A DNA stretch of 64,000 nt from contig QHSL01000065.1 of NCBI GenBank assembly GCA_003220435.1, positions 1-64,000 of the forward strand, read 5' to 3'. This stretch comes from Candidatus Rokuibacteriota bacterium. GTDB lineage: Bacteria; Methylomirabilota; Methylomirabilia; Rokubacteriales; CSP1-6. Position 1 is the stretch's first letter. Each line of letters starts with the position of its first letter. This document shows positions 1 to 64,000 of the stretch, piece by piece. The notes under the pieces are model-generated. The model saw only the letters and a program-made list of their open reading frames with translations. It did no database searches and was not told where the DNA came from. Made by a program: the position numbers and the translations under genes.

Positions 1-1563
1 ATCGATTGCGGTCTCATGTTTCCTGACGACGAGCTGCCGGGCATCGACCACGTCATCCCCGACTTCACTTACGCGCTCGAGCGACAGGCTGGCTTCCGGG
101 CGGTGGTGCTGACCCATGGCCACGAGGACCACATCGGCGCGCTTTCTTATCTGCTGCGCGAAGCGCCGGTGCCGGTGTACGGCACCCCGTTGACGCTGGC
201 CCTGGTCGCCGAGCGCCTGCGGGAGCACGGCTTGCTCGAGACGGCCGACCTGCGCCCGATGCGTCCTCGGGACCGGATCACGGCGGGCGTGTTCGGCATC
301 GAGCCGATCCGGGTGACGCACTCGATCGCCGACGGCATCGGTCTGGCGATCGACACGCCGGCCGGCACCATCGTCCACACCGGCGACTTCAAGCTCGACC
401 CGAGCCCGCTCGACGGCGAGGCGCCGGACTACCAGCGGTTCGCGGAGCTGGGCGAGCGCGGTGTGGCCGTACTCTGCTCGGACTCGACGAACGTGGACCG
501 CCCCGGGCACACGCGCTCGGAAGTCGAGGTGGGCCAGGCGCTCGGCGAGCGGTTCGATGTCGCGACCGGGCGCATCATCGTCGCCACCTTCGCTTCGCAC
601 ATCCATCGCATCCAGCAGGTGCTCACGCTCGCCGCCCGCACCGACCGGCGCGTCGCGCTGCTCGGCATGAGCATGCAGAAGAACGTGACGATCGCCGCGG
701 AGCTCGGCTACCTGCGCGTGCCGCCGTCGGTGGTCGTGCCGCTCGAGGAGCTCGCCGCGCTTCCTCCGCGCCGCCAGGTGATCCTGTCGACGGGCAGCCA
801 GGGCGAACCGCACTCGGCGATGGCCCTCATGGCGGCCGGCGAGCACAAGTACGTGCGGGTCGAGCGCGGCGACCTCGTGATCATCTCGGCCCGCGTGATC
901 CCCGGCAACGAGCGCACGATCGGCCGCGTGGTCAACGCCCTCTACCGGCTGGGCGCCGAGGTCCTCTACGAGGACAACGCCTTCGTCCACGTCTCCGGCC
1001 ACGCGAGCCAGGAAGATCTGAAGCTGATGCTCAGCCTCACGCGTCCGCGCTACTTCGTTCCGGTCCACGGCGAGTACCGCCATCTGCTGGGCCATGCGCG
1101 CCTGGCCGAGAGCGTCGGAATCGCGCCCGAGCGCGTCTTCCTCATGGAGGACGGCATGGGTCTCGAGCTCACGAAGTCGGACGCACGCGTGGTCGGCGGC
1201 TTCCCGGCCGGCCGCGTCCTGGTGGACGGCAAGTCGGTCGGCGACATCGGCGCGGTGGTGCTGCGCGACCGCCAGCTGCTCGCCGAGGAGGGGCTGGTGG
1301 CGGTGTCGCTCGCCTTCGACAAGAGCGGGGTCGTCGTCGCGGGCCCGGAAATCGCCTCGCGCGGCTTCGTCTACGTCAAGGAGAGCGAGCCGCTGCTCGA
1401 GGAGCTGAAGAAGGCGGTGCTGGCGGCGCTTGCCGAGCGCGACCCCGACGCGCCGTTCGACCGCGAGCTGGTCGGAGCCACGGTGCGCGGCGCGGTTCGC
1501 CACTTCGTCAACCAGCGATTCCGGCGCAAGCCCGTCGTGCTGCCGATCATCCTGGAAGTCTGA
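1..1563 (+). CDS. rnj: Ribonuclease J (5' end cut off by window)
   Basis: This is an RNase J family endo/5'-exoribonuclease for mRNA decay and rRNA maturation. The reading frame is open from base 1, and the first visible residues (IDCGLMFPDDE) belong inside the family's N-terminal beta-lactamase fold, so roughly 40-50 residues are missing upstream and the Met at base 16 is internal. Metal ligands of the beta-CASP/metallo-beta-lactamase fold are visible: HGHEDH about 34-39 residues after that Met, HTGDF near 120, and a late HVSGHAS motif near 325. A C-terminal domain of about 100 residues follows, as is usual for RNase J. Its TGA shares one base with the ATG of ftsK, so the two genes are translationally coupled. 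Identification is secure; only the N-terminus is unknown. Confidence 0.95.
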   Translation: MDCGLMFPDDELPGIDHVIPDFTYALERQAGFRAVVLTHGHEDHIGALSYLLREAPVPVYGTPLTLALVAERLREHGLLETADLRPMRPRDRITAGVFGIEPIRVTHSIADGIGLAIDTPAGTIVHTGDFKLDPSPLDGEAPDYQRFAELGERGVAVLCSDSTNVDRPGHTRSEVEVGQALGERFDVATGRIIVATFASHIHRIQQVLTLAARTDRRVALLGMSMQKNVTIAAELGYLRVPPSVVVPLEELAALPPRRQVILSTGSQGEPHSAMALMAAGEHKYVRVERGDLVIISARVIPGNERTIGRVVNALYRLGAEVLYEDNAFVHVSGHASQEDLKLMLSLTRPRYFVPVHGEYRHLLGHARLAESVGIAPERVFLMEDGMGLELTKSDARVVGGFPAGRVLVDGKSVGDIGAVVLRDRQLLAEEGLVAVSLAFDKSGVVVAGPEIASRGFVYVKESEPLLEELKKAVLAALAERDPDAPFDRELVGATVRGAVRHFVNQRFRRKPVVLPIILEV

Positions 1564-3722
1564 TGGCCACGCTCGTCTCGACGGACGAGAAGCCCCGTCG
1601 TCGTCGCAAGCGCAGCTCCGACCGCTGGCGGGGCGAGGTCAAGGGTATCCTGGCCATCCTGGTCGCAGGCTTCGGCCTGGTCGCGCTGACGACGTACGAT
1701 TCCACGCTGCTGCCCGCCGCGCAGCGGGGCCCCACCGGACCCATCGGTGCCTGGGTCGCGTGGGGGATCGTCCAATCCTTCGGCTACGCAGGATATCTCC
1801 TGCCGATCCTGCTCGGCGCCTGGGGCGCGTCGGCGTTCGTCCGGCCCTTCGTGATGCGCGGCCTGATCCCGTTCCTCGGGCTGGCCGTGTTGCTCGTGAG
1901 CGCCACTGGACTGCTGGCACAGGCCACGGCCGGCCGGCCCGGCGCGGCCGCGGGGGGCATCATCGGCCGCGCCGTCACGGCCGTCCTCTACTCCGGATTC
2001 GGAAACGTGGGCACGTGGCTCGCGCTGATCGCGGCGATACCGATCGGCGTGCTCTGTGCGACGCGCGTGTCCTACGCTGCGCTGGCGCGCATGACGACTA
2101 CGCGACTCGCGAAGCTCCGCCGCCGCAAAGGGCCGGCCATGCGGGGAACGCTCGAGCCGGCGCTCGGCGGCGCTCGTGCGGCGGCGACGGCGATGGAGCC
2201 GGCGGTGGTCGCGCCGCCGGTCGTCGTCGAGCCGTCGCGCCCGCGCGGCCGCCTGGCCGAGCAAGGGCTCGCGTGGCAGGAGACCTTCGATTTCGGGGGG
2301 GGCGGTGCCGAGGCCTTCCAGCTTCCGCCGGTGGGACTCCTCAAGGTGCCGCCCGCCTCCGAGCTCAAGCGGACGCGTGAGGAGCTGCAGGTGAACGCCG
2401 AGACGATCCGGAGGAAGCTCCAGGACTTCGAGGTGGAGGGACGGATCGTCCAGGTGAGCCCCGGCCCGATCATCACCTCGTACGAGTTCGAGCCCGCGCC
2501 TGGAATCAAGGTGAGCCAGGTGGTGAACCTCGCCGACGACCTGGCGCTCGCCCTGAAGTCGGCCTCGGTGAGGATCGTCGGGCCGATCCCGGGGCGCGGC
2601 ACCGTCGCGATGGAGGTGCCGAACTCCGAGGCGGCGACCGTCTACCTGCGCGAGATCTTCGTTTCCGCCGAGTTCGCGGAGTCCAAGGGACGCCTGCCGC
2701 TGGCGCTCGGCAAGGACGTGACCGGCACGCCGGTCGTCACCGACCTGACCGCGATGCCCCATCTGCTCGTGGCCGGCGCGACCGGCAGCGGCAAGTCGGT
2801 GGCCCTCAACTCGATACTGTGCTCCATCCTTTACAAGGCCACGCCGGCCGACGTGCGCTTCCTGCTGATCGATCCCAAGCGTCTGGAGCTCAGCGTGTAC
2901 GAGGGCATCCCGCACCTGCTGGCGCCGGTGGTCACCGACGCCAAGGAGGCGTCGGCGCGCCTGCGCTGGATCGTCGGCAAGATGGACGAGCGTTACAAGC
3001 TGCTGCAGAGCAAGCAGGTCCGGTCGATCGAGGGCTACAACAAGGCCGTAGCCTCGGCGGACCGCTTGCCCTACTGGATCGTCGTCGTGGACGAGCTGGC
3101 CGACCTCATGATGGTCTCGGCCGGCGAGGTCCAGACCTCGCTGGTGCGCCTCGCCCAGATCGCGCGGGCGGTCGGCATCCACCTGATCATCGCGACGCAG
3201 CGGCCGTCCGTCGACGTGGTGACGGGGCTCATCAAGGCCAATTTCCCCACACGCATCGCGTTCCAGGTCGCGTCGAAGGTGGATTCACGGACCGTGCTCG
3301 ACGGCAACGGCGCCGAGCAGCTGCTGGGACGCGGCGATATGATTTTCGTCCCGCCGGGCGCGAACAAGCAGATGCGCGTCCACGGGGCGTGGGTCGCCGA
3401 CGACGAGGTCCGCGCGGTCTGCGATTTCCTGCGTCGCCAGGGCACGGCCGTCTACGAGGAAGTCGTGCTGGCCACCGAGGAAGAAGTGGCCGAGGGCACG
3501 GCCGCCGAGCGCGACGACCTCTACTGGGATGCCGTTCACCTCGTCATCGGCCAGCGCCAGGCGTCGATCTCGTTCCTGCAGCGGCGGATGCGGCTGGGTT
3601 ATCCGAAGGCGGCGCGCTTCATCGACATGATGGAGCAGGATCGGGTCATCGGTCCCGGCGACGGCGCCAAGCCCCGCGAAGTGCTGGTCGGCCCCGAATA
3701 CCTCGCCAAGCGCGGCCGCTGA
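1563..3722 (+). CDS. ftsK: DNA translocase FtsK/SpoIIIE
   Basis: FtsK is the septal DNA pump that clears chromosome ends during division. The 719-residue protein has a basic N-terminus, about four membrane segments within residues 25-160, a short linker (about 165-250), the RecA-like motor with Walker A GATGSGKS near residue 405 and Walker B IVVVDELADL near 505, and a C-terminal winged-helix gamma domain (about 650-710) that would read polar KOPS-type sites. The linker is short compared with E. coli FtsK and resembles SpoIIIE-size proteins. The start ATG overlaps the rnj stop by one base. It is followed by a gap with a palindromic repeat and a convergent gene. Confidence 0.95.
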   Translation: MATLVSTDEKPRRRRKRSSDRWRGEVKGILAILVAGFGLVALTTYDSTLLPAAQRGPTGPIGAWVAWGIVQSFGYAGYLLPILLGAWGASAFVRPFVMRGLIPFLGLAVLLVSATGLLAQATAGRPGAAAGGIIGRAVTAVLYSGFGNVGTWLALIAAIPIGVLCATRVSYAALARMTTTRLAKLRRRKGPAMRGTLEPALGGARAAATAMEPAVVAPPVVVEPSRPRGRLAEQGLAWQETFDFGGGGAEAFQLPPVGLLKVPPASELKRTREELQVNAETIRRKLQDFEVEGRIVQVSPGPIITSYEFEPAPGIKVSQVVNLADDLALALKSASVRIVGPIPGRGTVAMEVPNSEAATVYLREIFVSAEFAESKGRLPLALGKDVTGTPVVTDLTAMPHLLVAGATGSGKSVALNSILCSILYKATPADVRFLLIDPKRLELSVYEGIPHLLAPVVTDAKEASARLRWIVGKMDERYKLLQSKQVRSIEGYNKAVASADRLPYWIVVVDELADLMMVSAGEVQTSLVRLAQIARAVGIHLIIATQRPSVDVVTGLIKANFPTRIAFQVASKVDSRTVLDGNGAEQLLGRGDMIFVPPGANKQMRVHGAWVADDEVRAVCDFLRRQGTAVYEEVVLATEEEVAEGTAAERDDLYWDAVHLVIGQRQASISFLQRRMRLGYPKAARFIDMMEQDRVIGPGDGAKPREVLVGPEYLAKRGR

Positions 3723-4043
3723 CCCCGCACCCGCCCGGGCGCGCGACCGCCGACGCCCACCGCCTGGACCGGGGCTCAGCGCCCGCGTGCCCGGGGGGCT
3801 CAGCGTCGCCCGGCGAGGGCCTCCGCGCGCTCGGCATCGGCTAGCGCTCTATGCCCCCGGGTCTGTGCCTCAGCGAGCCGGCCCGCCGGCTAGGCCACAC
3901 CAGCTCCAGCACCCCGAGCGCGAGAAGTCCGCAAGCCCCAAGCGTCGCGACGAAGATCATGATCTCTTCGTGAAACCAAATCTCCACACCTCGATGGAAG
4001 CCCGCCCACCGCGCTCGAACCTAGAAAATAGGCGGCGGGCGCG

Positions 4044-4190
4044 GGCGGCGGGGGGAGGTGGGAGGGGTCGACGGGACCCGTTCCCGTCAAGCGGCGGCGG
4101 GCGCCGCGCGCCGGGAAGGAGCCCAGCCGCCGCGGACCAGCGCTCGCGTGCCGCGTGGTCCCGCGACCCCTCCCACCTCCCCCCGCCGCC
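4044..4190. repeat. Dispersed palindromic element, copy A
   Basis: This lies in the 488-base gap between convergent ftsK and the DUF4139 gene. A perfect 27-bp inverted repeat (4044-4070 against 4164-4190) extends inwards, with one bulged base, to about 35 bp per arm. The interior of about 78 bp contains GCGGCGGCGG and GGAGCCCAGCCGCC, which can pair as a second stem. A collinear relative (copy B, reverse orientation) sits at 30786-30938 with the same interior block order and spacing. It could be a MITE-like element, a structured RNA or a bidirectional terminator. The rest of the gap (3723-4043) shows no gene or recognisable signal. Confidence 0.75.
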
Positions 4191-4210
4191 CCGGACCGAC
4201 CGCCAACCGC

Positions 4211-5620
4211 CTAGAACCGAATCCGAACGCGGTAAACGAGCTTCGCGGAGCTCTCGCGCGGGACGGCGATCTGATACTTCAACGTGTGCGCTTCGATCTT
4301 CTCGTACGAGTGATTGGACGCCGTGACCTGCCAGTCGCCGGGGACCGGCTCGATCACGGTCACCGTCTGCGCCTCAGTCTTGTGGTTCCGGAGCGCGATC
4401 TCCCACTCGACCTCGTAGAGATTCGACCCGAGCTTCCTGAAGTCCTTCTGCGTGCGCTCCCCGACGAGGTCGAACGCGTTGCCCATCTTGATCTTGACGC
4501 GCTCGTCCATGGGCGTGTGATCGACCCAGTCTTCGCCGATGAACTGCTGACTGCCCGAACGGTCGGCCTTGTAGACGCGGATCTTGCCCTTCGGCAGCGG
4601 CATGCCCAGCCGGTTCTCCTTGCTGTTCTTGACCTCGAGGTAGACGCCGACCTTCTGGTTGGAGATCGGCACACCGTACGAGGTGCGGTAGTAGTCCTGC
4701 GCGCCGTAGTAGATGAGCTCCTTGGTGATCGGCACCTCGGCCGCCGCCAGGAGCGAGAGCTGCTTGGTCTGGTTGTCCTTGATCGTGGTGCGGCCGTCGA
4801 GCGTGTAGAGGTGGTACTCGAAGAACCCTTCGGACTTGAAGTCGCGGCTCGCGTCCGCGTACGACGCGGCCTTGGCCGCCATCTCGAGCACGCGCCCCTC
4901 GCGGCGCGGCTCGGGCGCCCGGTTCACGTCGCCGGCCACGAGCTTCAGCGCCGCGTTGCCGTAGGTCGCGCCGCTCTTGTTGTCGATCGTCACCCAGCCC
5001 GTCAGATCGGCGAGCCGGTCGGCGGCGTCCAGCACCATGACGTAATCGGCCTTCCACGTGACCCCGCCCGTGAGATACGACGCCTCGACGCGCTGAGGCC
5101 GCGCCGTCTGGTTGCGCAAGAGCCACACGAGCGTCGGCTTGGAGACCAGATTTTCGGGTAGCGACGGCAGGACGAGGCGGCCGTAGTGACCCATGTGGAT
5201 CTGACCATTGATCTCGAAGACCGGCCCGTCGGTCGACAAGAGCGTGGCGTCGTGGAACGTCCCGTCGGACTGGTAGAGGCGGACCTTCCGGCCGACGTAC
5301 TTCTCCAGCAGCTTCTGGCTCGTCAGCAGATCGTACTCGTAGTTCTGCTCGAGGATCCTGAGCCCCGCCGGGTCGGTGACCGACTTGAGGTGCACGGTGG
5401 TCGGATCGATCATCGCCGCCACGTCGATGAACCGCACCTCGGTCACCCCGGCCGGCAGCCGCGTTTCGCGCAGGTCCTTCACGAGCCCGAGGTTGCCGTT
5501 GTAGATCGTCACCATGACCTCGCGCTGATCGTCACGCGTGACACCGGCGGGCGCCGCCGCGACCGGGCGAGCCGCTCCGAACACGGCCAGCATCACAAGG
5601 GCGATCACCTGGTTCCTCAT
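4211..5620 (-). CDS. DUF4139 domain-containing exported protein
   Basis: This is a 469-residue protein with a clear Sec signal peptide (residues 1-22, cleaved after AVAA/APA-type residues). The body matches the DUF4139 family, a beta-rich region shared with mucoidy-inhibitor MuiA-like proteins: LGLVKDLRETRLPAGVTEVR near the start, a GVTWKADYVM stretch mid-protein and VEWEIALRNHK near the end. The family's biochemical role is unknown; the protein should be periplasmic or surface-attached. A Shine-Dalgarno GGAGGA lies a suitable distance before the ATG, in contrast to the SD-less genes elsewhere here. It is the last gene of a minus-strand block that may include the upstream sigma/anti-sigma pair, which is separated by 93 bases. 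Confidence 0.8.
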   Translation of the reverse strand: MRNQVIALVMLAVFGAARPVAAAPAGVTRDDQREVMVTIYNGNLGLVKDLRETRLPAGVTEVRFIDVAAMIDPTTVHLKSVTDPAGLRILEQNYEYDLLTSQKLLEKYVGRKVRLYQSDGTFHDATLLSTDGPVFEINGQIHMGHYGRLVLPSLPENLVSKPTLVWLLRNQTARPQRVEASYLTGGVTWKADYVMVLDAADRLADLTGWVTIDNKSGATYGNAALKLVAGDVNRAPEPRREGRVLEMAAKAASYADASRDFKSEGFFEYHLYTLDGRTTIKDNQTKQLSLLAAAEVPITKELIYYGAQDYYRTSYGVPISNQKVGVYLEVKNSKENRLGMPLPKGKIRVYKADRSGSQQFIGEDWVDHTPMDERVKIKMGNAFDLVGERTQKDFRKLGSNLYEVEWEIALRNHKTEAQTVTVIEPVPGDWQVTASNHSYEKIEAHTLKYQIAVPRESSAKLVYRVRIRF

Positions 5621-5713
5621 CGCAGTCGTTCCTCCGGTCTTCCGGATTTGTCTACCTGACGAGTTAGACCGCAGGAGTCGGCGGAAGTTCCCGGCGTGGG
5701 GCGAGCGCCTGGA

Positions 5714-6661
5714 TCAGCCGGCGATGCGCAGCACGATGCGAATCTGAGCGGGCAGCTCGGCGGGCTCGCGCGTCGGCTGCCAGCGGCCGAGGCGGGCGAG
5801 CTCACGCACGAACTCGCCGTACGCCTCGCGGGCGATCGAGATCTCAACGATCGGCCCCTCGGACCCCGCGAGGCGGCGGTCGACGACGGCGCCGAGACGG
5901 GCGACCAGCTCGTCGAGTCCGCGCAGCGCGGCATCACGATCGCTCACCGCGAGGCGGCCGGAGACGTCGGGCGGCACGAACGAGGCCACGCCCCTCGGAG
6001 CCGCCGCCTGACGCTTGGCCGACTGCGCGTCGGCTCGCGCCTCGGGCGCCTGAGCCGCCTCGAGCTTGCCCTCGGCGCGGCCCTCAGCCAGCCCCGCCTG
6101 CTTGTCGGCGTCGCGCGACGCGTCCTTGAGCTCGTCCTTTTCCATCGGCTTCCTCGTTGCCGGCGCCGGGCTATGCGGTAGCGGCGGGCTGGCCAGCGGC
6201 GCTGCGAACGGGGCGCGACGTCCCGTCTCGGGTGCAGCGCTGGCCGGCGGCTCGGTCACGGGCGGGCGCCCCGTCTCCCTCGGCGCCTGCGCCGGTTCGA
6301 CCCGGCTCGCCTGCTGGAGCTCGGGCGTCGCGTTGTACAGATAGACCACGCCGACCGCGACCAGCACGACGGCCGCCGCCTCCGCCGGGAGCTTCACCGG
6401 CCAGGGGAGAAACAGCGCGCTCAGCAGGCGCCGATACCACGGCGTCGGGCGCGCCGCGTCGAGCACGCGGTCGACGAAACCCGCCGGAGCGCGCGCCGGC
6501 TCGACCGCGTGCAGGAGGGAGACGGTCGCCCTGAACCGTTCCAGCTCGCGGCGGCACTCCGCGCACGTCTCCAGGTGCGCCTCCACCGCGCCGCGCTCGC
6601 CCGCGTCCAGCGCCTCGTCGATCAGTGCGGAGAACAGCTCGCGCGCGTCGTGGCAGGTCAT
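5714..6661 (-). CDS. Anti-sigma factor with zinc-finger (zf-HC2) domain
   Basis: The 315-residue protein begins with an anti-sigma zinc-binding module: H29-x3-C33-x2-C36 in HLETCAEC, with C3 close to the N-terminus. A single membrane helix lies at about 93-110 (AAVVLVAVGVVYLY). A Pro/Ala/Glu-rich linker (about 120-220) leads to a folded C-terminal domain of about 90 residues, presumably periplasmic. Its ATG overlaps the stop of the ECF sigma gene by four bases (ATGA), the classic sigma/anti-sigma arrangement. It should hold the sigma factor at the membrane until an envelope signal releases it. The sensed signal is not evident from sequence. Confidence 0.85.
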   Translation of the reverse strand: MTCHDARELFSALIDEALDAGERGAVEAHLETCAECRRELERFRATVSLLHAVEPARAPAGFVDRVLDAARPTPWYRRLLSALFLPWPVKLPAEAAAVVLVAVGVVYLYNATPELQQASRVEPAQAPRETGRPPVTEPPASAAPETGRRAPFAAPLASPPLPHSPAPATRKPMEKDELKDASRDADKQAGLAEGRAEGKLEAAQAPEARADAQSAKRQAAAPRGVASFVPPDVSGRLAVSDRDAALRGLDELVARLGAVVDRRLAGSEGPIVEISIAREAYGEFVRELARLGRWQPTREPAELPAQIRIVLRIAG

Positions 6662-7215
6662 GGCAGGAACCGTTCGAGCTTCGCCTTGAGGTCCATACGT
6701 GCCCGATGGAGTCTCGACCTGACGGTCCCCAGCTCCAGCTGGAGCGCCGCCGCGATCTCTTCATAGGCGAGCCCCTCGAGGTCGCGGAGCACGACGACGA
6801 TCCGCCGCTCCTCGGGCAGCTCGGCGATCGCGCGATGCAGCGCCGCTTCGAGCTCGCTCCGCTCGAGCTCGTCGGCAGGGCCCGCGTGACTCGACGCCAG
6901 GCGGGTCAGCGTCTCTTCGCCCTCCCGGACCGCGCGGCGCTCGCCCGACGCCAGACGGTTCAGGCAAAGGCGTGAAGCGATCGCGTAGAGCCACGTCGAG
7001 AGCTTCGCCTCGCCACGAAAGTCGTCGATCGCCCTGTGCACCCGGAGAAACACCTCCTGGGCGACCTCCTCGGCCTCGGCACGGCTGCCCAGCATCCGCA
7101 GCGCCACGCCGAAGACGCGATGCTGATAGCCGCGCACCAAGTCTTCGAAGGCCCGTGGGTCGCCCCGCCGTAGCCCCTCGGTCAGGTGGGTCTCGTCGCC
7201 CTTCCGCTCGTCCAT
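6658..7215 (-). CDS. ECF (RpoE-type) RNA polymerase sigma factor
   Basis: The 185-residue protein has region 2 at about 20-90 (AFEDLVRGYQHRVFGVALRM, then the -10-contacting segment around FRGEAKLSTWLYAIA) and region 4 at about 125-180 (LPEERRIVVVLRDLEGLAYE followed by a helix-turn-helix with LELGTVRSRLHRAR). Length and domain order are standard for a group 4 sigma factor. It is cotranscribed with the membrane anti-sigma factor through a 4-base overlap. Upstream, a TATGGT hexamer ends eight bases before the ATG and no Shine-Dalgarno sequence is visible, suggesting a leaderless transcript. Target promoters cannot be deduced. Confidence 0.92.
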   Translation of the reverse strand: MDERKGDETHLTEGLRRGDPRAFEDLVRGYQHRVFGVALRMLGSRAEAEEVAQEVFLRVHRAIDDFRGEAKLSTWLYAIASRLCLNRLASGERRAVREGEETLTRLASSHAGPADELERSELEAALHRAIAELPEERRIVVVLRDLEGLAYEEIAAALQLELGTVRSRLHRARMDLKAKLERFLP

Positions 7216-7377
7216 CGAGTTAGACCATAGCGCTGGGGACGAGTTCCCCGAACGGCTAAATTGAGTCAGAATAGCGGCCGCACCGCAATGCGCGTCCGGG
7301 CCCTCACGATCTACTCGGGGGGACCTCCTTCAACGACGGCGCCGGCCTCTACGACGAGATGCGGCCGGGATAGTGTC

Positions 7378-7533
7378 GGCCCTACTCTCCTGAACACGTT
7401 TTCCGACCATCGGGCGCTGCCCGCGGCGGACCGGGCGCGTTTCTTCGGGGCGATCGCGGAGACGATCGATCGCGCGGGGGGCGGCGTGGACCGAAAGTAC
7501 GAGACCGTCCTGCTGCTGGCGCGACGGAGGTGA
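7378..7533 (+). pseudogene. C-terminal remnant of a SAM methyltransferase-like gene
   Basis: Translation of this stretch ends with a pattern (aromatic-Ser-Asp-His, AADRARFFGAIAETI, then AGGGVDRKYETVLLLARR) typical of the C-terminus of some class I SAM-dependent methyltransferases. No N-terminal methyltransferase motif I exists upstream. Just before it (7287-7375) another short coding-like stretch breaks at a run of six G. Both look like remains of deleted or frameshifted genes. The family assignment is tentative. Confidence 0.35.
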
Positions 7534-7536
7534 TGG

Positions 7537-7916
7537 ATGAGCACGCTGATCGAGCTGGTCTCCACGCTCTACCGCTACAACGAGTGGGCCAATGCGCGCA
7601 GCGTCACGGCCAGGGCCGGCTCAGGCCCGAGCAGCTCGCCGCGCCGGGCGACGCCGGTCACGGCTCGGTGCGGGAGACGCTGGTCCACATCATGAGCGCC
7701 CAGTGGATCTGGCTCGCCCGATGGAACGGGACGTCACCCGGCTCCATGCTCGCCAGCGCCGAATTCCTCGATCTCGAATCGATCCGTCGGCGCTGGGGGC
7801 AGATCGACGGCGACACGCGCCGGTTCGTGACGACGCGGAGCGAAGAAGAACTGACCCGCTCGCCAGGCGACCTCGACCTGCTCGTCTTCGTCGACGAGTC
7901 AGGCGCAGGCGCCTGA
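7537..7916 (+). pseudogene. Frameshifted and truncated DinB-family gene
   Basis: From 7537 a reading frame gives MSTLIELVSTLYRYNEWANAR, a DinB-type four-helix-bundle N-terminus, but it runs into TGA at about 7693. The rest of the family pattern (LRPEQLAAPG, then SVRETLVHIMSAQWIWLARW) continues in a different frame from about 7605 to the stop at 7916. The expected C-terminal helix with the last metal-binding His is absent. One frameshift near 7595-7610 plus a 3' truncation explain this. DinB-like proteins are metal-binding enzymes, many of them thiol-dependent transferases; this copy should be non-functional unless the frameshift is a sequencing error. Confidence 0.6.
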
Positions 7917-7926
7917 AAAAAGCTGG

Positions 7927-8817
7927 TTAGATACCGAGCTCGTTGAGGTAGCGGCGGACGCCTGAGTGGATGAGGTTGGCGTGCGGGGCGGCGGCCGCGG
8001 TGTTCCCCGCGGTGGTCTCGCGCGCCTGCGGCAGGCGGCGAGCCAGCGCCGCCTCGCCGCGGTGGAGCGCGCGCGCCAGACGATAGGCGACGTCGTCGGG
8101 GAGATCGGGTCGCGCGAGCACGAAGCTCCACGAGCCCACCGACGGGAGCGGCGCGTCCAGACCCGCATAGGCGCCCGCCGGGACCGTCATCGGTTTGAGG
8201 AACGCGTGCTTCGCGAGGATCCGGGCGATGCCGGCGGCGTCCGGCGCGATGAAGCGCGCGCCGACCGGCCCCTGGGCGACCGTCGAGAATCCCGGCCAGC
8301 CGAGACCACCACCCCAGAGCGCCGCGGTCCGTCCGTCGAGCACCATCGCGGGCCCGTCGCCGGCGCGGTCGAGATAGACGGCCTGGAAGTCGCGGTCCTG
8401 GTCGAGGCCGAGCCCGTCGAGCACGTACCGGGAGAGGATGACGAGTCCCGAGCCCTTGGCGCCGAATGCTACCGGCTTGCCGCGCAGATCTTCGACCCGC
8501 CGATACAGGCTGTCGGCGCACACGACGAACATCCCCGGCGTGGAGTACATCGCCGCGACGATCGTGAGCTTCGCCGGCGGCCGCCCGATCCCGCTGAAGG
8601 CTTCGTGGGCGACCTCGCCCTGCACGAGCGCGATGTCGAGTCGTCCGGCCTCGAGCAGCGGCACGTTCTCGGTACTGCCCTTGGTGTTCCGCTGCTCGAC
8701 CGCGAGCGTGGGATCCGTCTCGTTGACGGTGTCGGCGAATGCGGCGCCGTACACGGGAAAGCCGCCGCCCGGCGTCGCGGTGCCGAGAACGACGACGGTC
8801 TTTTGCGTGGTGGACAT
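7927..8817 (-). CDS. TAXI-family TRAP transporter substrate-binding protein
   Basis: The 296-residue protein matches TAXI-type periplasmic solute receptors: an early GTATPGGGFPVYGAAFA segment, a GSTENVPLLEAGRLDIALVQ segment of the kind that follows the TAXI name motif, and a type-2 periplasmic-binding-protein fold throughout. The annotated ATG gives no recognisable signal peptide (it starts MSTTQKTVVVLGTAT), which is odd for a binding protein, and no TRAP membrane subunit is nearby. It may be an orphan or a cytoplasmic relative. A TAGGGT hexamer ends seven bases before the ATG, with no Shine-Dalgarno sequence. The ligand is unknown. Confidence 0.8.
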   Translation of the reverse strand: MSTTQKTVVVLGTATPGGGFPVYGAAFADTVNETDPTLAVEQRNTKGSTENVPLLEAGRLDIALVQGEVAHEAFSGIGRPPAKLTIVAAMYSTPGMFVVCADSLYRRVEDLRGKPVAFGAKGSGLVILSRYVLDGLGLDQDRDFQAVYLDRAGDGPAMVLDGRTAALWGGGLGWPGFSTVAQGPVGARFIAPDAAGIARILAKHAFLKPMTVPAGAYAGLDAPLPSVGSWSFVLARPDLPDDVAYRLARALHRGEAALARRLPQARETTAGNTAAAAPHANLIHSGVRRYLNELGI

Positions 8818-8875
8818 GGCGGATACCCTACCACGGCCGCGCGCCAGCGCACGCTGGCTCGAGATGCATCACCGC

Positions 8876-9691
8876 CTACCGAAGGGGAGGAGTGCGCGGC
8901 CTGTCGTCGGCGCCCGCGCGCCATCCGGCGAAGTCTCCGGCGAACTGCTCGAGCGAGAGTGGAGCGATGCGGTCGTCGCGCCGCGCCGCCTCGCGGTCCC
9001 GCTCGGTGTTGTATCCCCACGAGGCCAGGAAGAGCTCGACGCCGTCGAGCCCCGGGGTGCGCTTCACCGCCGCCAGCGCCTCCAGCCGGTCCTCCACGAA
9101 CCAGAGACTGGCGGTCGGCGGGCCCGCGTCGATGAGTTCCCGAAGGATCGCCGGCTTGGGCTGCCCCACCTCCTTACCGAGGACGTTACCCGCGCCCAGC
9201 TCGAGCCCCTGGCGCGCGAGGAGCTTGCGCGCAAAGCGACCCTCCTTCGTCGTGACGACGACGGAACGCGTCGGCCCGCCGGCGAGGCGCCCGAGCTTCT
9301 CCACGACGCCGGGGTAGAAGCGGTGGTGATCGAGCCAGTCCGCTTCGTCGGCCGCGATCCACGCGTCGCGGACGCGATCGACCGCGGCGGCGACGTCCTC
9401 GCGCGTGAGCCCGAGCTGGGCCAGCAGGGGAGCGGGCCGCCAGCTCCCGAGCAGGTCGTCCGCGGACGCGCCCGACAACAGCGCATGGATCACCAGCGGC
9501 ATCTCCCATCCGCTCTCGATCAGGGGGCGCACGCGCGCGAAGCCCTCGAGGAGGCCGGGGGGCGGGTTCGGCGCGACCGAAGGCCGGAGCCTCCGCCAGG
9601 CACGCCAGGCTGCGGCGAAGTACTCGCGCATGCCGTCGCAGATGACGCCGTCGAAGTCGAGGGCGAGGATCGTGGGGGCGCGCGGGGGCAC
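8876..9691 (-). CDS. HAD-superfamily hydrolase
   Basis: The 271-residue HAD-type phosphatase carries motif I LDFDGVICD (nucleophile D12 and D14), a central Thr motif in VVVTTKEGRF and a late acidic motif in LWFVEDRLEAL. The motif II/III arrangement and the all-helical cap between residues about 20 and 140 fit phosphoglycolate phosphatase-like enzymes, but the substrate cannot be named. It starts with GTG. Its TACACT hexamer (minus strand, 9709-9704) ends 12 bases before the start and overlaps the divergent -10 element of lolA. Confidence 0.8.
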   Translation of the reverse strand: MPPRAPTILALDFDGVICDGMREYFAAAWRAWRRLRPSVAPNPPPGLLEGFARVRPLIESGWEMPLVIHALLSGASADDLLGSWRPAPLLAQLGLTREDVAAAVDRVRDAWIAADEADWLDHHRFYPGVVEKLGRLAGGPTRSVVVTTKEGRFARKLLARQGLELGAGNVLGKEVGQPKPAILRELIDAGPPTASLWFVEDRLEALAAVKRTPGLDGVELFLASWGYNTERDREAARRDDRIAPLSLEQFAGDFAGWRAGADDRPRTPPLR

Positions 9692-9702
9692 GGCCGCGAC
9701 TC

Positions 9703-9709
9703 TAGTGTA
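9703..9709. promoter_or_regulatory. Overlapping divergent -10 elements (lolA and HAD gene)
   Basis: TAGTGT (plus, 9703-9708) and TACACT (minus, 9709-9704) are the same seven bases read in both directions. Each lies 12 bases from the likely start codon of the gene it would serve (lolA GTG at 9721; HAD GTG at 9691). No clear -35 boxes are visible on either side. The two promoters would exclude each other sterically. Confidence 0.45.
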
Positions 9710-9720
9710 GAGTGGGGATC

Positions 9721-10371
9721 GTGGTCAAAGTCGTCGTCGCGCTCGTGCTGACGCTGGCCGCCGCCGGCTCGGCGCGCGGGCAAACGCTGGATGACGTCGT
9801 CCGCGACGTCGAGGCTTCGTACGCGCGCATGACGGACCTGCGCGCGGAGTTCACCCAGTCGGCCTTCAACAAGAGCCTCAACCAGACGATCCCGGCGAAG
9901 GGCACCGTTTATCTCAAAAAGGGCGGCAAGCTCCGCTGGGAGTACACGGAGCCGACGGCGCAGGAGATCGTCTCGGACGGCAAGAAGCTCTGGGTCTACA
10001 CGCCGACGCTGAACCAGGCGAACGTGGGCGACGCGCCGGAGGCGCTGGCCGGCCCCGCCGGGAGTTTCCTGGCCGGGCTCGGTCGCCTGCGCGCCGAGTT
10101 CAACGTGCGCTTCCTGAACCCGGCGCAGCCGAAGGACGCCGAGGGGAACTGGGTGCTCGACCTCACGCCGAAGCAGCCGCTGCCGACGCTCACCCGCCTG
10201 ATCCTCTCGCTGGAGGGACGCGGCTGGGAGGTCCGAAAGGCCGTCGTGCATGATCAGTTCGAGAACACCGTGACGATGCGGTTCACGAAGGTAGCGGTGA
10301 ACAGCGGGCTGCCGGATCGGACGTTCACGTTCGTGGCGCCGAAGGGCGTCGCGATCGTGCCTCTCCGGTAG
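9721..10371 (+). CDS. lolA: Outer-membrane lipoprotein carrier protein LolA
   Basis: LolA is the periplasmic shuttle that carries lipoproteins from LolCDE to the outer membrane. The protein has a signal peptide ending in GSARG/QT, then the LolA fold: LRAEFTQ near residue 40, a KGGKLRWEY strand, ADGKKLW-like ISDGKKLWVYTP, and a C-terminal VNSGLPDRTFTF strand. The length of about 216 residues is normal. GTG at 9721 is preferred over GTG at 9712, because the latter overlaps the -10-like sequence. It is the clearest evidence in the window for an outer membrane. No lolB is nearby. The next gene, yajQ, follows after 12 bases. Confidence 0.9.
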   Translation: MVKVVVALVLTLAAAGSARGQTLDDVVRDVEASYARMTDLRAEFTQSAFNKSLNQTIPAKGTVYLKKGGKLRWEYTEPTAQEIVSDGKKLWVYTPTLNQANVGDAPEALAGPAGSFLAGLGRLRAEFNVRFLNPAQPKDAEGNWVLDLTPKQPLPTLTRLILSLEGRGWEVRKAVVHDQFENTVTMRFTKVAVNSGLPDRTFTFVAPKGVAIVPLR

Positions 10372-10383
10372 GCGGAGACGACG

Positions 10384-10881
10384 ATGGCCGCCGAGAACTC
10401 CTTCGACATCGCGTGCAAGATCGACATGCAGGAAGTCACGAATGCGCTCGATCAGGCGCGGCGGGAGATCTCGACACGCTACGACCTCAAGGGCTCGAAG
10501 TGCGAGGTCACGCTCGAGAAGACCGACATCACGGTGCTGGCGCCCGACGACATGAAGGTCAAGGCCCTCGTCGACATTCTCCAGTCGCGCCTGCACAAGC
10601 GCGGCGTGCCGCTCAAGGCGCTCACCTACGGCGACGTCGAGCCGGCGGCGGGCGGAGTGCTCCGGCAGAAGATCTCACTGCAGCAGGGGATCCCGATCGA
10701 GCGCGCCCGCGAGATCGTGCGCCTGATCAAGGACACGAAGATCCGCGTCCAGGCGTCGATCCAGGAAGATCAGGTCCGGGTGTCCGGGAAGAACCGGGAC
10801 GACCTGCAGAAGATCATCGCAATGCTGAGAGAAAAAGACCTCGGCATCGCCCTCCAGTTCACCAACTACCGGAGCGTGTAG
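10384..10881 (+). CDS. yajQ: YajQ-family nucleotide/cyclic-di-GMP-binding protein
   Basis: The 165-residue protein is a full-length DUF520/YajQ member with two ferredoxin-like folds: it opens with ENSFDIACKIDMQEVTNALD and has the family's RYDLKGSKCEVTLE segment, and it ends FTNYRS. Homologues have been described as nucleotide- or cyclic-di-GMP-binding; direct function here is inferred from the family. It has a GGAGAC Shine-Dalgarno sequence and follows lolA closely. Its stop codon directly abuts the stop codon of the convergent PilZ gene, with no base between them. Confidence 0.92.
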   Translation: MAAENSFDIACKIDMQEVTNALDQARREISTRYDLKGSKCEVTLEKTDITVLAPDDMKVKALVDILQSRLHKRGVPLKALTYGDVEPAAGGVLRQKISLQQGIPIERAREIVRLIKDTKIRVQASIQEDQVRVSGKNRDDLQKIIAMLREKDLGIALQFTNYRSV

Positions 10882-11217
10882 CTACCGCTCCTCGTCCGCT
10901 CGGAGGGCGGTCCACGTGTCCGCGTTCTCGAAACGGATCGACGTGAACTCGATTCCGATGCCCGCCTTGCCGTCGAGTCGCTCGACCCGCACGACCCGCG
11001 CCGCCGCTTCCAGCTGGACCGGGGGCATCGGGTGAAGGTCGTTGAGGATGAGCGAGACGTGCAGCGTGCGCCCGAGCTCGAGCGGCTCGTCGAGCTCGAA
11101 GAACAACCCCGAGTTGCTGATGTTGAGCACGCGGCCCCGGCCCTCTGGGAGCTCGACGGTCGCCTCGAACCGGTGACGCGGCGACCGGGTTTGTGGAAGG
11201 TCCTTGCGCTTGTCCAT
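10882..11217 (-). CDS. PilZ-domain protein
   Basis: This is a single PilZ-like domain of 111 residues. The RSPRHRF segment near the start fits the RxxxR half of the cyclic-di-GMP-binding motif, and NISNSGLFFELDEPLE fits the D/NxSxxG half. The remaining strands (LHVSLILNDL, LEAAARVVRVE, KAGIGIEFTSI) complete a PilZ barrel. The start at MDKRKDL is chosen over an in-frame Met 12 codons upstream because homologous PilZ proteins begin near here. It probably responds to cyclic-di-GMP, perhaps for pilus or surface control; the genomic partner is the convergent yajQ. Confidence 0.8.
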   Translation of the reverse strand: MDKRKDLPQTRSPRHRFEATVELPEGRGRVLNISNSGLFFELDEPLELGRTLHVSLILNDLHPMPPVQLEAAARVVRVERLDGKAGIGIEFTSIRFENADTWTALRADEER

Positions 11218-11291
11218 ACTCTTCGATGGTACCCGGACCCCCCGGCCGGGCAAAGGGATCCCTCGAGCACGCGGTATACTGGCGTCCGGAA

Positions 11292-12608
11292 ATGAAAGTT
11301 CACCTGACGACCCTCGGCTGCCCCAAGAACCAGGTCGATTCCGAGCTGATGCTCGGCATGCTGACCGAGGCCGGGTTCCCGGTCGCCGAGCGGGCCGAGG
11401 ACGCCGAGTGCGTGATCGTCAACACCTGCGCGTTCATCGATCGCGCGCGGGAGGAGTCGGTCGACACGATCCTCGAGCTGGCGAAGCTGAAGGAGCGCGG
11501 CTCCTGCCGGGCCCTCATCGTGACGGGCTGTCTGACCCAGCGCTATGGGCACGACATCCTCAAGGAGATGCCCGAGATCGATGGGATCCTCGGGACCTCG
11601 AATCTCTCGCGGATCGTCGAGCTCGTCCGTCAAGCCGCCGGCCGTCACGACTGGGCCACATCGGCGCCGCCGGGCTATCTCTACGACGCCGCGACGCCGC
11701 GGCTCCTGGCCTCCCGCGTCCCCTACGCCTACGTGAAGATCGCGGAAGGGTGCGACATGGGCTGTACCTTCTGCGCGATTCCACAATTCCGGGGCCGTCA
11801 TCGGAGCCGACCACTTCCGGATATCGTGAACGAGGTCGAAGGGCTCGCGGCCCGCGGCATCCAGGAGGCGATCCTCGTCTCGCAGGACACGCTCGCCTAC
11901 GGGCGCGATCTCGCGGGCAACGGGGACATCGCCGACCTCCTGCTGGCGCTCGGCGAGACCCGGATGCCGTGGATCCGCCCGATGTACCTCCATCCCGCCC
12001 ACGTCAACGACCGGCTCATCGCGCGGTGGGCGCGCGCGCGGGTCCTCCCGTACCTGGACATGCCGGTCCAGCACGGCGACGACGGCGTGCTGCACGCCAT
12101 GCGGCGGGCGGTGACCGCGAAACGGATGACGGACATCGTCCGCGCGTTCCGTGAGGCGATCCCCGGGCTCGCCGTCCGGACGACCGTGCTCGTCGGCTTT
12201 CCGGGCGAGTCGGAGGCGGCGTTCCAGAATCTCCTCGAGTTCCTCGACGAGGTGCGCTTCGACCGCCTCGGCGTCTTCACCTATTCGGCCGAGGAGGGAA
12301 CGCCATCGCCCGCGTACGCCGGGCAGGTGCCGGCCGAGGTCGCGGCGGAGCGCGCCGCGCTCGTGCAGGAGCGGCAGGACGGACTCGCCTGGGAGCGCGC
12401 CGCAGCGCTCGTGGGCTCGGTCGCGGACGTTCTCGTGGACGGCCCGAGCGAGGACCCGGCCTTCGCGTGGGAGGGGAGGACCGCGGCCCAGGCGCCCGAG
12501 ATCGACGGCGTCGTCTACCTGCGCGACGCCGACCTCACCCCGGGCCACTTCGCGCGCATTCGCATCGTCGAGGTCGAAGGGTACGAGCTCGTCGGCGAGC
12601 GGGCCTAG
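11292..12608 (+). CDS. rimO: Ribosomal protein S12 methylthiotransferase RimO
   Basis: RimO is a radical-SAM enzyme that methylthiolates the conserved Asp of ribosomal protein S12. The 438-residue protein opens KVHLTTLGCPKNQVDSE, which fixes the start at 11292 despite open frame upstream. It has the N-terminal UPF0004 cysteines (GCPKN and NTCAF), the radical-SAM triad C154-x3-C158-x2-C161 (EGCDMGCTFC), and a C-terminal TRAM domain. The LGTSNL and VLVGFPGESE motifs favour RimO over MiaB. A TATACT hexamer ends 11 bases before the ATG and there is no Shine-Dalgarno sequence, so the mRNA is probably leaderless. It leads an overlapping series pgpA-cinA-TPR lipoprotein. Confidence 0.95.
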   Translation: MKVHLTTLGCPKNQVDSELMLGMLTEAGFPVAERAEDAECVIVNTCAFIDRAREESVDTILELAKLKERGSCRALIVTGCLTQRYGHDILKEMPEIDGILGTSNLSRIVELVRQAAGRHDWATSAPPGYLYDAATPRLLASRVPYAYVKIAEGCDMGCTFCAIPQFRGRHRSRPLPDIVNEVEGLAARGIQEAILVSQDTLAYGRDLAGNGDIADLLLALGETRMPWIRPMYLHPAHVNDRLIARWARARVLPYLDMPVQHGDDGVLHAMRRAVTAKRMTDIVRAFREAIPGLAVRTTVLVGFPGESEAAFQNLLEFLDEVRFDRLGVFTYSAEEGTPSPAYAGQVPAEVAAERAALVQERQDGLAWERAAALVGSVADVLVDGPSEDPAFAWEGRTAAQAPEIDGVVYLRDADLTPGHFARIRIVEVEGYELVGERA

Positions 12609-12621
12609 CCGCCTCGCGGCG

Positions 12622-13074
12622 GTCGACCGCGTAGCGCTCGTCGTCGCTACCGGCTGCGGCGCGGGCTACGCGCCGGTGGCGCCGGGCACCGTCGGGAGCG
12701 CTCTCGCGGTCGTGATCATCTGGGTCGTGCCCTTCTCGCGCGCGGGCCTCGTGGTCTTCTTCGTCGTCGTCACGCTGGCCGGCACCTGGGCCGCGCACCG
12801 CGCCGAGCGGTTGCTGGGAACGAAGGATCCGGGCCCGATCGTCATCGACGAGATCGCCGGGATGACGCTTGCGGTCCTGCCGTTTCCGCCGACACTCGCG
12901 GTGCTGGCGGTGGGCTTCATCCTGTTCAGGATCTTCGACGTGACCAAGCCGTTCCCGGCGCACGCGAGCCAGCGCCTCCGGGGCGGCCTCGGCGTCGTGG
13001 TGGATGATCTGATCGCGGGGCTGTACGCTCTCGTCGTGATCGCGATCCTCCACGCCGCCCTCGGCTGGCCGTGA
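12622..13074 (+). CDS. pgpA: Phosphatidylglycerophosphatase A (start codon unclear)
   Basis: PgpA dephosphorylates phosphatidylglycerol phosphate. The frame encodes the family hallmarks: ATGCGAGYAPVAPGTVGS at the N-terminus, DPGPIVIDEIAGM (the acidic metal site) in the middle, FRIFDVTKPFP, and a final membrane helix; three to four hydrophobic segments are present. The problem is the start. Between the rimO stop (12608) and the conserved N-terminus there is no in-frame ATG, GTG or TTG. The nearest upstream in-frame canonical start is at 12151, deep in rimO, and the first downstream GTG (12676) would delete the conserved motif. The coordinate given assumes GTC at 12622. The stop overlaps cinA by four bases (GTGA). 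Confidence 0.75.
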   Translation, partial: VDRVALVVATGCGAGYAPVAPGTVGSALAVVIIWVVPFSRAGLVVFFVVVTLAGTWAAHRAERLLGTKDPGPIVIDEIAGMTLAVLPFPPTLAVLAVGFILFRIFDVTKPFPAHASQRLRGGLGVVVDDLIAGLYALVVIAILHAALGWP

Positions 13075-14294
13075 CGGCGAGCGCCTATCTCGTCACGGTC
13101 GGCGCGATGCCATCGGCCGATCCCGACGGCGCGGCGGTCGCGTCGGCCCTGGCCAGCGCCGGCGTCACCGTCGTGAGCCGCGCTTTCGTCGAGGACGACG
13201 AGAGTGCGCTCGAGCGCGCGCTCGGCCCGGGCGACGCGCTGACGGTCGTCCTGGCCGGGGGCGGCGGCTCGGCGGGCGACATCGTGCGCCGCGTGCTCGC
13301 GCGTGTGATCGGCACTCGACTGGTGCTGAACGATCGCATGCTCGGCGCGCTCGAGGAGTGGTACCGGCGTCACGACCGGCCGCTGCCGCGCCGAGCGGAG
13401 CGCCTCGGCCTCTTGCCGCAGGGCGCGACCGCATGGGTGACGACCGACGGCGAGGCGGCGTGGACGCTCGAGAGCAGCCGGGGCACCTTCGCGGTGCTCG
13501 CGCGCGACACCGGCGTCCAGACGATGCTCGCTCAGCACCTGGTCCCCTTTGCCCGCGCGTGGGCTGGCGGGCACGGGCCCGCGCTGGCGCGCACGCTCCG
13601 AACGGTCGGGCTCACCCCGGTCGAAGTCGAGGAGCGGCTCGTCGAATGGCTGGGCCGCGAAGGCGAGGTGACCGTGTCGACGATTCCCGCCGACGGCGAG
13701 GTGTGGGTGCGGCTTCGCGCGCGCGCCTCCACGCACGCGGAGGCCGCGGGGGCGCTCGCGAAGGTCGAGGCGGCTGTGGGCGCTGCCCTCGGTGACGATT
13801 GCTACGGGCGCGACGGCGAGGTTCTCGAGCAGGTCGTCGGCCGAATGCTGCTCGAGCGCAAGCTGACGCTCGCGGTGGCCGAGTCGTGCACCGGCGGGCT
13901 TCTGGGCCATCGCCTGACGAGCGTCCCGGGCTCGTCCAGCTACCTGGAGCGCGGCGTTCTCGCGTACTCCACCCGGGCAAAGGAGGAGATGTTGGGTGTC
14001 CCCGAGTCGATCCTGAGATCCCATGGCTCGGCGAGCGCACCGTGCGCCGAGGCGATGGCGCGCGGCGTGGCCGGGCTGGCGAGCGCGATGTGCGGGCTGG
14101 CCATCACTGGGATCGCCGGCCCCGACGAAGGTACCCCGAAGAAGCCGATGGGCACCGTCTTCGTCGGTCTGGCCCTGCGCGAGCGAGCGTTCGCGCGGCG
14201 CTTTCTCTTCTCGGGGGATCGGGCCGCGGTGAAGTGGCAGTCGACCCAGGCCGCGCTCGACATGCTCAGGCGGGGCCTCGGAGGGCAGCCGTGA
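13071..14294 (+). CDS. cinA: CinA-family protein (NMN amidohydrolase-like)
   Basis: The C-terminal half (about 255-405) is a well-conserved CinA/PncC domain, which in homologues deamidates nicotinamide mononucleotide: AESCTGGLLGHRLTSVPGSS, then GVLAYSTRAKEEMLGV and ITGIAGPDEGTPKKPMGTVF. The N-terminal half has the size and layout of the MoCF-like domain but is degenerate: the usual GGLGPT-x-DD motif appears only as AGGGGSAGD and the GxEL start motif is missing. NMN recycling is therefore likely while the N-terminal ADP-ribose pyrophosphatase-type function is doubtful. The GTG start overlaps pgpA by four bases, and the stop overlaps the next gene by four (GTGA). Confidence 0.88.
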   Translation: MTASAYLVTVGAMPSADPDGAAVASALASAGVTVVSRAFVEDDESALERALGPGDALTVVLAGGGGSAGDIVRRVLARVIGTRLVLNDRMLGALEEWYRRHDRPLPRRAERLGLLPQGATAWVTTDGEAAWTLESSRGTFAVLARDTGVQTMLAQHLVPFARAWAGGHGPALARTLRTVGLTPVEVEERLVEWLGREGEVTVSTIPADGEVWVRLRARASTHAEAAGALAKVEAAVGAALGDDCYGRDGEVLEQVVGRMLLERKLTLAVAESCTGGLLGHRLTSVPGSSSYLERGVLAYSTRAKEEMLGVPESILRSHGSASAPCAEAMARGVAGLASAMCGLAITGIAGPDEGTPKKPMGTVFVGLALRERAFARRFLFSGDRAAVKWQSTQAALDMLRRGLGGQP

Positions 14295-15757
14295 GGCGTT
14301 GGGTGCTCGGGGTGGTCGCACTGGCCGCGGCCTGCTCCACGGCGACACCGCTCGACCGCGGTCTGGCGCTCTATCGCCAGGGCCAATACCGCGAGGCGCG
14401 CGAGGCCTTCGACGAGGCGATTCGCCGGTCGCCCGCATCCGCGGCCGCCTACACGCACCGTGCGGACGCCCGCATGCGCCTGGGCGAGGTGGACGGCGCC
14501 ATCGAGGACTACACGAAGGCGCTCGGGCTGGTGCTGAACGACTCCGACGTCCTCTTCAACCGGGGTGTGGCGCTGCTCGCCCGACGTGAATACAAGAACG
14601 CGATCGACGACTTCAACGTGACGCTCGCGGTGAACCCGCGACACGCGCGCGCGCTCTACGCGCGAGGGACCGCGCGATCGCTGAGCGGCGACACCGAGCA
14701 GGCCCGCGCCGACTGGCTCCGGGCGATCGAGCTCGAGCCCGATCCGCTGCAGAGGACCGCGATGCAGGCGCTGGTCGAGATGGCGCGGCCGGCGCCTCCC
14801 GCGGCTCCCGCAGCGAGTGCGGCGACCGTCGCTGCGCCAGCCACAGTCCAGCCGGTTCCATCGGCTCCGGCTCCAGCTGCTGCGGCCGCGGTGACGTCGA
14901 CTCCCAGGGTGGCGACGCCGGCACCGGGGGTCGGTCCACCCCCTGTGAGCCCTGCGGTTGCGACGCCAGCCCCCCCGGCCGGTCCACCCCAGGTAAGCCC
15001 GGCTCCCAGCGGGGTGACGCCAGCCCCCGTGGCCGGGGCACCCCCAGTGAGCCCGGCTCCCAGCGGGGTGACGCCAGCACCCGTGGCCGGGGCACGCCCG
15101 GTGAGCCCGGCTCCCAGGGGGGTGACGTCAGAGCCCGCGGCCGGGGCACCCCTGGTGAGCCCGGCTCCCAGCGGGGTGACGTCAGAGCCCGCGGCCGGGG
15201 CACCGCCGGTGAGCCCGGCTCCTACCGTGGCGACGCTAGCATCCGCGGCCGGGGCCTCCCCGGTGAGCTCGGCTCCCAGCGCGGCGACGCCAGCACCCGC
15301 GGCCGCGGCCCCCCCGGCGACCGCAGATCTCAGCGTCGCGCAGCCAGCGACTGACCCGGCGGCGCCGGCTCTGCCACCGGCCGCTGCCGTAACGCAGCCC
15401 GCTGGGGAGGCAGGTGCAGCCCCGGCGTCGCCGCCTGCGGCAGCCTCCCCCGCGACCGAGGCGCCCGCGACACCCATGCGGCAGCCCGCTACGAGGACAC
15501 CCGCTGCCACAGCCGCGGTCGTCCCGCCGCCGGCTACCACGCCCGCTCCAGCTCCTGCGACGCCTCCAGCCCCTGCGCCGGCGGCTCCGCTACCCCTCGA
15601 TAGCCGTGGGTTGACGGCTCGCGCGATCGACAAGGAGCTCAGAGGCGACCACTGGGGCGCGATCGCCGACCTTCGTGAGGCTCTGGTGAGTGAAAACGAC
15701 TCCGAGCGCCGTCAGGGGATCCAGAACTTGCTGCAGCTGCTGGACCCGCCGCGATAG
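14291..15757 (+). CDS. TPR lipoprotein with Pro/Ala-rich tandem repeats
   Basis: The 488-residue predicted lipoprotein starts at GTG (overlapping the cinA stop) with RRWVLGVVALAAAC, a lipobox-like site with Cys near residue 15. Residues about 20-155 form three tetratricopeptide-like repeats (for example LALYRQGQYREAREAFDEAI). From about 170 to 440 the protein is low-complexity Pro/Ala/Val, including six 18-residue tandem units of the type SPAPSGVTPAPVAGAPPV. A C-terminal helical segment (about 445-488) ends the protein. It is probably an envelope scaffold in which the Pro-rich part spans the periplasm. No enzymatic motif is present. Confidence 0.8.
   Translation: MRRWVLGVVALAAACSTATPLDRGLALYRQGQYREAREAFDEAIRRSPASAAAYTHRADARMRLGEVDGAIEDYTKALGLVLNDSDVLFNRGVALLARREYKNAIDDFNVTLAVNPRHARALYARGTARSLSGDTEQARADWLRAIELEPDPLQRTAMQALVEMARPAPPAAPAASAATVAAPATVQPVPSAPAPAAAAAVTSTPRVATPAPGVGPPPVSPAVATPAPPAGPPQVSPAPSGVTPAPVAGAPPVSPAPSGVTPAPVAGARPVSPAPRGVTSEPAAGAPLVSPAPSGVTSEPAAGAPPVSPAPTVATLASAAGASPVSSAPSAATPAPAAAAPPATADLSVAQPATDPAAPALPPAAAVTQPAGEAGAAPASPPAAASPATEAPATPMRQPATRTPAATAAVVPPPATTPAPAPATPPAPAPAAPLPLDSRGLTARAIDKELRGDHWGAIADLREALVSENDSERRQGIQNLLQLLDPPR
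14993..15316 (+). repeat. Six 54-bp in-frame tandem repeats
   Basis: Six consecutive 54-bp units begin at 14993, 15047, 15101, 15155, 15209 and 15263, each opening GTRAGCYCGGCTCC. Units 1-4 are nearly identical and 5-6 are more diverged; a degenerate repeat precedes them (about 14900-14992). The period is 18 codons, so copy-number change preserves the frame. There is no spacer diversity, so this is not a CRISPR array. Confidence 0.9.
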
Positions 15758-15774
15758 GGCCGTTTCGTTCGTTC

Positions 15775-16341
15775 GTGGCGATCCTGCTCGAGGATACAAT
15801 GCGGGGCGAACTCGCGGCAGCGATCGAACGACTTCGCCCGACATCCCGTGACGTCGCCTGGGTGAGCCCAGGGAACCTCCACCTGACTGTCAAATTCCTC
15901 GGCAACGTCGCTCCGGAGCGGATCGACGCCGTGGTCGCCGCGCTGACCGACGCGGTCGCGGGGCTTGGGGTCTTCGACGCCGCGATTCGCGGCCTCGGCG
16001 CCTTCCCCTCGCTCGCGCGTCCCCGTGTGATCTGGGCCGGCGTGACGGTGGGCACAGGCGCGATGGTCGAGGTGGCGCGCCGGGTGGACGAGGCGCTGGC
16101 GGCGGTCGGCTTCAGCCGCGAGGCGCGACCGTTTTCGCCGCACGTCACTCTGGGTCGGGTGCGCAGGCCGGGGCCGAATTCGACCCTGGCGAACGCTCTG
16201 CGGGCCGAAGAGGCGCGCGAGTTCGGTCAGATCCGCGTCGGTGGCGTGCGGCTCATGCGCAGCGAGCTCTCTCCGCACGGCGCGCGCTACTCCGAGCTGG
16301 CCGCGGCGGCGCTCCGCGGGCACGCGGAACGTCGTGTCTAA
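15775..16341 (+). CDS. thpR: RNA 2',3'-cyclic phosphodiesterase (2'-5' RNA ligase family)
   Basis: The 188-residue protein is a ThpR/LigT member with both catalytic HxTx motifs: HLTV (in [12 protein letters not shown]) near residue 40 and HVTL (in [11 protein letters not shown]) near 125. The family opens cyclic phosphates on RNA ends. Homologues usually begin MRxFVAILL; here the same residues FVAILL are present, but the only canonical start is the GTG that encodes the V of VAILL, so the protein is two or three residues shorter than usual. It lies 17 bases after the TPR lipoprotein stop and ends at the operator of recA. Confidence 0.88.
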
Positions 16342-16382
16342 ATGTCCGGACATTGACGCCGCCGCTCACCGGCACCTAGAAT
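16341..16382 (+). promoter_or_regulatory. recA promoter with palindromic operator
   Basis: A perfect 14-bp palindrome AATGTCCGGACATT (16341-16354) overlaps the -35 box TTGACG (16353-16358). An 18-bp spacer follows, then -10 TAGAAT (16377-16382). Transcription should start near 16389, leaving a leader of about 56 bases before the recA ATG. Position and symmetry suggest an SOS (LexA-type) operator with a motif unlike the E. coli or Bacillus boxes; that the binder is LexA is inference. Confidence 0.65.
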
Positions 16383-16444
16383 GCTCGAAAGCGGAAAAGT
16401 TCGTCGGGCAGCGAGCGATCGGGAGAAGATTCAAGGAGATGCGA

Positions 16445-18526
<2,082 letters not shown>

Positions 18527-18535
18527 GAGCTGTTC

Positions 18536-19693
18536 ATGCCGATGGAATTCGACAAGCTCCTGATCACCGGCGTCGAGCGCGGCGCCTCCGACCTCCACCT
18601 GAAGGCCAATACGCCCGTGATCCTCCGGATCCACGGGCGCCTGGTGCCCCAGGGCGATCTCGGGGTCATCACCGCCGAGGACATGGACGCGATCGCCCGC
18701 CGCTGCCTCAGCGAGCGGATGTACTCGCAGCTCAAGGACGGCCGCGAGGTCGACTCCGCGTACTCCGTGCCCAACTTCGGCCGCTTCCGCGTCAACATGT
18801 TCCTGGCGCTCGGCGCCGTGCGCGCCGTGCTGCGGTCGATCCCGTCCAAGAAGCCGAAGTTCGACGAGATCGGGCTGCCGATCGTGCTCGAGCAGCTCGC
18901 GATGGAGCGTCGCGGGCTCGTGCTGGTCACCGGCATCACCGGTTCCGGCAAGTCGACGACGCTCGCGTCGATGGTCGACTACATCAACCGCACGCGGAAC
19001 GACCACATCATCACGATCGAGGACCCGATCGAGTTCACCCACGACGACATCGGCTGCGTGGTCAGCCAGCGCGAGATCGGCCATGACTCGCCGTCCTTCT
19101 CCACCGCGCTCCGCGCGGCGTTGCGCGAAGACCCGGACGTCATCCTCGTCGGCGAGATGCGCGACCCCGAGACCATGTCGGTGGCGCTCCACGCCGCGGA
19201 GACGGGCCACCTGGTCTTCTCGACGCTCCACACCCTGAACGCCGGTGAGACCGTCAACCGCATCATCGGCACGTTCCCGCCCCACCAGGAGCAGCAGATC
19301 CGCGACCAGCTCGCGGCCGTCATCGTCGGCATCGTCTCCCAGCGCCTCATCCCGAAGATCGGCGGCGAGGGGCGGATCCCCGCCGTCGAGGTGCTGGTCG
19401 GCACCGGCGCCATCAAGGACTGCATCCGCGAGGCGAAGCGGACCCCTGAGATCCCGGCGTTCATCGCCCAGGGCCAGTCGCAGTACGGCATGCAGACGTT
19501 CGACCAGTGCCTGCTGAAGCTCTACCGCGATGGGATCATCTCGTACGAGACCGCGCGGGAGGCGGCGACCAACGCCGACGACTTCGACCTCAAGGTCCGC
19601 GGCATCTTCTCGACGGGCGAGCAGTCGTTCGAGCAGAAGCGGGACGAGCGTTCCCCCGTCGCGCCGACCGGCAGCTCGTTCTTCAAGAGATAG
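18536..19693 (+). CDS. pilT: Type IV pilus retraction ATPase PilT/PilU family
   Basis: The 385-residue secretion-type ATPase has an N-terminal PAS-like domain (ASDLHLKANTPVILRIHG), Walker A GITGSGKST (133-141), the Asp box around ITIEDPIEF, Walker B DVILVGEMRD (201-210) and the His box GHLVFSTLHT. AIKDCIRE stands where PilT has AIRNLIRE, and the C-terminus is about 30 residues longer than PilT's minimum. It powers pilus retraction and hence twitching. The start has AGGAGC seven bases upstream. Its place between recA and recX is unusual, but it is clearly in the same transcript by spacing. The pilin gene lies at 46.2 kb. Confidence 0.92.
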   Translation: MPMEFDKLLITGVERGASDLHLKANTPVILRIHGRLVPQGDLGVITAEDMDAIARRCLSERMYSQLKDGREVDSAYSVPNFGRFRVNMFLALGAVRAVLRSIPSKKPKFDEIGLPIVLEQLAMERRGLVLVTGITGSGKSTTLASMVDYINRTRNDHIITIEDPIEFTHDDIGCVVSQREIGHDSPSFSTALRAALREDPDVILVGEMRDPETMSVALHAAETGHLVFSTLHTLNAGETVNRIIGTFPPHQEQQIRDQLAAVIVGIVSQRLIPKIGGEGRIPAVEVLVGTGAIKDCIREAKRTPEIPAFIAQGQSQYGMQTFDQCLLKLYRDGIISYETAREAATNADDFDLKVRGIFSTGEQSFEQKRDERSPVAPTGSSFFKR

Positions 19694-20193
19694 TAATAAC
19701 GGCCAGGCGCGGTCCGCGCGAGCCATTCGACACGCGGGCCGCGCGCCTGGCCGCCGCCGATCTCCTCTCCCGCCGTCCCTGGACCACGCGCGATCTGGCC
19801 GCGCGCTTGCGCCGGCGCGGTGCGCCCGCGGCGGTCGCCGCCGACGTGGTCGCCGATCTCACCGCGCGGGGCTATCTCGACGACGCCGCGTTCGCCCGCC
19901 ACTGGGCGGCCACGCGATCGGCGCGCGGCTACGGCCCGGCGCGCCTGCGCGCGGAGCTGCGGGCGCGGGGTGTGGGCGCGCCGCTGATCGACGCGGCGCT
20001 GGCGGCCCTCGGCGACGACACCGAGCTCGAGCGGGCGCGCGCGGTGGCGCGGCGGCGCCTGCCGGCGCTCCGGCGCGCCGACCGCGAGCGCACCGCGGCG
20101 CGCCTGCGGGACCATCTTCTGCGCCGCGGGTACGCCGCGGCCGTCGTCGCGCGCGTCGTCCGCGAGAGCGCCGGCGTCGCCCTCGAGGAGTGA
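19690..20193 (+). CDS. recX: Regulatory protein RecX (non-canonical start)
   Basis: RecX binds RecA filaments and limits their activity. The protein shows the RecX three-helix repeats: AADLLSRRPWTTRDLAARLR, then VVADLTARGYLDDAAFARHW, followed by ATRSARGYGPARLRAELRARG and a last repeat ending with RDHLLRRGYAAAVVARVV. The coding frame is continuous with no stop, but no ATG, GTG or TTG occurs in frame between the pilT stop and the conserved region; the upstream ATG at 19507 is deep inside pilT. The likely start is ATA at 19690, overlapping the pilT TAG as ATAG. An ATA-ATA pair (19690, 19696) leaves the exact site open. Confidence 0.8.
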   Translation: MVITARRGPREPFDTRAARLAAADLLSRRPWTTRDLAARLRRRGAPAAVAADVVADLTARGYLDDAAFARHWAATRSARGYGPARLRAELRARGVGAPLIDAALAALGDDTELERARAVARRRLPALRRADRERTAARLRDHLLRRGYAAAVVARVVRESAGVALEE

Positions 20194-20204
20194 AAGGCGA
20201 ATGA

Positions 20205-20230
20205 TACAATTGGCCTTCCAATGAAAGGCC
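20205..20230 (+). promoter_or_regulatory. alaS -10 element and start-codon hairpin
   Basis: TACAAT (20205-20210) ends ten bases before the alaS ATG at 20221, so transcription should begin 0-5 bases ahead of it. GGCCTT (20212-20217) and AAGGCC (20225-20230) form a six-bp stem whose seven-base loop CCAATGA holds the start codon. No Shine-Dalgarno sequence is present. Confidence 0.45.
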
Positions 20231-22902
20231 ACGAGCTTCGCGAATCGTTCCTGAAATACTTCGAGCGCAACGGCCACACGCGCGTGCGCTCCTCGTCGCT
20301 GGTCCCGGGCGACGATCCCACCCTCCTCTTCACGAACGCGGGCATGGTGCAGTTCAAGTCCGTGTTTCTCGGCGAGGAGCGGCGCGACTACGTTCGCGCG
20401 ACGACCAGCCAGAAGTGCGTGCGGGCCGGCGGCAAGCACAACGACCTCGAGAACGTCGGCTACACCGCGCGCCATCACACCTTCTTCGAGATGCTCGGGA
20501 ACTTCTCGTTCGGCGACTACTTCAAGGCGGAGGCGATCGCCTTCGCCTGGGAGTTCCTCACGCGTGACCTCGCGCTCGATCGGCGGCGCCTCATCGCCAC
20601 CGTGTACCGGGACGACGACGACGCGTTCGCACTCTGGAAGCGAGTGGCGGGCCTGAGCGACGATCGGATCTTACGATTGGGCGAGAAGGACAACTTCTGG
20701 GCGATGGGCGACACCGGGCCGTGCGGTCCGTGCGCCGAGGTACACTTCCACCAGGGCGATCACATCGCCTGCGCCGAGGTCGCCGCGGGCCGGCCGTGCC
20801 TCGGGCCCGAGTGCGAGTGCGACCGCTGGCTCGAGGTGTGGAACCTCGTCTTCATGCAGTTCAACCGCGACGCCGGCGGCGCGCTGACGCCCCTGCCGCG
20901 GCCGTCGATCGACACCGGGATGGGGCTCGAGCGGATCGCGGCCGTCCTGCAGGGCAAGCTCTGGACCTACGACACGGACCTGTTCGTCCACGTGTTCGAG
21001 CAGGTGGAGAAGCTCGCGCGCAAGCGCTACACGGGGAGCGCCGAGGGCGATCGGGTCTCGATGCGGGTCATCGCCGACCACGCGCGGACGACCGCGTTCC
21101 TCATCGCCGACGGCGTGCTGCCGTCGAACGAGTGGCGCGGCTACGTCCTGCGGCGCATCATGCGACGCGCGATGCGCCACGCGCGCAAGCTCGGCATCAC
21201 CGGGCCGTTCTTCTGGAGCGCGATCGAGGGCGTCGTCGCCGACATGGGCAACGCGTACCCGGAGCTCAGGAGCGAAGGCGACCGGATCCGGCGGGCGGTC
21301 GGCGAAGAGGAAGAGCGGTTCGCCGCCGTGCTGGATGCCGGTATGAACCGGATCGCGGAGTACGCGACAGCCCAGGGGCCGGGCCGCGGGCGGCCGATCG
21401 ACGGGCGCTTCCTGTTCACGCTGTACGACACGTTCGGCTTCCCGCGCGACCTCGCCGAAGACGAGCTGCGCGACCGGGGATGGGTGCCGACGGCGGAGAC
21501 CGAGGCCAGCTGGGAACAAGAGATGGAAGCGCAGCGCGAGCGGGCCCGGGCCGGCGCCAGCTTCGCCGTCGGCGAGGGCGCAGAGGGCGGCGCCTTCTTC
21601 GCGACGATTCCCCAGACGTTCGGCCTCCAGAAGTTCCTCGGCTACGAGCAGCTCACCGCGCCGGCGCGGATCTGGGCGATCGTCCGAGAGGGCACCGCGA
21701 CTCGCCTGCGCGAGGCGCGCCAGGGCGAGACCATCGAGGTGATCCTCGATCAGACGCCCGGGTACGCCGAGTCCGGAGGGCAGATCGGCGATACCGGGAC
21801 GATCGTGGGACGCACGGGGCGCGGGGAGATCCGCGACACCTACTATAGAGGTCCCAAGGTGATCGTCCATCGCGTGCGCGTGACGGAAGGCGTGCTCCGC
21901 GAAGACGACGAGATCGCGGTCACGGTTGACTCGCCGCGGCGGCAGGGCCTGCGGCAGCACCACACCGGGACGCACCTGCTCCACGCCGCCCTGCGCAAGG
22001 TCCTGGGGACGCACGTGACCCAGGCGGGCTCGCTGGTCGCGCCCGACCACCTGCGCTTCGACTTCTCGCACGGGAGCGCGGTGAACGATCGCGACATCGC
22101 CGCGATCGAAGAGCTGGTCAACGAGCAGGTCCAGGCCGACACCGTCGTGGCGCCCAGCGAGATGAATCTCGACGAGGCGCTCAAGACCGGCGCGATGGCG
22201 CTGTTCGGCGAGAAGTACGGCGATCGCGTCCGCGTGATCAAGATCGGCGACTTCTCGACCGAGCTGTGCGGCGGCACGCACCTCGGCCGCACCGGCGAAA
22301 TCGGCCTCCTCAAGGTCACGGCGGAGGGCGCGGTGGCCTCGGGCGTCCGCCGGGTCGAGGCCGTGGCCGGTCCCGCGGCGCTCGAGAGCGTCGCCCGAAG
22401 CCAGGCCGCCCTCCGTGAAGCGGCGGATCTGCTGAAGATCGGCCCACTCGAGGTGCCGGCCCGCCTCCAGAAGCTCCTCGAGGAGCAGCGCGCGCTCGAG
22501 AGGCAGCTCGCCGCGCTGGAGGCCAGGCTCGCGCGGTCGCGGGCGGAGGATCTCGTGAAGGCCGCACGCCAGGTCAACGGCGTCGCGGTGATCGCGGGAC
22601 GGATCGACGGCCTGGACGCCGACGCGCTGCGCTCGGTGGCCGACACGCTGCGCGACCGGCTGGGGTCGGGCGTGGTCTGCGTGGGAAGCGTCGTGGACGG
22701 CAAGGTGAATCTCATCGCCGCGGTCACCAAGGACCTCACCAGCCGCTTCCAGGCTGGACGGCTCATCCAGGAGGTCGCCAAGGCCGTCGGTGGGGGCGGC
22801 GGTGGCCGGCCCGACCTTGCCCAGGCGGGAGGCAAGGATCCCGCCCGCCTGGACGCCGCTTTGGAGCTGGTTTACGCCTATGTGGCACGCGCCGCGGCTT
22901 GA
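20221..22902 (+). CDS. alaS: Alanyl-tRNA synthetase
   Basis: The 893-residue class II synthetase charges tRNA-Ala. Catalytic core motifs occur near the N-terminus (RHHTFFEMLGNFSFGDYFK at about 80-98). The editing domain has HHTGTHLLHAALRKVLG with its HxxxH zinc motif near 580-596 and the later CGGTHL, and a C-terminal C-Ala domain follows (GGGGGRPDLAQAGGKDP). Length and domain order are normal. Promoter and start are unusual: a -10 hexamer is ten bases upstream and the ATG is in a small hairpin loop. It follows recX by 27 bases, a conserved neighbourhood (recA-recX-alaS) in many bacteria. Confidence 0.97.
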   Translation: MKGHELRESFLKYFERNGHTRVRSSSLVPGDDPTLLFTNAGMVQFKSVFLGEERRDYVRATTSQKCVRAGGKHNDLENVGYTARHHTFFEMLGNFSFGDYFKAEAIAFAWEFLTRDLALDRRRLIATVYRDDDDAFALWKRVAGLSDDRILRLGEKDNFWAMGDTGPCGPCAEVHFHQGDHIACAEVAAGRPCLGPECECDRWLEVWNLVFMQFNRDAGGALTPLPRPSIDTGMGLERIAAVLQGKLWTYDTDLFVHVFEQVEKLARKRYTGSAEGDRVSMRVIADHARTTAFLIADGVLPSNEWRGYVLRRIMRRAMRHARKLGITGPFFWSAIEGVVADMGNAYPELRSEGDRIRRAVGEEEERFAAVLDAGMNRIAEYATAQGPGRGRPIDGRFLFTLYDTFGFPRDLAEDELRDRGWVPTAETEASWEQEMEAQRERARAGASFAVGEGAEGGAFFATIPQTFGLQKFLGYEQLTAPARIWAIVREGTATRLREARQGETIEVILDQTPGYAESGGQIGDTGTIVGRTGRGEIRDTYYRGPKVIVHRVRVTEGVLREDDEIAVTVDSPRRQGLRQHHTGTHLLHAALRKVLGTHVTQAGSLVAPDHLRFDFSHGSAVNDRDIAAIEELVNEQVQADTVVAPSEMNLDEALKTGAMALFGEKYGDRVRVIKIGDFSTELCGGTHLGRTGEIGLLKVTAEGAVASGVRRVEAVAGPAALESVARSQAALREAADLLKIGPLEVPARLQKLLEEQRALERQLAALEARLARSRAEDLVKAARQVNGVAVIAGRIDGLDADALRSVADTLRDRLGSGVVCVGSVVDGKVNLIAAVTKDLTSRFQAGRLIQEVAKAVGGGGGGRPDLAQAGGKDPARLDAALELVYAYVARAAA

Positions 22903-22939
22903 GGGCCCCGAGCCTGCCCTGGGTTAAGATGGAAATACG

Positions 22940-23605
22940 ATGGCTCTTGGCCGAATCCTGGTCGTTGACGATGAAGCGCCCATTCGCGAGGTCCTGACCG
23001 AGTACTTCGCGACCGAGGGCTACGCCGTGGAAGCCGCGACCAGCGGTGTCGAGGCGTTGACCGCCATTCGGGGCCGCCGGGCCGACCTCGTTCTCCTCGA
23101 CGTGCGGATGCCGGGCCTCGACGGCGTCCAGGTCCTCCGCCGAATCCGCGAGCTGGACGACAGCGTCCCGGTCATCATGGTGACGGCGAATGAGGACGTG
23201 GGGCTCGCCAAGGAAACCCTCAAGCTCGGCGCCTTCGACTACATCGCGAAGCCCTTTGACTTCGAGTACCTGGACCGCGCCGTGGCGGCGGGCCTCGCCC
23301 GCGCCGGGACCAAGCCCGCGGCCGACGAAGACCCGTGGAAGCTGTTAGCGCTCGCCGTCTTCCGCGTCACGCGCGCAATGGCGCAGCCCGGGCGGTCGTC
23401 TACGGGCGAGCGGCTGGAGGCGGCGGCCCTCGCGGCCGCCCTCGACGGCGCCGCCGGTAGGGTCGCCGCCGCCGGCGGTCGTCTTTCCGAGATCTCGTTC
23501 CTCCTCGACATCGCCGCTGCATTCGGTGATCTCCCGGCCACGGACCGGGCGCTCGTGGAAGCAGCGCTTGAAGCGGCGCGCCGGTCGCTCTCCGTCGCGG
23601 GCTGA
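22940..23605 (+). CDS. Response regulator with receiver domain and unassigned C-terminus
   Basis: The 221-residue protein has a standard receiver domain: acidic D10/D11, phosphoacceptor D54 (LVLLDVRMPGLDG), T82 and K104. Residues about 125-221 are Ala-rich and helical (SSTGERLEAAALAAALDGAA) and match no DNA-binding output domain I recognise, so output may be through protein contacts. TAAGAT (22925-22930) ends nine bases before the ATG, with no Shine-Dalgarno sequence. The histidine kinase gene follows immediately, so the two form a cognate pair. Confidence 0.9.
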   Translation: MALGRILVVDDEAPIREVLTEYFATEGYAVEAATSGVEALTAIRGRRADLVLLDVRMPGLDGVQVLRRIRELDDSVPVIMVTANEDVGLAKETLKLGAFDYIAKPFDFEYLDRAVAAGLARAGTKPAADEDPWKLLALAVFRVTRAMAQPGRSSTGERLEAAALAAALDGAAGRVAAAGGRLSEISFLLDIAAAFGDLPATDRALVEAALEAARRSLSVAG

Positions 23606-24896
23606 ACGACGCCGCCGGCCGCGCGGCCGGCCCGACGTCGAGCCGCATCTCAAGATTCTCCACAGGGTCGCCGAGGCCGTCAGCCGTACGCTCGACGTCG
23701 AGGAGGTCCTGCGCACCGCGCTGGATGCGCTCACCCGCGTCACCGGGCACGAGATCGCGAGCCTCCATCTCCTCTCCGAGGACGGCAAGACGCTCGAGCT
23801 CCGGGGCGCGCGCGGGATGTCTGCGCGGCTGCGCGAGGTGAACCTGAGGCTGCCCGTCGGCGAAGGGCTCATCGGTCACGTCGCCGTCACCGGCAAGACG
23901 GTGCGGATCGACCGGAACTACGAGGACCCGAATGTGCTCCCGTCCGCGAAGGCCGCCGTCCGCCGCGAGCAGATCCGCGGATTCGTCTGCGTGCCGATCC
24001 ACAGCCGAGGGCGGATCCTCGGGACGCTCTCGCTCGGGCGCAAGACGGTCGACCAGTTCGACAAGCACGAGCTGGCCCTCCTCGAGGCGGCCGCCGACCA
24101 GGTCGGCGTGGCGCTCGACAACGCCCAGCTCTATTCCGAGGTGCAGCGGCTCTACTCCGAGTCGCTTCGCCTGCTCGAGGAGCACAAGCGCGCTCAGGCC
24201 CATCTCGTCCACGCCGAGAAGCTGTCGGCCGTCGGCGAGCTCGCTTCGGGAGTGGCGCACGAGATCAACAACCCGCTGACGACGATCCTCGGGCAGGCGC
24301 ATTTGCTGCTCACCCATCCGGAAACCACCTCGCACGTACGCGACCGGCTCGGGATCGTCGCCGAGGAGGCCGGGCGCGCCGCGCGGATCGTGCAGAATCT
24401 ATTATTGTTCGCCCGTCACTACACGCCTGAGCGGCGGCCGTGCTCGGTCGCCGACCAGGCTCGGCGCGTGCTCGAGCTGAAGGGCTACCAGCTCCAGCAG
24501 GACAACATCCGCCTCGTGACCGACTTCGCAGCGTGTCCGTTCGTGTGGGCCGACGAGAACCAGCTCCAGCAGGTCCTCCTCAACCTCGTCCAGAACGCCC
24601 ACCAGGCGATGGCCAAGCACCCGTCGCCCCGTGTGCTGACGGTGCGGGTGTGGCCGTCGGATCGGCACGCCCACGTGGAGGTGCGCGACTCGGGCCCAGG
24701 GATCGCGCCCGAGGCGCTGCCGAGGATCTTCGACCCGTTCTTCACGACGAAGCCGCCGGGCGAGGGGAGTGGACTCGGGCTGTCGGTCTCCTACGGGATC
24801 GTCACCGAGCTCGGGGGCCGGCTCAGCGCCCACAACCGCGACGACGGAGGCGCGTCCTTCATCGTCGAGCTGCCGCTCGGGGAGCCCGCCGCCTGA
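23526..24896 (+). CDS. GAF-domain sensor histidine kinase
   Basis: The kinase has a GAF domain (about residues 60-205 of the listed frame: TALDALTRVTGHEIASLHLL through LEAAADQVGVALDNAQLY), a coiled linker, HisKA with H in ASGVAHEINNPLTT, and HATPase motifs: N box NLVQNAHQAM, G1 DSGPGI and G2 GSGLGLSVSYGI. There is no membrane segment, so it is cytosolic. The listed start, GTG 23526, overlaps the response regulator by 80 bases and yields an Arg-rich, unlikely N-terminus. Downstream of the regulator stop there is no canonical start before the conserved region; GTC near 23637 or ATT near 23652 are alternatives. The kinase identity is certain, the start is not. Confidence 0.88.
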   Translation: MISRPRTGRSWKQRLKRRAGRSPSRAERRRRPRGRPDVEPHLKILHRVAEAVSRTLDVEEVLRTALDALTRVTGHEIASLHLLSEDGKTLELRGARGMSARLREVNLRLPVGEGLIGHVAVTGKTVRIDRNYEDPNVLPSAKAAVRREQIRGFVCVPIHSRGRILGTLSLGRKTVDQFDKHELALLEAAADQVGVALDNAQLYSEVQRLYSESLRLLEEHKRAQAHLVHAEKLSAVGELASGVAHEINNPLTTILGQAHLLLTHPETTSHVRDRLGIVAEEAGRAARIVQNLLLFARHYTPERRPCSVADQARRVLELKGYQLQQDNIRLVTDFAACPFVWADENQLQQVLLNLVQNAHQAMAKHPSPRVLTVRVWPSDRHAHVEVRDSGPGIAPEALPRIFDPFFTTKPPGEGSGLGLSVSYGIVTELGGRLSAHNRDDGGASFIVELPLGEPAA

Positions 24897-25933
24897 CTTT
24901 CCGGATCGCTTCGACGCTTCTGCTCTGCGTCCTCCTCGGGCCGGGCTGCGCCCAGGTCGGGGGTCCCGTGCCCGGAGCGCCCGCCCACCATCGCGAGGGA
25001 GGCTTCGGGAACGTGAACCCGTCGGCCGAGCCAGCGGGAGGCTGGACTCGCTTCACGTTCTTCGTCTCGCGCGTGTGGGCGGCCACGTTCACCCCGCGGA
25101 CCGCCAGCCTTCCCGCCGTTGGGAGCGACCTCGCAGCAATCCGGGCTGGTCAGGGCGCCGCCACGGTGACCTGGGTCGGCCACTCGACGCTGCTGGTTCA
25201 GCTCGACGGCGTCAACCTGCTGACCGACCCTCAATGGTCCCAGCGCGCGAGCCCGGTGTCCTTCGCGGGCCCACGCCGCGTGTCGCCTCCCGGCCTCAAG
25301 CTGGAGGATCTGCCACGGATCCACGCGGTCGTGATCTCGCACGACCACTACGACCACCTGGACGAGGCGACGGTCAAGCGGCTCGTCGCCGCCCACCGTC
25401 CCCGGTTCATCGTTCCGCTTGGGCTCAAGGCGTGGTTCGCGGATCTCGGGATCACGGAGGTCGATGAGCTCGACTGGTGGGGCGCCGTCACGTTGAAGGG
25501 GCTCACCTTCACGTGTGTGCCGGCCCAGCACTTCTCGGGGCGCACACCCTGGGATCGAAATCGTCGCCTGTGGAGCGGTTGGGTCGTCGCCGGCCGGGAC
25601 AAGCGCCTCTATTTCGCCGGGGACACGGGCTACTTCGACGGCTTCAAGGGGATCGGCGCACGGCTCGGCCCGTTCGACCTCGCGGCGATTCCGATCGGCG
25701 CGTACGTGCCGCAGGTCATCATGAAGGCGAGCCACACGACCCCGGAAGAAGCGCTGCGCGCCTTCGCCGACGTGCGCGGCGAGCGCTTCGTCCCGATCCA
25801 CTGGGGCACGTTCGACCTTGCGGAGGAACCGCTGGAGGAACCTCCACAGCGGCTCATTGCCGAAGCACGACGACTTCAGCTCGACCTCTCCCGCATCTGG
25901 GTTCTCAAGCACGGCGAGACTCGACGCTGGTAG
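24893..25933 (+). CDS. Metallo-beta-lactamase-fold lipoprotein (NAPE-PLD/UlaG-like)
   Basis: The 346-residue hydrolase has the metal motif SHDHYDHLD (HxHxDH) near residue 145, an early TWVGHSTLLVQLDG strand, AGDTGYF and a late VPIHWGTFD, a layout shared with NAPE-PLD-like and RomA-type membrane hydrolases. The N-terminus TFRIASTLLLCVLLGPGCAQ is a convincing lipoprotein signal, but the only start placing it correctly is CTG at 24893, overlapping the kinase TGA as CTGA. A canonical start lies only far upstream, inside the kinase gene. The substrate is unknown. A long palindromic element follows the stop. Confidence 0.82.
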   Translation: MTFRIASTLLLCVLLGPGCAQVGGPVPGAPAHHREGGFGNVNPSAEPAGGWTRFTFFVSRVWAATFTPRTASLPAVGSDLAAIRAGQGAATVTWVGHSTLLVQLDGVNLLTDPQWSQRASPVSFAGPRRVSPPGLKLEDLPRIHAVVISHDHYDHLDEATVKRLVAAHRPRFIVPLGLKAWFADLGITEVDELDWWGAVTLKGLTFTCVPAQHFSGRTPWDRNRRLWSGWVVAGRDKRLYFAGDTGYFDGFKGIGARLGPFDLAAIPIGAYVPQVIMKASHTTPEEALRAFADVRGERFVPIHWGTFDLAEEPLEEPPQRLIAEARRLQLDLSRIWVLKHGETRRW

Positions 25934-25946
25934 CGCACTGTGAGGC

Positions 25947-26095
25947 GGGACGGTGGGGCGCCAGCGGGGGCGCACCCCCTGCGCCCCCTGACTGCTGCTG
26001 TCCGTTGCGTCTGAATCCGTCACTCTCTGCCGTGGCTGAGCTGACTACACGGGCTGCGCCGGGGGGTGCGCCCCCGCCCGGCGCCCCACCGTCCC
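25947..26095. repeat. Long palindromic intergenic element
   Basis: Two arms of 33-34 bp (25947-25979 and 26062-26095) are complementary apart from one or two bases, beginning GGGACGGTGGGGCGCC and ending GGCGCCCCACCGTCCC. The 82-bp interior is less GC-rich and shows no clear secondary pairing. It sits between convergent genes (the hydrolase, and rlmI at 26144). The sequence differs from the 4 kb and 30.8 kb elements, though size and placement are alike. It may be a bidirectional terminator, a MITE-like element or a processed RNA. Confidence 0.7.
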
Positions 26096-26143
26096 GGTTA
26101 ACCGCCGCATAGCACTTCGCTGCTGCCCTGCTGATGAATCTGT

Positions 26144-27325
26144 TCAGGGGGCCTGGAGGTGGAGGCCTTTGAGGTAACGAGTTTCGGGGACGTTCAGCAG
26201 AACGGGGTGGTCGGCGGCTTGGGCGAGACGGGAGACGATGCGTAAGGGGAGGCGCGCGTCGGCGGCGGCTTCGCGGCAGATGTCTTCGAAGAGAGCGTCG
26301 GAGACGTGGTGCGAGCACGAGAACGTGAAGAGGCTGCCGCCGGGCTCGAGCAGGCGCAGCGCCCGTAGGTTGATCTCCTTGTAGCCCCGGGCTGCCGCTG
26401 GGAGCGCCGATCGGGTGCGCGCGAACGGTGGCGGGTCGAGGACGACCACGCCGAAGCGGGACCCCGTGCGCTCGAGCCGGCGCAGCTCGTCGAAGACGTT
26501 CGCCGCGACGATCTCGGCGCGCGCGCCGACGCCGTTGAGCGCCAGGTTACGGCGAGCAGCTGCGATCGCCTCCGGCGAAGACTCGATGCAGACCGCGCGG
26601 CGCGCCCCGGCCCGGAGCGCGTGGCAGGCGAATCCCGCCGTGTAGCAGAATGCGTCCAGGACGTCGCGGCCGGCCGCGAGGCCCGCGAGACGCGCGTGAT
26701 TCTCCCGCTGATCGAGGTAGAGGCCGGTCTTGTGGCCGGCGCCGAGCGTCACCACGAAGCGCACCCCGTCCTCGCTGACCTCGACCGTCTCGGACCCAGC
26801 GCCGCGGATCCATCCCCGGACGGCCTCGAACCCCTCCAGGCGCGCCGCGGCGTCCTCGTCCGCAGCGAAGACAGGAGCGTCGTCGAGCAACCGAGCGAGG
26901 GCGTCGGCGATCGACGGCCGCAGGCGGGCCATCCCCAGCGTCAGGCACTGGACGATCAGGATGGGCCCATAGCGGTCCACCACCAGCCCAGGCAGCCCGT
27001 CCGCTTCGCTCCACACCAGCCGGCACAGCGCCGGCAGCCCACCAGGTGCGCCGCGCGAGCGAAAGGCGATGGCGCTCCCGAGCCGCCGCTGGAGCAGGGC
27101 GGTGTCCAGGGGCTCGTCGGTCCACGTGAGGACCCGGCAGCAGAGGGCAGGGCGCGGATTGTAGAAGCCACGCCCGACGAAGCGGCCTGCGGAGTCGACG
27201 ATCGTCACGGCTGCGCCCGGCTCCACATCGCTGACGTCGGCCACGTCACCCTTGAAGATCCAGGGATGGCTCCACGCGGCCTCGCGGCCTCGCTTGAGAC
27301 GAAGCGCCGGCAGCCGGCGCTTCAT
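26144..27325 (-). CDS. rlmI: Class I SAM-dependent rRNA methyltransferase (RlmI family)
   Basis: The 393-residue protein begins with a PUA-like domain (HPWIFKGDVADV, then GRGFYNPRPALCCRVLTW) and continues with an N-terminal linking domain and the Rossmann methyltransferase: motif I VLDAFCYTAGFACHALRAGA, the DPPPFARTR catalytic segment and FSCSHH. Homologues (RlmI) make 5-methylcytosine in 23S rRNA. The start at MKRRLPAL is chosen because it aligns with the PUA start; the open frame extends further upstream but is not conserved. It ends near the palindromic element, convergent to the lipoprotein gene. Confidence 0.9.
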   Translation of the reverse strand: MKRRLPALRLKRGREAAWSHPWIFKGDVADVSDVEPGAAVTIVDSAGRFVGRGFYNPRPALCCRVLTWTDEPLDTALLQRRLGSAIAFRSRGAPGGLPALCRLVWSEADGLPGLVVDRYGPILIVQCLTLGMARLRPSIADALARLLDDAPVFAADEDAAARLEGFEAVRGWIRGAGSETVEVSEDGVRFVVTLGAGHKTGLYLDQRENHARLAGLAAGRDVLDAFCYTAGFACHALRAGARRAVCIESSPEAIAAARRNLALNGVGARAEIVAANVFDELRRLERTGSRFGVVVLDPPPFARTRSALPAAARGYKEINLRALRLLEPGGSLFTFSCSHHVSDALFEDICREAAADARLPLRIVSRLAQAADHPVLLNVPETRYLKGLHLQAP

Positions 27326-27426
27326 GAGGAAAGACGGTCGGCCGTGATGGCCCAGCGCTCGTGATTCTGCGCCCGGATGAAGACGCGGCGGCCCATCTCG
27401 ACAGCGCCGCGGCTTCGCACGAGCGC

Positions 27427-28230
27427 CTACTTCTTGCGGAGGACGACGACCATGATGATGGGGTGCCGCGCCCGCTCCAGGAGCTGGTGCGGCTTGAAGC
27501 CGAAGAACCACTGGACGAACTCGAAGCCGCCGGCCAGCTCCACCACGGCCTTGAGCTCCTGCGGGAAGACCATCCTCGAGAGGTGAGTCTGGCGGTAGAG
27601 GCGGCGCGTCCCGTTCTCGACTGCTTCGAGGGTCATGCGCTCGCGGAACACCTGGCTCACCGGGTCGACGTCGTTCAGCGCGGAGAACGAGGCGCGCACG
27701 ATCAAACGCCCGCGGCGCCTGGACCACGACCAGCGCCGCGCCGGATTCGTCCACGAGGAGGCCATGTAGCGGTCGAAGACGTAGAGGCCGCCGCACTTGA
27801 GTGACTTCGCCACGGTCCTCAGATGGGCGACGAGCTGCTCGGTTTTCAGCAGGTGCCCCTGCGAATCCTGCATGCAGATCGCCGCGTCGACGGGGCGCGC
27901 CAGCCGGAACTCCGTCATGTCGCCGACGACCAGCTCGCCCTGGTGGCCCTTGGCGGCGAGCCGCTCACGCAGGAACGCGATGTTCCGCGGCGACAGATCG
28001 AGTCCCGACATGTAGTACCCGCGGTCGGCGAGGCGCATCAGGTGGGGTCCGGTGCCGCAGGCGATGTCGACGACGCTCCGGACGCGCCGCCGGGCGAACC
28101 GCTTGAAGCAGTGCACGAGGAAGTCGACCTCGCCCTTGCGGTTGAGGTCGAACGCGATCTCGTAGAACCTCGGCGCGCTGTACTCCCGGATCCGGCTCTT
28201 CTCGCGAAGCTTCAGCGCGTGGCTCCCCAC
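27427..28230 (-). CDS. Class I SAM-dependent methyltransferase
   Basis: The 267-residue methyltransferase has motif I VVDIACGTGPHLMRLADRG (about 50-70), motif II LDLSPRNIAFLRER and a motif IV region VDAAICMQDSQGHLL. The C-terminal half carries YRQTHLSRMVFPQELKAVVE, a pattern of Methyltransf_25-like proteins. The GTG start overlaps the end of the agmatinase gene by 19 bases, so it is probably cotranscribed with it. Whether it acts in polyamine metabolism or is simply a passenger cannot be told; the substrate is unknown. Confidence 0.8.
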   Translation of the reverse strand: MGSHALKLREKSRIREYSAPRFYEIAFDLNRKGEVDFLVHCFKRFARRRVRSVVDIACGTGPHLMRLADRGYYMSGLDLSPRNIAFLRERLAAKGHQGELVVGDMTEFRLARPVDAAICMQDSQGHLLKTEQLVAHLRTVAKSLKCGGLYVFDRYMASSWTNPARRWSWSRRRGRLIVRASFSALNDVDPVSQVFRERMTLEAVENGTRRLYRQTHLSRMVFPQELKAVVELAGGFEFVQWFFGFKPHQLLERARHPIIMVVVLRKK

Positions 28231-29087
28231 CAGGCGAGGAGCGCCTCGCGGATCACCCAGGAGGCGGCGATGCCGGTTCTGCCGGTCGGATCCCAGGCGT
28301 GCGCGACTTCCACGAGGTCTCCACCGATCACCTGACAGCCCTCGAGCATCCTGACGATCTCGACCAGCTCCGGCACTCGGAGCCCGCCGGGCTCGGGCGA
28401 GCCCGTCCCCGGCGCCTCGGCCGGGTCGAGGACGTCAACGTCAATTGTGACGTAGAGCGGATAACGCCGGAGCTCGGGCAGGAGGCGCCGCACGACCTCG
28501 ATCGGATGCCCGTGCAGCATCGGGTACATCGGGAAGAAGTGCGGCCGTTTGCGGTGGTACTCCTCGCGCGCGCCGGTGCGGATCCCGACCTGGTAGACGC
28601 GCTCCGGCGGCACGACGTCCATGACGCGGGCGAGCGCGGAGGCGTAGTTGTAGCGCTCGCCCAGGAACTCCTCGCGCAGGTCCGGATGGGCGTCGAGGTG
28701 GAGGATGCGCAGCTCGGGGAACGCCGGAGCCAGCACCTCGATCACCGACACGGTGGCGGTGTGGTCGCCGCCGAGCATGAACGGGATCAGCCCGGGCCGC
28801 CACCAGGCCGCGATCTGCTCGCGCGCGGCGTCGAGCTGCTCCCGGGGCGGCGCGCCGTCGGGGAGCTCGCAGTCGCCGATGTCGGCGATGGCCAGGTCTT
28901 CGAGGTCGCGGGCGAGCGCCGGCGAGTAGGTCTCGATCGACTCGGAGCCGAGCCGGACGTCGAGCGGCCCGGCGTCGGCACCCTTGCGGAGGTTCACCCG
29001 GCCCTCGAACGGGATGCCATAGATGACGATGCGGGCGTCGGCGAGGGCGAGGTTACAGCCGATGAAGCTCGGAGACACCGCACGCAT
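28212..29087 (-). CDS. speB: Agmatinase/arginase-family ureohydrolase
   Basis: The 291-residue ureohydrolase has the binuclear manganese motifs GGDHTATVS, DAHPDLREE (DAHxD) and TIDVDVLDPA (DxDxxDP), with the family's GSPEPGGL segment. The agmatinase role (agmatine to putrescine plus urea) is favoured over arginase because speD and speE are divergently adjacent. The start ATG has no Shine-Dalgarno sequence. A promoter TTGCAA-16-TAGAGT ends 12 bases before it, predicting a leader of only a few bases. Confidence 0.88.
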   Translation of the reverse strand: MRAVSPSFIGCNLALADARIVIYGIPFEGRVNLRKGADAGPLDVRLGSESIETYSPALARDLEDLAIADIGDCELPDGAPPREQLDAAREQIAAWWRPGLIPFMLGGDHTATVSVIEVLAPAFPELRILHLDAHPDLREEFLGERYNYASALARVMDVVPPERVYQVGIRTGAREEYHRKRPHFFPMYPMLHGHPIEVVRRLLPELRRYPLYVTIDVDVLDPAEAPGTGSPEPGGLRVPELVEIVRMLEGCQVIGGDLVEVAHAWDPTGRTGIAASWVIREALLAWWGATR

Positions 29088-29099
29088 GAATTCTTCGTC

Positions 29100-29127
29100 A
29101 CTCTAGCGAGTCGCCGATCGATTGCAA
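29100..29127 (-). promoter_or_regulatory. Promoter of agmatinase gene
   Basis: On the minus strand, -35 TTGCAA (29127-29122), a 16-bp spacer and -10 TAGAGT (29105-29100) precede the ATG at 29087 by 12 bases. The -35 hexamer is identical to that of the divergent speD promoter 140 bp away. Confidence 0.6.
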
Positions 29128-29262
29128 GCGGAAACTGCCACGGCGAGACGCCGTGCGACGCCGCGAAGCGCTGCGAGGAGCCGCGGAGGAGGCAGAGGTG
29201 GTCGCGAGGGGGTTTCAGCACCTTCCGGGGGTGCTCGGCGGCGCCAGAAAAGCGTTTTTTTC

Positions 29263-29291
29263 TTGCAATGGGTAAAAACGGACCCTACAGT
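29263..29291 (+). promoter_or_regulatory. Promoter of speD-speE
   Basis: TTGCAA (29263-29268) and TACAGT (29286-29291) are separated by exactly 17 bp in a conspicuously AT-rich patch (29250-29340) of this GC-rich genome. Transcription should start near 29298, giving an untranslated leader of about 108 bases before the speD GTG, in contrast with the nearly leaderless divergent agmatinase gene. No known riboswitch fold was recognised in the leader. Confidence 0.65.
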
Positions 29292-29405
29292 GAAACAAGT
29301 TTTGTGTGAGAAGCGAAATTTTTTCGGTGCGATACAGCGACGTGAATGAAGCGTCGCAGGAGAGGTGCGGTAGATGAACGGATCGGACAAAGGGAGATCA
29401 GAGGC

Positions 29406-29801
29406 GTGAACGCCTTGGGACGACACCTGCTGCTCGAGATGTTCGACTGCGACCCTGACGCCATCAACAACCTAGAGGCCGTCAAGGGGGCCCTGGTAGA
29501 GGCGGCAAAACGGGCCCAGGCCACCATCGTCGACGTCGTCTTCCATGAGTTCAACCCGTTCGGTATCAGCGGCGTGGTTGTCATCGCCGAATCCCACCTG
29601 TCGATCCACACGTGGCCGGAATACCGGTACGCGGCCGTCGACATCTTCTCCTGCGGCGACGTCCTTCAGCCTGAGGTCGCCGCCAACTACCTGGTCGAGC
29701 AGTTCGCCGCCGAGCGCACCTCGATCGTCGAGATGCAGCGGGGCATGTTCCTCAACGCGGCGGTGCCGATCGTCAACAAGAGCCCGGTCAGCGTGAATTG
29801 A
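29406..29801 (+). CDS. speD: S-adenosylmethionine decarboxylase proenzyme
   Basis: SpeD supplies decarboxylated SAM for spermidine synthesis. The 131-residue protein is the short prokaryotic class: NALGRHLLLEMFDCDPDAIN at the start, the self-cleavage site in AESHLSIHTWPE (the Ser becomes the pyruvoyl group) and YAAVDIFSCGD. A start at GTG 29406 aligns with the family (MNALGRH); an in-frame ATG at 29346 would add 20 unconserved basic residues. An AGGGAG-type Shine-Dalgarno sequence lies about ten bases upstream. The stop overlaps the speE TTG by four bases (TTGA). Confidence 0.94.
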   Translation: MNALGRHLLLEMFDCDPDAINNLEAVKGALVEAAKRAQATIVDVVFHEFNPFGISGVVVIAESHLSIHTWPEYRYAAVDIFSCGDVLQPEVAANYLVEQFAAERTSIVEMQRGMFLNAAVPIVNKSPVSVN

Positions 29802-30718
29802 TCCATTCGCAGTCCTACAAGTGGTTCCTCGAAACCACGACGACCTTCGAAGGGCACATGCACGCCATCGCCCGGACGGTCGTCGAGACCCAGACCAAGT
29901 TCCAGCACGTCGAGATCCTCGAGACGGCGGCGTACGGCAAGACCCTCGTCCTCGACGGGCGCATCCAGTCCAGCCAGGGTGACGAGTTCATCTATCACGA
30001 GGCCCTCGTCCATCCCGGGATGCTGGCAGTCGAGGCCCCGCCCCGCACTGCCCTGGTGATCGGCGGCGGCGAGGGCGCGACGCTCCGAGAGATCCTGAGG
30101 TACCCGACGGTGACCCGGGCCGTCATGGTCGATATCGACCGAGAAGTAGTCGACCTCTGCAAGATCCACCTCCCCGAGATGCATCGGGGGGCCTTCGACG
30201 ACCGGCGGACCGAGCTCAGGCACGAGGACGCCCGGGCGTACCTCGAGGGGAGCCGGGACCGCTTCGATTTCATTTCTGTCGACCTGGTCGAGCCGCTCGA
30301 GGAAGGCCCGGCCTGTATGCTCTTCACCAAGGAGTTCTACACGCTGGTCCGGGACCGCCTCACGCCGGGCGGTACCATGACGATGCAGGCCGGAATGACG
30401 AAGGTCGGCGAGCTCGCCTTCTTCTCGTCGATTCACCGGACTCTCCGGGAGGTTTTCCCGGTGGTCGCCGGCTACCAGAGCTACATCTCTTGCTTTGGCA
30501 CACCGTGGGGATTCATCGTCGCTTCCAAGAAGGTCGACCCGACCCGGCAGGACGTCCAGACGGTGGACCGACTCATCGCCGAGCGCGTCAAGGATCCGCT
30601 CGAGTACTGGGATGGCGTGACGCACCAGCACGCGTTCGGCCTCCCGAAGTTCATCCGCAAGGCTGTTGCGAAGCAAACTCGCGTCGTCACCGACGCGAAC
30701 CCGCTCATCGTCTCCTGA
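29798..30718 (+). CDS. speE: Spermidine synthase
   Basis: SpeE transfers an aminopropyl group from decarboxylated SAM to putrescine. The 306-residue protein has the family pattern: GKTLVLDGRIQSSQGDEFIY, HEALVHPGML, the nucleotide motif VIGGGEGATLREILRY, and DLVEPLEEGPACMLFTKEFY. The start TTG overlaps the speD stop, so translation is coupled. Together with the divergent agmatinase this completes a putrescine-to-spermidine route. Confidence 0.94.
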   Translation: MIHSQSYKWFLETTTTFEGHMHAIARTVVETQTKFQHVEILETAAYGKTLVLDGRIQSSQGDEFIYHEALVHPGMLAVEAPPRTALVIGGGEGATLREILRYPTVTRAVMVDIDREVVDLCKIHLPEMHRGAFDDRRTELRHEDARAYLEGSRDRFDFISVDLVEPLEEGPACMLFTKEFYTLVRDRLTPGGTMTMQAGMTKVGELAFFSSIHRTLREVFPVVAGYQSYISCFGTPWGFIVASKKVDPTRQDVQTVDRLIAERVKDPLEYWDGVTHQHAFGLPKFIRKAVAKQTRVVTDANPLIVS

Positions 30719-30785
30719 CGCTCACCCTCGGCCGCACATTGGCAGTGATCGCCGTCGCTGCGCTCCATCTCCTTCGCCTCTAGCA

Positions 30786-30938
30786 GGGTCGAAGACAGGT
30801 GGGCGGGAGGGATCGCGGGACCACGCGGCACGCGAGCGCGGCCCCTCGGCGGCTGGGCTCCATCTGGATGCTCGTCGTCCGCCGCCGCTCTTCGGGAACG
30901 GGTCCCGCCGACCCCTCCCGCCCACCTATCCTCGACCC
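30786..30938. repeat. Dispersed palindromic element, copy B
   Basis: This is the second copy of the element at 4044-4190, in reverse orientation. The arms 30786-30822 and 30901-30938 are complementary at about 33 of 38 positions. The reverse complement aligns with copy A without gaps through the interior (blocks CCCGTTCCCG, GCGGCGGCGG, GGAGCCCAGCCGCC, GCGCTCGCGTGCCGCGTGGT), while 4-, 17- and 8-base segments between them differ in sequence but not in length. The arms differ between copies yet remain self-complementary in each. It fills the gap between speE and maf. Confidence 0.75.
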
Positions 30939-30950
30939 TGCGGATACTGT

Positions 30951-31529
30951 ATGAGAGTGGTGCTGGCTTCGGCGTCGCCGCGGCGGCGGGAGCTCATGCG
31001 TGAGATTTGGCCCGAGTTCGAGGTACTGCCGAGCGAGATCGACGAGACGCTGGATGGCGGGCCGACTCCGGACACGGTCGCCCGGCTGGCGCTCAGGAAG
31101 GCTCGCGCCGTCGCCGCCCACGCACCAACGGCAATCGTGCTGGCGGCGGACACGGTCGTCGTCATTGACGGGATGGCACTCGGGAAGCCGTCGGACCCTG
31201 AAGAAGCCAGGGCCATGCTGCTCCGTCTGCGAGGCCGACAGCACGAGGTCGTCACCGGCGTGGCTGCCGTGGAGGCCGCAACGGCCCGGGAGGCCTCGAC
31301 TGCGATTGTGAGTCGCGTGCTGATGGCGTCGTACTCGGACGCGACGATCGACGCCTACATGGCGTCGGGCTCGCCTTTCGACAAGGCGGGCGGCTACGCG
31401 ATTCAGGATCTCGACGGGCGGCTGGTCGACGCCCTCGTCGGGTCCTATACCAACGTCGTCGGGCTACCCCTGGCGGCGACGCGACGACTGCTCGGAGAAT
31501 TTGGCGTCAGCGGGCGGGGGATACCTTGA
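30951..31529 (+). CDS. maf: Maf-family nucleoside triphosphate pyrophosphatase
   Basis: The 192-residue Maf protein hydrolyses non-canonical or excess nucleoside triphosphates to monophosphates. Family motifs are visible: VLASASPRRRELMRE (SxSPRR), IDETLDGG, LAADTVVVIDG, LGKPSDPEEA and SGSPFDKAGGYAIQ. The ATG at 30951 immediately precedes MRVVLASAS and fixes the start. It begins 12 bases after the palindromic element with no Shine-Dalgarno sequence. Its 3' end overlaps the convergent binding-protein gene by 23 bases. Confidence 0.92.
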   Translation: MRVVLASASPRRRELMREIWPEFEVLPSEIDETLDGGPTPDTVARLALRKARAVAAHAPTAIVLAADTVVVIDGMALGKPSDPEEARAMLLRLRGRQHEVVTGVAAVEAATAREASTAIVSRVLMASYSDATIDAYMASGSPFDKAGGYAIQDLDGRLVDALVGSYTNVVGLPLAATRRLLGEFGVSGRGIP

Positions 31530-32457
31530 TCAGCAACATCTCCTCAGGTCGTGGAATCAGCGCCGACTTCGGCAGCGGCGTGTGCGCCCGGACGATCGCG
31601 AGCGTTTGCTGAACCTGATCGGCCGAGACGAGACCGTCCGGCAGATACAGCGTGCGCGCGGCCGTGAGCCGCGCCGTGAAGTCCTCGGTGTCCCCGACCA
31701 CCCGCGCCCGAAGCTTGGCCGCGAGCTCGTGCGCCGGCGCCGATCGTATGCGCTGTTCGGCGTTCTGCAGCGCCCGCGTCAGCGCGAGGAGGTCACGGTC
31801 CTGAGGGCGCCGGTCGGCCCGTGCGAAGAGCGCCGCGTTCACGGTGCCGGCGCCGAGCGCCTCGGTGACGGCACGCGGGGTGCGGAAGTCCGCGAGCAGC
31901 TTCGCTCGCTTCTCGGCGAGGAGCCGGCTCGCGACCGGCTCGTGGACGAGCGCCGCATGGATCTCTCCCGAGTCGAGGGCCGAGACGAGACCTCGCCCGC
32001 CGAGGCTGGAAACGCGCACCTGGGCGACGCTCAACCCCGCCCGGGCGAGGAGCCAGCCGAACCACGCGTGCTCCGGGGCTCCCGGAGTCGTGACCCCGAC
32101 GCGCATGGCCGACAGGTCCTCGATCGACCGGACGGTAGCGGCGTGGGGAGCCCCGACGACCAGCGCGACCGGCGGCGCCGCGGTGAGCCCGAAGACGAGC
32201 CGCGGGGCCTGGGTCGCCGCCCGCGGGCCGAAGCGAAGCACCGCCTCGAGGGTGGTCGCGGCCAGATCTACCTGGCCCTGCGCCAGCGCCTCCGCGGCGC
32301 CCGACTCGGCGCGGGTCGTCTTGATCGTGACCGTCAGCCCCTCGCCTGCGAAGTAGCCTTCGGCCTCGGCCACGCGGATGGGCAGGTACTCCGATGAGGT
32401 GGGCGGGCCACTCACGGCGAGCGTCAGAACCTGGAGCAGAACAATGAGCCCGAGCAT
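31507..32457 (-). CDS. ABC-type substrate-binding protein (NMT1/SsuA-like)
   Basis: The 316-residue secreted binding protein has a hydrophobic signal peptide (MLGLIVLLQVLTLAVSGPPT), then the type-2 fold pattern of nitrate/sulfonate/thiamine-precursor receptors: VAEAEGYFAGEGLTVTIK, GQVDLAATTLEAVLRF, and MRVGVTTPGAPEHAWFGWLL. No permease or ATPase gene is adjacent, so it may be an orphan receptor. The start at 32457 gives a proper signal sequence; the open frame continues upstream without one. The ligand is unknown. Confidence 0.75.
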   Translation of the reverse strand: MLGLIVLLQVLTLAVSGPPTSSEYLPIRVAEAEGYFAGEGLTVTIKTTRAESGAAEALAQGQVDLAATTLEAVLRFGPRAATQAPRLVFGLTAAPPVALVVGAPHAATVRSIEDLSAMRVGVTTPGAPEHAWFGWLLARAGLSVAQVRVSSLGGRGLVSALDSGEIHAALVHEPVASRLLAEKRAKLLADFRTPRAVTEALGAGTVNAALFARADRRPQDRDLLALTRALQNAEQRIRSAPAHELAAKLRARVVGDTEDFTARLTAARTLYLPDGLVSADQVQQTLAIVRAHTPLPKSALIPRPEEMLLIKVSPAR

Positions 32458-32530
32458 CGGCTCAGCGCCCCGAGGGTGCCCTCGACGCGGCGGCAGCCCC
32501 GGGCCGCCGCGCGACCCAGCCAAGGGGCGC

Positions 32531-33178
32531 TTGCTGCGCATCTACGTGGCGCTCCTCGACCGCTACGGCCGCCAGCGATGGTGGCCCGGGCGAACGCCGT
32601 ACGAGATCTCCGTCGGCGCCGTGCTCACCCAACACACCGCCTGGGTCAACGCCGCGCGTGCCATCGCCGCCCTCCGCACCCGGCGGCTCCTGACGCCCAA
32701 GCGCGTCGCCGCGCTGCCCGAGGGAGAGCTCGCTCGAGTGATCCGCCCGGCCGGCACGTACCGTTTGAAGGCCCGACGCCTCCTGGCGCTGACGCGATGG
32801 CTGCTCGAACGGTACGGTGGGAAATTCGACCGGATGGGCGAGGTAGCCCTCCCTTCGCTGCGCTCGAGCCTGCTGGCGATCCCAGGGCTCGGTCCGGAGA
32901 CGGCCGACGCGATCCTGCTCTACGCCGTCGGTCGCCCTGTGTTCGTGGCCGACGTGTACGCCAGGCGCGTGCTGGCCCGCCACCGCCTGATCGGCCCGCA
33001 GGCGGCATACGAGGAAGCGCGGCCGTGGCTCGAGGCGCACCTGCCGTCCGATCCCGCCCTTTTCAACGAGCTTCATGCCCTGCTCGTGGCCGTCGGAAAG
33101 TCGCACTGCCGGACGGTACCGCGCTGCGAGGAATGCCCGCTCCGGTGGGACCTGCGCGGCCGCCGTCCGGCCACCTGA
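32531..33178 (+). CDS. HhH-GPD base-excision DNA glycosylase (endonuclease III-related)
   Basis: The 215-residue protein belongs to the endonuclease III-related group (COG2231-like): a WWPGRTPYEISVGAVLTQHT start, hairpin-helix-hairpin LLAIPGLGPETADAILLYA and the catalytic Asp region VFVADVYARR. The lyase Lys of Nth (GxGRKTA) is Glu here (GPETA), so it would be a monofunctional glycosylase. The C-terminal cluster motif has only three cysteines (CRTVPRCEECP), lacking the fourth. The start is TTG 32531, aligning with the family; ATG 32444 is possible but would overlap the divergent gene. The substrate (possibly alkylated purines) is inferred. Confidence 0.75.
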   Translation: MLRIYVALLDRYGRQRWWPGRTPYEISVGAVLTQHTAWVNAARAIAALRTRRLLTPKRVAALPEGELARVIRPAGTYRLKARRLLALTRWLLERYGGKFDRMGEVALPSLRSSLLAIPGLGPETADAILLYAVGRPVFVADVYARRVLARHRLIGPQAAYEEARPWLEAHLPSDPALFNELHALLVAVGKSHCRTVPRCEECPLRWDLRGRRPAT

Positions 33179-33215
33179 GCGCGCACGCCGGTCGCGCGGC
33201 CCGACGGCAGGGGGT

Positions 33216-34442
33216 TCAGGCAGCCCTCCACGACTCGGTGAGGAGAGCGACGAGGCGCTCGGCCGCGTCGGGGATCGCCAGGGTCCGCGCCTGCTCGCCC
33301 ATTTGCTTGAGCCGGGCCGGGTCGGCGAGTAGCGCTTGCACCCCGCGCACGAGCCGCTCCGGCGTGAGCATCGGCTGGGGGAGCACAACCGCCCCGGCGG
33401 CGCGCTCGACGAGCCGCGCGTTCGCCGTCTGCTCGTCGCCGCGAGTGTCCGGGAGCGGCACGTAGAGCGCGGGCATCCCGAGCTGGCAGCACTCGTTCAC
33501 GGTGCCGGCGCCAGCGCGCGCCACGACCAGCGCCGCAGCCGCGTAGATCTCGGCGAGCTCGGCGCCGACATAAGGGACGATGGTGTAGCGGCGGGCCAGC
33601 GCCGGCGGCAGCGCCGCGCGCCGTTCCTCGAGCCAGCTCCGGTCACCCGTCGCGGGATTCTCACCGCACTGGTGGATGAGCTGCGCGTGCTCGAGGAGCG
33701 GGACGAGAGCGTCGCCGACGACCCGGTTGATCCGCTGCGCCCCGAGAGCGCCGCCGGTGACGTACACGAGGGGCAGCGAGGGGTCGAGCTGGAAGCGGGC
33801 GATGGCGCTCGACCTCGAGCCGGCCCGGAGCTCGGGGCGGAGCGGATTGCCGGTCACGGTGACGCGAGAAGTCGGGAAGGAGCCGGCGCTGCCCGGAAAG
33901 GTGACCGCGATGCGGCGGGCAAAGCGGGCTCCGATCCGGTTCGCGAGGCCGGGAACGGACGTCTGCTCGTGCAGGACGATGGGCACGCGCAGGAGCGCGG
34001 CGCCGAGCACCACGGGCAAGGCGACGAAGCCGCCCGTGCCGAAGACGACGCGGGGGCGCAGGGCTCGCAGCGCCCGGACGGCGCCCACGGCACCCGCCGG
34101 CACGTTCACGAGCAGGTCGGCGACGTTCTGCCAGGTCCAGTGGCGTCGGAGCTTGCCGGTGGAGATCGCCACGTAGGGGATTCCGCTCTGCGGCACGCGC
34201 TGGGCTTCGATGCCGGAGCGCGAGCCGATCCAGACACACGAGTAAGATCGCTGGCGCAGGAGGGTCGCGACGGCGAGGCCGGGACTCGTGTGACCGCCGG
34301 TGCCTCCGCCCGCTATGACGACGTCTGTTGGAGTTTGCCGTCGGAGCGCCTCCGCAGGGCCTCCGGCGCTCGACGTTCGGGGAGTCAACCCGGGAGGGTC
34401 CTGGTCCGCAGGGCCTCCGGCGCTCGACGTTCGGGCGGTCAA
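33216..34442 (-). CDS. murG: MurG, lipid II-forming GlcNAc transferase
   Basis: MurG adds GlcNAc to lipid I at the inner membrane. GT28 motifs are clear: VVIAGGGTGGHTSPGLAVA at the N-terminus, FGTGGFVALPVVLGAALL, HEQTSVPGLANR, VTGGALGAQRIN and ARAGAGTVNECCQLGMPALY. The catalytic domain begins only at about residue 42. The preceding extension has no canonical start other than TTG 34442, which overlaps the ddl stop as TTGA, and an internal TTG at 34388; it encodes two copies of RTSSAGGPA from a 38-bp DNA repeat. Cotranscription with ddl is clear; how much of the extension is translated is not. Confidence 0.92.
   Translation of the reverse strand: MTARTSSAGGPADQDPPGLTPRTSSAGGPAEALRRQTPTDVVIAGGGTGGHTSPGLAVATLLRQRSYSCVWIGSRSGIEAQRVPQSGIPYVAISTGKLRRHWTWQNVADLLVNVPAGAVGAVRALRALRPRVVFGTGGFVALPVVLGAALLRVPIVLHEQTSVPGLANRIGARFARRIAVTFPGSAGSFPTSRVTVTGNPLRPELRAGSRSSAIARFQLDPSLPLVYVTGGALGAQRINRVVGDALVPLLEHAQLIHQCGENPATGDRSWLEERRAALPPALARRYTIVPYVGAELAEIYAAAALVVARAGAGTVNECCQLGMPALYVPLPDTRGDEQTANARLVERAAGAVVLPQPMLTPERLVRGVQALLADPARLKQMGEQARTLAIPDAAERLVALLTESWRAA
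34351..34442 (-). repeat. 38-bp direct repeat at the ddl-murG junction
   Basis: Two copies (34351-34388 and 34405-34442), spaced 54 bp start to start, agree at about 36 of 38 positions. Each begins, on the coding strand, with TTGACYSCCCGAACGTCGAG and can serve as a TTG start with RTSSAGGPA. The first copy straddles the ddl stop codon. It looks like a tandem duplication that moved the ddl stop/murG start junction. Confidence 0.8.
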
Positions 34443-35566
34443 CCCGATGGGCCCTTATCCCGGTGGCGCTCGAGGGCGAGGGCGATCAGGCGGTCGATCA
34501 GATCGGTGTAGCGAAGGCCCGTGGCCTCCCACATCTTGGCGTAGCCGCTCGTCGCGGTGAAGCCGGGGATCGTGTTGATCTCGTTGATCAGCAACCGGTC
34601 GCCCTCGAGAAAGAAGTCGACGCGGGCCATCCCTGAGCAGTCGATCGCGCGGAATGCGGCGATCGCGAGCTCACGGACCTGCCGCGTGATTTCCCCTGAC
34701 ACAAGCGCCGGTACCGTGACCCTCGCCTGGCCCTCGAGGTACTTCGTCGAGTAGTCGTACCAGTCGCTCTCGTATGTGATCTCGCACGGGAGCGAGGCGG
34801 CCGGCGCGTCGTTGCCGAGCACGCTGACCTCGATCTCGCGCCCGCGCACAGCGCGCTCGACGAGGATCTTGCGATCGTGGCCTGCCGCCAGGTCGATGGC
34901 GGCGGGCAGCGCCGCGGCGTCGCGGACCTTGCTGATCCCGACGCTCGAGCCGAGGTTCGCGGGCTTGACGAAACACGGAAAGCCCAGGGTCTCCGCGACA
35001 CGCGCGGCCACGGGCGCGCGGGCGCTGCGCCACTCGTGCCGGTGGACGACCAGGTACTCGGCAATGGGCAAGCCGTGCGCCTGGAACACGGCCTTCATCG
35101 TGACCTTGTCCATGCCGACCGCCGAGGCGAGGACGCCCGCGCCGACGTACGGCACATCGGCCAGCTCGAAGAGCCCCTGAATCGTTCCGTCCTCGCCGTA
35201 CGGGCCGTGCAGCATGATCACGACCACGTCGAGGCCCTGGCGAAGCTCGGGCGGAAGGCTGCCGGCCGGCTCGGTGCGGACCAGGCTCTGGCCGGACGCG
35301 CTCTCGACGGCCTCGGCGCGGTCGGCCAGGGCCTTCTTCACGGCGCCGTCGGCGTCGCCCGACGGCAGCGCGACGCGCGCCTCGGCCGCCAGCGCCCGCA
35401 GCGGATCCCCGCCGACCACCCAGCGTCCGCTCCGGGCGATTCCGAGGGGGACGACGGCGTGACCGAGCTCTTCGAGCGCCGCGATGACGGAAGCCGCGGA
35501 GGCGAGCGAGACCTCGTGCTCCCCGGAGCGTCCACCGAAGACGACGCCGACGCGCAGGCGCGGCAT
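34439..35566 (-). CDS. ddl: D-alanine--D-alanine ligase
   Basis: The 375-residue ATP-grasp ligase makes the D-Ala-D-Ala dipeptide of peptidoglycan. It shows VGVVFGGRSGEHEVSLASA at the N-terminus, LHGPYGEDGTIQGLFELADV, the PYVGAGVLASAVGMDK segment, the glycine-rich loop KPANLGSSVGISKV, and the metal/ATP motif INEINTIPGFT. TAGAAT (minus strand, 35578-35573) ends only six bases before the ATG, so the mRNA is probably leaderless. The stop overlaps the murG start. The last residues lie within the direct repeat. Confidence 0.95.
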   Translation of the reverse strand: MPRLRVGVVFGGRSGEHEVSLASAASVIAALEELGHAVVPLGIARSGRWVVGGDPLRALAAEARVALPSGDADGAVKKALADRAEAVESASGQSLVRTEPAGSLPPELRQGLDVVVIMLHGPYGEDGTIQGLFELADVPYVGAGVLASAVGMDKVTMKAVFQAHGLPIAEYLVVHRHEWRSARAPVAARVAETLGFPCFVKPANLGSSVGISKVRDAAALPAAIDLAAGHDRKILVERAVRGREIEVSVLGNDAPAASLPCEITYESDWYDYSTKYLEGQARVTVPALVSGEITRQVRELAIAAFRAIDCSGMARVDFFLEGDRLLINEINTIPGFTATSGYAKMWEATGLRYTDLIDRLIALALERHRDKGPSG

Positions 35567-35602
35567 ACGGCTATTCTAGCAAGCGGATTCCGCGGGCCGG
35601 GC

Positions 35603-36043
35603 CTACTGGGTCGCGATTAGGATGGCCTTGGCGATGAGGCCCACGAACTCCCACACCGGTCCGATCCACAAGTCGCGCGCGAGCCAGACCCCGATGACGA
35701 TGCCGACGTAGGCGACGCCCACAAAGACCCAGTCCGGCAGGTCGCGCAAGGGCATGAGCATCCGGAGGATTCCGGCGACGATCGCGGCGATGAACGCGAC
35801 GACGCCCCCGGCGGCGGCCAGCGCGAGCGGCGTGAGCAGCACGAACATGAACGAGGTGACGATCGCCTCGCCGCGACCGATAGGAGTCGCGAACCTCTGG
35901 CGTACCGCCGGCTGGTCGGCAAGGTACTCGAGCGCCAGCGCGACCTTGCCCCAACTGACGAAGCCGCTGTAGGTGAGGAGGAACAGGACGGAGATCCCGA
36001 GCAGGATCCAGTGGCGTCTGCGGAGCAGATTCAGCGGCCACAT
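35603..36043 (-). CDS. Integral membrane protein of unknown function
   Basis: The 146-residue protein has three or four hydrophobic helices: about 11-31 (HWILLGISVLFLLTYSGFVS), 62-95 (two adjacent spans around SFMFVLLTPLALAAAGG) and 104-122 (WVFVGVAYVGIVIGVWLA). The N-terminus is basic (LLRRRH), putting it in the cytoplasm. I do not recognise a family. It lies two bases downstream of rarA and 36 bases from the ddl start, so it is probably cotranscribed with rarA. Confidence 0.7.
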   Translation of the reverse strand: MWPLNLLRRRHWILLGISVLFLLTYSGFVSWGKVALALEYLADQPAVRQRFATPIGRGEAIVTSFMFVLLTPLALAAAGGVVAFIAAIVAGILRMLMPLRDLPDWVFVGVAYVGIVIGVWLARDLWIGPVWEFVGLIAKAILIATQ

Positions 36044-36045
36044 GC

Positions 36046-37395
36046 CTATACCCTAGGACGTCGCTGCTCCGATCGCCAACGTTTCCACTCGGCCAGCCGC
36101 CGCCCGAGCTCCGCCTCGAGCCCGCGATCGGTCGGCCGGTAGTACTGGCGCCCGCGTAGCGCCTCCGGCAGGTCATCCTGGTCCACGCGCGCCTCGGGCG
36201 TGTCGTGCGCGTACTGGTAGCCGGCGCCGTACCCGAGGTCCTTCATCAGGCGCGTGGGCGCGTTGCGGATGTGCAGCGGCACCGGCTCCGCCGGCCGCTG
36301 CTGCACGTCGTCCTTCGCCTCGTTGTAGGCCAGGTAGACGGCGTTCGACTTCGGCGCCAGCGCCAGGTAGAGCGTCGCCTGGGCCAGCGCCAGCTCACCC
36401 TCGGGATCGCCGAGAAAGTCGTAGGCCTCTTTCGCGGCCAGTGTCAGCGTGAGCGCGCCGGGATCGGCGTTGCCGACGTCCTCGGAGGCGAAGCGCACGA
36501 GCCGGCGAGCGACGTAGAGCCGGTCCTCCCCGGCCTCGAGCATGCGGGTGAGCCAGTAGAGCGCGGCGTCGGGATCAGAGTCTCGCAGCGACTTGTGCAG
36601 GGCCGAGATCAGGTTGTAGTGCTCCTCGCCGCTCTTGTCGTAGAGGAGCGTGCGTCGCTGCGCCGCCTCACGGATCGAGGCCTCGGTGAGATACCGCCGG
36701 CCGCCGGCGGTCGGCGTCAGCACCACCGCCAGCTCGAGCACGTTCAGAGCGACGCGCGCGTCCCCGTTCGCGATCGTGGCGATTGCGCCGAGCGCCTCCG
36801 GGGTCACTTCCGGGTGCAGCTGGGCGAGGCCGCGCTCACCGTCGGCGAGCGCCCGCCGCGCGATCGCGAGCAGGTCGTCCGTCTCGAGCCCGCGCAGGAC
36901 GTAGACGCGACAGCGCGAGAGCAACGCCCCGTTGACCTCGAACGACGGGTTCTCGGTGGTGGCGCCGACGAGCACGATCGTGCCCTTCTCGACGTGGGGC
37001 AGGAACGCGTCTTGCTGGGCACGGTTGAAGCGATGGATCTCGTCGACGAAGAGGATCGTGCGCGCGCCGTGGCGGCCGCGCTCGCGCTCGGCCTCCGCGA
37101 TCACCTCGCGGATCTCCTTGACCCCCGACAACACTGCCGAGAACGCGACGAAGCGCGCGCCGGTCACGTGTGCCATCAGCGACGCCAGCGTCGTCTTGCC
37201 GGAGCCCGGCGGACCCCACAGGATCATCGAGTGCAGCTCGCCCGTCTCGATCGCGGTGCGCAGCACGCGGCCGGGACCCAGCAGGTGCTCCTGGCCCACG
37301 ATCTCGCCGAGCGCCCGCGGGCGCATCCGATCGGCCAGGGGGGCCGGCGCCTTCGGGGCGGGGGCCGCGCGCTCGGGCTGGCCAAAGAGCTCCAC
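36046..37395 (-). CDS. rarA: Replication-associated recombination protein RarA (MgsA)
   Basis: The 449-residue AAA+ ATPase is related to clamp loaders and acts at stalled replication forks. It has [20 protein letters not shown] at the N-terminus, Walker [12 protein letters not shown], Walker [10 protein letters not shown], sensor 1 [11 protein letters not shown], and the C-terminal tetramerisation region ([16 protein letters not shown], then [10 protein letters not shown]). GTG begins the frame one base after the HAD phosphatase stop. Length matches the family. Confidence 0.94.
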
Positions 37396-37396
37396 G

Positions 37397-38050
37397 CTAT
37401 GGCTGCCCGTTGCCCCACGCCGCGAGCCACGCGGGCAGGAGGGCCAGATCGGTGAGGTGGGCGACCGGCGTCACGCGCCACCGCTCGAGCTCCACGGGGC
37501 GGGCGCGGTAGGCGACGAACGGCACGCTGACGGCGGCGGCGGCGAGGCCGTCCACCCAGGAGTCGCCGACGACGACCGCGTCGCGGGCGCTCAGGCGACC
37601 GTCAAAGTACTCGGAGATGACCCGCCACCCGTCGGGATCCGGCTTCAGCGCGCGCATGTCGTCGCGCGTCACGACCAGGTCGAGCGCGTCGGCCAGACCG
37701 AGCCGCTCGAGCGCCGGCAAGGTCAGCTCGCGCGCGTTGTTCGTCCAGACCGCCGTCGCAAATCCGGCGCGGCGGGCACCCGTGACCGCCTCCAGCGCGC
37801 CCGGCTCGAGGGCGGCCGTGTCCATCGCGCGACGCTCGTGGTCGAGGGCGAGACTCCAGACGGCGGGCTCGAGCGCGGGCGCCTGCGCCCGGCAGTACGC
37901 GATCAGCTCGCCCACGCGATAGCGCTCGTTACGCGGGGGCAGGACGCCGTGAGCGCGCTCAATCAGGGCCCGCATGTCGACCGCCATGGCGGCGAGATCG
38001 AGCGGGGTCTGGATGAGGGTGTGATCCAGGTCGAACACGCACAGCGCCAC
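37397..38050 (-). CDS. HAD-superfamily phosphatase
   Basis: The 217-residue HAD hydrolase has the motif I nucleophile in [10 protein letters not shown], Thr/Ser motif II in [10 protein letters not shown], Lys motif III in [10 protein letters not shown] and acidic motif [12 protein letters not shown]. Layout is phosphoglycolate phosphatase-like with a helical cap. A start at GTG 38050 places motif I right at the N-terminus as usual; the frame is open to 38068. The divergent TPR gene begins at 38092. The physiological substrate is not determinable. Confidence 0.82.
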
Positions 38051-38091
38051 GCTGAGACCGTACCACAAGCATGCTACGATGGGCTGTCATC

Positions 38092-39471
38092 ATGACACGC
38101 CGGTTGCTTTCGGTTTCGGCGTTGACGTCGATCCTGCTGGCCGCTCTTCCCGCCCCGCCCGCGCTCGCCCTCGACGAGGCTGCGCGGCTCTGGCTCGTTG
38201 GCGAGCGGGCATTCGGCGACGGGCTCCACGCGCTCGCGCGTCGGACCCTGGAGCGGTTCGTCGCCGAGAATCCCAACGACGCGCGCCTGTCGTCGGCCGT
38301 CCTTCTCCTGGGGCGCACCCGGCTGGCTCTGGGCGACGCCGAATCCGCGCTCGAGGCCTTCCGCCGGCTGCGCACGCTGCCGCCGCCGGGCGAGCCGATG
38401 GAAGCGAAGTTTTGGGAGGCGGAAGCGCTGCTGCGCGTGAAACGGCTCGCGGAGGCGCGCGCGGCCTACGACGAGGTCGTGCGCAAGGACGCGGCGTCAC
38501 CGCTGGCGCCCGACGCGCTCTACGGCCTCGCGTGGACCGATCTGGAGCTCCGGCGTCCGGAGGCCGCGGCCAAGGAGTTTCGCGACCTGCTCGCCGCCTG
38601 GCCGAATCATCCCCAGGCCGCCTCGGCCACGTATTCGCTGGCGCGGGCACTCGTCGAGCTCAAGCGCTTCGACGAGGCGATCCCGCTGCTGCAGAGCTTC
38701 CCCGCGAAGTTCAGCGGCAACAAGCTCATCCCCGACTCCCAGTACCTGCTCGGCTGGGCGCGGGTGACGGCGGGGCAGTGGAAGGACGGCGTCGACGATC
38801 TGCGAGCCTTCGTAGCGGCGTATCCGTCGCACGAGCTGGCGCCGGAGGCTCGACGCAAGATCACGGAGACGCAGGCCTCCCACGGCAGCCGCGCCCAGCA
38901 GCTGAGCAGCTACAAGGAGCTGATGGAGCAGCCGCCGCCCACTCCTGAGGGCCTCTTCGACGCGGCGGGGATCGCGGCGCGGCTGAACCAGCCGAAAGAG
39001 CAGGAGGCCGCGTGGCGACGCCTTCGCAAGGAGTTTCCCAATCATCCGCTGGCGCTCAGCGCCGCCCTCGACCTCGCGAAGGCGGCGTTCAAGCGCAAGA
39101 GCTGGACCGAGGCGGCGATGCAGGCCAAGGCGGCGGCGGCGAGCGACGAGGACGGGCTGCGCTCCCGGGCGCTCCTGCTGGAGGGTGAGTCGGAGCTTCA
39201 GCTCAAGCGGTTCAAGGACGCGGCCAAGTCGTTCGAGGCCGTCGTCGCCGTGAAGGGCGTCGAGGCCGACGACCGCTATCGCGCGCTCGCCGGTCTCGGC
39301 CTCGCGCGCGAGGAGCTGCAAGACTTGCGCGCGGCGCTCGGCGCGTACGAGGCGGTGGCCTCGAAAAGCCCCGACGCCACGCTGCGCGACTGGGCGCGTA
39401 ACCGCGCCGCCGCGATCAAAGGTCGGCTCTCCAAGCCCTCGGCGCCCGCCGCCGGAGACAAGCGCCAGTGA
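38092..39471 (+). CDS. Secreted TPR protein (CpoB/YbgF-like architecture)
   Basis: The 459-residue protein has a signal peptide ([20 protein letters not shown] through ALA) and about ten tetratricopeptide repeats from residue 30 onward, for example [20 protein letters not shown] and [20 protein letters not shown]. There is no enzymatic motif. TACGAT (38075-38080) ends 11 bases before the ATG and there is no Shine-Dalgarno sequence; an alternative ATG at 38071 would overlap that hexamer. It heads an overlapping operon with a second, larger TPR protein and aldehyde oxidoreductase, so it is probably a periplasmic scaffold. Confidence 0.82.
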
Positions 39472-42449
39472 TCCGGTGCGGGCTCGCGCTGGCGCTGTCG
39501 GCCGCGCTCCTCGCCGCGCCGGGCTCGACGACGGCGGCGACGGTGCTGCCGCTGGTGCCGCCGCCGCCCGATCTCACGAGCCTCGTGCCGTTCGCCGAGG
39601 CGCCGGTCGAGAAGCCGCCGATCACCGCCGTTGACCTGCCGTTGCCGCCGTCGCCCGCCGAGCTGCCGCCGATGCCGCTGGCGTCCATCGTGGTTCCGGC
39701 GGCGGACAAGCCGACCGCGGCGGTGGGGCCGACGGGCACGCTCGCATGCGTCGGCGCAGCGTTTGGGGTGGCCTCGAAGGCGCTCGAGTGCGGGCGCTCG
39801 CACTACGCCAAGGGCGAGTACGATGACGCGGCCCAGGATCTCGAGCAGGCCGCTCGCCGCGGCTCGGAGCGCGAGCTGATCACCGAGGCCCGGTACTGGC
39901 TCGCCGAGACCTACTACCGGCTCAATCGTTTCCAGCAAGCGGACCAGCTCTTCCGTCAGGTCGCGCAGGGCCCGCGCACGGCCGAGTTCACGGTGTGGAG
40001 CCTGCACAGCAGCGGCTGGACCGCGCTCCGCCTCGGCGAGTGGTCGCGCGCCCGCGACACGTTCACTCAGTTCCTCACGGCGGCGCCGTACCAGCTGGAG
40101 ACCTGGGCGCGCCACGGCCTCGGGCTTGCCAACTACGCATTCGGCCGCCCGGACGACGCCGTCGCCGCGTGGGCCGCGCTGTCGTCCCGAGGCGTGCCGC
40201 CGCTGCTCGCGCGTGACGTGAGTTTCTGGCTCGGCGAATCGCTTGGGCGCGTGGGCCAGTACGATCGCGCGATCCGTGAGCTGGGCCAGTTCGTGCAAGG
40301 CGGCGCCCATCCAATGCTCGAGGCGGGCCTGGCGCGTCTCGGCTGGTGGAGCCTTGCCGTCGAGCGCTACCCGGAGGCCGCGACGGCGTTTCGCTCGTAT
40401 CTGGCCTCGCCCCGGAACAGCGGCAACGAGCGCCACTGGGTCGAGGCGGGGCTCGCGCTGGCGCTGGTCGCCTCCGACCCGGACGGCGCCAGAAGCACGG
40501 TGCGCGGGCTCGAAGCGAAGCGCTCGCCGCTGGTGCAGCCGGTGCTGATCCGCCTCATGCGCGCGCTGGTCGAGGCCAAGAAGTCGACGGACGTACCCCC
40601 GCTCGCGCAGGAGCTCCTGGGCGCCACCCTCACGCCGGCCGTGCGCGCCTACGTGCTCGTGCTGAAGGGCGACGCGCACCGGCTCGCCGGCAACCGGGAC
40701 GACGCGCGCACGCAGTACGAGCTGGGGCAGCGCATGGATCCCGCGAGCGTCACCGGCTGGTACGCGTCGTATCGGCTGGCGCACAGCAATTTCGAGCTGA
40801 GGGAGTTCGCCCAGGCCGTGGGCGATCTGAAGCGGGTCGTCGCCGTGGCACCGTCGCCCGACGCGCGCGTGGCCGCCTTGCTGCTGCAGGGCGAGGCCGC
40901 GTACTACGGCGGCGATCACGTGACCGCGGCGGCCGCGTTCCGTCGTGTGCTCGCCGACGCCCCGGATCATCCCCAGGCCTCTTCGGCACGGCTCGGGCTC
41001 GCGTGGGCGCTGATGCGGCACGATCGGCCCGAGGACGCGCGCCGCGAGTTCCTCGAGTTCGTCCAGGCGGCGCCGAAGGACCCGCGCGCCCCCGACGCGC
41101 TCGAGCTCGCTTCCGAGCTGGCGCTACGCGACGACAGGGATCGCGCGACCGCGCAGCAGCTGCTGGACCGCGTCATCGCGACGTTCCCGCGGGCGCCGCG
41201 TACCGAGTTCGCCCGGCTCAACCGCGCCCTCCTGATGCTGCGCACCGGGGACGCGGCCGGTGCGCAGACGGCGCTCCGCGACTGGATCCGGCGCGCGCCG
41301 TTTCCCCCACTCCTCGGCCGCGCGCAGGCGGCGCTCGGCGCCGCCCTCTTCGCCACCGGGCGCCAGGGCGAGGCCGCCTATTCGTTCACGCAGGCGCAGG
41401 TAGAAGGCGTCGGCTCGCTGAGCGCTCTCGGCCTCGGCTCGGTGGCGCTCGCCCAGGGCCAGCTCGACGTGGCGACGGCGAAGCTCACGGAAGCGCGCGA
41501 CGGCGGCACCTCGGGGGTCGCGGCTGTCGCCAGTTACGGGCTCGCGGCGATCGCCGCGCAGCGAGGGGCGCTGAAGGATCTCAAGCCGGCGGCGCTCGCG
41601 GCGCTCGAGCGCTCCCCGAAGGGACGTGAGGCGCCGCGCCTGATGTACGTCCTGACCGGCATCGCCGTCGAGGAGAAGGACTGGCCGAGCGCCCTCGCGA
41701 TGGCCAAGCGGCTCGCGAGCGAGTTCCCGTCTGACGACGCGGCGGACGACGCCCTCGAGCGTGTCGGCGCCGGCGCGGCCGCGGCCTCGGCCTGGCCCGT
41801 TGTCAGTGAAGCGTACACGCTGCTCGGGAAAGTGTTTCCCAAGAGCCCCTTCGTCGAGCCGGCCAGGATCACGCTCGCGGAGGCGCAGGTGGAAGCGGGC
41901 CAGGCCGCCCAGGCGAGGCCAGGGCTCGAGGAGTTCGTGACGGCCTCGCCGGCCGACCCGCGGGCGGGGCGCGCCTGGCTCGCCCTGGCGCGGGCGCGCG
42001 AGGCGACCGGCGACCGCGCCGGCGCGCTCGACGCGTACACGCGTGCCGTGAAGGACGCGAGCGTGGCCGCCGAGCGTCCCGAGGCGTCGCTGGGCTACGC
42101 GCGGCTGCTCTCGCAGGACAAGCGCTGGGGCGAGGCGCGCGGCGTGCTCGAGCGCGTGATTCGTAGCGACGACAAGAACGCCGTCGCGGCCGCCGCCGTC
42201 GGGATCGGCGAGACCTACCAGGGCGAGGGCGATTTCCTCGCTGCCGCCGAGTACTTCATGACGGCGGCGTACGTCGCGCCCGAGTCGCCGGCCGGCCGCC
42301 GCGGGCTCCTCGGCGCCGGCGCCAGCTTCGCGGCGCTCAAGCAGGTCGACGCGGCGGCGACGGTGTGCCGCAAGCTTCTCGCCCTGCCCGGCGTGCCCGC
42401 CGAGCCGGCCGAGGCGGCACGCAAGTGCCTGAAGGACATCGGCCAGTGA
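39468..42449 (+). CDS. Large secreted TPR-repeat protein
   Basis: The 993-residue protein opens with a signal peptide (GLALALSAALLAAPGSTTAA) followed by a Pro-rich segment (to about 85). The remainder is nearly all tetratricopeptide repeats, roughly 20 of them, such as ARYWLAETYYRLNRFQQADQ and AYYGGDHVTAAAAFRRVLAD. It starts at GTG overlapping the upstream TPR stop (GTGA) and overlaps the aldehyde oxidoreductase start the same way, so the three are translated as a unit. The likely role is a multi-protein scaffold in the periplasm or at the outer membrane; partner and pathway are unknown. Confidence 0.82.
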   Translation: MIRCGLALALSAALLAAPGSTTAATVLPLVPPPPDLTSLVPFAEAPVEKPPITAVDLPLPPSPAELPPMPLASIVVPAADKPTAAVGPTGTLACVGAAFGVASKALECGRSHYAKGEYDDAAQDLEQAARRGSERELITEARYWLAETYYRLNRFQQADQLFRQVAQGPRTAEFTVWSLHSSGWTALRLGEWSRARDTFTQFLTAAPYQLETWARHGLGLANYAFGRPDDAVAAWAALSSRGVPPLLARDVSFWLGESLGRVGQYDRAIRELGQFVQGGAHPMLEAGLARLGWWSLAVERYPEAATAFRSYLASPRNSGNERHWVEAGLALALVASDPDGARSTVRGLEAKRSPLVQPVLIRLMRALVEAKKSTDVPPLAQELLGATLTPAVRAYVLVLKGDAHRLAGNRDDARTQYELGQRMDPASVTGWYASYRLAHSNFELREFAQAVGDLKRVVAVAPSPDARVAALLLQGEAAYYGGDHVTAAAAFRRVLADAPDHPQASSARLGLAWALMRHDRPEDARREFLEFVQAAPKDPRAPDALELASELALRDDRDRATAQQLLDRVIATFPRAPRTEFARLNRALLMLRTGDAAGAQTALRDWIRRAPFPPLLGRAQAALGAALFATGRQGEAAYSFTQAQVEGVGSLSALGLGSVALAQGQLDVATAKLTEARDGGTSGVAAVASYGLAAIAAQRGALKDLKPAALAALERSPKGREAPRLMYVLTGIAVEEKDWPSALAMAKRLASEFPSDDAADDALERVGAGAAAASAWPVVSEAYTLLGKVFPKSPFVEPARITLAEAQVEAGQAAQARPGLEEFVTASPADPRAGRAWLALARAREATGDRAGALDAYTRAVKDASVAAERPEASLGYARLLSQDKRWGEARGVLERVIRSDDKNAVAAAAVGIGETYQGEGDFLAAAEYFMTAAYVAPESPAGRRGLLGAGASFAALKQVDAAATVCRKLLALPGVPAEPAEAARKCLKDIGQ

Positions 42450-44272
42450 AGGCCTACGGCGGCCGGATCCTGCACGTCGATCTGACGACGGGCGCACCGC
42501 GCATCGAGCCGCTGGGCGAGGACGCCGCGCGCGGGCTCCTGGGTGGCAACGGTCTGGCCGCGCGCCTGCTCTACGACATGGTGCCGGCGCAGATTGATCC
42601 GTTCGCGCCGTCCAACGCCGTGGTCTTCAGCGTAGGGCCCATCACCGACACGACGGTCCCGGGCAACAGCCGCGCGTGTGTCGCGACGAAATCGCCGCTG
42701 ACCGGCCTGTTCTTCGACTCGACCTTCGGCGGGCGCTTCCCGGCGACGCTCAAGCGCACCGGCTTCGATGCGATGGTGATCTCCGGCTGCGCCGCCGCGC
42801 CGTCCTACCTGCTGGTGACCGAGGCCGGCGCGACGCTGAAGCCGGCGCCCGAGCTCTGGGGCAAGACGACGCGCGAGGCCGTGACCGCGCTGGTCGACGC
42901 CGAGGGCGCCGACGCCGACGCGATCGCGATCGGCCCAGCCGGCGAACATCGTGTCCGCTTCGCCGCGATGGCCCACTACTGGCGAAACCGCGAAGGCGTG
43001 TCGGGTCGCGGGGGCATCGGCGCCGTCCTCGGCAGCAAGAACCTCAAAGCGGTGGTGGTGCGCGGCGCACGCAAGACCGAGGTCGCGGACCACGCGGCGC
43101 TCAAGGCGCTCATCGACGAGACGCGCGAGCCGCTCAAGAGCGGCACCAAGGCGCTCACGACCTTCGGCACGCCGTTCCTGGTGGGGCCGATCAACGCCCT
43201 CGGCGGCCTCGGCGCCTACAACCTGCGCCAGGAGACGTTCGCCGAGGCGCGCGCGGTGAGCGGCGAGGAGATGAAGGCCCACTACCACGACCGCGACACG
43301 ACGTGCCTCAAATGTCCGGTCGCGTGCGGCAAGCAGTACGCGATCGGCGAGGGCGAGTTCGCCGGCACCCGGGCCAAGATGCCGGAGTACGAGACGATCT
43401 TCGCTCTCGGCCCGATGCTCGGAATCTCGAATCCCGAGGCGCTCATCCTGGCAAACGATCTCTGCGACCTGCTCGGGATGGACACGATCTCGCTCGGCGT
43501 CACGCTGGCCTTCGTCGCCGAGGCCGTCGAGCGGGGCTGGCTCAGCAAGCACGAGATCGGCGTGCCGTTCGGCTGGGGCGACTGGCGCGGGATGCTGCGC
43601 CTGGTCGAGATGACCGCGCGCCGCGAGGGCTTCGGCGCGCGCATCGCCGAAGGCGCCTGGCGGCTCGCGGCCTCGGTCCACCCGGAAGGGACGAAGCTCG
43701 TCTACGCGGTGAAGGGCCTCGAATTGCCCGCGCACTCGGCGCGTGCCCTCAAGGGGCTCTCGATCGGCTACGCCACCGCCACCCGCGGCGGCAGCCATCA
43801 CGACACCCGGCCCACGCCCCAGTACGCGCAGGGGTTCGACCGGCGCGGCACCAAGGACAAGCCGGCGTTCGCCGTGTGCAGCCAGCACTTCACCGCGATC
43901 GGCGACTCGCTCGTCATGTGCCGGTTCACCTCCGAGCGCGGCTTTGGCCTCTTCGTCGGCGAGCCGTACGCCCGAATGGTGCGTGCGGTCACCGGCTGGG
44001 ATGTGACGGTCGAGGAGCTCGAGCGCGTGGGCGAGCGCATTATCAACCTCGAGCGGCTCTTCAACGTGCGCGAGGGCGTGCGCCGCGCCCAGGACGTGCT
44101 GCCGTGGAAGGTGATGCACGAGCCCATCCCCGACGGGCCCTCGGCTGGTATGCACTGCCCGCCCGCGGAGCTCGATGCGATGCTCGACGAATACTATGCA
44201 CTGCGCGGGTGGGACGCCGACGGCGTGCCGACCGCCGAGCGCCTGGCGGCGCTCGGACTCCATCGTCATTAA
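42446..44272 (+). CDS. aor: Aldehyde:ferredoxin oxidoreductase family (tungsten-pterin enzyme)
   Basis: The 608-residue AOR oxidises aldehydes (substrate uncertain) with ferredoxin-like acceptors, using a tungsten bis-pterin and a [4Fe-4S] cluster. It begins YGGRILHVDLTTG and shows VFSVGPITDT, GRGGIGAVLGSKNLKAVVVR, the cluster cysteines CLKCPVAC and the later Cys in NDLCDLLGMDTIS, and GLELPAHSARALKG. Length and motif order are normal, and it has no signal peptide, so it is cytosolic, unlike its two exported operon partners. GTG overlaps the TPR stop. Such enzymes are typical of anaerobic or microaerobic metabolism. Confidence 0.92.
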   Translation: MKAYGGRILHVDLTTGAPRIEPLGEDAARGLLGGNGLAARLLYDMVPAQIDPFAPSNAVVFSVGPITDTTVPGNSRACVATKSPLTGLFFDSTFGGRFPATLKRTGFDAMVISGCAAAPSYLLVTEAGATLKPAPELWGKTTREAVTALVDAEGADADAIAIGPAGEHRVRFAAMAHYWRNREGVSGRGGIGAVLGSKNLKAVVVRGARKTEVADHAALKALIDETREPLKSGTKALTTFGTPFLVGPINALGGLGAYNLRQETFAEARAVSGEEMKAHYHDRDTTCLKCPVACGKQYAIGEGEFAGTRAKMPEYETIFALGPMLGISNPEALILANDLCDLLGMDTISLGVTLAFVAEAVERGWLSKHEIGVPFGWGDWRGMLRLVEMTARREGFGARIAEGAWRLAASVHPEGTKLVYAVKGLELPAHSARALKGLSIGYATATRGGSHHDTRPTPQYAQGFDRRGTKDKPAFAVCSQHFTAIGDSLVMCRFTSERGFGLFVGEPYARMVRAVTGWDVTVEELERVGERIINLERLFNVREGVRRAQDVLPWKVMHEPIPDGPSAGMHCPPAELDAMLDEYYALRGWDADGVPTAERLAALGLHRH

Positions 44273-44286
44273 CAGAGGACCCTGAC

Positions 44287-44691
44287 ATGGCACTCGGACA
44301 AGACGCCACCGAACCCACGATGGACCCCGTGGGGCTGTATCGAGAGGACACCATCACCGATCGTCGCATTGGCACGATCCGCGTGCTCACCCCGGTCAAG
44401 GCGGACGGCACGCTCGATCCCGGCCGCAAAGTCCTGTACGCGGGCGAGGCGCAGATCCTCACGCAGACCGGGGTCCTGCCGCTCGGCTTCGACATCGAGG
44501 CGAGCTCCCTCGCCGACGCCGTGGAGAAGTTCGCCGCCGCCGCCAAGGCCGCGATCGAGCGGACAGTGCGAGAGCTGCAGGAGCTCCGCCGCGAAGCCGC
44601 GTCGTCGCTCGTCATTCCAGCGAGAATGCCCCCCGACTCGCGCGGTCCGGGCGGCTTGCGCGGGGGCGGCGGGCTGATCGAGCTGCCGTAA
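44287..44691 (+). CDS. Small protein cotranscribed with AOR, unknown function
   Basis: The 134-residue cytosolic protein starts at ATG 44287, 14 bases after the AOR stop. The N-terminal half is beta-like (ITDRRIGTIRVLTPVKADG, then VLYAGEAQILTQTG), and the middle is one long amphipathic helix (ADAVEKFAAAAKAAIERTVR through LRRE). A Gly-rich tail ends in GLIELP. I do not recognise a family. Position suggests an accessory or chaperone-like partner of AOR; that is inference. Confidence 0.72.
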   Translation: MALGQDATEPTMDPVGLYREDTITDRRIGTIRVLTPVKADGTLDPGRKVLYAGEAQILTQTGVLPLGFDIEASSLADAVEKFAAAAKAAIERTVRELQELRREAASSLVIPARMPPDSRGPGGLRGGGGLIELP

Positions 44692-44783
44692 GACCGCCTC
44701 GCCGGGGAGAGCGGCCACGTCGATGGGTGCTACCATAATCGAGTGCGGCGAGCGCCCCGCGGCTCGCTGAGCCTTCCACGCAC

Positions 44784-44859
44784 GGGCGGATAGCTCAGTT
44801 GGAAGAGCGCGGCCCTTACAAGGCCGAGGTCACAGGTTCGATCCCTGTTCCGCCCACCA
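44784..44859 (+). tRNA. tRNA-Val (anticodon TAC)
   Basis: A complete 76-base cloverleaf has acceptor arms GGGCGGA and TCCGCCC, D-loop TAGCTCAGTTGGAAGAG, an anticodon stem around CTTACAA (anticodon TAC), T-arm CACAGGTTCGATCCCTGT, discriminator A and an encoded CCA. A CATAAT hexamer at 44734-44739 may be its -10 element. Confidence 0.95.
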
Positions 44860-45011
44860 CTGACGCGCGATGCTCAAGCTCAACCGTGTCGGGCTAACAT
44901 CCGTGGGCGGTCATGATGGCACGCGCTCTCCGACTTCGGCCTGTCTCCGAGAAGGGCTATCCCACAACGGCTGCTTCGCAAATTCGTCCCCGTCTCGTCG
45001 AGGCATTAAAT

Positions 45012-45266
45012 ATGCTCGTCTGCTCGACTGGGGTGCAGTCTATGGGGAGCTTCGCGCTCGTCAAGATCAGGGCCACCGTGGAAACCGGGCCGATGCTGTT
45101 ACCAGAGGACAGCATCGACAAGGCGCTTGAGGAGCTTCGGCGCAACCTGAAGAATTTAGGCCTCGCCGTCCTCTCCATCGATCGAATGGACGCGGCAATG
45201 GCGCAATCTCCGGACGCGTTCACCGACAACGATCCGTGGAGTTTTCGAGGACGCTCCGTGGAGTAG
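45012..45266 (+). CDS. Hypothetical small protein
   Basis: The 84-residue open frame begins at ATG 45012, just after a TTAAAT stretch. It could be real: ALVKIRATVETGPMLLPEDS, an amphipathic helix IDKALEELRRNLKNLGLAVL and an acidic end have balanced composition, unlike shadow frames. There is no Shine-Dalgarno sequence and no family recognised. A start at ATG 45042 is possible. The surrounding 45.3-45.7 kb is non-coding on the plus strand. Confidence 0.35.
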   Translation: MLVCSTGVQSMGSFALVKIRATVETGPMLLPEDSIDKALEELRRNLKNLGLAVLSIDRMDAAMAQSPDAFTDNDPWSFRGRSVE

Positions 45267-45362
45267 ATACTTCGCGACGCTACTGCTCAGGCCGATTCGG
45301 GCCTCATCGCGAGCTCCATCGCGTCCCCGGTCAGGACGCCGGCCACGACACACGGGAGAGCA

Positions 45363-45470
45363 TCAAGGACGCCGCTTCGGGCGCGTCCAACGAGAAAGCG
45401 CGTAGAGGACAAGCGCAACGAGCGCAACCAGGAGCAGTGCGCCGAGTGCTTGAATGAACCAGCGGCCCAC
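45363..45470 (-). CDS. Single-membrane-span microprotein (35 residues)
   Basis: A short minus-strand frame encodes one hydrophobic helix followed by a basic tail: WFIQALGALLLVALVALVLY, then ALSRWTRPKRR. A GTG start is preceded by GGGAGG four bases away; an in-frame ATG at 45518 would give 51 residues. The charge pattern predicts an N-out/C-in single-span protein. There is no known homologue in my recognition. The rest of 45267-45729 holds nothing else I can support. Confidence 0.35.
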   Translation of the reverse strand: MGRWFIQALGALLLVALVALVLYALSRWTRPKRRP

Positions 45471-45729
45471 GCTGCCTCCCAGCGACGCGACACAACAACC
45501 GCGGGCGCTGCTCAGCATCGGTCCCAGGACCGTCCCTTGACGCTATACGTGCCATCTGTCCGTGAGGCGGGGCAATCCGGTGAAGCCCGGAGTTGATGGA
45601 TGAAAGTTCACTGAGGAAGCAGGCGAACGCCAGCGACCAGTGACCAAAATTGTCGGGTGGTCTGCCAGGTCGCCCCCCCCCACGGTCAACTGGGCCCTGC
45701 CAAAGCCCTGAATTGGCAGCGCCCCGGCT

Positions 45730-45745
45730 TGGCACAGAGCCTGCA
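45730..45745 (+). promoter_or_regulatory. Sigma-54-type promoter upstream of pilin region
   Basis: TGGCACAGAGCCTGCA matches the -24/-12 consensus (TGGCAC-N5-TTGCA type) with the invariant GG and GC correctly spaced by ten bases. It faces the small ORF at 45793 and pilA at 46161. Sigma-54 control is common for pilin genes; no PilR-type activator is in the window. Confidence 0.6.
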
Positions 45746-45792
45746 CGACAAGTGGTCGTGAAATTGTATCGTTACCGGTGCATCACGTTCTC

Positions 45793-46075
45793 AATGTTCC
45801 TGTGCAGCCTATTGCTTCTCGCGGCCGCCGAGCGCCGGCTGGCCGAGCTCGACTTCGGCAATTTCGGAACCCTGCGCGTCGAGAACAACGAGAAGCTCGA
45901 CGGCGACGAGATCTTCAACAGGCTCGTCTACGTCGACGACACCGCCGAACCCCAAGCGCCCGCACCCGGTGCAGCCACCTGCGCTCGCCCCGGCTCGCTC
46001 GAATCGTGTCTGCTCGCTCTCGTCGCAACGCATCTTGCGGAGCCTCGAGCTCCTCCGAGCCGTCTCCCTCTCTAG
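45793..46075 (+). CDS. Hypothetical small exported protein before pilA
   Basis: The open frame of 93 residues begins with a hydrophobic stretch (MFLCSLLLLAAAERRLAELD) and a plausible middle section (FGNFGTLRVENNEKLDGDEI, then FNRLVYVDDT), but it ends in low-complexity Pro/Ala sequence. In-frame GTG codons at 45752 and 45758 are alternatives. It lies between the sigma-54-type promoter and pilA, so it may be translated or may simply be part of a long pilA leader. Confidence 0.3.
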
Positions 46076-46160
46076 CGTCGACAAGCGCGCCCCGCCACCG
46101 GTGCGGGTGCGTCGACTCCGATCCCGGAGAGACAACTCAACCTCAACCAAGGAGAGGCAC

Positions 46161-46571
46161 ATGATACGGTTCTGGCAGAAGCGACGTCTGAGTCTCGGGA
46201 ACCAGCGAGGCTTCACCCTCATCGAGCTGATGATCGTCGTGGCGATCATCGGCATCCTGGCGGCCATCGCCATCCCGCTCTACGCCAACGTTCAGGCGCG
46301 CGCGCGGATCGCCAAGGCCCAGGCCGACTCCCGGGCCCTCGCCTCGGCCGTCTCGATCTACTCCGCCCACATGGGCGTGCTCCCGGCCACGCTCAATCCG
46401 CTCACGGCCGTGGTCACGAACAGCCTGAACCAGACGGCCGGTCCGTTCATGGCGTCGCTTCCGACGCCTCCGTCTGGGTGGACGACCCCGTACGTGTACG
46501 CGGGCAGCACCGCCGCCGGTACCTTCGTGATCTCGGCATCGGGTGACGGCACGACCGTCAGCCTGCCGTAG
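46161..46571 (+). CDS. pilA: Type IV pilin / type II pseudopilin
   Basis: The 136-residue prepilin has a basic leader ending in Gly, then the prepilin-peptidase site and N-terminal helix FTLIELMIVVAIIGILAAIA with the conserved Glu at +5. The mature C-terminal domain is small (about 115 residues) with no disulfide cysteines, and ends VISASGDGTTVSLP like major pseudopilin or short geopilin types. The Shine-Dalgarno AAGGAGA is strong. A sigma-54-type promoter lies 415 bases upstream, and a perfect hairpin follows the stop. PilT is encoded at 18.5 kb; the remaining pilus genes are outside the window. Confidence 0.9.
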   Translation: MIRFWQKRRLSLGNQRGFTLIELMIVVAIIGILAAIAIPLYANVQARARIAKAQADSRALASAVSIYSAHMGVLPATLNPLTAVVTNSLNQTAGPFMASLPTPPSGWTTPYVYAGSTAAGTFVISASGDGTTVSLP

Positions 46572-46586
46572 CGAGTCATCAGCGTC

Positions 46587-46618
46587 GCCCACGGGGAGGC
46601 ACCAACCTCCCCGTGGGC
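46587..46618 (+). terminator. Hairpin after pilA
   Basis: GCCCACGGGGAGG pairs perfectly with CCTCCCCGTGGGC (13 bp) around a six-base loop, starting 15 bases after the pilA stop. The following bases are only weakly T-rich, so it may act as a terminator or as a 3' stabiliser of an abundant pilin mRNA. Confidence 0.65.
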
Positions 46619-46703
46619 ATTCCGGAAAACATCTCGCCTTTCGTCTTGACAGCCCGCTCGAGAGAGAAGATGATCGCGCACTCTCTCGATTGCGGAGTCG
46701 TAC

Positions 46704-46982
46704 ATGCGGGAACTCGCGCTGCTCTCTCTCGTCACGCTTCTTCTGGTCCCTTTCGCGTTCGCCGACTCTCGAGCCATCGAGGCTCGCCCCGTACTCATCA
46801 TCCAGAGCTTCAGCGTGGGCGCGGGCTCGCAGATGAGCCCATCGATCGTGCCCGGCGCCCGTCCGAACAGGAGCGGGAATCGACGCGAGGGCGTCTTTCG
46901 GTACGACGGCCGCGCGTGGAACTACTGGCTCGGCGATGGGCAGAAGTGTTGGGGCATGCGCCGGTACCCGCAATGTAGCTGA
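46704..46982 (+). CDS. Small secreted protein, unknown function
   Basis: The 92-residue protein has a good signal peptide (RELALLSLVTLLLVPFAFA, cleaved before DS). The mature part of about 72 residues is basic and aromatic (RREGVFRYDGRAWNYWLGDG, then QKCWGMRRYPQCS) with two cysteines near the C-terminus that could form a disulfide. I recognise no family. It stands alone after the pilA hairpin. Confidence 0.5.
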   Translation: MRELALLSLVTLLLVPFAFADSRAIEARPVLIIQSFSVGAGSQMSPSIVPGARPNRSGNRREGVFRYDGRAWNYWLGDGQKCWGMRRYPQCS

Positions 46983-47121
46983 GGCGCCTCTCTCCGGAGC
47001 CTTGGCACCCCCGTGCCACCCTGCGCCGGAAGGGGCGCCACCCGTCTTCGGTAACTCGCGGGCCTCGCAGCGTTTTAGGGCCCTGACTCCGCTGGCACCC
47101 CACGTGCACCCTGACGTGCTC

Positions 47122-47421
47122 ATGAAGCGCACCGTCCTCATCGCCGCGATGGTGGCTCTCGCCGTCATGGTCGTCGGTTGCGCGACCGCGCCGTTCGACG
47201 GCTACAAGAACGGCCCGGTCTCGCTCTACATCGGTGAGGTGCGCCATGTCTGCGCCGCCGGCGCGTTCAGCAATCGCGGTTGCACCATCCGCTACCCCAA
47301 CGGCCGCGTCGAGGTCTACTGTGCCCGCGGCGATTACGAGTGCATCGCCCACGAGCTCCGTCATGTCGCCGATCCGTCGTGGCAGCACGACGTCGACGGC
47401 GTCACGCTGTCGTCGCGCTAA
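47122..47421 (+). CDS. Small lipoprotein with HExxH motif
   Basis: The 99-residue lipoprotein has signal sequence KRTVLIAAMVALAVMVVGC with a proper lipobox (VVGC). The mature domain has four cysteines (HVCAAG, GCTIRY, VYCARGDYEC) and a zincin-like motif HELRH followed by VADPSW. At about 80 mature residues it is far smaller than known HExxH peptidases, so catalysis is uncertain; it could be a metal-binding or inhibitor-like fold. The start is ATG 47122, fixed by the signal sequence. The gap 47422-47629 shows nothing further. Confidence 0.6.
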   Translation: MKRTVLIAAMVALAVMVVGCATAPFDGYKNGPVSLYIGEVRHVCAAGAFSNRGCTIRYPNGRVEVYCARGDYECIAHELRHVADPSWQHDVDGVTLSSR

Positions 47422-47629
47422 GCTGCTTCTCGCCCGGCTCCACCCGCTGGGCCCAGGACGACCAACCCCACCAGCGCGGCGGGAAGCATTCGGGGCTCCT
47501 CACCCGGCCGATCTCGTTGGGTGACGATGGCAATCAGTGAAGCAAGCGGGAGGCGTCCGACGGTCAGCCGCCCGAGCCGGCGCCCATTCGACAGACCATC
47601 GAGGTACCGCGATGCCGTAGTGTAAGGGT

Positions 47630-49276
47630 GTGAGCGCCCGAGAGCCGCTCGAGCCGCCCCCGATAACGCCCACCCGCCGCTGGGCCATCACGTTCTCGGT
47701 GATGATGGTCACGGTCATGCAGGTCCTGGACACCAGCGTGACCAACGTCGCGCTCCCCCACATGCAAGGCTCGCTCTCGGCCGGCCTCGAGGAGATGTCC
47801 TGGGTCATCACGTCGTATCTGGCCGCCAACGCGGTCGTGATTCCGGCAACGGGCTGGCTCTCGGCCCGCTTCGGCCGCCAGAGGTTTTTCCTGATCTGCA
47901 CCGTGCTCTTCACGGTCAGCTCCTTCCTGTCGGGCATCGCCCCGACCCTCGAGTTCCTGGTGGCGATGCGGATCCTCCAGGGGCTCGGCGGCGGGCCCGT
48001 CATCCCGATGGCCCAGGCCATCATGTGGGAGATTTTTCCGCTGCGGATGCGCGGCACCGCCATGGCGGTCTGGGGCGGAGGCATCATGCTGGCGCCGATC
48101 CTCGGGCCGACCGTCGGCGGCTGGCTCGCCGACAACTGGTCCTGGCGGTGGATCTTCTACATCAATCTGCCGATCGGCCTCGTGGGCTTCCTGATGGTCA
48201 GCGTGTTCCTGCTCGACAACCCGCTGGTCAAGAAGCCCCGCGGCATCGACGTGGGGGGGCTCGTCCTGATGGTGCTCGGGTTCGGCTTCCTGCAGCTGGT
48301 GCTGGACCTCGGCGAGAAGAACGACTGGTTCGATTCGACCTTCATCATCGGGCTGCTGATCCTCGCGGTGTGCGCGATCGTCGCGTTCCTCATTCGCGAG
48401 ATGATGGCGGCCGAGCCGATCCTCGATCTCACCGTGTTCAACGACCGCAACTTCGCGGTCGGCACCATGTGCATCGCGCTGATCGGGCTCGGGTTCAACT
48501 CGAGCGTGCTGCTGGTCGCGCTCTACACGCAGAAGATCCTCGCCTACGACGCGTGGAACGCCGGGCTCGTGCTGGCCCCCGGCGGCGTCGGCACCCTGAT
48601 CTCGCTGATGATCTCGGGCCGCCTGGTCGCCCGCACCGACCAGCGGTTCATGCTGATCGGGGGCTGTCTCCTGAGCGCGGTCGCGACGACCATGATGACG
48701 AACCTGACCCTCGGCATGGACTACTGGAGCCTCGCCTGGCCGCGCTTCCTGCAGGGCTTCGCGATGGGATTCATCTTTCCGCCGCTCCAGACCCTGACGC
48801 TCGCCACGATCCGCCTGGATCGCCTGGCGAACGCGACCTCGGCCTACAACGTGGTCCGCAACGTCGCCGGCAGCATCGGCGTGGCCATCGCGACGACCCT
48901 CCTGGTGCGGCGGAGTCAGGAGCACCAGAACACGCTGGTCGCCCATCTGAACGTCTGGAACACCGACACCGCCGAGCGGCTCAAGCGGTGGATCGATCAC
49001 TTCGTGAGCCAGGGGTCCGACACGTACACGGCGAACCGCCGCGCGCTCGCCATGCTGTACCGGAGCACGGTCGAACAAGCGCAGGTCTTGGCCTACGTGG
49101 ACGACTTCTGGCTGATCTCGCTGGTGTTCATCTTGGTCCTGCCGCTGATCCCGCTCATGCGGCGCGTGCGCCCCGAGCAAAACGAGCGAGCGCGCGCGAG
49201 TACGAGCCCCGGCAGAATCGAGGCGCTGCCGGAGCCCGACAACACACCGATCGCGCCCGAACGCGGCCGAGACTAG
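47630..49276 (+). CDS. DHA2-family MFS drug-type exporter (EmrB/QacA-like)
   Basis: The 548-residue protein has about 14 membrane helices and MFS motif A-like GWLSARFGRQRFF, the family's LDTSVTNVALPHMQGSLSA near residue 33-51, and motif C around ILGPTVGGWLADNWSWRWIF. The extra two central helices define DHA2 (proton-coupled 14-TM) exporters. No periplasmic adaptor (EmrA) or regulator is adjacent. The C-terminus overlaps the convergent hydrolase gene by four bases. The substrate is unknown. Confidence 0.9.
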   Translation: MSAREPLEPPPITPTRRWAITFSVMMVTVMQVLDTSVTNVALPHMQGSLSAGLEEMSWVITSYLAANAVVIPATGWLSARFGRQRFFLICTVLFTVSSFLSGIAPTLEFLVAMRILQGLGGGPVIPMAQAIMWEIFPLRMRGTAMAVWGGGIMLAPILGPTVGGWLADNWSWRWIFYINLPIGLVGFLMVSVFLLDNPLVKKPRGIDVGGLVLMVLGFGFLQLVLDLGEKNDWFDSTFIIGLLILAVCAIVAFLIREMMAAEPILDLTVFNDRNFAVGTMCIALIGLGFNSSVLLVALYTQKILAYDAWNAGLVLAPGGVGTLISLMISGRLVARTDQRFMLIGGCLLSAVATTMMTNLTLGMDYWSLAWPRFLQGFAMGFIFPPLQTLTLATIRLDRLANATSAYNVVRNVAGSIGVAIATTLLVRRSQEHQNTLVAHLNVWNTDTAERLKRWIDHFVSQGSDTYTANRRALAMLYRSTVEQAQVLAYVDDFWLISLVFILVLPLIPLMRRVRPEQNERARASTSPGRIEALPEPDNTPIAPERGRD

Positions 49277-49914
49277 GTATTCGGCTCGCCCGACCCTTCC
49301 GCCACGAACGCGAGGAACGCCTCGACGATCCGGCCGACCACGTCGGGGCCGGCGCGCCGGGGCGCGCGGTAGAGGTCGTGGGCGGCGCCCTCGATGGGGA
49401 AGAGCGCGGTCCGCGCCGGGATCAGGTCGCGCGCCGCCTCGATCTCCTCCAGCGAGCCAAAGGGATCACGGGTGCCGTGCGCGAAGAGGGCCGGCGTCCG
49501 GAGCTCGGGCAGATGCGCCGTCCGGAGCTCGGTGCGGCGGCGCGGCGGGTGTAACGGATAGCAGAGGAGCAGCAGCGCGTCCGCCAGCGCGGGCTCGCTC
49601 GCCGCCAGCATGCTCGCCTGGCGCCCGCCATACGACTGCCCGCCGAGAAAGACGGGGCCGGGCACCATCGCCCGCAGCGTCTTCACCGCGGTCCGCAGGC
49701 CGTCGCGATCTCGCGCCCCGCCCTCGGGCCGCGGCGGCGCCGTCGGGCTCGCCTGGCGATAGGGGAGATCGTAGCGGAGCACGGTGACGCCTCTGGCCGA
49801 GAACGCGCCGGCGAGGGCGATCAGAAATGGGGACCGCGAGCTTCCACTGGCGCCGTGGGTCAGCACAAGGCCGGCGCCCGACGGCGCCTCGGGACGATCG
49901 AGCTGTTCGTTCAC
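49273..49914 (-). CDS. Alpha/beta hydrolase (KANL3/Tex30-like)
   Basis: The 213-residue hydrolase shows the nucleophile elbow GGQSYGGR (Ser near residue 93), an early oxyanion strand LVLTHGASGSSRSPF, a late acidic turn ALFAHGTRDPFGS and a catalytic His in PIEGAAHDLY. The pattern fits the small KANL3/Tex30 group of bacterial hydrolases. It starts at GTG and is followed on the same strand, upstream, by a small dimeric-barrel-like gene. The substrate is unknown. Confidence 0.78.
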   Translation of the reverse strand: MNEQLDRPEAPSGAGLVLTHGASGSSRSPFLIALAGAFSARGVTVLRYDLPYRQASPTAPPRPEGGARDRDGLRTAVKTLRAMVPGPVFLGGQSYGGRQASMLAASEPALADALLLLCYPLHPPRRRTELRTAHLPELRTPALFAHGTRDPFGSLEEIEAARDLIPARTALFPIEGAAHDLYRAPRRAGPDVVGRIVEAFLAFVAEGSGEPNT

Positions 49915-49933
49915 CGCGTTCGAGTGCGCTCTC

Positions 49934-50287
49934 TCAGGAGATGCGGCGGTACATCACGTGGCGCCGGTTCGAGGTGTAGGGACGGACCTGGGCCGGCCAG
50001 CGCCCTTCCTCGACGGCCTTGGCCCACGCGTCGCTGGTCAGGACCGCTGGGCTCTCGATCTCGTAGAGCGCGTTGTACGTGGGCTCGCTCTCGATCACGA
50101 TGGTCTTGCGCTCGCCGCCGATCATCATCGTGACCGGCTCGCTCTTGAAGCGCGCGACCGCGATGACCCCCGGCACTTTGAGGAGCGACGGCACGTGCTC
50201 CTGCTCGTAGACCTCGTTGAAAATCGCGTCCTTGTCCGCCTGGACGTTCATGGCGGCGCTGAAGAGATAGCGTGTCTGGAGCGGCAT
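49934..50287 (-). CDS. Small dimeric alpha/beta-barrel-like protein
   Basis: The 117-residue protein shows alternating beta strands and helices (RYLFSAAMNVQADKDAIFNE, then EHVPSLLKVPGVIAVARF and EPTYNALYEIESPAVLTSDA), a layout common in ferredoxin-like dimeric barrels such as EthD/DUF4286 relatives. AAAGGAG lies six bases before ATG 50287, which selects this start over the upstream frame. Function is unknown; it may bind small aromatic substrates by analogy only. Confidence 0.65.
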   Translation of the reverse strand: MPLQTRYLFSAAMNVQADKDAIFNEVYEQEHVPSLLKVPGVIAVARFKSEPVTMMIGGERKTIVIESEPTYNALYEIESPAVLTSDAWAKAVEEGRWPAQVRPYTSNRRHVMYRRIS

Positions 50288-50448
50288 GGCGGTCTCCTTT
50301 GTCGGTGTCGGGCATCGGGCCCCCCAATCCTCGCGCACTGCCCCCGCAAGTCAAGCCCGGTGCCAGGCGGTCGCCGTCCCGGCCGCGCGGCGCGCCGGGT
50401 TTTTCGCACGCGCGAGCCCGGATGCTAGAGTGGAGTCAGGAGGCATTC

Positions 50449-51012
50449 ATGGGGCTCGGTGGCATCATTTTCCTCCTCGTCTTCGCCGGTCTCGTCGTGG
50501 CGATCATCGCCGGGTACAACAGGCTCGTCGGGCTGCGCCAGCGGTCGGAGGAGGCGTGGTCGGACATCGACGTCCAGCTCAAGCGGCGCACCGATCTGGT
50601 CCCCAACGTCGTCGAGACCGTGAAGGGCTACGCCGCGCACGAGCGGACCACGCTCGACCAGGTGGTGCGAGCGCGGGGCGCCGCCGTCTCGGCGCAGACT
50701 CCCGAGGCGCGCGCCCAGGCCGAGAACCAGCTCACGGGCGCGCTGCGCCAGCTCTTCGCGCTCGCCGAATCGTATCCCGAGCTCAAGGCCAACCAGAACT
50801 TCCGTGACCTCCAGGCGTCGCTGAAAGAGATCGAGGACACGATCCAGAACTCGCGTCGCTACTACAACGCGGTCGTCCGTGACTTCAACACGACGATCGA
50901 CAGCTTCCCGTCGAACCAGATCGCCATGTTCTTCCGGTTCGCCAAGCGAGCGTACTTCGAGCTCGAGCGCCCCGAAGACCGTCAGGTCCCGCGCGTCTCC
51001 TTCGGGAGCTGA
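50449..51012 (+). CDS. lemA: LemA family protein
   Basis: The 187-residue protein has an N-terminal membrane helix (GGIIFLLVFAGLVVAIIAGY) followed by the LemA four-helix domain: YNRLVGLRQRSEEAWSDIDV, QLKRRTDLVPNVVETVKGYA, LKANQNFRDLQASLKEIEDT and YYNAVVRDFNTTIDSFPSN. AGGAGG precedes the ATG, and TAGAGT is further upstream. It is coupled to the DUF2207 gene, a frequent bacterial pair. Function in the membrane is unknown. Confidence 0.92.
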   Translation: MGLGGIIFLLVFAGLVVAIIAGYNRLVGLRQRSEEAWSDIDVQLKRRTDLVPNVVETVKGYAAHERTTLDQVVRARGAAVSAQTPEARAQAENQLTGALRQLFALAESYPELKANQNFRDLQASLKEIEDTIQNSRRYYNAVVRDFNTTIDSFPSNQIAMFFRFAKRAYFELERPEDRQVPRVSFGS

Positions 51013-51016
51013 GCGC

Positions 51017-52738
51017 ATCGGCCGCCCCCTCCTGCTCCTGGCGCTCGTCCTCGCGAGCGGGGCCCCGGCGGCGGCGCAGACGCGGGGCCTGTTCTCGATC
51101 GACACCTTCGTCACCAGCATCGTGGTCAACACCGATGGCAGCCTGGTCGTCCGCGAGGACATCACGTTCGAGTTCCGCGGCAGGCACCAGGGCGTCTTCC
51201 GGCGCATCCCGCTGCGCTACTGGCACGGTGGCCTCGAGTTCCCGCTCACCCTGAGCGGCATCGGCGTCTACGACGAGACGAACCAGCCGCTCCGCTCCGA
51301 GGTGTCGTACCCCGGTCAGTACGTGTCGATCCAGGCGTGGGTGCCGGGCGCGACCGACACCAAGAAGACCGTCACGTTCGTCTACCACGTGCGCCGCGGC
51401 GTCCTCGGCTACGCCGACCACGACGAGATCTACTGGAACGCCACCGGCAACGAGTGGAACGCGCCGATCCACCACGCCGAGGCCTTCGTGGCCGTGCCGG
51501 CCGGCGTTGCCGACGACGACGTGCAGACGGCCGGCTTCGCGGGACCGCTCGGCGCGACCGGACACGACTACGTCGTCGACCGCGTCGACCGCTACTGGCG
51601 GTTCCGGACGACGCGCGCGCTGCACCCGCGCGAGGGCCTCACCGTGGTCGTCGGCTGGCCGCCGGGTTCGGTCGAGCACGCCTCGGCGTTTCGGCGGGCC
51701 GGGTGGGTCGTCGCCGACTACTGGCCGCTCGGCCTGCCTCTCTTCGCGTTCGTCTGGGGCGGGTTCGTCTGGTGGGCCTTCGGCCGCGATCCCGGCTCGA
51801 AGCCCTCGGTGAAGCCCGAATACGCGCCGCCGCCCGATCTGATCCCCGCCGAGGCGGGCGCGCTCGTCGACGAGCGGGCGCATCCGCGCGACGTCATCGC
51901 GACAGTGGTCGACCTCGCGGTGCGCGGCTATCTCGCGATCGAGCCGATCACGACCGCGTTCGGCGACCCCGACTTCATGTTCAAGCGCCTGAAGCCCGTG
52001 GCCGGCGATCCCGACCTGCGGCCGTTCGAGCTCTTCGTGCTCGCGAAGATCTTCGGCGGCGACTGGGTGCTCAACATGCGCCTGCTCTCCGAGGTGCGGC
52101 GGGACTACGAGAACGTGTTTCCGCCGATTCGCGACCAGCTCTATCGGATGATGGTGAAGGACGGGCTCTTTCCCGCCTCGCCCGGGAGCGTGCGGAAGGG
52201 CTGGATGCTGGCGGGCGCGCTCACGGCGGTCTCGGCGACGTTGCTTCCGACGTTCGCCCCGTCGTGGCTCGGCCGCTACGATCCCATGCTGCGCATCGGC
52301 GTCGTGGCCAGCGGTCTCATCTTCATCGCCTGGGGCTGGTTCATGCCGCGCAAGACCTGGGCCGGCGCGCAGATCCTGGCCCAGGTGCGCGGGTTCCAGG
52401 AGTTCCTCGAGCGCGCGGAGAAGGACCGGCTGGAGCGGATGCCGGCCGACACGCTCCACCGCTGGCTTCCGTGGGCGATCGCGCTGGGCGTGACCGAGCG
52501 CTGGATCTTCAACTTCCAGGGGCTCAAGGTCGCGGCGCCGACCTGGTATCACGGCTCGAGCGACTTCGCGCTGCCAGCCTTTGCGCACGATCTGACGGCC
52601 TTCGCCCGCCGCACCGAGGAAGCAATTCTCACCACGCGCCGCGGCTACGGCGGCGGGACCGGGAGCGGCGGCGGCAGTGGCTTCTCGAGCGGCTCCTCGG
52701 GCGGGGGAATGGGCGGGGGCGGCGGCGGGACGTTCTGA
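51017..52738 (+). CDS. DUF2207 domain membrane protein (start codon unclear)
   Basis: The protein of about 573 residues has a signal peptide (LLLLALVLASGAPAAAQ), a beta-rich DUF2207 domain (about 30-235; FSIDTFVTSIVVNTDGSLVV), a membrane helix (about 245), a cytoplasmic region, two more helices (about 400-440) and a Gly/Ser tail (GTGSGGGSGFSSGSSGGGMG). LemA plus DUF2207 proteins often occur together. The start is problematic: between the lemA stop (51012) and the signal peptide no ATG, GTG or TTG is in frame; ATC at 51017 is the best placed candidate. Confidence 0.82.
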   Translation: MGRPLLLLALVLASGAPAAAQTRGLFSIDTFVTSIVVNTDGSLVVREDITFEFRGRHQGVFRRIPLRYWHGGLEFPLTLSGIGVYDETNQPLRSEVSYPGQYVSIQAWVPGATDTKKTVTFVYHVRRGVLGYADHDEIYWNATGNEWNAPIHHAEAFVAVPAGVADDDVQTAGFAGPLGATGHDYVVDRVDRYWRFRTTRALHPREGLTVVVGWPPGSVEHASAFRRAGWVVADYWPLGLPLFAFVWGGFVWWAFGRDPGSKPSVKPEYAPPPDLIPAEAGALVDERAHPRDVIATVVDLAVRGYLAIEPITTAFGDPDFMFKRLKPVAGDPDLRPFELFVLAKIFGGDWVLNMRLLSEVRRDYENVFPPIRDQLYRMMVKDGLFPASPGSVRKGWMLAGALTAVSATLLPTFAPSWLGRYDPMLRIGVVASGLIFIAWGWFMPRKTWAGAQILAQVRGFQEFLERAEKDRLERMPADTLHRWLPWAIALGVTERWIFNFQGLKVAAPTWYHGSSDFALPAFAHDLTAFARRTEEAILTTRRGYGGGTGSGGGSGFSSGSSGGGMGGGGGGTF

Positions 52739-52764
52739 CGAGGTTGGTGTGGTCCGACGTGTTG

Positions 52765-52800
52765 GTGGACGAACCTCCGTCGGTGGACGAACCTCCGTCG
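52765..52800 (+). repeat. 18-bp tandem duplication before tRNA-Asp
   Basis: GTGGACGAACCTCCGTCG occurs twice head to tail, 27 bases upstream of the tRNA. It lies outside coding sequence and has no recognisable function. Confidence 0.7.
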
Positions 52801-52826
52801 CCCGGTGTATCGTTAACCCTCGGCTC

Positions 52827-52904
52827 GGGCTCGTGGTGCAGCCTGGTTAGCACACTGGACTGTCAATCCAGAGGTCGCGGGTTCAAATCCCGTCGAGCCC
52901 GCCA
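52827..52904 (+). tRNA. tRNA-Asp (anticodon GTC)
   Basis: A 78-base cloverleaf has acceptor arms GGGCTCG and CGAGCCC, an anticodon loop CTGTCAA (anticodon GTC), T-arm CGCGGGTTCAAATCCCG, discriminator G and an encoded CCA. Confidence 0.95.
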
Positions 52905-52918
52905 TAAATCAAGAACTT

Positions 52919-52946
52919 CGGTGACGGCCCTCGTGGGCTGTCACCG
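52919..52946. terminator. Hairpin between tRNA-Asp and convergent operon
   Basis: CGGTGACGGCCC and GGGCTGTCACCG pair around a TCGT tetraloop with one G-T pair. It lies 15 bases after the tRNA and 100 bases from the end of the convergent hydrogenase-like operon; no U-tract follows. A bidirectional terminator role is plausible. The remaining bases to 53046 show nothing else. Confidence 0.45.
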
Positions 52947-53046
52947 TTGCTGCGAAGGCGGCCACTGCGGCGGCCTAGAACCGGCGCAGGTAACCGCTTC
53001 GTTCGTCGGGATCGCGGTACGGCGTGGTCATCGCGTCCAACACCTG

Positions 53047-54633
53047 CTACAGATCGTTCCCGGAGTACGAGAGGTTGAAGGATTTGTTGCAGAGGGGAAA
53101 GTCCGGAACGATGTTCTTTAGCACGGCGTATTCGAGGGCGGGCCAGTTGCGGAAGGACGGATCGACGACCTTGACGCGGTCGAGCGACGCGGGACCAGCG
53201 GCCCGCACCCAATGCCAGATGGGTCCACGCCACGCCTCGACGAGGCCGACGGCGTGGGTGCCCGCGGTGAGTGGCGGGAGCCGGACCTGCGTGGCCTCCT
53301 CGACGCCGTGGCCAGCCGTCGTGCGAATGAGCCGCGCCGCCTCACGCGCCTCGTCGATACGCACCATCGTCCGCGCCCAGACGTCGCCCGTCTCATAGAG
53401 GGGCACACGCACCTCCACCTCGCCGTAGGCCGCGAACGGTACATCGCGCCGGACGTCGGCGTCGATTCCGCTCGCCCGCCCGATTAGACCCACGACCTGC
53501 ATCTCCGTCGCCGTTGAGGGGCTGAGTCGCCCGGTCCCCTGGAGCCGTTCGAGCACTGTCGTGTTATCGAGGCAGAGCCGGGCGATCTCGACGAACTCGG
53601 CGACGAGCTTCTCCACGGTGGTCGCGGCCTCCGGCAGCGATGCCGTGACGATCGGGCCCGTCACCCCGCCGGGCACGACCGCGCCACGGAGAAGGCGGTG
53701 CCCCGTCAGGCGCTCGTTGAGCCTCAGGAGCTCCTCGCGGATCCGAAAGCAGTGTGCGTGCCCGAAGCTGAATCCGGTGTCGTTGATGATCATGCCCACA
53801 TCGCCGACGTGGTTGTAGATCCGCTCGAGCTCGAGGAGGACGATACGGAGCCAGCCGGCCCGGGGCGGCACCGGGCATCCGGCCAACGCCTCGAGCGCCT
53901 GGCAGAAGGCGAGGACGTGCCCGAGGCTCGTGTCCCCGGAGATCCGCTCGGCGAGCGCCGGCGCCTGGTCGAACGGAAGTCCCTCGAAGAGCTTCTCCGT
54001 GCCCTTGTGGACGAAGCCGAGTCGCGTCTCGAGGTTCACGATGGTCTCGCCCTCGACGCTGAAGCGGAAGTGCCCGGGCTCGATGATGCCGGCGTGGACC
54101 GGTCCCACGGTGATCTCGAAGATCCCCTCACCCTCGACATGACGAAACGGAAACGGCTCGCCCGCGTCGACGAAGTCCGTGCGCGGCCCCGTATCGCGCC
54201 GCAGCGGGTGATAACCCTCCGGCCAGTATTGATGGAGGGCCAGCCGCCGGAGATCCGGATGCCCTTGCGGGACCAGGCCGAACAGGTCGTGGATCTCGCG
54301 TTCGAAGCGGCTGGCCGCGAACGAGCGCGTCGCGAGTGAGGGAAAGCACGCCGCGGCCGAGGGGACCGCGACGAGCACGTTCACCGCCGGTGAGAGTCTC
54401 GTGGGGGCGAACACGTAGGCGAGCGTGAAATCACCGCCGGTAGCGCGTGTGTCCGCGGCGGCAAGAAACTGGCAGCTGACGCCGAGCATCGCCAAACGAT
54501 CCGCGAGTGCAGTGATTTCCTCCCTAGGCAGCCGGCACTCGATCGCGTTCGTGGACCACGGGGCGACGCCCGTGGCGCCGGCCTCGATGACGGCACGCCG
54601 CAGGGAATCCAGGGCGATCGGCGTCCCGAGCAT
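53047..54633 (-). CDS. hyfG: Hydrogenase-4 large-subunit-like protein lacking NiFe ligands (HyfG/Ehr)
   Basis: The 528-residue fusion has a NuoC-like domain (about 1-150; FEREIHDLFGLVPQGHPDLR) and a NuoD/HycE-like domain (about 165-528; GPVHAGIIEPGHFRFSVEGE, HKGTEKLFEG). In NiFe enzymes the first ligand pair lies in RxCGxC; here it reads RISGDT (230-235), replacing both cysteines. The C-terminal pair (DPCxxC) is also absent: the protein ends DFPLCNKSFNLSYSGNDL with a single Cys. It thus cannot bind the NiFe centre and matches Ehr-type (energy-converting hydrogenase-related) complexes. It is the last gene of the operon, one base from hyfF. Confidence 0.88.
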   Translation of the reverse strand: MLGTPIALDSLRRAVIEAGATGVAPWSTNAIECRLPREEITALADRLAMLGVSCQFLAAADTRATGGDFTLAYVFAPTRLSPAVNVLVAVPSAAACFPSLATRSFAASRFEREIHDLFGLVPQGHPDLRRLALHQYWPEGYHPLRRDTGPRTDFVDAGEPFPFRHVEGEGIFEITVGPVHAGIIEPGHFRFSVEGETIVNLETRLGFVHKGTEKLFEGLPFDQAPALAERISGDTSLGHVLAFCQALEALAGCPVPPRAGWLRIVLLELERIYNHVGDVGMIINDTGFSFGHAHCFRIREELLRLNERLTGHRLLRGAVVPGGVTGPIVTASLPEAATTVEKLVAEFVEIARLCLDNTTVLERLQGTGRLSPSTATEMQVVGLIGRASGIDADVRRDVPFAAYGEVEVRVPLYETGDVWARTMVRIDEAREAARLIRTTAGHGVEEATQVRLPPLTAGTHAVGLVEAWRGPIWHWVRAAGPASLDRVKVVDPSFRNWPALEYAVLKNIVPDFPLCNKSFNLSYSGNDL

Positions 54634-54634
54634 C

Positions 54635-56068
54635 TCAGGGCACTACGATGGCGACGACACGGTCGAGCGCGTCGGTCAGACCGGGCGGCCACGCGAGCCC
54701 GGTCAGCAGGAGCAGGAGGAGCGCGGCGGCCACGGGCAACACCGGGCGCCACCCCGGAACCTCCGCGGCTGGCTCGCGCGGCGGTGTTCCGTACAGGATC
54801 GCGTGGGCGCCGCGGAGGAGCCCAGCGAAGGCGAACACCAGCAGGACCAGCGCGACACCGGCGACGCCCGGGAACCCCTGCGTGAAGCCGGCGGCGAAGA
54901 TCATCACTTCGCTGACGAAGAGCCCGAACGGCGGCAGACCGACGAGTGCCAGCATCGCCGCCAGAAAGGGAGCGCCGGTGCGCGGCATACGTCGCATCAG
55001 ACCGCCGACGGCCGCGATCTCGGCCGAGCCGTACGCAGCGCGGATACGGCCCGCGAGCAGGAAGACGACCGACTTGGCCAAAGCGTGGTTGGCGATGTGG
55101 AGCAGGGCTCCGGCGGTGCCGAGCGCGCCCCCGAAGCCGAGCCCGAGGCACACGAGGCCGATGTGCTCCACGCTCGAGTACGCGAGCATGCGTTTGTAGT
55201 TGGGGGAGGTCCACAGAAAGGCGGCGGCGACGGCAAGGGACAGGAGTCCGAGCGCCAGCAGGATGCTCCGGGCGAACCCAGGGCCAGCCGCCACGTCTAC
55301 GGCGGGCTTGAAGCGCAGGATCGCGTAGACGCCGACGCTCAGCAACACGCCCGACATGAGCGCGCTCACGGGCGCCGGCGCCTCGCTGTGGGCGTCGGGG
55401 AGCCACGTGTGCATGGGCGCGAGCCCCGCCTTCGTGCCGTAGCCGACGACGAGGAACACGAACGCCAGCTCGATCACGCGGGGCGCGAGCCCGGGTGCCA
55501 GCCGCATGAGTGTCGTCCAGCGGAGGGCATGGGCCTCGTCGCCGAATTGCTGGATGCCGGCGAAGTAGACGAGGACGGTGCCGAGGAATGCGATAGCGAT
55601 TCCCACCGAGCAGATCAGCAGGTACTTGTAGGACGCCTCGAGCGAGGCGCGCGTGCGCTCGAAGTTGACGAGGAAGACCGAGGCAAGCGTCGTGCCCTCA
55701 ACCGCGACCCACATGAGCCCGACGTCGTCCGTTGAAACAGCCAGCAGCATCGTGAACACAAAGAGGTGGAAGAGCGGGTAGAAGCGAGCTGGTGTCGTGT
55801 GCGCGAGATAGCGCGGGGCCTCGGAGGCGGCGAGAGCGCCGACGATGCCGATGAGGCTGATCATCCACGCCGAGAGGGCGTCGGCGCGGAGGAACCCGCC
55901 AAGCGCCACGAGCGCATCCCCCCGGTTCACCTCCACGCCGACGGCGATCGCCGTCACCAGCGTGAGCCCAGCCGTCAGGGCGTGGAGCGTCGTCGCGACC
56001 CGACCGCCGGCCCGCCACAGCAGGACGGCGCCAACCAGAGGGATCGCGAGGAGGGCCTCGAGCATCAT
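54635..56068 (-). CDS. hyfF: Antiporter-like membrane subunit HyfF/NuoN-type
   Basis: The 477-residue proton-channel subunit has about 14 membrane helices and key charged positions: Glu in VAVEGTTLASVFLV (TM5-like), Lys in GTKAGLAPMHTWLPDAHSEA (TM7-like), and His/Lys in HIANHALAKSVVFL. These are the residues that relay protons in complex I NuoL/M/N. The last membrane helices lack the long lateral helix seen in NuoL. The 5' end overlaps hyfE by four bases. Confidence 0.9.
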   Translation of the reverse strand: MMLEALLAIPLVGAVLLWRAGGRVATTLHALTAGLTLVTAIAVGVEVNRGDALVALGGFLRADALSAWMISLIGIVGALAASEAPRYLAHTTPARFYPLFHLFVFTMLLAVSTDDVGLMWVAVEGTTLASVFLVNFERTRASLEASYKYLLICSVGIAIAFLGTVLVYFAGIQQFGDEAHALRWTTLMRLAPGLAPRVIELAFVFLVVGYGTKAGLAPMHTWLPDAHSEAPAPVSALMSGVLLSVGVYAILRFKPAVDVAAGPGFARSILLALGLLSLAVAAAFLWTSPNYKRMLAYSSVEHIGLVCLGLGFGGALGTAGALLHIANHALAKSVVFLLAGRIRAAYGSAEIAAVGGLMRRMPRTGAPFLAAMLALVGLPPFGLFVSEVMIFAAGFTQGFPGVAGVALVLLVFAFAGLLRGAHAILYGTPPREPAAEVPGWRPVLPVAAALLLLLLTGLAWPPGLTDALDRVVAIVVP

Positions 56069-56706
56069 CCGCGCAGCTCTCTCAGGCGGTCGACGTCGAT
56101 CGAGTCGTGCTCGCGTCGCACCTCGACGACGACGGCTTCCATGATCAGCACGATCACGAGCACGTCGAGGAAGACGCCGGCCTCCACGATGCCGGGCAGC
56201 CCGTAGGTCGCCAGGATCGCCAGGCCGAAGATCCCGTTCTCGAAGACGAGGAAGCCGAGGATGTGGCCGAGCGCGTCACGACCGGTGACGCAGAGCAAGA
56301 GGCCGATGAGCGCCATGGCGAACGCCAGGGGGATCGCGCCTTCGGTCGGCAGCTCCACCGCCGACGTGACCGGCAGCATGATGACGTAGGCGGCGACGAC
56401 GAGCCCGCCCGTCCCGAGTAGAACGAGCCCGGAGGACCGACCGGGCGCGACCGGTCGCACGGGCTCGCCGGAGCCGATGCGGGCGAGGACGCGCGGGATC
56501 ACCCAGCCCTTGACGACGACGAAGACCGCGGCCACGAGCAGAAGACCGCGCCGATGCGCCAGCACGCCAATCGTGCCCGCCAGGGCCGCGAGCAAAAGCG
56601 ACTGGGCGACGAAGAGCCGGAGTCGCGCCGGCCAGCTCTGGCGCCACACGATCAGCAGCGTGACCACGAGGCCCAGGAACGCGAGGAGATTCGAGGCCGT
56701 CGTCAT
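56065..56706 (-). CDS. hyfE: HyfE-like membrane subunit
   Basis: The 213-residue hydrophobic protein with about six or seven helices resembles HyfE (NuoK-like): LFVAQSLLLAALAGTIGVLA, a later FAMALIGLLLCVTGRDALGH and FLVFENGIFGLAILATYGLP, where Glu in FLVFENG matches the NuoK membrane Glu. A start at ATG 56706 overlaps the hyfC stop by four bases (ATGA). The C-terminus is hydrophilic (VRREHDSIDVDRLRELRG). Confidence 0.86.
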   Translation of the reverse strand: MTTASNLLAFLGLVVTLLIVWRQSWPARLRLFVAQSLLLAALAGTIGVLAHRRGLLLVAAVFVVVKGWVIPRVLARIGSGEPVRPVAPGRSSGLVLLGTGGLVVAAYVIMLPVTSAVELPTEGAIPLAFAMALIGLLLCVTGRDALGHILGFLVFENGIFGLAILATYGLPGIVEAGVFLDVLVIVLIMEAVVVEVRREHDSIDVDRLRELRG

Positions 56707-57643
56707 CGGAATAGGATGACGGCCATGAGCGAGAGGAAGGCGAGGGCGAACGACCCCGCGAGCAGCTCGGGCACGCGGAAGAGCCGGAGCTTCGCCACCG
56801 TGGTCTCGAGTACCGCGACCGCGCCGGTCAGGACGGCCAGCTTCGCAGCCAGCGCCAGGAGCCCGAGGAGGACCGCGCCCGGCCCGGCGGGGCCCGTGAG
56901 GCCCCAGGGGACGAAGAGGTTCGCCAGGAGCGTCATGAACAGGAAGAGCTTCATCGCTCCCGCCCACTCGACGAGGGCCAGGTACCGGCCCGAGTACTCG
57001 AGCACCATCGCCTCGTGGATCATCGTGAGCTCGAGGTGGGTCGCTGGATTATCCACGGGGAGCCGGCCCGTCTCGGCCAGCATCACGATGAAGAACGCGG
57101 CGAACGCCAGGAGGTGGGCGGGATTCGCCGCCAGCCAGGGCTCCTGCCCGAAGCGCTCGACGACTAGGCCGAGATCGATGGTATCGGCGCGCAGCGCGAG
57201 CGCGAACACGGCGACGATGATCGTCGGCTCGGCGAGCGCGGCGACCGCGACCCCTCGGCTCGAGCCCATCCCTCCGAACGCGCTGCCCGCGTCCAGGCCG
57301 GCCAGGGCGAGGAAGAACGTACCGAGCATGAAGAGGTACACCAGAAGAATGATATTGCCGGCGAACGCCAGCGGAGGTCGTGCCGACGAGACCGGCACGA
57401 TGAGTGCGGTCACCAGCGTTGTCGCCACCAGCACGTAGGGCGTGGCGCGAAACACCCACGATGTCGTCGTCGAAACGACCACCTCTTTCCCGAGCAGCTT
57501 CCGCAGATCGGCATATGGTTGCCACGGACTCGGGCCGCGCCGGCCAACGAGCCGCGCCTTGAGCGTCCTGAGCACGCCGACCAGCAGCGGTGCGCCCATC
57601 CCGACGACGAGGACCTGGCCGACTGCGACGCCGATGTCGGCGA

Positions 57644-57647
<4 letters not shown>
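56703..57647 (-). CDS. hyfC: HyfC/NuoH-like membrane subunit
   Basis: The 314-residue protein is the NuoH-type anchor joining the peripheral and membrane arms. It has about eight helices and family motifs: LVGRRGPSPWQPYADLRKLL near residue 33-52 (quinone/HyfI-facing loop), ETGRLPVDNPATHLELTM with conserved Glu and Asp, and IHEAMVLEYSGRYLALVEW. Start GTG overlaps hyfB by four bases (GTGA). Length matches HyfC. Confidence 0.92.
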
Positions 57648-59553
<1,906 letters not shown>

Positions 59554-59554
<1 letters not shown>

Positions 59555-60063
59555 CAGCGCGGACGGCCGATCGCTTCGAGGATGCCGGCGAGAAGGGTCG
59601 CGGGCGATGGAGGACACCCAGGGATGACGGCGTCGACGGGCACCACGTCGGAGACGCCGCCTACGACGGCGTAAGAGCCGCGGAAGATGCCGCCGTCGCG
59701 CCCGCAGTCGCCGACGGCGATGACGAATTTCGGATCCGGCGTCGCCTGCCACGTGCGCCGCAGAGCCTCGGCCATGTTCCGCGTCACCGGGCCCGTGACC
59801 AGGAGGCAATCGGCGTGACGTGGCGAGGCAACGAAGTGCACGCCGAACCGCTCGAGGTCGTAGTGCGGCCCGGTGAGGCCGGCGATCTCGAGCTCGCAGC
59901 CGTTGCAGGAGCCGGCGTCGACCTGGCGGATCGCGAGCGAGCGACCGAAGAGACGCGCGATCTCCGAGGCGAGCCGCTCGCCGATGCGCTCGATCTCGCC
60001 GCCCTGCGGGGCCGGCTCGGTCACGATGCCTGTGCGGATCGCGGTCCGGAGCTGGCGGAACAC
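59554..60063 (-). CDS. hyfI: HyfI/NuoB-like [4Fe-4S] small subunit
   Basis: The 169-residue small subunit binds the proximal (N2-type) cluster: C53-x2-C56 in GSCNGCELE, C120 in VGDCGRDGG and C150 in IPGCPPSP. All four ligands are intact, in contrast with the lost NiFe ligands in the large subunit. It is the first structural gene of the operon, starting four bases after the ArsR-type regulator stop. Confidence 0.9.
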
Positions 60064-60066
60064 GGA

Positions 60067-60426
60067 TCAGCGCCGGGCTGGCCGGCGCGCCTCCTGACGG
60101 AGCTCGCGCAGCATCGTCTGGCTCCCGGCCAGCTGGTTGTTGAAGATCCGCCGCGCCACGTCCAGGAGGTCGCCCACGAGCGCATCGCGCACGGCGTAGC
60201 GGACGGTCGTGCCCTCCTTGCGGGCCGTCACGATGTTCTTGCCGCGGAGGACGGCGAGCTGCTGCGACACGGTGGACTGGTCGAGGTCGAGGAGAGCCTG
60301 GAGCTCCTGGACGCTCCGCTCGCGGGAGCGGAGGACCTCGAGGATTCGAATGCGGAGCGGATGCGCGAGCGCCTTGAAGAACTCGGCCTTGAACGACTGC
60401 AGATCCGTCGACGGCGCTGCGGCCAC
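60067..60426 (-). CDS. ArsR-family transcriptional regulator
   Basis: The 119-residue winged-helix protein shows LAHPLRIRILEVLRSRERSV, the recognition helix LDLDQSTVSQQLAVLRGKNI and wing TARKEGTTVRYAVRD. It has no cysteines and no metal-site motif (ELCVCDL is absent), so it is unlikely to be a metal sensor; a redox or metabolite signal is possible. It is the first gene of the hydrogenase-like operon and probably autoregulates it. The GTG start is seven bases from a TATACT hexamer; no Shine-Dalgarno sequence. Confidence 0.88.
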   Translation of the reverse strand: MAAAPSTDLQSFKAEFFKALAHPLRIRILEVLRSRERSVQELQALLDLDQSTVSQQLAVLRGKNIVTARKEGTTVRYAVRDALVGDLLDVARRIFNNQLAGSQTMLRELRQEARRPARR

Positions 60427-60433
60427 GAGGATC

Positions 60434-60459
60434 AGTATATCAAAGTATCGCTATATTAT
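60434..60459 (-). promoter_or_regulatory. AT-rich promoter/operator of the ArsR-hyf operon
   Basis: A 26-bp AT-rich block contains two TATA-containing half-sites in imperfect dyad (TATAT ... CTATAT) and, on the minus strand, TATACT (60439-60434). It resembles ArsR/SmtB operators and stands out in the GC-rich surroundings. The 210 bases from here to 60669 show no further gene. Confidence 0.5.
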
Positions 60460-60669
60460 GGTTCTGCCATGGTGTGCCACGATCGGCCTCATTCCCTTCG
60501 GTCGAGCGACCTCTTACCGGCGACGTTTCAGGCCGCGACTTCGGCACATTGAGCGGGGGCTCGCCGCAGACGGCGGTGCTCGACGGCGACACCCGCCGCC
60601 GAGCGCCGAAGCCGCGCGCACGCTCCTTGGGCTGTCGGCGGCGTGTCAGCGCGGGCTCGACTCGGACGC

Positions 60670-61347
60670 CTACGAGGAGGTCGTCGCGTCCGGTGGTGTC
60701 GGCCCGCAGATGAAGTAGTGCTGGATGAATTGTTCGGGGCTCTTCGGGTGGAGCGACGCGACGCTCCAGCCCTTCGCCACGATGAGCGCACGCAGGCTCC
60801 GCTCGGAGTAGTAAGCGTTCTCGAGCGGGTGCTCGGGGATCCGGTCCTCGAAGGAGTCAACTGCGTCGTCGAGAAACGCCGAGAAAAACAGGTGCCCGCC
60901 TGGTCGCACGTGCCGGCGCAGGATCGTGAGCATCGCGGCAGCGTCGGCTGGCTCGAGGTGCGTGAACACGGAGAACAGCCAGATAACGTCGAACGTGCCC
61001 GCGATGGGCAGGGACGATTCCGATGTGAGCTTCGTGCCAGTCGGGTTGTACATTGCGTTGTGCGCATCCCAATGCGCAAAGGAAAAGCGCGGATCGTCGA
61101 TCTCTCGCCGGAGGTAGTCGATGAGCGGACGGTACACGTCGACGCCTGTGTAGCTCTTGATGGGGATGTCGCGATTGATGAGCGCCTGTGTGAAGCGGAC
61201 TCCGCACCCTACGTCCAGCACGTCCACGTCGCACAGGTCCTTCAGCCCGAGACGCTCGACCACGAGCTCCATCAGCACGGACCCGGTGTGCTCCGGGCCG
61301 CGCGCGTGCACTTTAGGGTGGTTGCGATGGAGCTCGTCGGGAACCAA
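60670..61347 (-). CDS. Class I SAM-dependent methyltransferase
   Basis: A methyltransferase with motif I VLDVGCGVRFTQALI, motif II YTGVDVYRPLIDYLRREI, acidic motif FDVIWLFSVFTHLEPADAAA and LRRHVRPGGHLFFSAF. The coordinate uses TTG 61347 (LVPDELHR), just before the conserved part; the frame is open to 61524 but that part looks unconserved. The length would be 225 residues. No neighbour suggests a pathway. The gap 61348-61644 holds no gene I can support. Confidence 0.72.
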   Translation of the reverse strand: MVPDELHRNHPKVHARGPEHTGSVLMELVVERLGLKDLCDVDVLDVGCGVRFTQALINRDIPIKSYTGVDVYRPLIDYLRREIDDPRFSFAHWDAHNAMYNPTGTKLTSESSLPIAGTFDVIWLFSVFTHLEPADAAAMLTILRRHVRPGGHLFFSAFLDDAVDSFEDRIPEHPLENAYYSERSLRALIVAKGWSVASLHPKSPEQFIQHYFICGPTPPDATTSS

Positions 61348-61644
61348 GAGTGGACGCTTCAAGGTGAGCTCGAGGCGCTGAAAGGAGGTGTCCACGCACA
61401 CACAAGGCCCATGTAGTACGCGCAGAGACTTCCTTGAAGCAGAGGAAACCCGTAAAACGGAGCGGAGAATACCCGACAACGACGTCAGGTGCGCCGAGGC
61501 GGTTAATCGAGAGCTTCGGTGCATCGGCGGTCCTTACCCTGCGAGAGTGCATTACTGGATCGCCTTACGATGGCCTTGACACATGACGGCGGCGGAGTGA
61601 TCGTTGCCACTCACGTCCTTCGAACCCGTTCACCGGAGGTGCCC

Positions 61645-62271
61645 ATGGCGACCGCCACCAAGACCCGCTGGCAAATGAGCGGGCAGGGTTACGAGTTCTG
61701 CAACTGCGACTTCGGCTGCGGCTGCAACTTCGGGGGCTTCCCGAATTCGAAGGACGGAAGCTGCCGCGCGCTCGTGGGCTTCACGGTGACGAGAGGGCGT
61801 TGCGGCGACACCGACCTCGCCAACGTGAAGGGCGCTGGGATCTTCGTGTGGCCCAAGGCGATTCACGAAGGCCACGGCAAGGCGGTCTTCATCGTCGACC
61901 CGGCCACCACCGACAAGCAGGTCGAGGGGCTCTCCCAGATCTTCACCGGCCAGCTCGGCGGGATGCCGTGGGAGCTGCTCGGACCGACCTTCCAGGTCGT
62001 GGGTCTCCTGAAAAAGAAGATCACCATCGAGGGCAGCGGGCGCAAGAGCACGTTCCGCATCGACGGCGTGGGCGAGGGGCGCGGCGATACATTGAAGAAT
62101 CCGGTGACGGGCGAGGACCACATCGTCAACGTCGATCTGCCCACCGGGTTCATTTGGAAGAAGGGCGAGGCGGGGCTGGGCTCGTTCCGGGCGTCGGCCG
62201 GCGACCTCTCCGTCGAGTTCAACAAGACGAACTGGATCTACTACCAGTACGACTGGTCGAACGCCGCTTGA
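61645..62271 (+). CDS. DUF1326 domain-containing protein
   Basis: The 208-residue protein has the DUF1326 signature cysteine cluster near its start (GYEFCNCDFGCGCNFGGFPN, cysteines about 19-27), then DGSCRALVGF, GAGIFVWPKAIHEGHGKAVF and a C-terminal aromatic tail NWIYYQYDWSNAA. The N-terminal cysteines suggest metal or persulfide chemistry, but no function is established. GGAGG precedes the ATG. The stop overlaps the protease TTG by four bases (TTGA), so they are cotranslated. Confidence 0.82.
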   Translation: MATATKTRWQMSGQGYEFCNCDFGCGCNFGGFPNSKDGSCRALVGFTVTRGRCGDTDLANVKGAGIFVWPKAIHEGHGKAVFIVDPATTDKQVEGLSQIFTGQLGGMPWELLGPTFQVVGLLKKKITIEGSGRKSTFRIDGVGEGRGDTLKNPVTGEDHIVNVDLPTGFIWKKGEAGLGSFRASAGDLSVEFNKTNWIYYQYDWSNAA

Positions 62272-63266
62272 GGAGGCGCACGCCCAAGGCAAGTGTGGAC
62301 CCCTTCGCCAAGGCCAAGCAAGAGGCGGTCGACACGTTCATGTCGCTGGCTCCGCCCCGGGCGGAGTTCGCCGCGCTAGCGGCGACGACCGCCCCCCGAC
62401 ACAACATTGTCGGGGTGGGGGTCGGCCCCAAGATTCGAAAGGGCAAGGAGACGGCCACCACGTCGATCCGCTTTTACGTCGAGAAGAAAGTGGCGCCGAG
62501 CGCCGTGCCCAGGGCTCACCGGCTTCCAGCCAAGATCAGGGGAATCCCCACCGACGTGATCGAGACGGGCCGGCTCTTCGCGCAGGTGCCGATCGCCCAA
62601 CAGCGTCTGCGCCCGGCCAAAGGAGGATGCTCGGTCGGATTTCAAGCCTCGGGCTTCGTCATGGCCGGCACGCTCGGCTGCCTGGTCACCGACGGCACCA
62701 GGCGCTTCATCCTGAGCAACAACCACGTGCTCGCCAACGAGAACGCCTTGCCCCTCAGCAGCCCCATCTTTCAGCCCGGCCTGCTCGACGGCGGTGTGGC
62801 TCCGGCCGATCGCATCGCGCGCCTGAGAAAGTTCGTGCGGATACGCAAGCTCCCGGCCGACAATCATATCGACGCGGCGATCGCCGCCCTCAACGCACCC
62901 GGGCTCGCGTCCCCCCTCATCCTGCCCGGCGTCGGGGCGCTCGGGGCGACAGCGCCTCTGCCGGCGAGCATCGGGATGCGGGTGCACAAGCACGGGCGCA
63001 CGACCGGCTACACGCGGGGGCGCGTGATCGATGTCTCGGCCGACGTCAACATCACGTACGACTTCGGTGCGGCGCGCTTCATCGATCAGATCGTGATCGT
63101 CGGCGATACCCGCTCGTTCTCCGATGCCGGGGACTCCGGCTCTCTGATCGTGCGCCGTTCGGGCAACCGGGCGATCGGCCTGCTGTTCGCCGGCTCCGCG
63201 TCGCACACGATCGCCAACCACCTCGGCGAGGTGCTCGACGCACTCCACGTCACGCTGGTCGTGTGA
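62268..63266 (+). CDS. Trypsin-like serine protease
   Basis: The 332-residue protein has an N-terminal domain (about 35-110: HNIVGVGVGPKIRKGKETAT) and a chymotrypsin-fold protease: His in LSNNHVLANEN, Asp in DNHIDAAIAAL and Ser in DAGDSGSLIVRRSGN, with HKHGRTTGYTRGRV between. No signal peptide is visible, so the location is uncertain. A start at TTG 62268 overlaps the DUF1326 stop; GTG 62295 is an alternative with AAGG nearby. It may be a cytoplasmic or externally released protease; the substrate is unknown. Confidence 0.8.
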   Translation: MRRRTPKASVDPFAKAKQEAVDTFMSLAPPRAEFAALAATTAPRHNIVGVGVGPKIRKGKETATTSIRFYVEKKVAPSAVPRAHRLPAKIRGIPTDVIETGRLFAQVPIAQQRLRPAKGGCSVGFQASGFVMAGTLGCLVTDGTRRFILSNNHVLANENALPLSSPIFQPGLLDGGVAPADRIARLRKFVRIRKLPADNHIDAAIAALNAPGLASPLILPGVGALGATAPLPASIGMRVHKHGRTTGYTRGRVIDVSADVNITYDFGAARFIDQIVIVGDTRSFSDAGDSGSLIVRRSGNRAIGLLFAGSASHTIANHLGEVLDALHVTLVV

Positions 63267-63324
63267 CACGGGCGGCGCCCGGCGGTATGATGACGACGTC
63301 CGGTGAAAACCGCTCCGGACCATC

Positions 63325-63552
63325 ATGGCGACGGCGGACTCGAGCAACCTGGCGGACGCGAAGCGGAAGCTCTCTGGACGCCTCCTCGACGAGACGGGCG
63401 TGAGCGGCGTCGGCTTGCGCAAGGATCGACTCGTCGTTTATCTGGCGGTCGACGATCCCGCGGTGAGACGGAGGGCCGAGGAGGTGGCGCGACGACTTGG
63501 CCTCACCGCTCCGCTCGTGTTCGAGGTCACGGGAGAGCTTCGGAAGCACTGA
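63325..63552 (+). CDS. Small protein resembling the protease's N-terminal domain
   Basis: The 75-residue protein follows the protease after 58 bases. The segment VSGVGLRKDRLVVYLAVDDP, then RRRAEEVARRLGLTAPLVFE and VTGELRKH, matches in layout the protease's N-terminal domain (NIVGVGV, strand, helix, GIPTDVIETG). It may be a free-standing copy acting as propeptide/inhibitor or as an adaptor. It overlaps the convergent YhhN gene by 26 bases. This is inference from pattern, not an established family role. Confidence 0.5.
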   Translation: MATADSSNLADAKRKLSGRLLDETGVSGVGLRKDRLVVYLAVDDPAVRRRAEEVARRLGLTAPLVFEVTGELRKH

Positions 63553-64000
63553 AGCCAGGCTCCGCCGGCTGACCCCTCTCGTCTCCCGCTACCTCCCGGA
63601 GAAACCCGACGGCAATCCCGTACTGCCCCAGATAGTACGTCGGCCAGATCAGGTACCCGGCCAGTGTCCACCCCGTCTTGAAGCGCACGGCGGCGATGAG
63701 CGAATCCGAGACCATGAAGAGGATCGCGCCGATCCAGACGAAGGGCCGAGAGAAGCCGGCGAGAATCGTCGAAATTGTCATCGCCGTGATCGCGCTGGCA
63801 TAGATCATCCCCGGCACGGTGTGCTGGCCCAGTTCAGACGCCAGCCAGCTCGTCACGAGCAGACTGTAGACCAGGACCAGGGACGTCAAGATCAGCTGTG
63901 GGCCGGTTGGGCGCAGCGGCCGCGGCCAGCTTCGAACGAAGAGCAGGATGTAGGCAAGGTGCGCGAGCAGAAAGACCCGCAGCGCATGACCGAAGTAGCG
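63527..64000 (-). CDS. YhhN-family membrane protein (lysoplasmalogenase-like), 5' end cut off
   Basis: The frame is open to the window end, so the 5' part is missing; only the last 157 residues are visible. They contain the YhhN/TMEM86 signature: ALRVFLLAHLAYILLF, later AILFMVSDSLIAAVRFKTGW and WPTYYLGQYGIAVGFL, with about five membrane helices. TMEM86 homologues hydrolyse lysoplasmalogens; in bacteria the substrate is uncertain. A TTG at 63889 would be an internal start and is not preferred because conserved residues precede it. Confidence 0.75.
   Translation of the reverse strand, partial: RYFGHALRVFLLAHLAYILLFVRSWPRPLRPTGPQLILTSLVLVYSLLVTSWLASELGQHTVPGMIYASAITAMTISTILAGFSRPFVWIGAILFMVSDSLIAAVRFKTGWTLAGYLIWPTYYLGQYGIAVGFLREVAGDERGQPAEPGFSASEALP

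Follow-up and report, generated by a model that had tools for sequence, protein, structure and literature searches.

The intergenic DNA of this Rokubacteria genome carries about 30 copies of a palindromic element in which a conserved core of 86 nt is flanked by long arms that differ in sequence between copies yet remain self-complementary. We favor the reading that this is a functional structured element, probably an RNA, that is rarely dispersed and owes its lasting pairing to selection, probably with some help from template switching, and we put the probability of this reading at about 0.5. The repeat family is undescribed, as no matching Rfam family and no matching paper were found: in Rfam 15 the window's element had no match at gathering level and copy A had none at E values up to 5, and a search of the open literature on Rokubacteria together with palindromes, structured RNA or intergenic repeats returned nothing relevant. 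More tentatively, and at somewhat less than even odds, the family may represent a bacterial structured RNA gene or RNA-protein element of a new class, with tens of paralogues per genome, an 86-nt core and a hypervariable covarying stem, that replication can invert in place without loss of the element.

Two copies lie in the window (the whole stretch of 64,000 nt that was analyzed), in opposite orientations:

4043-4191, plus strand: copy A, whole palindromic element (palindrome scan and BLAST; covariance-model match at 4053-4184)
4043-4070, plus strand: 5' arm of copy A, 28 bp, pairing perfectly with the 3' arm and unlike the arms of other copies in sequence
4075-4160, plus strand: core of copy A, 86 nt, GACCCGTTCCC..GGAGCCCAGCCGC..CGCGTGCCGCGTGGTC
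4164-4191, plus strand: 3' arm of copy A (palindrome scan)
30783-30941, minus strand: copy B, whole palindromic element (palindrome scan; covariance-model match at 30795-30926, minus strand)
30909-30941, minus strand: 5' arm of copy B in element orientation (palindrome scan)
30819-30904, minus strand: core of copy B, 86 nt
30783-30815, minus strand: 3' arm of copy B in element orientation (palindrome scan)

When all centers in the window were scanned, copies A and B were its two strongest palindromes, and one further palindrome passed the cut-off. The best arms of copy A are 28 bp long with 0 mismatches and those of copy B 33 bp with 3 mismatches, and the loop between them measures 93 nt in both. 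Positions 4057-4177 of copy A align with the reverse complement of 30802-30922 in copy B without gaps over 121 nt at 84% identity, which bears out the claim of a preliminary description that the two are collinear, with a shared interior and arms that differ but stay self-complementary. The genes ftsK and, in convergent orientation, a DUF4139 gene flank copy A (neighbors assigned by Pfam), whose 3' side faces the DUF4139 stop at 4211. Copy B follows a spermidine synthase gene (29798-30718, plus strand) and precedes the start of maf (30951, plus strand). In most relatives a small gene occupies the copy B locus between spermidine synthase and maf (30718-30790), most of which seems to be gone, beside the element, from this genome and from its nearest relative, G003.

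Two other repeats were seen in the window. The third long palindrome, at 25946-26096 between convergent genes, has an unrelated core (GACTGCT....GCTGACTACACGG). This pattern, which was derived from the same two copies that it describes, occurs once in the related genome G008, at another locus (behind the spermidine synthase gene) and with different self-complementary arms; the two may perhaps form another, rare family with this architecture. Separately, seven overlapping repeat copies with a spacing of exactly 54 bp lie inside long open frames at 14908-15420.

A BLAST search with copy A hit about 30 places in the 5.4-Mb draft genome, the lowest E value for another copy being 1e-41. A covariance model was then made from 29 of these places and recovered 30 full-length copies. 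Two of the 30, terminal on contigs C127 and C92 (L075 and L077), are nearly the same copy and share arms and flanks; judging from this likeness they are probably one locus split by the assembly, and the number of loci is therefore about 29. The genome-wide covariance-model search proposed in the preliminary description thus yielded many further copies, which excludes chance as the origin of the A/B likeness, and the suspicion voiced there that the copies belong to no known family agrees with the Rfam and literature results. Eight other genomes of the genus carry 10-51 copies each. In a survey of the phylum, 24 of 95 genomes carried the element, all within one family and patchily by genus. A scan of 84,980 species genomes with the core pattern found, among the matches listed, only Rokubacteria contigs but for one; the exception, a contig labeled Chloroflexi (VBKA01000011.1, CF_170, carrying L163), is probably a misbinned Rokubacteria contig. 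Viral contigs contained no match to the exact core pattern, and viral spread was rejected on this ground.

Read in the orientation of copy A, the family consists of a 5' arm, GACC, a core of 85-87 nt ending in GGTC, and a 3' arm. About half of the core positions are nearly invariant (GACCCGTTCCC, GGAGCCCAGCCG, GCG..CGCGTGCCGCGTGGTC). RNAalifold gives the core only a weak internal fold that is not well supported, and conservation of the core is sequence-like rather than helix-like. Arms have a median length of about 42 nt (middle half 38-48). Among 119 distinct copies each of the outer modeled arm positions is 93-97% paired, with all four Watson-Crick pair types in use, so that GC skew, which the preliminary description had named as a possible trivial cause, does not explain the pairing. 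Divergence between paralogues is 45% in the arms and 2% in the conserved core columns, and the outer arms approach random identity; G+C content over the modeled element is 68-87%. The arm ends themselves differ between copies, and the 80 nt outside them have an information content near 0, with no conserved flank and no end or target motif. We found no promoter motif at the copies. On the 3' side, 3 of 107 copies have at least four T residues in the first 10 nt after the stem, and on the other side 10 of 107 do; an intrinsic terminator was rejected for lack of a U-tract.

Several observations indicate that individual copies are under constraint. Many loci are orthologous between species, and we compared those of this genome (G000) with those of G003. 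Variable core positions had changed in 85 of 262 cases (32%) and arm positions in 98 of 502, whereas conserved core positions had changed in 14 of 495 (3%), a deficit of about eleven-fold. The conserved columns were chosen on copies of this genome, which by itself favors a low rate and would depress it by about two-fold at most; when the neutral rate is halved to allow for this, a deficit of about five-fold remains. Variable positions differ by 32% between orthologues and by 57% between paralogues, so the copies are not being homogenized with one another. Within the arms, 21 pairs had changed on both sides with Watson-Crick pairing kept, against about 1 expected by arithmetic from the per-site rate and the counts; the same arm pairs showed 9 single mismatches and 8 wobble-type changes. 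It is strongly supported that the pairing of the stem is kept, whether by selection or by another form of maintenance, and base-pair covariation beyond chance, the test applied for a structured non-coding RNA, was observed. The preliminary description had offered selection on structure or recent transposition of a MITE-like unit as explanations: the double changes and the four pair types support the first, or some other maintenance of pairing, whereas the second fares poorly, the arms being the most variable part and most of the copies tested lying at orthologous sites in related species.

The stem also distinguishes the two DNA strands. Between 6 and 35 bp from the core, wobbles read on the copy A strand comprise 92 G-U and 32 A-C pairs (p = 7e-8). 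The same bias appears when only copies retrieved solely with the core pattern are counted (49:18) and when the two tandem gene contexts are taken separately (38:16, 18:2). The core-closing helix has 7 G-U and 11 U-G wobbles, against 7 A-C wobbles at its outermost pair. Parity of G-U and A-C would be expected if the two DNA strands were equally important; the excess therefore indicates that it is the copy A strand that folds. This strand is probably the folding strand whatever the direction of the neighboring gene, and it probably acts single-stranded. RNA would be the simplest form of such a folded strand, and is probably the right one.

If the neighboring gene at the 3' side runs toward the element, no more than 64 nt separate its stop codon from the arm in 63 of 63 cases, and often fewer than 15 nt; on the 5' side the distance to the stop codon is looser. 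Divergent gene contexts account for 5 of 93. Element pairs noted as neighbors have their 5' sides facing in all eight cases, three of them in this genome (C42, C69 and C92) and the others in relatives (G003 C10, C55 and C93; G002 C535; L097). Stems that keep their pairing while their letters vary suggest that a folded strand, probably RNA, does a job at gene ends. In the mechanism that we propose, the plus strand of copy A would fold single-stranded into a stem of roughly 30-48 bp that presents the 86-nt constant core at its tip, presumably as RNA made by transcription through the intergenic region. The core would be the part recognized, by a putative protein or ligand, and the stem a scaffold in which pairing would matter and the letters would not. 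Because the 3' side of the element abuts stop codons, the likeliest site of action would be transcript 3' ends, through antisense or convergent transcription or through the stability of RNA ends; alternatively, the element may give rise to a small RNA made at gene ends. The whole palindrome would spread only rarely, and its pairing would be kept by selection, probably together with template switching, which would also explain why cores can be inverted in place. Points against this reading are the lack of a promoter motif, of a conserved flank and of a U-tract, the poorly supported internal fold of the core, the tolerance of inversion, and the loss or truncation of some copies.

Some dispersal does happen: the insertion of copy A is lineage-specific in appearance, and some arms are alike beyond chance. 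In 12 relatives the adjacent gene end is present without copy A, and in G007, G001 and G002 the site of copy A reads straight through as an empty site; copy A was therefore most likely gained on this lineage. Copy B, in comparison with the relatives tested, is common to G003 only, in the same orientation. Copies can also be lost or truncated, an example being the L055 locus of G008. Arms are shared beyond any reversed-arm control in 10 of 434 paralogue pairs, among them copy A with L080, from which the unit copied seems to be the whole palindrome. The gain of copy A with its readable empty sites, the copied palindromes and the patchy presence among genera would suit a non-autonomous mobile element whose moving form is a single-stranded DNA hairpin made by one strand, with the core as recognition site of an enzyme and the copies mainly selfish; the G-U excess and the pairing would likewise fit single-stranded DNA of one strand. 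We regard this alternative as unlikely, because selfish leftovers would not be expected to show purifying selection at single orthologous copies, because conserved ends and a target motif are missing, and because a Y1 transposase (RAYT/IS200, PF01797) was found in none of nine genomes of the genus. PF01797 was present in 11 of 57 genomes of the family, nearly all of which do not carry the element.

Two proposals about how a copy arises were set aside. Insertion of a core into pre-existing palindromic terminators was rejected at copy A, where the 12 relatives without the element have no matching palindrome. That arms copy flanking DNA had been considered for L076 of this genome against L269 of G003 (the junctions of empty sites used were those of copy A and L076 only, the automatic alignment of several others being poor); it was dropped, as G007 has the element beside a matching flank, and G003 therefore more likely carries a deletion scar at L269.

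A distinctly improbable reading is that the element is a double-stranded or cruciform DNA site for a chromosome-organizing or other DNA-binding protein, similar to a BIME. It would accommodate the intergenic location, the depletion in divergent regions and the sequence-like conservation of the core, as well as the tolerance of inversion. The core has been inverted in place with the arms kept at several loci (L060/L086 against L087 and G003 L277; L057 against L143; L120 against L160; L082 against G003 L281), including 2 of the 14 loci compared between G000 and G003, which argues that no strict orientation to neighboring genes is needed. However, an excess of G-U on one strand is not expected if both strands extrude equally, and a protein site in duplex DNA would not need a stem of 30-48 bp.

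The same inversions bear on the notion, which we consider very unlikely, that these are neutral palindromes made perfect only by template switching in replication, with a passively inherited core. Compensatory changes and loop inversions are known products of template switching (PMC8794818), and at L175 (1440-1600) the 5' half of the core has been replaced by the inverted 3' half, so that the core is a near-perfect palindrome, which fits what template switching would produce. Against neutrality stand the conservation of core positions copy by copy, the strand asymmetry of the wobbles and the anchoring to stop codons. For the functional element that we prefer, template switching would fit the in-place inversions of the core and probably helps to keep the pairing. 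Least probable of all is a classical MITE that a DDE transposase would move via its terminal inverted repeats: size, intergenic location and dispersed copies are as expected, but the terminal repeats are the least conserved part, the copies have no conserved ends in common, many are shared at orthologous sites, and no target-site duplication is evident at copy A against the empty sites of G007, G001 and G002, where proteins are 83-87% identical and the ends of the element are uncertain.

Compared by description with known systems, the family resembles several. MITEs such as Correia/NEMIS and RUP are likewise non-coding dispersed units of less than 200 bp; however, they have conserved terminal repeats and mostly A+T-rich sequence, and they generate target duplications (PMC2229807), whereas here the terminal repeats vary most and the DNA is G+C-rich. 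The anatomy is the opposite of that of the usual MITE, with the tip constant and the stem free. The enterobacterial repeats ERIC/IRU/RU-1 and YPAL/RU-2 are intergenic units of a similar kind, 127-168 bp long, whose transcripts fold into long hairpins, and ERIC has an orientation-dependent effect on mRNA stability (PMC2229807); in the present family, which belongs to another phylum, the outer stem is unlike in each copy, the tip alone is constant and cores are inverted in place. REPs, of 20-40 bp with a conserved end tag, are moved by RAYT tyrosine transposases (PMC3733652). REPs, BIMEs and REPINs share with our element the dispersed intergenic palindromes, the paired inverted copies and a proposed single-strand recognition, but a REP/REPIN system with RAYT was rejected, since the copies have no end tag (such as GTAG) and Y1 transposases are absent from the genus. 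Like curated structured RNA families (Rfam 15), the element has a covarying stem and a conserved apical core; it differs in matching none of them at the thresholds given above, and would be an undescribed repeat or RNA family marking gene ends in one uncultured lineage. Finally, RNA hairpins maintained by template switching show the same compensatory changes and inversion of the loop in place, but their loop inversions span 4-8 nt (PMC8794818), far less than the roughly 90 nt over which cores would be turned round here. The many orthologous pairs of this family offer a natural test of whether the pairing of long stems is kept by selection or by template switching.
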